From the NCBI GenBank assembly GCA_001017865.1, contig LATQ01000001.1:798134-804530 (forward strand): a stretch of 6,397 nt of DNA. Direction: 5' to 3'. Made by a program: the position numbers and the translations under genes. This stretch comes from Rhodococcus sp. IITR03. GTDB taxonomy: Bacteria > Actinomycetota > Actinomycetes > Mycobacteriales > Mycobacteriaceae. The stretch's first letter is position 1, and every line of letters starts with the position of its first letter. This document shows positions 1 through 6,397 of this stretch, piece by piece. The notes below the pieces were generated by a model that was given only the letters and a program-made list of their open reading frames with translations, did no database searches and was not told the DNA's origin.

Positions 1-585
1 CGTCGGAGATCAGCACGCGCGACTGCGGCCGAAACCGGCGACGTCGATGCGGTCGCCGGGCCAGAAACCGGCCACCGCGGCGGTCAGCGACATCGCCGTC
101 GACCCGAGCCACAGTCCCGGTCCGCGGATGCCCGCGTGGTGGCGGTAGTAGGGCGTGCCCGAGGCGACGAGGATCAGTCCGCCGAGTCGGCCGCGGATGC
201 GTGCGGCGTAGAGCACCCCGAGTTGGCCGCCCATGGAGTGGCCGAGCAGGTACGGCGTCGAGTCGGGGAAGCGCTCCCGCACCACCTCGAAGACAGCGGG
301 GAAGTGCGTCGCGACGATCTCGTGGTAGCCGTAGGTGCTGTCGGGTCCGGGCCTCGGACGGCTGTCGCCCTGGCCGGCCAGTTCACAGATCGCCGCGTCG
401 AATCCGTGCTCGGTGATCGCCTGCGCGAACGGCTCGTAGTAACCGGCCGGGATGCCGAGCCCCGGCACGATCACCACGACGACGCGGGAGGCGTCGCGAC
501 GTGTCTCGTGCTCGTGGTCGGGTCCCGCGAAGAGGCGCACCGGGGCCGTGGTGCCCCCGGGAAGCTGGATCGGTACGGTCTCCAC
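1..585 (-). CDS. alpha/beta hydrolase, C-terminus outside the window
   Basis: Probable serine hydrolase of the alpha/beta fold; substrate unknown. The start is a GTG at 585, the first start codon after an in-frame TAG at 597-595; no clear Shine-Dalgarno sequence is visible, so the mRNA may be nearly leaderless. An oxyanion-type PGLGIP segment lies at residues 41-46 and the nucleophile elbow GHSMGG at 115-120, with Ser117 as predicted nucleophile. The catalytic acid and His would lie beyond the left edge. The segment PGDRIDVAGFGR near residues 176-187 resembles the COG4757-type predicted hydrolases. The frame breaks near base 25: restoring one base (GGCCGCAG read as GGCCGCCAG) changes RSRAC-stop into RQSRVLISD and keeps the frame open to the edge. 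There is no signal peptide, so it is likely cytoplasmic. Fold assignment is firm; specific function is unknown. Confidence 0.8.
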
Positions 586-641
586 CGGCCCAGACTAGGC
601 CGATCCGGACGCGGCGGGTGCCGGTTTCCCCAGTGTCCCTG

Positions 642-674
642 CCATCCCGAGTCCGGAATTCAGGGTCGGGATGG
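642..674. repeat. inverted repeat in the divergent promoter region
   Basis: Arms CCATCCCGA (642-650) and TCGGGATGG (666-674) are perfectly complementary over 9 bp and separated by 15 bases. The repeat lies between the divergent hydrolase (start 585) and secreted-protein (start 754) genes. It could be an operator or an mRNA hairpin; nothing identifies a regulator. Confidence 0.45.
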
Positions 675-753
675 GGGTCGTGCCCGGATGTGCTCGGGCC
701 GGGTCGCGGCGGACGATCGAAATGTCCGGTCCAGCACCCCTTCGGAGGAACCC

Positions 754-1095
754 ATGCGTACTCTTGCCACCCGCTCCCATCTCGCGACCGCAGCCGTCCT
801 GTCGCTCGGCACCACCGCAGTACTGCTCGGAACAGGAACTGCCGCAGCACAACCCGCGCCCGGTGTGGTCGGCATGAGCGAGCAGGCCGCGGTCGCCGTG
901 CTCGCCGCGGAGGGTGTGCCGTACTCGATCGTCAACCGGTCCGGTTCCGCCGGCGGCGACTGCACCGTGACCGCTCAGCGCGACCGGGGATACCGGACCG
1001 AGGTCGAGTACGAATACGACAGTGACGACAACGACTTCGATCGTGTCGAACGTCAGGTGTGGCGCGGGGTCGGCCTGACGGTCGTGTGCCGCTGA
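754..1095 (+). CDS. small secreted PASTA-like protein
   Basis: A 113-residue exported protein. ATG 754 is chosen because GGAGGAA at 744-750 sits 3 bases before it, and because the translation begins with a classical signal peptide: basic MRTLATR, a hydrophobic stretch at about 10-27, and cleavage probably after AAA at residue 32, before QPAPG. The mature part is about 81 residues. Its opening VVGMSEQAAVAVLAAEG, the middle CTVTAQRDRG and the closing GVGLTVVC follow the layout of a PASTA domain (V-G-x-x-x-x-x-A-x-x-x-L, then V-x-x-Q-x-P-x-x-G, then a final beta strand). The match is by eye and partial. Cys70 and Cys112 could form a disulfide outside the cell. An acidic insertion (about 83-97, rich in D, E and Y) separates the last two strands. 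It could act at the cell wall, but no partner is visible. It converges on the nitroreductase gene with only 13 bases between the stops. Confidence 0.85.
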   Translation: MRTLATRSHLATAAVLSLGTTAVLLGTGTAAAQPAPGVVGMSEQAAVAVLAAEGVPYSIVNRSGSAGGDCTVTAQRDRGYRTEVEYEYDSDDNDFDRVERQVWRGVGLTVVCR

Positions 1096-1108
1096 CGACT
1101 CCCTGCGG

Positions 1109-1954
1109 TCAGTCCAGACCGAAACCGCGCTCCCGCAGAGCTTCCCGCATCTGTTCCCTGCTCCCGAGCGCGCCGGGCGACGCGAAGCGCCCGAGTACAC
1201 GTTCGACCCAGCTCTCCGCCAGACCCTGATCGCGGTAGAAGCCGGAGATCTCCTCCTCGTATACGGCGAGGCCGGCATCCCGCTCCTCGGTCGAGTACTG
1301 CTCGCGATGCAGCACCACATCCTGACCCAAGCGCGGCTTGACCTCCGACTCCACCTCGGGATCGGGACGGCCCACCACCAGCCCGACCACAGCGAAACTG
1401 TGGTCGGGCAGAGCCAGTTCTGCGGCCACGTCACGCGGATGGTTGCGGATGGCCCCGATGTAGACGGTGCCGAGACCGAGCGATTCCGCGGCGAGCACCG
1501 CATTCTGTGCGGCGAGCGCGGCATCGACCACCCCGAGCAGCGCGGACTCCACGTAGTCGACGTTGACGAGGTCCTTGTCGTGCTGCTCGCGACCCGCGCC
1601 GCGCGGCGAGGTCGGCCACCCACACGAGCAGCAGTGGAGCGTCACGCACCGCCGGCTGGTTGCCGGCGAGAGTCGCGATCCGGGCGAGCCGGTCGCGGTC
1701 GGTGACGGCCACGACGCTCCACAACTGCAGGTTGCTCGAGCTCGCGGCGGAGGAGGCCGCGGCCACGATCGCGCGCAGATCGTCCTCGGAGACGGCTCGG
1801 GAAGGAACTTTCGCACGGAGCGATGCGCCAGCTGGAGAGCGATGACGTCGTTCCACGCGCCGGAACCACCGCGGCCGGCCACCTGCTCGGCGGCCCGGGT
1901 GCCGTACCTGCGGCGCAGTGCGGCGAGCTGTTCGTCCAGGACGACGTCGGTCAT
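1109..1954 (-). CDS. NfsA-like NAD(P)H nitroreductase / flavin reductase
   Basis: Predicted FMN-dependent oxidoreductase of the nitroreductase superfamily, closest by pattern to the NfsA/FRP subgroup, which transfers electrons from NAD(P)H to nitroaromatics, quinones or flavins. ATG 1954 follows AAGGAG at 1970-1965. The FMN-contact motif HRSVRKF is at residues 44-50. Next come an S/A-rich segment ending SSSNLQLWSVVAV, then AAQNAVLAAESLGLGTVYIGAIRNHP, a VVGLVVGRPDP strand and the family-typical KPRLGQDVVLHREQY, with a C-terminal ALRERGFGLD that fits NfsA tails. The frame is broken twice. Near 1796, GAGCC should probably read GAGGCC (one base missing, codon 54). Between 1591 and 1610, inside a GC-only run, either two bases are missing or one is extra. 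Conserved motifs on both sides of each break suggest sequence error rather than gene decay. Length is about 282 residues after repair, normal for the family. Likely cytoplasmic; physiological substrate unknown. Confidence 0.82.
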   Translation of the reverse strand: MTDVVLDEQLAALRRRYGTRAAEQVAGRGGSGAWNDVIALQLAHRSVRKFLPEPSPRTICARSWPRPPPPRARATCSCGASWPSPTATGSPGSRLSPATSRRCVTLHCCSCGWPTSPRGAGREQHDKDLVNVDYVESALLGVVDAALAAQNAVLAAESLGLGTVYIGAIRNHPRDVAAELALPDHSFAVVGLVVGRPDPEVESEVKPRLGQDVVLHREQYSTEERDAGLAVYEEEISGFYRDQGLAESWVERVLGRFASPGALGSREQMREALRERGFGLD

Positions 1955-1963
1955 GGTGGGAGA

Positions 1964-1970
1964 TCTCCTT
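1964..1970 (-). promoter_or_regulatory. ribosome binding site of the nitroreductase gene
   Basis: On the minus strand this reads AAGGAGA, 9 bases before ATG 1954. It fixes the start although the same frame stays open further upstream, to about 2038. Confidence 0.7.
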
Positions 1971-2151
1971 CTGATCGGCAATACCGACGGTCGAGTCTGC
2001 CTCCTCGCGTCCCGGCCGCCGAGCATTGCCCTCAGCATGATTTCAGCGTTGTCCGGGCCGGCTCGTCCGACCGACCCCGAGACGAAGATCAGGGTGAAGA
2101 TCCGGGCCGTTCCCGGATGTGCCGAGACCGTTACGGCGACAGGATGAATAC

Positions 2152-2355
2152 ATGAACTTCGAGAACCAGGCCCCCCGTCCCTTCACCCGCTCCTCGTCCC
2201 AGCGCATGCTCGGTGGTGTGTGCGCCGGACTGGCCGAGTACTTCAACGTCGACCTCAACCTCGTGCGTGCAGGCGCAGTCCTCGCAGCCTTCGTCACGGG
2301 CGGCACCGCCGTGTTGCTCTACCTCGCCCTGTGGATGCTGATCCCCGAGAACTGA
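2152..2355 (+). CDS. PspC-domain small membrane protein
   Basis: A 67-residue protein that is essentially one PspC domain. The signature RMLGGVCAGLAEYFNVDLNLVR occupies residues 18-39 and is followed by a single membrane helix at about 40-63 (AGAVLAAFVTG, then LLYLALWML), ending in the typical IPEN. In enterobacteria PspC is an envelope-stress sensor. In actinobacteria short stand-alone PspC proteins are common and mostly uncharacterised, so a role in membrane stress is only an inference. ATG 2152 has a weak AGGA at 2141-2144. The only other in-frame start, at 2119, has no better ribosome site and would add a non-conserved extension. A strong hairpin follows 27 bases after the stop. It is transcribed towards the small peptide gene on the other strand. 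Confidence 0.9.
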   Translation: MNFENQAPRPFTRSSSQRMLGGVCAGLAEYFNVDLNLVRAGAVLAAFVTGGTAVLLYLALWMLIPEN

Positions 2356-2381
2356 TCCGGGTCACGGGGTCGGCCGAGACG

Positions 2382-2417
2382 ACGACACCCCCGGCGGAGA
2401 TCCGCCGGGGGTGTCGT
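2382..2417. terminator. strong hairpin after the PspC gene, possibly bidirectional
   Basis: The two arms, 2382-2398 and 2401-2417, are perfectly complementary over 17 bases (the top of the stem must open to give a loop of about 4). The stem is GC-rich around CCCCCGGCGG. T-runs are poor on both sides, as is usual in actinobacteria. It lies between two converging genes, so it can serve both. Confidence 0.75.
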
Positions 2418-2420
2418 ATT

Positions 2421-2437
2421 CCGCTGCGAGGCAGCGG
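2421..2437 (-). terminator. short hairpin downstream of the 35-codon gene
   Basis: CCGCTGC and GCAGCGG form a perfect 7-bp stem around a 3-base loop. It lies 25 bases beyond the stop of the small peptide gene. With the larger hairpin at 2382-2417 it forms a tandem termination zone for minus-strand transcription, and may also protect the 3' end of a short abundant mRNA. Confidence 0.5.
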
Positions 2438-2461
2438 CACAGCTGTTCAGCTCAGCAGGAA

Positions 2462-2569
2462 CTACTGGCCGAGGCCGAGAACGGCACTGCCGGTCTCGAG
2501 CAGGGTGCCGAGCAGTTCGGTGCCGCCGAGCAGTTCGAGGGCAGAGCCGATGAGTTCGATGACGTCCAT
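2462..2569 (-). CDS. 35-residue acidic helix-prone peptide, candidate PorA/PorH-like mycomembrane pore peptide
   Basis: A very short gene whose reality rests on a near-perfect ribosome site: AAGGAG at 2581-2576, six bases before ATG 2569. It encodes 35 residues with five acidic (D2, E5, E12, E18, E25) and no basic residues; the rest are mainly L, I, V, G, A, S and T. The acidic residues recur every 6-7 positions within E-L/I-L/I-G blocks (ELIG, ELLG, ELLG), so a helix would carry its charges on one face. GSA occurs twice, at Ser9 and Ser28. There is no signal peptide, Cys or aromatic residue. PorA and PorH of C. glutamicum (45 and 57 residues as I remember) are likewise tiny, helical, without signal peptide, encoded beside groEL2 and O-mycoloylated on serine. 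Here groEL2 and a mycolyltransferase lie directly upstream on the same strand. The homology is inferred from size, composition and context, not alignment. Alternatives are another amphipathic peptide, a type I toxin-like peptide or a regulatory leader. Confidence 0.62.
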   Translation of the reverse strand: MDVIELIGSALELLGGTELLGTLLETGSAVLGLGQ

Positions 2570-2575
2570 GTGAAT

Positions 2576-2581
2576 CTCCTT
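2576..2581 (-). promoter_or_regulatory. ribosome binding site of the 35-codon gene
   Basis: AAGGAG on the minus strand with a 6-base spacer to ATG 2569. This is among the strongest translation signals in the window and the main reason to accept such a short gene. It also rules against the much longer in-frame reading that would begin at 2728. Confidence 0.75.
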
Positions 2582-2630
2582 CGTCCGATCACATACCGGA
2601 CGGGTCTCGTCCGATTGCTTTTCGCCTACC

Positions 2631-2652
2631 CGGAATTCCGATCGGAATTCCG
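2631..2652. promoter_or_regulatory. 22-bp perfect palindrome made of two palindromes
   Basis: CGGAATTCCG occurs twice with AT between the copies. Each copy is its own reverse complement, and so is the whole 22 bp. It lies about 62 bases upstream of the small peptide start, probably in the 5' UTR or just downstream of the promoter. It could be an operator for a dimeric or tetrameric repressor, or a stable mRNA stem. Confidence 0.6.
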
Positions 2653-2717
2653 TCGGGCTCGCCTCAATTCTCAACACATTCGACGTGCCTGCGCGACCCG
2701 AGAATACGCAAATCGGA

Positions 2718-2733
2718 TGTGATGACATTCACA
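2718..2733. promoter_or_regulatory. perfect CRP/GlxR-type operator
   Basis: TGTGATGACATTCACA matches the consensus TGTGA-N6-TCACA in all ten specified positions. This is the site of the cAMP-responsive regulators Crp (mycobacteria) and GlxR (corynebacteria). Its centre lies about 156 bases upstream of the 35-codon gene and just upstream of a possible -10 at 2706-2701. That placement covers the -35 region and would fit repression or activator-dependent use of a weak promoter. Confidence 0.65.
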
Positions 2734-2858
2734 CTTGCAGAGAAGCTGGGAAGAGCTCACATATGCCCAGCTCACAGCGTCAAGGAAAGAAAACGGAACG
2801 TCCGTACCCAATTATTTCTGTTTGAATTCGACATTTCCGTTCGACCCGATTCATCCCG

Positions 2859-2880
2859 TTCGCCGACCGATTACGGCGAA
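2859..2880. repeat. inverted repeat
   Basis: TTCGCCG (2859-2865) and CGGCGAA (2874-2880) are complementary around an 8-base loop. It lies downstream of the mycolyltransferase terminator on the minus strand, so it may be a backup hairpin or part of the regulatory region of the peptide gene. Confidence 0.35.
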
Positions 2881-2900
2881 TCGACCGATCCATCGGTCGA
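2881..2900. repeat. inverted repeat TCGACCGAT / ATCGGTCGA
   Basis: Two 9-base complementary arms separated by CC. The motif CGACCGA recurs at about 2864, 2882 and 2905, so the local composition is repetitive. It is a possible second hairpin after the mycolyltransferase gene or an operator. Confidence 0.4.
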
Positions 2901-2917
2901 ATAACGACCGAAAGAAG

Positions 2918-2949
2918 ATGCCCGATTCGACCGGGATCGAATCGGGCAT
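2918..2949 (-). terminator. intrinsic terminator of the mycolyltransferase gene
   Basis: Arms at 2918-2930 and 2937-2949 are perfectly complementary over 13 bases (core GCCCGATTCGA) around a 6-base loop. On the minus strand the stem is followed by the T-rich TCTTCTTTC. It starts 23 bases after the mycolyltransferase stop. This is the best intrinsic terminator in the window and separates that gene from the downstream peptide gene. Confidence 0.8.
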
Positions 2950-2972
2950 TTCCGGTGGATCGTCCGGGACCT

Positions 2973-3991
2973 CTACAGTCCGACCGCCTGCGACAGAAGC
3001 GGCCACGAGTTGCGCAGATCGTCCTCCCAGTAGTCCCAGGAGTGCGTACCCGCCGGACGCAGGTCGATCCGGGCGGGGATGTCCAACTCCTCGAGTCGCT
3101 GGGCCATCCGCCGGGTGCAGTGGTGGACCGCCGCCTCGATGCTGCCGCCGACGACCACCTGCCCGACGAGCCCGATCGGGTCGTTGTTCACCGACCGCGA
3201 TCCGAGCCGCTCGTACTGCCCGGGCAGACCCGAACCCGACGAGATGTACAGGTCGATACCGCGGAGCTTCTCGGCCTGGAGGTAGGGATCGTTCTCGATC
3301 CAGGCCGGATCACCGACCGGGCCCCACATGTTCTCGGGGTCGCCACCCTTGACGCGTACGACGGCCTGCACGTAGGACTGCCCCAGCGGCGTGCTCGTCT
3401 CGGCGCATCCGCTGTATGCCCCGACCGCCTCGTACAGCTCGGGGGCCGTCGTGGCGAGGCCGAGCACCGACGTCCCCGACATCGACAGACCCGCAATCGC
3501 GTTGCGTCCCGACGTCCCGAACTCCCTGTCGATGACCGGCGGGAGTTCGTGCGTCAGGAAGGTCGTCCACATGTTGCGGCCGAGCGCGGGATCGTCGTTG
3601 CGCCAATCGGTGTAGTAGCTGTAGCCGCCGAGGAGCGGCGTGACGACGTTGATGTTCTTGTCCGAGAAGAAGTTCTCGACGTCGGTCTGCTTCTCCCAGG
3701 TGGCGATTCCCTGCCCGCCTCCCGAGCCGTTGAGCAGGTAGAGGGTGGGGCGCGGTTCGCTCGCGTCGGCGGCGTCCGGACCCGGAGGGGGATCACCTTG
3801 TCCATCGACGGCGAGTAGACGTTGGCGATGACGGTGCGGTCGCTCTCGCGCTCGACAGAGGTCAGCTCCCCCACCGGTCGCTGATCGTCGGCTTCCACCG
3901 GCTGCGCGAGAGCACCTCCGGGAGCCGCGAGGACCATCGACGTTCCCATCGCCACCGTGAGCAGTACCCGCCGTAACCAGGACGACCGCAT
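2973..3991 (-). CDS. secreted mycolyltransferase, antigen 85 / corynomycolyltransferase family
   Basis: Extracytoplasmic esterase-fold enzyme of the family that moves mycolic acids between trehalose mycolates, arabinogalactan and, in corynebacteria, proteins. ATG 3991 follows a purine-rich GAGGGGAAG and gives a signal peptide with basic start MRSSWLRR, a hydrophobic core at about 9-24 and likely cleavage after ALA at 29. Family features in order: TLYLLNG (84-89), a GGYSYYTDW segment like the GGQSSFYSDW of antigen 85 (122-130), WTTFLTHELP (142-151), nucleophile elbow GLSMSG with Ser170, Glu286 in GGSIEAAVHHC as likely acid, and GTHSWDYW with His317. Cys196 and Cys292 may form a disulfide. Length is 339 residues after repair, normal for the family. 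One base appears to be missing near 3777 (codon 72), which would otherwise truncate the protein early. Acyl acceptor unknown; the adjacent 35-residue peptide is an attractive candidate, by inference only. Confidence 0.9.
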
Positions 3992-4072
3992 ATTCTCTTC
4001 CCCTCGTCGATCCGTCTGTCTGCGCACCTCGGACCGGTTGCGGATCGGTACGAACCTCCGGAACCGCATGAA

Positions 4073-4088
4073 GTGACACTTTCGTGAC
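4073..4088 (-). promoter_or_regulatory. MtrA-like direct repeat upstream of the mycolyltransferase gene
   Basis: On the minus strand GTCAC-N6-GTCAC gives an 11-bp period, about 80 bases before the start codon. MtrA, the actinobacterial cell-envelope response regulator, binds direct repeats of GTNAC-type half-sites with about this spacing, and the antigen 85B promoter is a known MtrA target in mycobacteria. The match is by eye and the motif is short, so the assignment is tentative. Confidence 0.45.
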
Positions 4089-4165
4089 ATTCATCGTCCG
4101 CGGAGCGCGTTTCGTAACGAATATGTGATCGTTCGGTACGGGAGGCCGGAACGATCGGGGAAGAG

Positions 4166-4205
4166 CACGAGGCCCGACCCCACCGGAGTGGGATCGGGCC
4201 TCGTG
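4166..4205 (-). terminator. long hairpin terminator after groEL2
   Basis: An 18-bp stem with one G-T pair: outer arms of 12 bases (4166-4177 and 4194-4205, core GAGGCCCGA), inner 6-base arms and a 4-base loop CGGA. No long T-run follows. It separates groEL2 from the mycolyltransferase gene on the same strand, suggesting separate transcription units. Confidence 0.8.
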
Positions 4206-4214
4206 TGGCTCAGC

Positions 4215-4280
4215 GGCGGATCGGAAGTCCTCTCCGCCCGCAGGGGCGGATCAGAAGTCCTCTCCGCCCGCAGGGGCGGA

Positions 4281-4290
<10 letters not shown>
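4215..4290. repeat. 30-bp tandem repeat overlapping the groEL2 stop codon
   Basis: About 2.5 copies with a period of exactly 30 bases: 4221-4250, 4251-4280 and the partial 4281-4290, with matching bases back to 4215. The only difference among the copies is at 4223 (G where the others have A). Each full copy holds a 7-bp hairpin, TCCGCCC-GCAG-GGGCGGA (4233-4250 and 4263-4280). The partial copy contains the groEL2 stop and last codons. As 30 is a multiple of three, the groEL2 frame continues through the copies. Confidence 0.85.
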
Positions 4291-6026
<1,736 letters not shown>

Positions 6027-6039
6027 TCACCCTACCGAC

Positions 6040-6066
6040 CTGGCACTCACGTGTTGCGAGTGCTAA
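6040..6066. promoter_or_regulatory. CIRCE operator, promoter-distal side (downstream copy)
   Basis: CTGGCACTC-N9-GAGTGCTAA: the right arm is perfect and the left arm matches 7 of 9 bases of the consensus TTAGCACTC-N9-GAGTGCTAA. The repressor HrcA binds CIRCE and releases it on heat shock. This copy lies around and just downstream of the expected groEL2 transcription start. Confidence 0.92.
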
Positions 6067-6070
6067 GTGC

Positions 6071-6100
6071 ATTCTTAGCACTCGGGGGTGGCGAGTGCAA
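6071..6100 (-). promoter_or_regulatory. groEL2 promoter
   Basis: On the minus strand TTGCAC (6100-6095) is followed after 17 bases by TAAGAA (6077-6072; AAGAAT one base on). This fits a housekeeping sigma promoter. Both hexamers lie in or touch the upstream CIRCE copy, so HrcA bound there would block RNA polymerase directly. The predicted start of transcription is near 6064, giving a leader of about 160 bases. Confidence 0.6.
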
Positions 6101-6101
6101 G
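6075..6101. promoter_or_regulatory. CIRCE operator, promoter-overlapping copy
   Basis: TTAGCACTC-N9-GAGTGCAAG: perfect left arm, 7 of 9 in the right arm. Its centre is 35 bp from that of the other copy. The two perfect inner arms, GAGTGCTAA and TTAGCACTC, face each other across 8 bases and form an additional inverted repeat between the operators. Confidence 0.92.
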
Positions 6102-6182
6102 ATTACCGGCGCCTGCCACCCCCGTCACGAAATCCGCGAAGACCGACTACACGGTCGTCCGGATCATCGGTGCGGCGCTCGC

Positions 6183-6397
6183 TCAGCGCGGCGTCGAACC
6201 GACCCCCACGGCGCACCACTGCCCCGTCGCGGTGTTGACCGCGAACGACTGGGCTCCGACGCACGTGACGCCGGTGGTGTCGGCCGTGGCGCCCGACCCG
6301 TAGCCGGCCACCGACAGGGTCGTCGCCGGACCCTGCGCCCACGAGTGGCTCAGTCCGCCGCCGAGCGCGTAGGCGAACGAACGGCCGCCGTCACGGG
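6183..6397 (-). CDS. unidentified protein, C-terminal 70 residues, probably exported
   Basis: An open frame enters from the right edge (first full codon at 6395) and ends at TGA 6185-6183; no start is in the window. The 70 visible residues are rich in G, A, T and S, with short beta-like strands (TTLSVAGYGSGA, then SFAVNTATGQWCAVGVG) and two cysteines (in VTCVG and QWCAV) that could form a disulfide. There is no membrane helix. Composition and cysteines suggest an extracytoplasmic beta-rich domain, but I do not recognise the family. It is on the groEL2 strand, yet the promoter and CIRCE sites between them make groEL2 a separate unit. Codon use is normal for the window, which supports a real gene. 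Confidence 0.65.
   Translation of the reverse strand, partial: RDGGRSFAYALGGGLSHSWAQGPATTLSVAGYGSGATADTTGVTCVGAQSFAVNTATGQWCAVGVGSTPR

What the first reader, a model, noticed from the sequence alone, without database searches (positions are those of the whole stretch)
2462..2569. 35-residue acidic peptide beside a mycolyltransferase and groEL2: candidate new PorA/PorH-like mycomembrane pore
Seen: a 35-codon gene with AAGGAG 6 bases before ATG, five acidic and no basic residues, E-L/I-L/I-G blocks every 6-7 residues, no signal peptide, own hairpins. Known (from memory): C. glutamicum PorA and PorH are tiny helical channel proteins without signal peptides, encoded next to groEL2. Inferred: this peptide is the counterpart in this organism. 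Such genes are usually missed by annotation because of their length.
Basis: partly seen in the sequence, partly recalled or inferred. Interest (0 to 1): 0.85.

Follow-up and report, generated by a model that had tools for sequence, protein, structure and literature searches.

The report
Tiny mycomembrane peptide gene in Rhodococcus
A 35-amino-acid gene in a soil bacterium is real, sits beside an enzyme of the type that attaches fatty mycolic acids to tiny pore proteins, and resembles a wider set of tiny peptide genes in related bacteria that family databases do not recognise, although nobody has yet shown that it forms a pore.

Summary
The 35-codon gene (2462-2569, minus strand) is real. Six of 18 Rhodococcus genomes encode an intact relative, with the same ribosome-binding site and an exact TGTGA-N6-TCACA site 152-164 bases upstream. 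The neighbouring enzyme is closest to C. glutamicum Cmt1/MytC, which O-mycoloylates PorA, and keeps its catalytic triad. Some other Rhodococcus and Nocardia loci carry different tiny peptides, often tandem pairs, beside relatives of this enzyme. Downstream of groEL2 in 58 loci a strict filter (set after seeing examples) finds 43 such ORFs, against none on the other strand, 0.1 in shuffles and 1 in an equal length of arbitrary genome; 42 of 43 contain Gly-Ser. Best reading: a leaderless, O-mycoloylated helical mycomembrane peptide, probably a channel subunit like C. jeikeium PorACj. Not shown: expression, mycoloylation, pore activity. Against: no match to PorA/PorH models; modest Ka/Ks (0.39); MspA-type porins in 18 of 18 genomes; weak amphipathicity; only a partial enzyme-peptide association (13 of 22 versus 12 of 36 loci). 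Observation confirmed; interpretation partly supported and widened.

The parts
2462..2569 (-). 35-aa leaderless acidic peptide gene (family 'C' in this report)
   Evidence: Translation; relatives; codon analysis; AlphaFold2 helices 3-14 and 17-33, mean pLDDT 77, pTM 0.33
2576..2581 (-). Shine-Dalgarno AAGGAG, 6 bases before ATG
   Evidence: AAGGAG at the same spacing in 7 of 7 family-C loci (window plus six genomes)
2718..2733 (.). TGTGA-N6-TCACA palindrome (CRP/GlxR-type site; the name is recalled), 164 bases upstream of the ATG
   Evidence: Exact in 7 of 7 family-C loci at -152 to -164; chance mean 0.01 per window
2382..2417 (-). strong hairpin downstream of the peptide, shared with the convergent pspC gene
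   Evidence: 16 pairs, -37.4 kcal/mol; not called as a terminator by the pattern scan
2918..2949 (-). terminator-like hairpin after the mycoloyltransferase, separating the two transcription units
   Evidence: 14 pairs; -23.4 kcal/mol
2973..3991 (-). Cmt1/MytC-type mycoloyltransferase (frame changes near 3770-3780 in the window; start codon is my reading)
   Evidence: PF00756; Cmt1 best PDB hit; catalytic Ser, Glu, His aligned to S189, E310, H341 of Cmt1; two frames
4284..5903 (-). groEL2 (in four frame pieces in the window)
   Evidence: tblastn with R. gordoniae GroEL2, 96-99% identity in the four pieces
2152..2355 (+). PspC-domain protein, convergent with the peptide gene
   Evidence: PF04024, E 3.7e-24

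Best explanation
The gene encodes a leaderless, acidic, two-helix peptide destined for the outer mycomembrane. It is proposed to be exported without a signal peptide, esterified with mycolic acid on a Gly-Ser (or neighbouring Ser/Thr) residue by a Cmt1/MytC-type mycoloyltransferase, most likely the adjacent one, and inserted in the mycomembrane as subunits of a homo-oligomeric helical channel, as C. jeikeium PorACj is reported to do. Shown here: the gene, its conservation, the signals of a separate transcription unit, the Cmt1-type neighbour with an intact catalytic triad, the helical prediction, and the recurrence of different GS-bearing tiny peptides near groEL2 and near related mycoloyltransferases in other Rhodococcus and in Nocardia. 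Inferred: export, O-mycoloylation, mycomembrane location, oligomerisation and pore formation. I put a real gene at about 0.95, an O-mycoloylated mycomembrane peptide at about 0.65, and a channel former at about 0.45.
For: Intact relatives in 6 of 18 Rhodococcus genomes with conserved SD and upstream palindrome. Nearest PDB relative of the neighbour is Cmt1, 4h18/8qhf, with S189/E310/H341 aligned; Cmt1/MytC mycoloylates PorA directly (abstract and passages of PMC11927696). Single small ORF after groEL2 with AGGAG 6 bp upstream and a downstream stem-loop is the published layout of PorACj. The strict filter gives 43 peptide ORFs downstream of groEL2 in 58 loci versus 0, 0.1 and 1 in three controls. 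GS dipeptide 27 in 16 cluster representatives versus 8.1 expected, maximum 18 in 2000 shuffles; published O-mycoloylation sites are mostly Ser among Ser/Gly/Ala without strict consensus (passages of PMC11066868). In Nocardia loci L007 and L008 the peptide pair sits just before a relative (56-57% identity) of the window's mycoloyltransferase with no groEL2 in the stretch held. AlphaFold2 gives helices 3-14 and 17-33; PorA is modelled as two helices around its target Ser15.
Against: No match of the peptide to NCBIfam PorACj/PorH models or Pfam. No homology detected between family C and families A or B. Ka/Ks for C is 0.39 on few changes (7 synonymous, 8 non-synonymous versus R. gordoniae; 15 and 22 versus G019); one pair (L001-L021) differs by a single non-synonymous change. 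Hydrophobic moment at 100 degrees is not above shuffles for the full window peptide (0.023, P 0.97), though 0.33 at 110 degrees; peptides A, B and the G019 relative do better, and the PorH control also misses (P 0.15). All 18 Rhodococcus genomes searched encode MspA-type porins, the class shown to form channels in R. ruber and R. corynebacteroides (passages). 33 of 58 groEL2 loci have no strict hit, and the link with a same-strand mycoloyltransferase is partial: 13 of 22 loci with one and 12 of 36 without one have a hit, Fisher P 0.06, not corrected for kinship. The filter was set after seeing examples. No transcript or peptide data.
Confidence: 0.57

Rival explanations
1. It is an O-mycoloylated mycomembrane peptide but not a pore: a mycolate-anchored structural or tethering peptide (a ProtX-like role, connecting mycomembrane and wall), while MspA-type porins carry transport.
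For: MspA family in 18 of 18 Rhodococcus genomes; the Rhodococcus channels characterised in the paper read are MspA-type (passages); PorH and ProtX are reported as linked to the cell wall (passages); some loci carry many peptides at once, seven strict hits in L062 and four in L052; the peptides are very short.
Against: Neighbourhood, size and single-ORF layout resemble PorACj, a demonstrated channel; Corynebacterium too combines small PorA/PorH channels with other porins (PorB, PorC; passages).
Confidence: 0.27
2. It is a membrane-active peptide of another kind, such as a type I toxin or a surfactant or bacteriocin-like peptide.
For: Short, hydrophobic and leaderless; families differ between species.
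Against: Net charge -5 with no basic residue, a strong SD, a Cmt1-type neighbour, GS enrichment. No known antisense RNA: Rfam, the only check made, gave four matches in 2000-3100, all below the gathering scores.
Confidence: 0.09
3. Conserved non-coding RNA or chance ORF in an intergenic region.
For: The region has strong hairpins; Ka/Ks is weak for this family alone.
Against: Third-position bias starts at the ATG; the frame is kept across an internal insertion in G019; SD and start are fixed in 7 of 7 loci; in families A and B dN is below dS in every pair that differs (44 of 44 and 21 of 21, though close in a few such as L028-L034, 0.23 and 0.25); filter controls; Rfam matches are all below gathering score.
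Confidence: 0.04

Closest known systems
C. jeikeium PorACj (jk0268), NCBIfam NF038022 PorACj_fam
   Same: Single leaderless small ORF after groEL2, AGGAG-type SD 6 bp before the start, stem-loop downstream, predicted helical (passages of PMC3792995)
   Different: 40 aa versus 35 aa; flanked by PPK2, not by a mycoloyltransferase and pspC; no sequence match; channel function not shown here
C. glutamicum PorA/PorH
   Same: Tiny helical leaderless proteins near groEL2, acylated by Cmt1/MytC (passages); some other Rhodococcus loci carry tandem pairs as PorH-PorA do
   Different: Two partners there; one peptide found in the window and in five of the six genomes with family C; no detectable sequence match
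Cmt1/MytC mycoloyltransferase (PDB 4h18, 8qhf)
   Same: Neighbouring enzyme is nearest to it and keeps S189/E310/H341
   Different: Encoded beside the peptide gene here; in the passages read, Cmt1 is not described as lying beside porA-porH
MspA-family porins (PF09203)
   Same: Mycomembrane channels of the same genus
   Different: About 20 kDa, signal peptide, beta-barrel octamer (passages); no resemblance to this peptide

Membership tests
PorA/PorH/PorACj small porins | Leaderless protein under about 60 aa | tested here: met
   35 aa, no K/R/H, no signal peptide seen by eye
PorA/PorH/PorACj small porins | Gene located between groEL2 and PPK2 | tested here: inconclusive
   Downstream of groEL2 on the same strand, but a mycoloyltransferase intervenes and pspC follows; PPK2 was not searched for
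PorA/PorH/PorACj small porins | Sequence match to NCBIfam models | tested here: not met
   No family up to E 10. The test is weak: of 5 control-locus peptides given to it, one passed a cut-off, one was below the cut-off and three had no hit
PorA/PorH/PorACj small porins | Amphipathic alpha-helix | tested here: inconclusive
   Two predicted helices; moment at 100 degrees not above shuffles for the full peptide, 0.33 at 110 degrees; a PorH control also misses at 100 degrees
PorA/PorH/PorACj small porins | O-mycoloylation by a Cmt1/MytC enzyme | not testable with these tools
   Cmt1-type enzyme adjacent; Gly-Ser present; modification itself unknown
PorA/PorH/PorACj small porins | Channel activity in lipid bilayers | not testable with these tools
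   None
Cmt1/MytC mycoloyltransferase (neighbour gene) | Closest to Cmt1 rather than Ag85/PS1, catalytic triad kept | tested here: met
   243.8 versus 155.6 and 93.6 bits; triad aligned. Of three paralogues of G015 tested, one is also nearest to Cmt1, one to PS1, one to Ag85C
Type I toxin peptides | Antisense RNA over the toxin mRNA | tested here: inconclusive
   No Rfam family over its gathering score in 2000-3100; undescribed antisense RNAs cannot be excluded
MspA porin family PF09203 | PF09203 domain | tested here: not met
   No Pfam family for the peptide up to E 10

The most novel reading that the evidence does not exclude
Rhodococcus, Nocardia and relatives possess a broad, fast-changing repertoire of 23-46-residue leaderless Gly-Ser peptides, one to seven per locus, often encoded with a Cmt1-type mycoloyltransferase; these are O-mycoloylated and form mixed helical channels or mycolate-anchored lattices of the mycomembrane, extending protein O-mycoloylation beyond Corynebacterium.
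Probability: 0.39. Interest if true: 0.82.

Novelty: new variant of a known kind. Interest (0 to 1): 0.69.

Why it matters
Protein O-mycoloylation is described in the passages read only for Corynebacterium, with Cmt1 orthologues noted in Nocardia and Rhodococcus (PMC11066868). This locus names concrete candidate substrates and a likely enzyme outside Corynebacterium, and simple tests. It also suggests that the mycomembrane of Rhodococcus may hold many tiny proteins that curated models do not recognise: 0 of 25 such peptides given to NCBIfam matched a model up to E 1.

Tried and rejected
Chance ORF or long ORF with an upstream start: disfavoured by codon-position and gap patterns. Known family by Pfam, NCBIfam or PDB sequence: none for the peptide; a few of the 30 peptides had weak, unrelated Pfam matches (best E 0.054). 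Homology of family C to A or B: not detected. A second peptide in the window, including GTG/TTG starts: none convincing. Peptides beside other mycoloyltransferase genes of G015 and G019: of nine rows printed for ten fetched regions only one 21-mer looked plausible, and the G019 regions scanned showed no counterpart. GlxR control of porH in print: one paper holds both words; the passages shown list GlxR targets but do not link GlxR to porH. Published description of such peptides in Rhodococcus or Nocardia: not found in the held open-licence library; most subscription papers are not held. Recalled and not verified: an R. erythropolis channel protein of about 8 kDa (Lichtinger 2000, in the reference list of PMC3792995; paper not held).

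Rows dropped: 7 of 18 genomes matched at E 0.5; the G014 match (E 0.43) was dropped as an unrelated coding frame and G019 (E 0.11) kept. In one search, 8 of 401 genomes matched profile C; two partial matches with an internal stop (G041, G082) were dropped, leaving 6. In one search, 19 of 401 matched profile A, two of them weak or partial (G033, G045). In one search two of the 60 loci were skipped because less than 1 kb follows groEL2; one of 43 hits (L031, no GS) looks spurious. Of the 12 named loci, 6 show such peptides (L001-L004, L007, L008); the other two Nocardia (L005, L010), R. koreensis, Aldersonia, Antrihabitans and the Corynebacterium MAG show none that I judged convincing. The ORF identities count gap columns caused by one divergent row and are not used.

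Full report
What is in the window. The peptide gene lies on the minus strand at 2462-2569 and reads MDVIELIGSALELLGGTELLGTLLETGSAVLGLGQ. Gene order on the minus strand is groEL2, a mycoloyltransferase, the peptide; pspC converges from the plus strand. A terminator-like hairpin (2918-2949) follows the mycoloyltransferase and a 16-bp hairpin (2382-2417) follows the peptide, so the peptide looks like its own transcription unit; no sigma-70-type promoter was found by the pattern scan.

Where it comes from. No whole genome is held for the window. The window is 99.86% identical over 6,404 aligned columns to an unnamed Rhodococcus genome, G015, and the nearest named locus is R. gordoniae DSM 44689 (91% identity for the mycoloyltransferase). 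A protein database search gave four proteins: the window's own 35-mer and three relatives of 80-88% identity, two of them called hypothetical protein, in R. rhodochrous J3 and Rhodococcus sp. B50.

Conservation. Among the 18 genomes held for the genus, intact relatives are in 6: G001, G011, G012, G015 and G017 by the peptide itself and the divergent G019 (MDAILELLASVLELFGSSEVPQSGSSGELLESGSAVLEGSVQ; profile E 2.8e-16). Start, SD and frame are kept in 7 of 7 loci (window plus six genomes; the window and G015 are near identical). Window versus R. gordoniae: 7 synonymous and 8 non-synonymous changes, dS 0.29, dN 0.11; window versus G019: dS 0.92, dN 0.36. This is purifying but modest. Substitutions fall 3,3,9 by codon position inside the ORF and 2,4,3 in the 66 bases upstream (window versus R. 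gordoniae), so coding probably starts at this ATG.

Regulation. An exact TGTGA-N6-TCACA palindrome lies 152-164 bases before the ATG in 7 of 7 family-C loci, including G019 where the spacer differs; the chance expectation in the window is 0.01. That this is a CRP/GlxR-type operator is recalled, not tested. Of 22 other peptide genes examined, two have an exact copy within 400 bases (L103 at -152, L093 at -291, both from the Corynebacterium-type control set), three have one mismatch (L036, L028, L030) and 17 have two or more.

The enzyme. The neighbour's best PDB match is C. glutamicum Cmt1 (243.8 bits) ahead of PS1 (155.6) and Ag85A (93.6), with S189, E310 and H341 of Cmt1 aligned to Ser, Glu and His. 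Cmt1/MytC mycoloylates PorA directly, and its deletion abolishes PorA, PorH and ProtX mycoloylation (abstract and passages of PMC11927696). G015 has 9 matches to this enzyme at E 1e-6; of three paralogues tested one is nearest to Cmt1, one to PS1 and one to Ag85C, so being Cmt1-like is informative but not unique to this locus.

The wider pattern. Three other named Rhodococcus loci (L002-L004) carry two tandem peptides after two mycoloyltransferase genes: a 25-mer (A, MGSTTITEIITFIFSLLSQSAEFLS) and a 30-mer (B, in L003 MGSITNGLEVINQLIGLVLAIAPALLTGSL), each with a strong SD. Nocardia donostiensis and N. testacea (L007, L008) carry another pair of 37 and 38 residues just before a related mycoloyltransferase, with no groEL2 in the stretch held. 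In all, 6 of the 12 named loci show such peptides. A strict filter (ATG, 22-60 aa, SD of 5 or more bases at spacing 4-9, at most one K/R/H, 70% or more of AVILMFGSTW), set after seeing examples, applied downstream of groEL2 in 58 loci (341,724 bases) gives 43 ORFs in 25 loci on the groEL2 strand, 0 on the other strand and 0.1 in dinucleotide shuffles. The same filter on 20 arbitrary regions from 20 of these genomes (342,000 bases, both strands) gives 1, which also has GS motifs. The loci are related by descent, so the 43 are not independent; the 42 unique sequences fall into 16 rough clusters. 42 of the 43 contain Gly-Ser. With one member per cluster, 27 GS are seen against 8.1 expected (maximum 18 in 2000 shuffles), and 15 of 16 representatives have one. 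In families A and B dN is below dS in every pair that differs (44 of 44 and 21 of 21; close to equal in a few).

Association with the enzyme is only partial. Of the 25 loci with strict hits, 13 have a relative of the window's mycoloyltransferase on the same strand, 6 only on the other strand and 6 none; 9 loci have a same-strand relative but no strict hit (13 of 22 versus 12 of 36, Fisher P 0.06, not corrected for kinship).

Distribution. Profile A matches 19 of 401 genomes of the family (two weak or partial); profile B 8 of 18 Rhodococcus genomes, the same eight that match A. C and A/B are nearly complementary: only G019 has both. There, A and B sit near one contig end and C near another, with pieces of a mycoloyltransferase at both ends, suggesting groEL2 - Myc - A - B - Myc - C - pspC. 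Five of the 18 genomes show neither C nor B; two of them (G008, G013) carry other GS peptides. Profile-profile comparison does not support homology between C and A or B.

Positive control. A looser filter in 20 loci of smaller or more distant genomes of the family shows, judged by eye, PorH/PorA-like peptides downstream of groEL2 in 9 of 20 (L086, L088, L092, L093, L095, L096, L101, L102, L103); two of these (L086, L088) also have relatives of the window's mycoloyltransferase (42-45% identity). Only the L096 59-mer passes NCBIfam PorH and PorACj cut-offs, out of 5 control peptides tested.

Structure. AlphaFold2 with five sequences gives helices 3-14 and 17-33 broken at Gly15-Gly16, mean pLDDT 77, pTM 0.33. 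PorA of C. glutamicum is likewise modelled as two helices around its target serine. The helical moment at 100 degrees is not significant for the full window peptide, nor for a PorH control; it is for A, B, the G019 relative and a PorA-like control.

Interpretation. The layout resembles PorACj, a single-peptide channel with AGGAG 6 bp before the start and its own terminators (passages of PMC3792995), and an enzyme of the acylating type is next door. I therefore favour a leaderless O-mycoloylated mycomembrane peptide, probably a channel subunit. The strongest counter-evidence to a pore is that MspA-type porins are present in 18 of 18 Rhodococcus genomes and are the channels characterised in R. 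ruber and R. corynebacteroides, and that no family model recognises the peptide. A tethering or structural role, as suggested for PorH and ProtX linkage to the wall, is the main rival.

Literature status. Passages only were seen of PMC3792995, PMC5944148, PMC11066868, PMC12632848, PMC9233653, PMC11927696 and PMC2807442; abstracts or their beginnings in the listings; other papers only as search listings. Searches showed no paper in the held library that, by its listing or the passages seen, describes these peptides in Rhodococcus or Nocardia.

Noticed in passing
window 2973-5903: groEL2 appears in four frame pieces and the mycoloyltransferase in two, whereas the matches in the 99.9% identical G015 have no internal stops; the window looks like draft sequence with base-call indels.
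   Followed up: partly
window about 4215-4290: A roughly 30-base unit is repeated in tandem around the 3' end of groEL2 (seen only).
   Followed up: no
G012 C1:4100219-4128939 and G014 C1:3603408-3634365: About 27-29 kb separates groEL2 from the peptide genes in these two genomes, against about 1.7 kb in L024, L025 and L027; possibly an insertion.
   Followed up: no
L062: One groEL2 locus holds seven strict-filter GS peptides plus an eighth under the looser filter, and two relatives (58% identity) of the window's mycoloyltransferase.
   Followed up: no
L145 minus strand, position 5505 of the reverse complement: The only arbitrary-region hit, MGSLSEFTLVENIAGFVSWAFGSLVLLGLAGALTSAS, also has GS motifs and may be a real member elsewhere in that genome.
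   Followed up: no
L177 position 6917 (G015 C1 about 3866916): A 21-residue ORF MLLGSLDALISNVLNFLDWLI with GGAGG SD lies beside another mycoloyltransferase gene; no counterpart in the G019 regions scanned.
   Followed up: partly
window 754-1095 plus and 6183-6395 minus: A PASTA-like protein (below the Pfam cut-off) and a DUF6764 fragment lie in the outer parts of the window.
   Followed up: no
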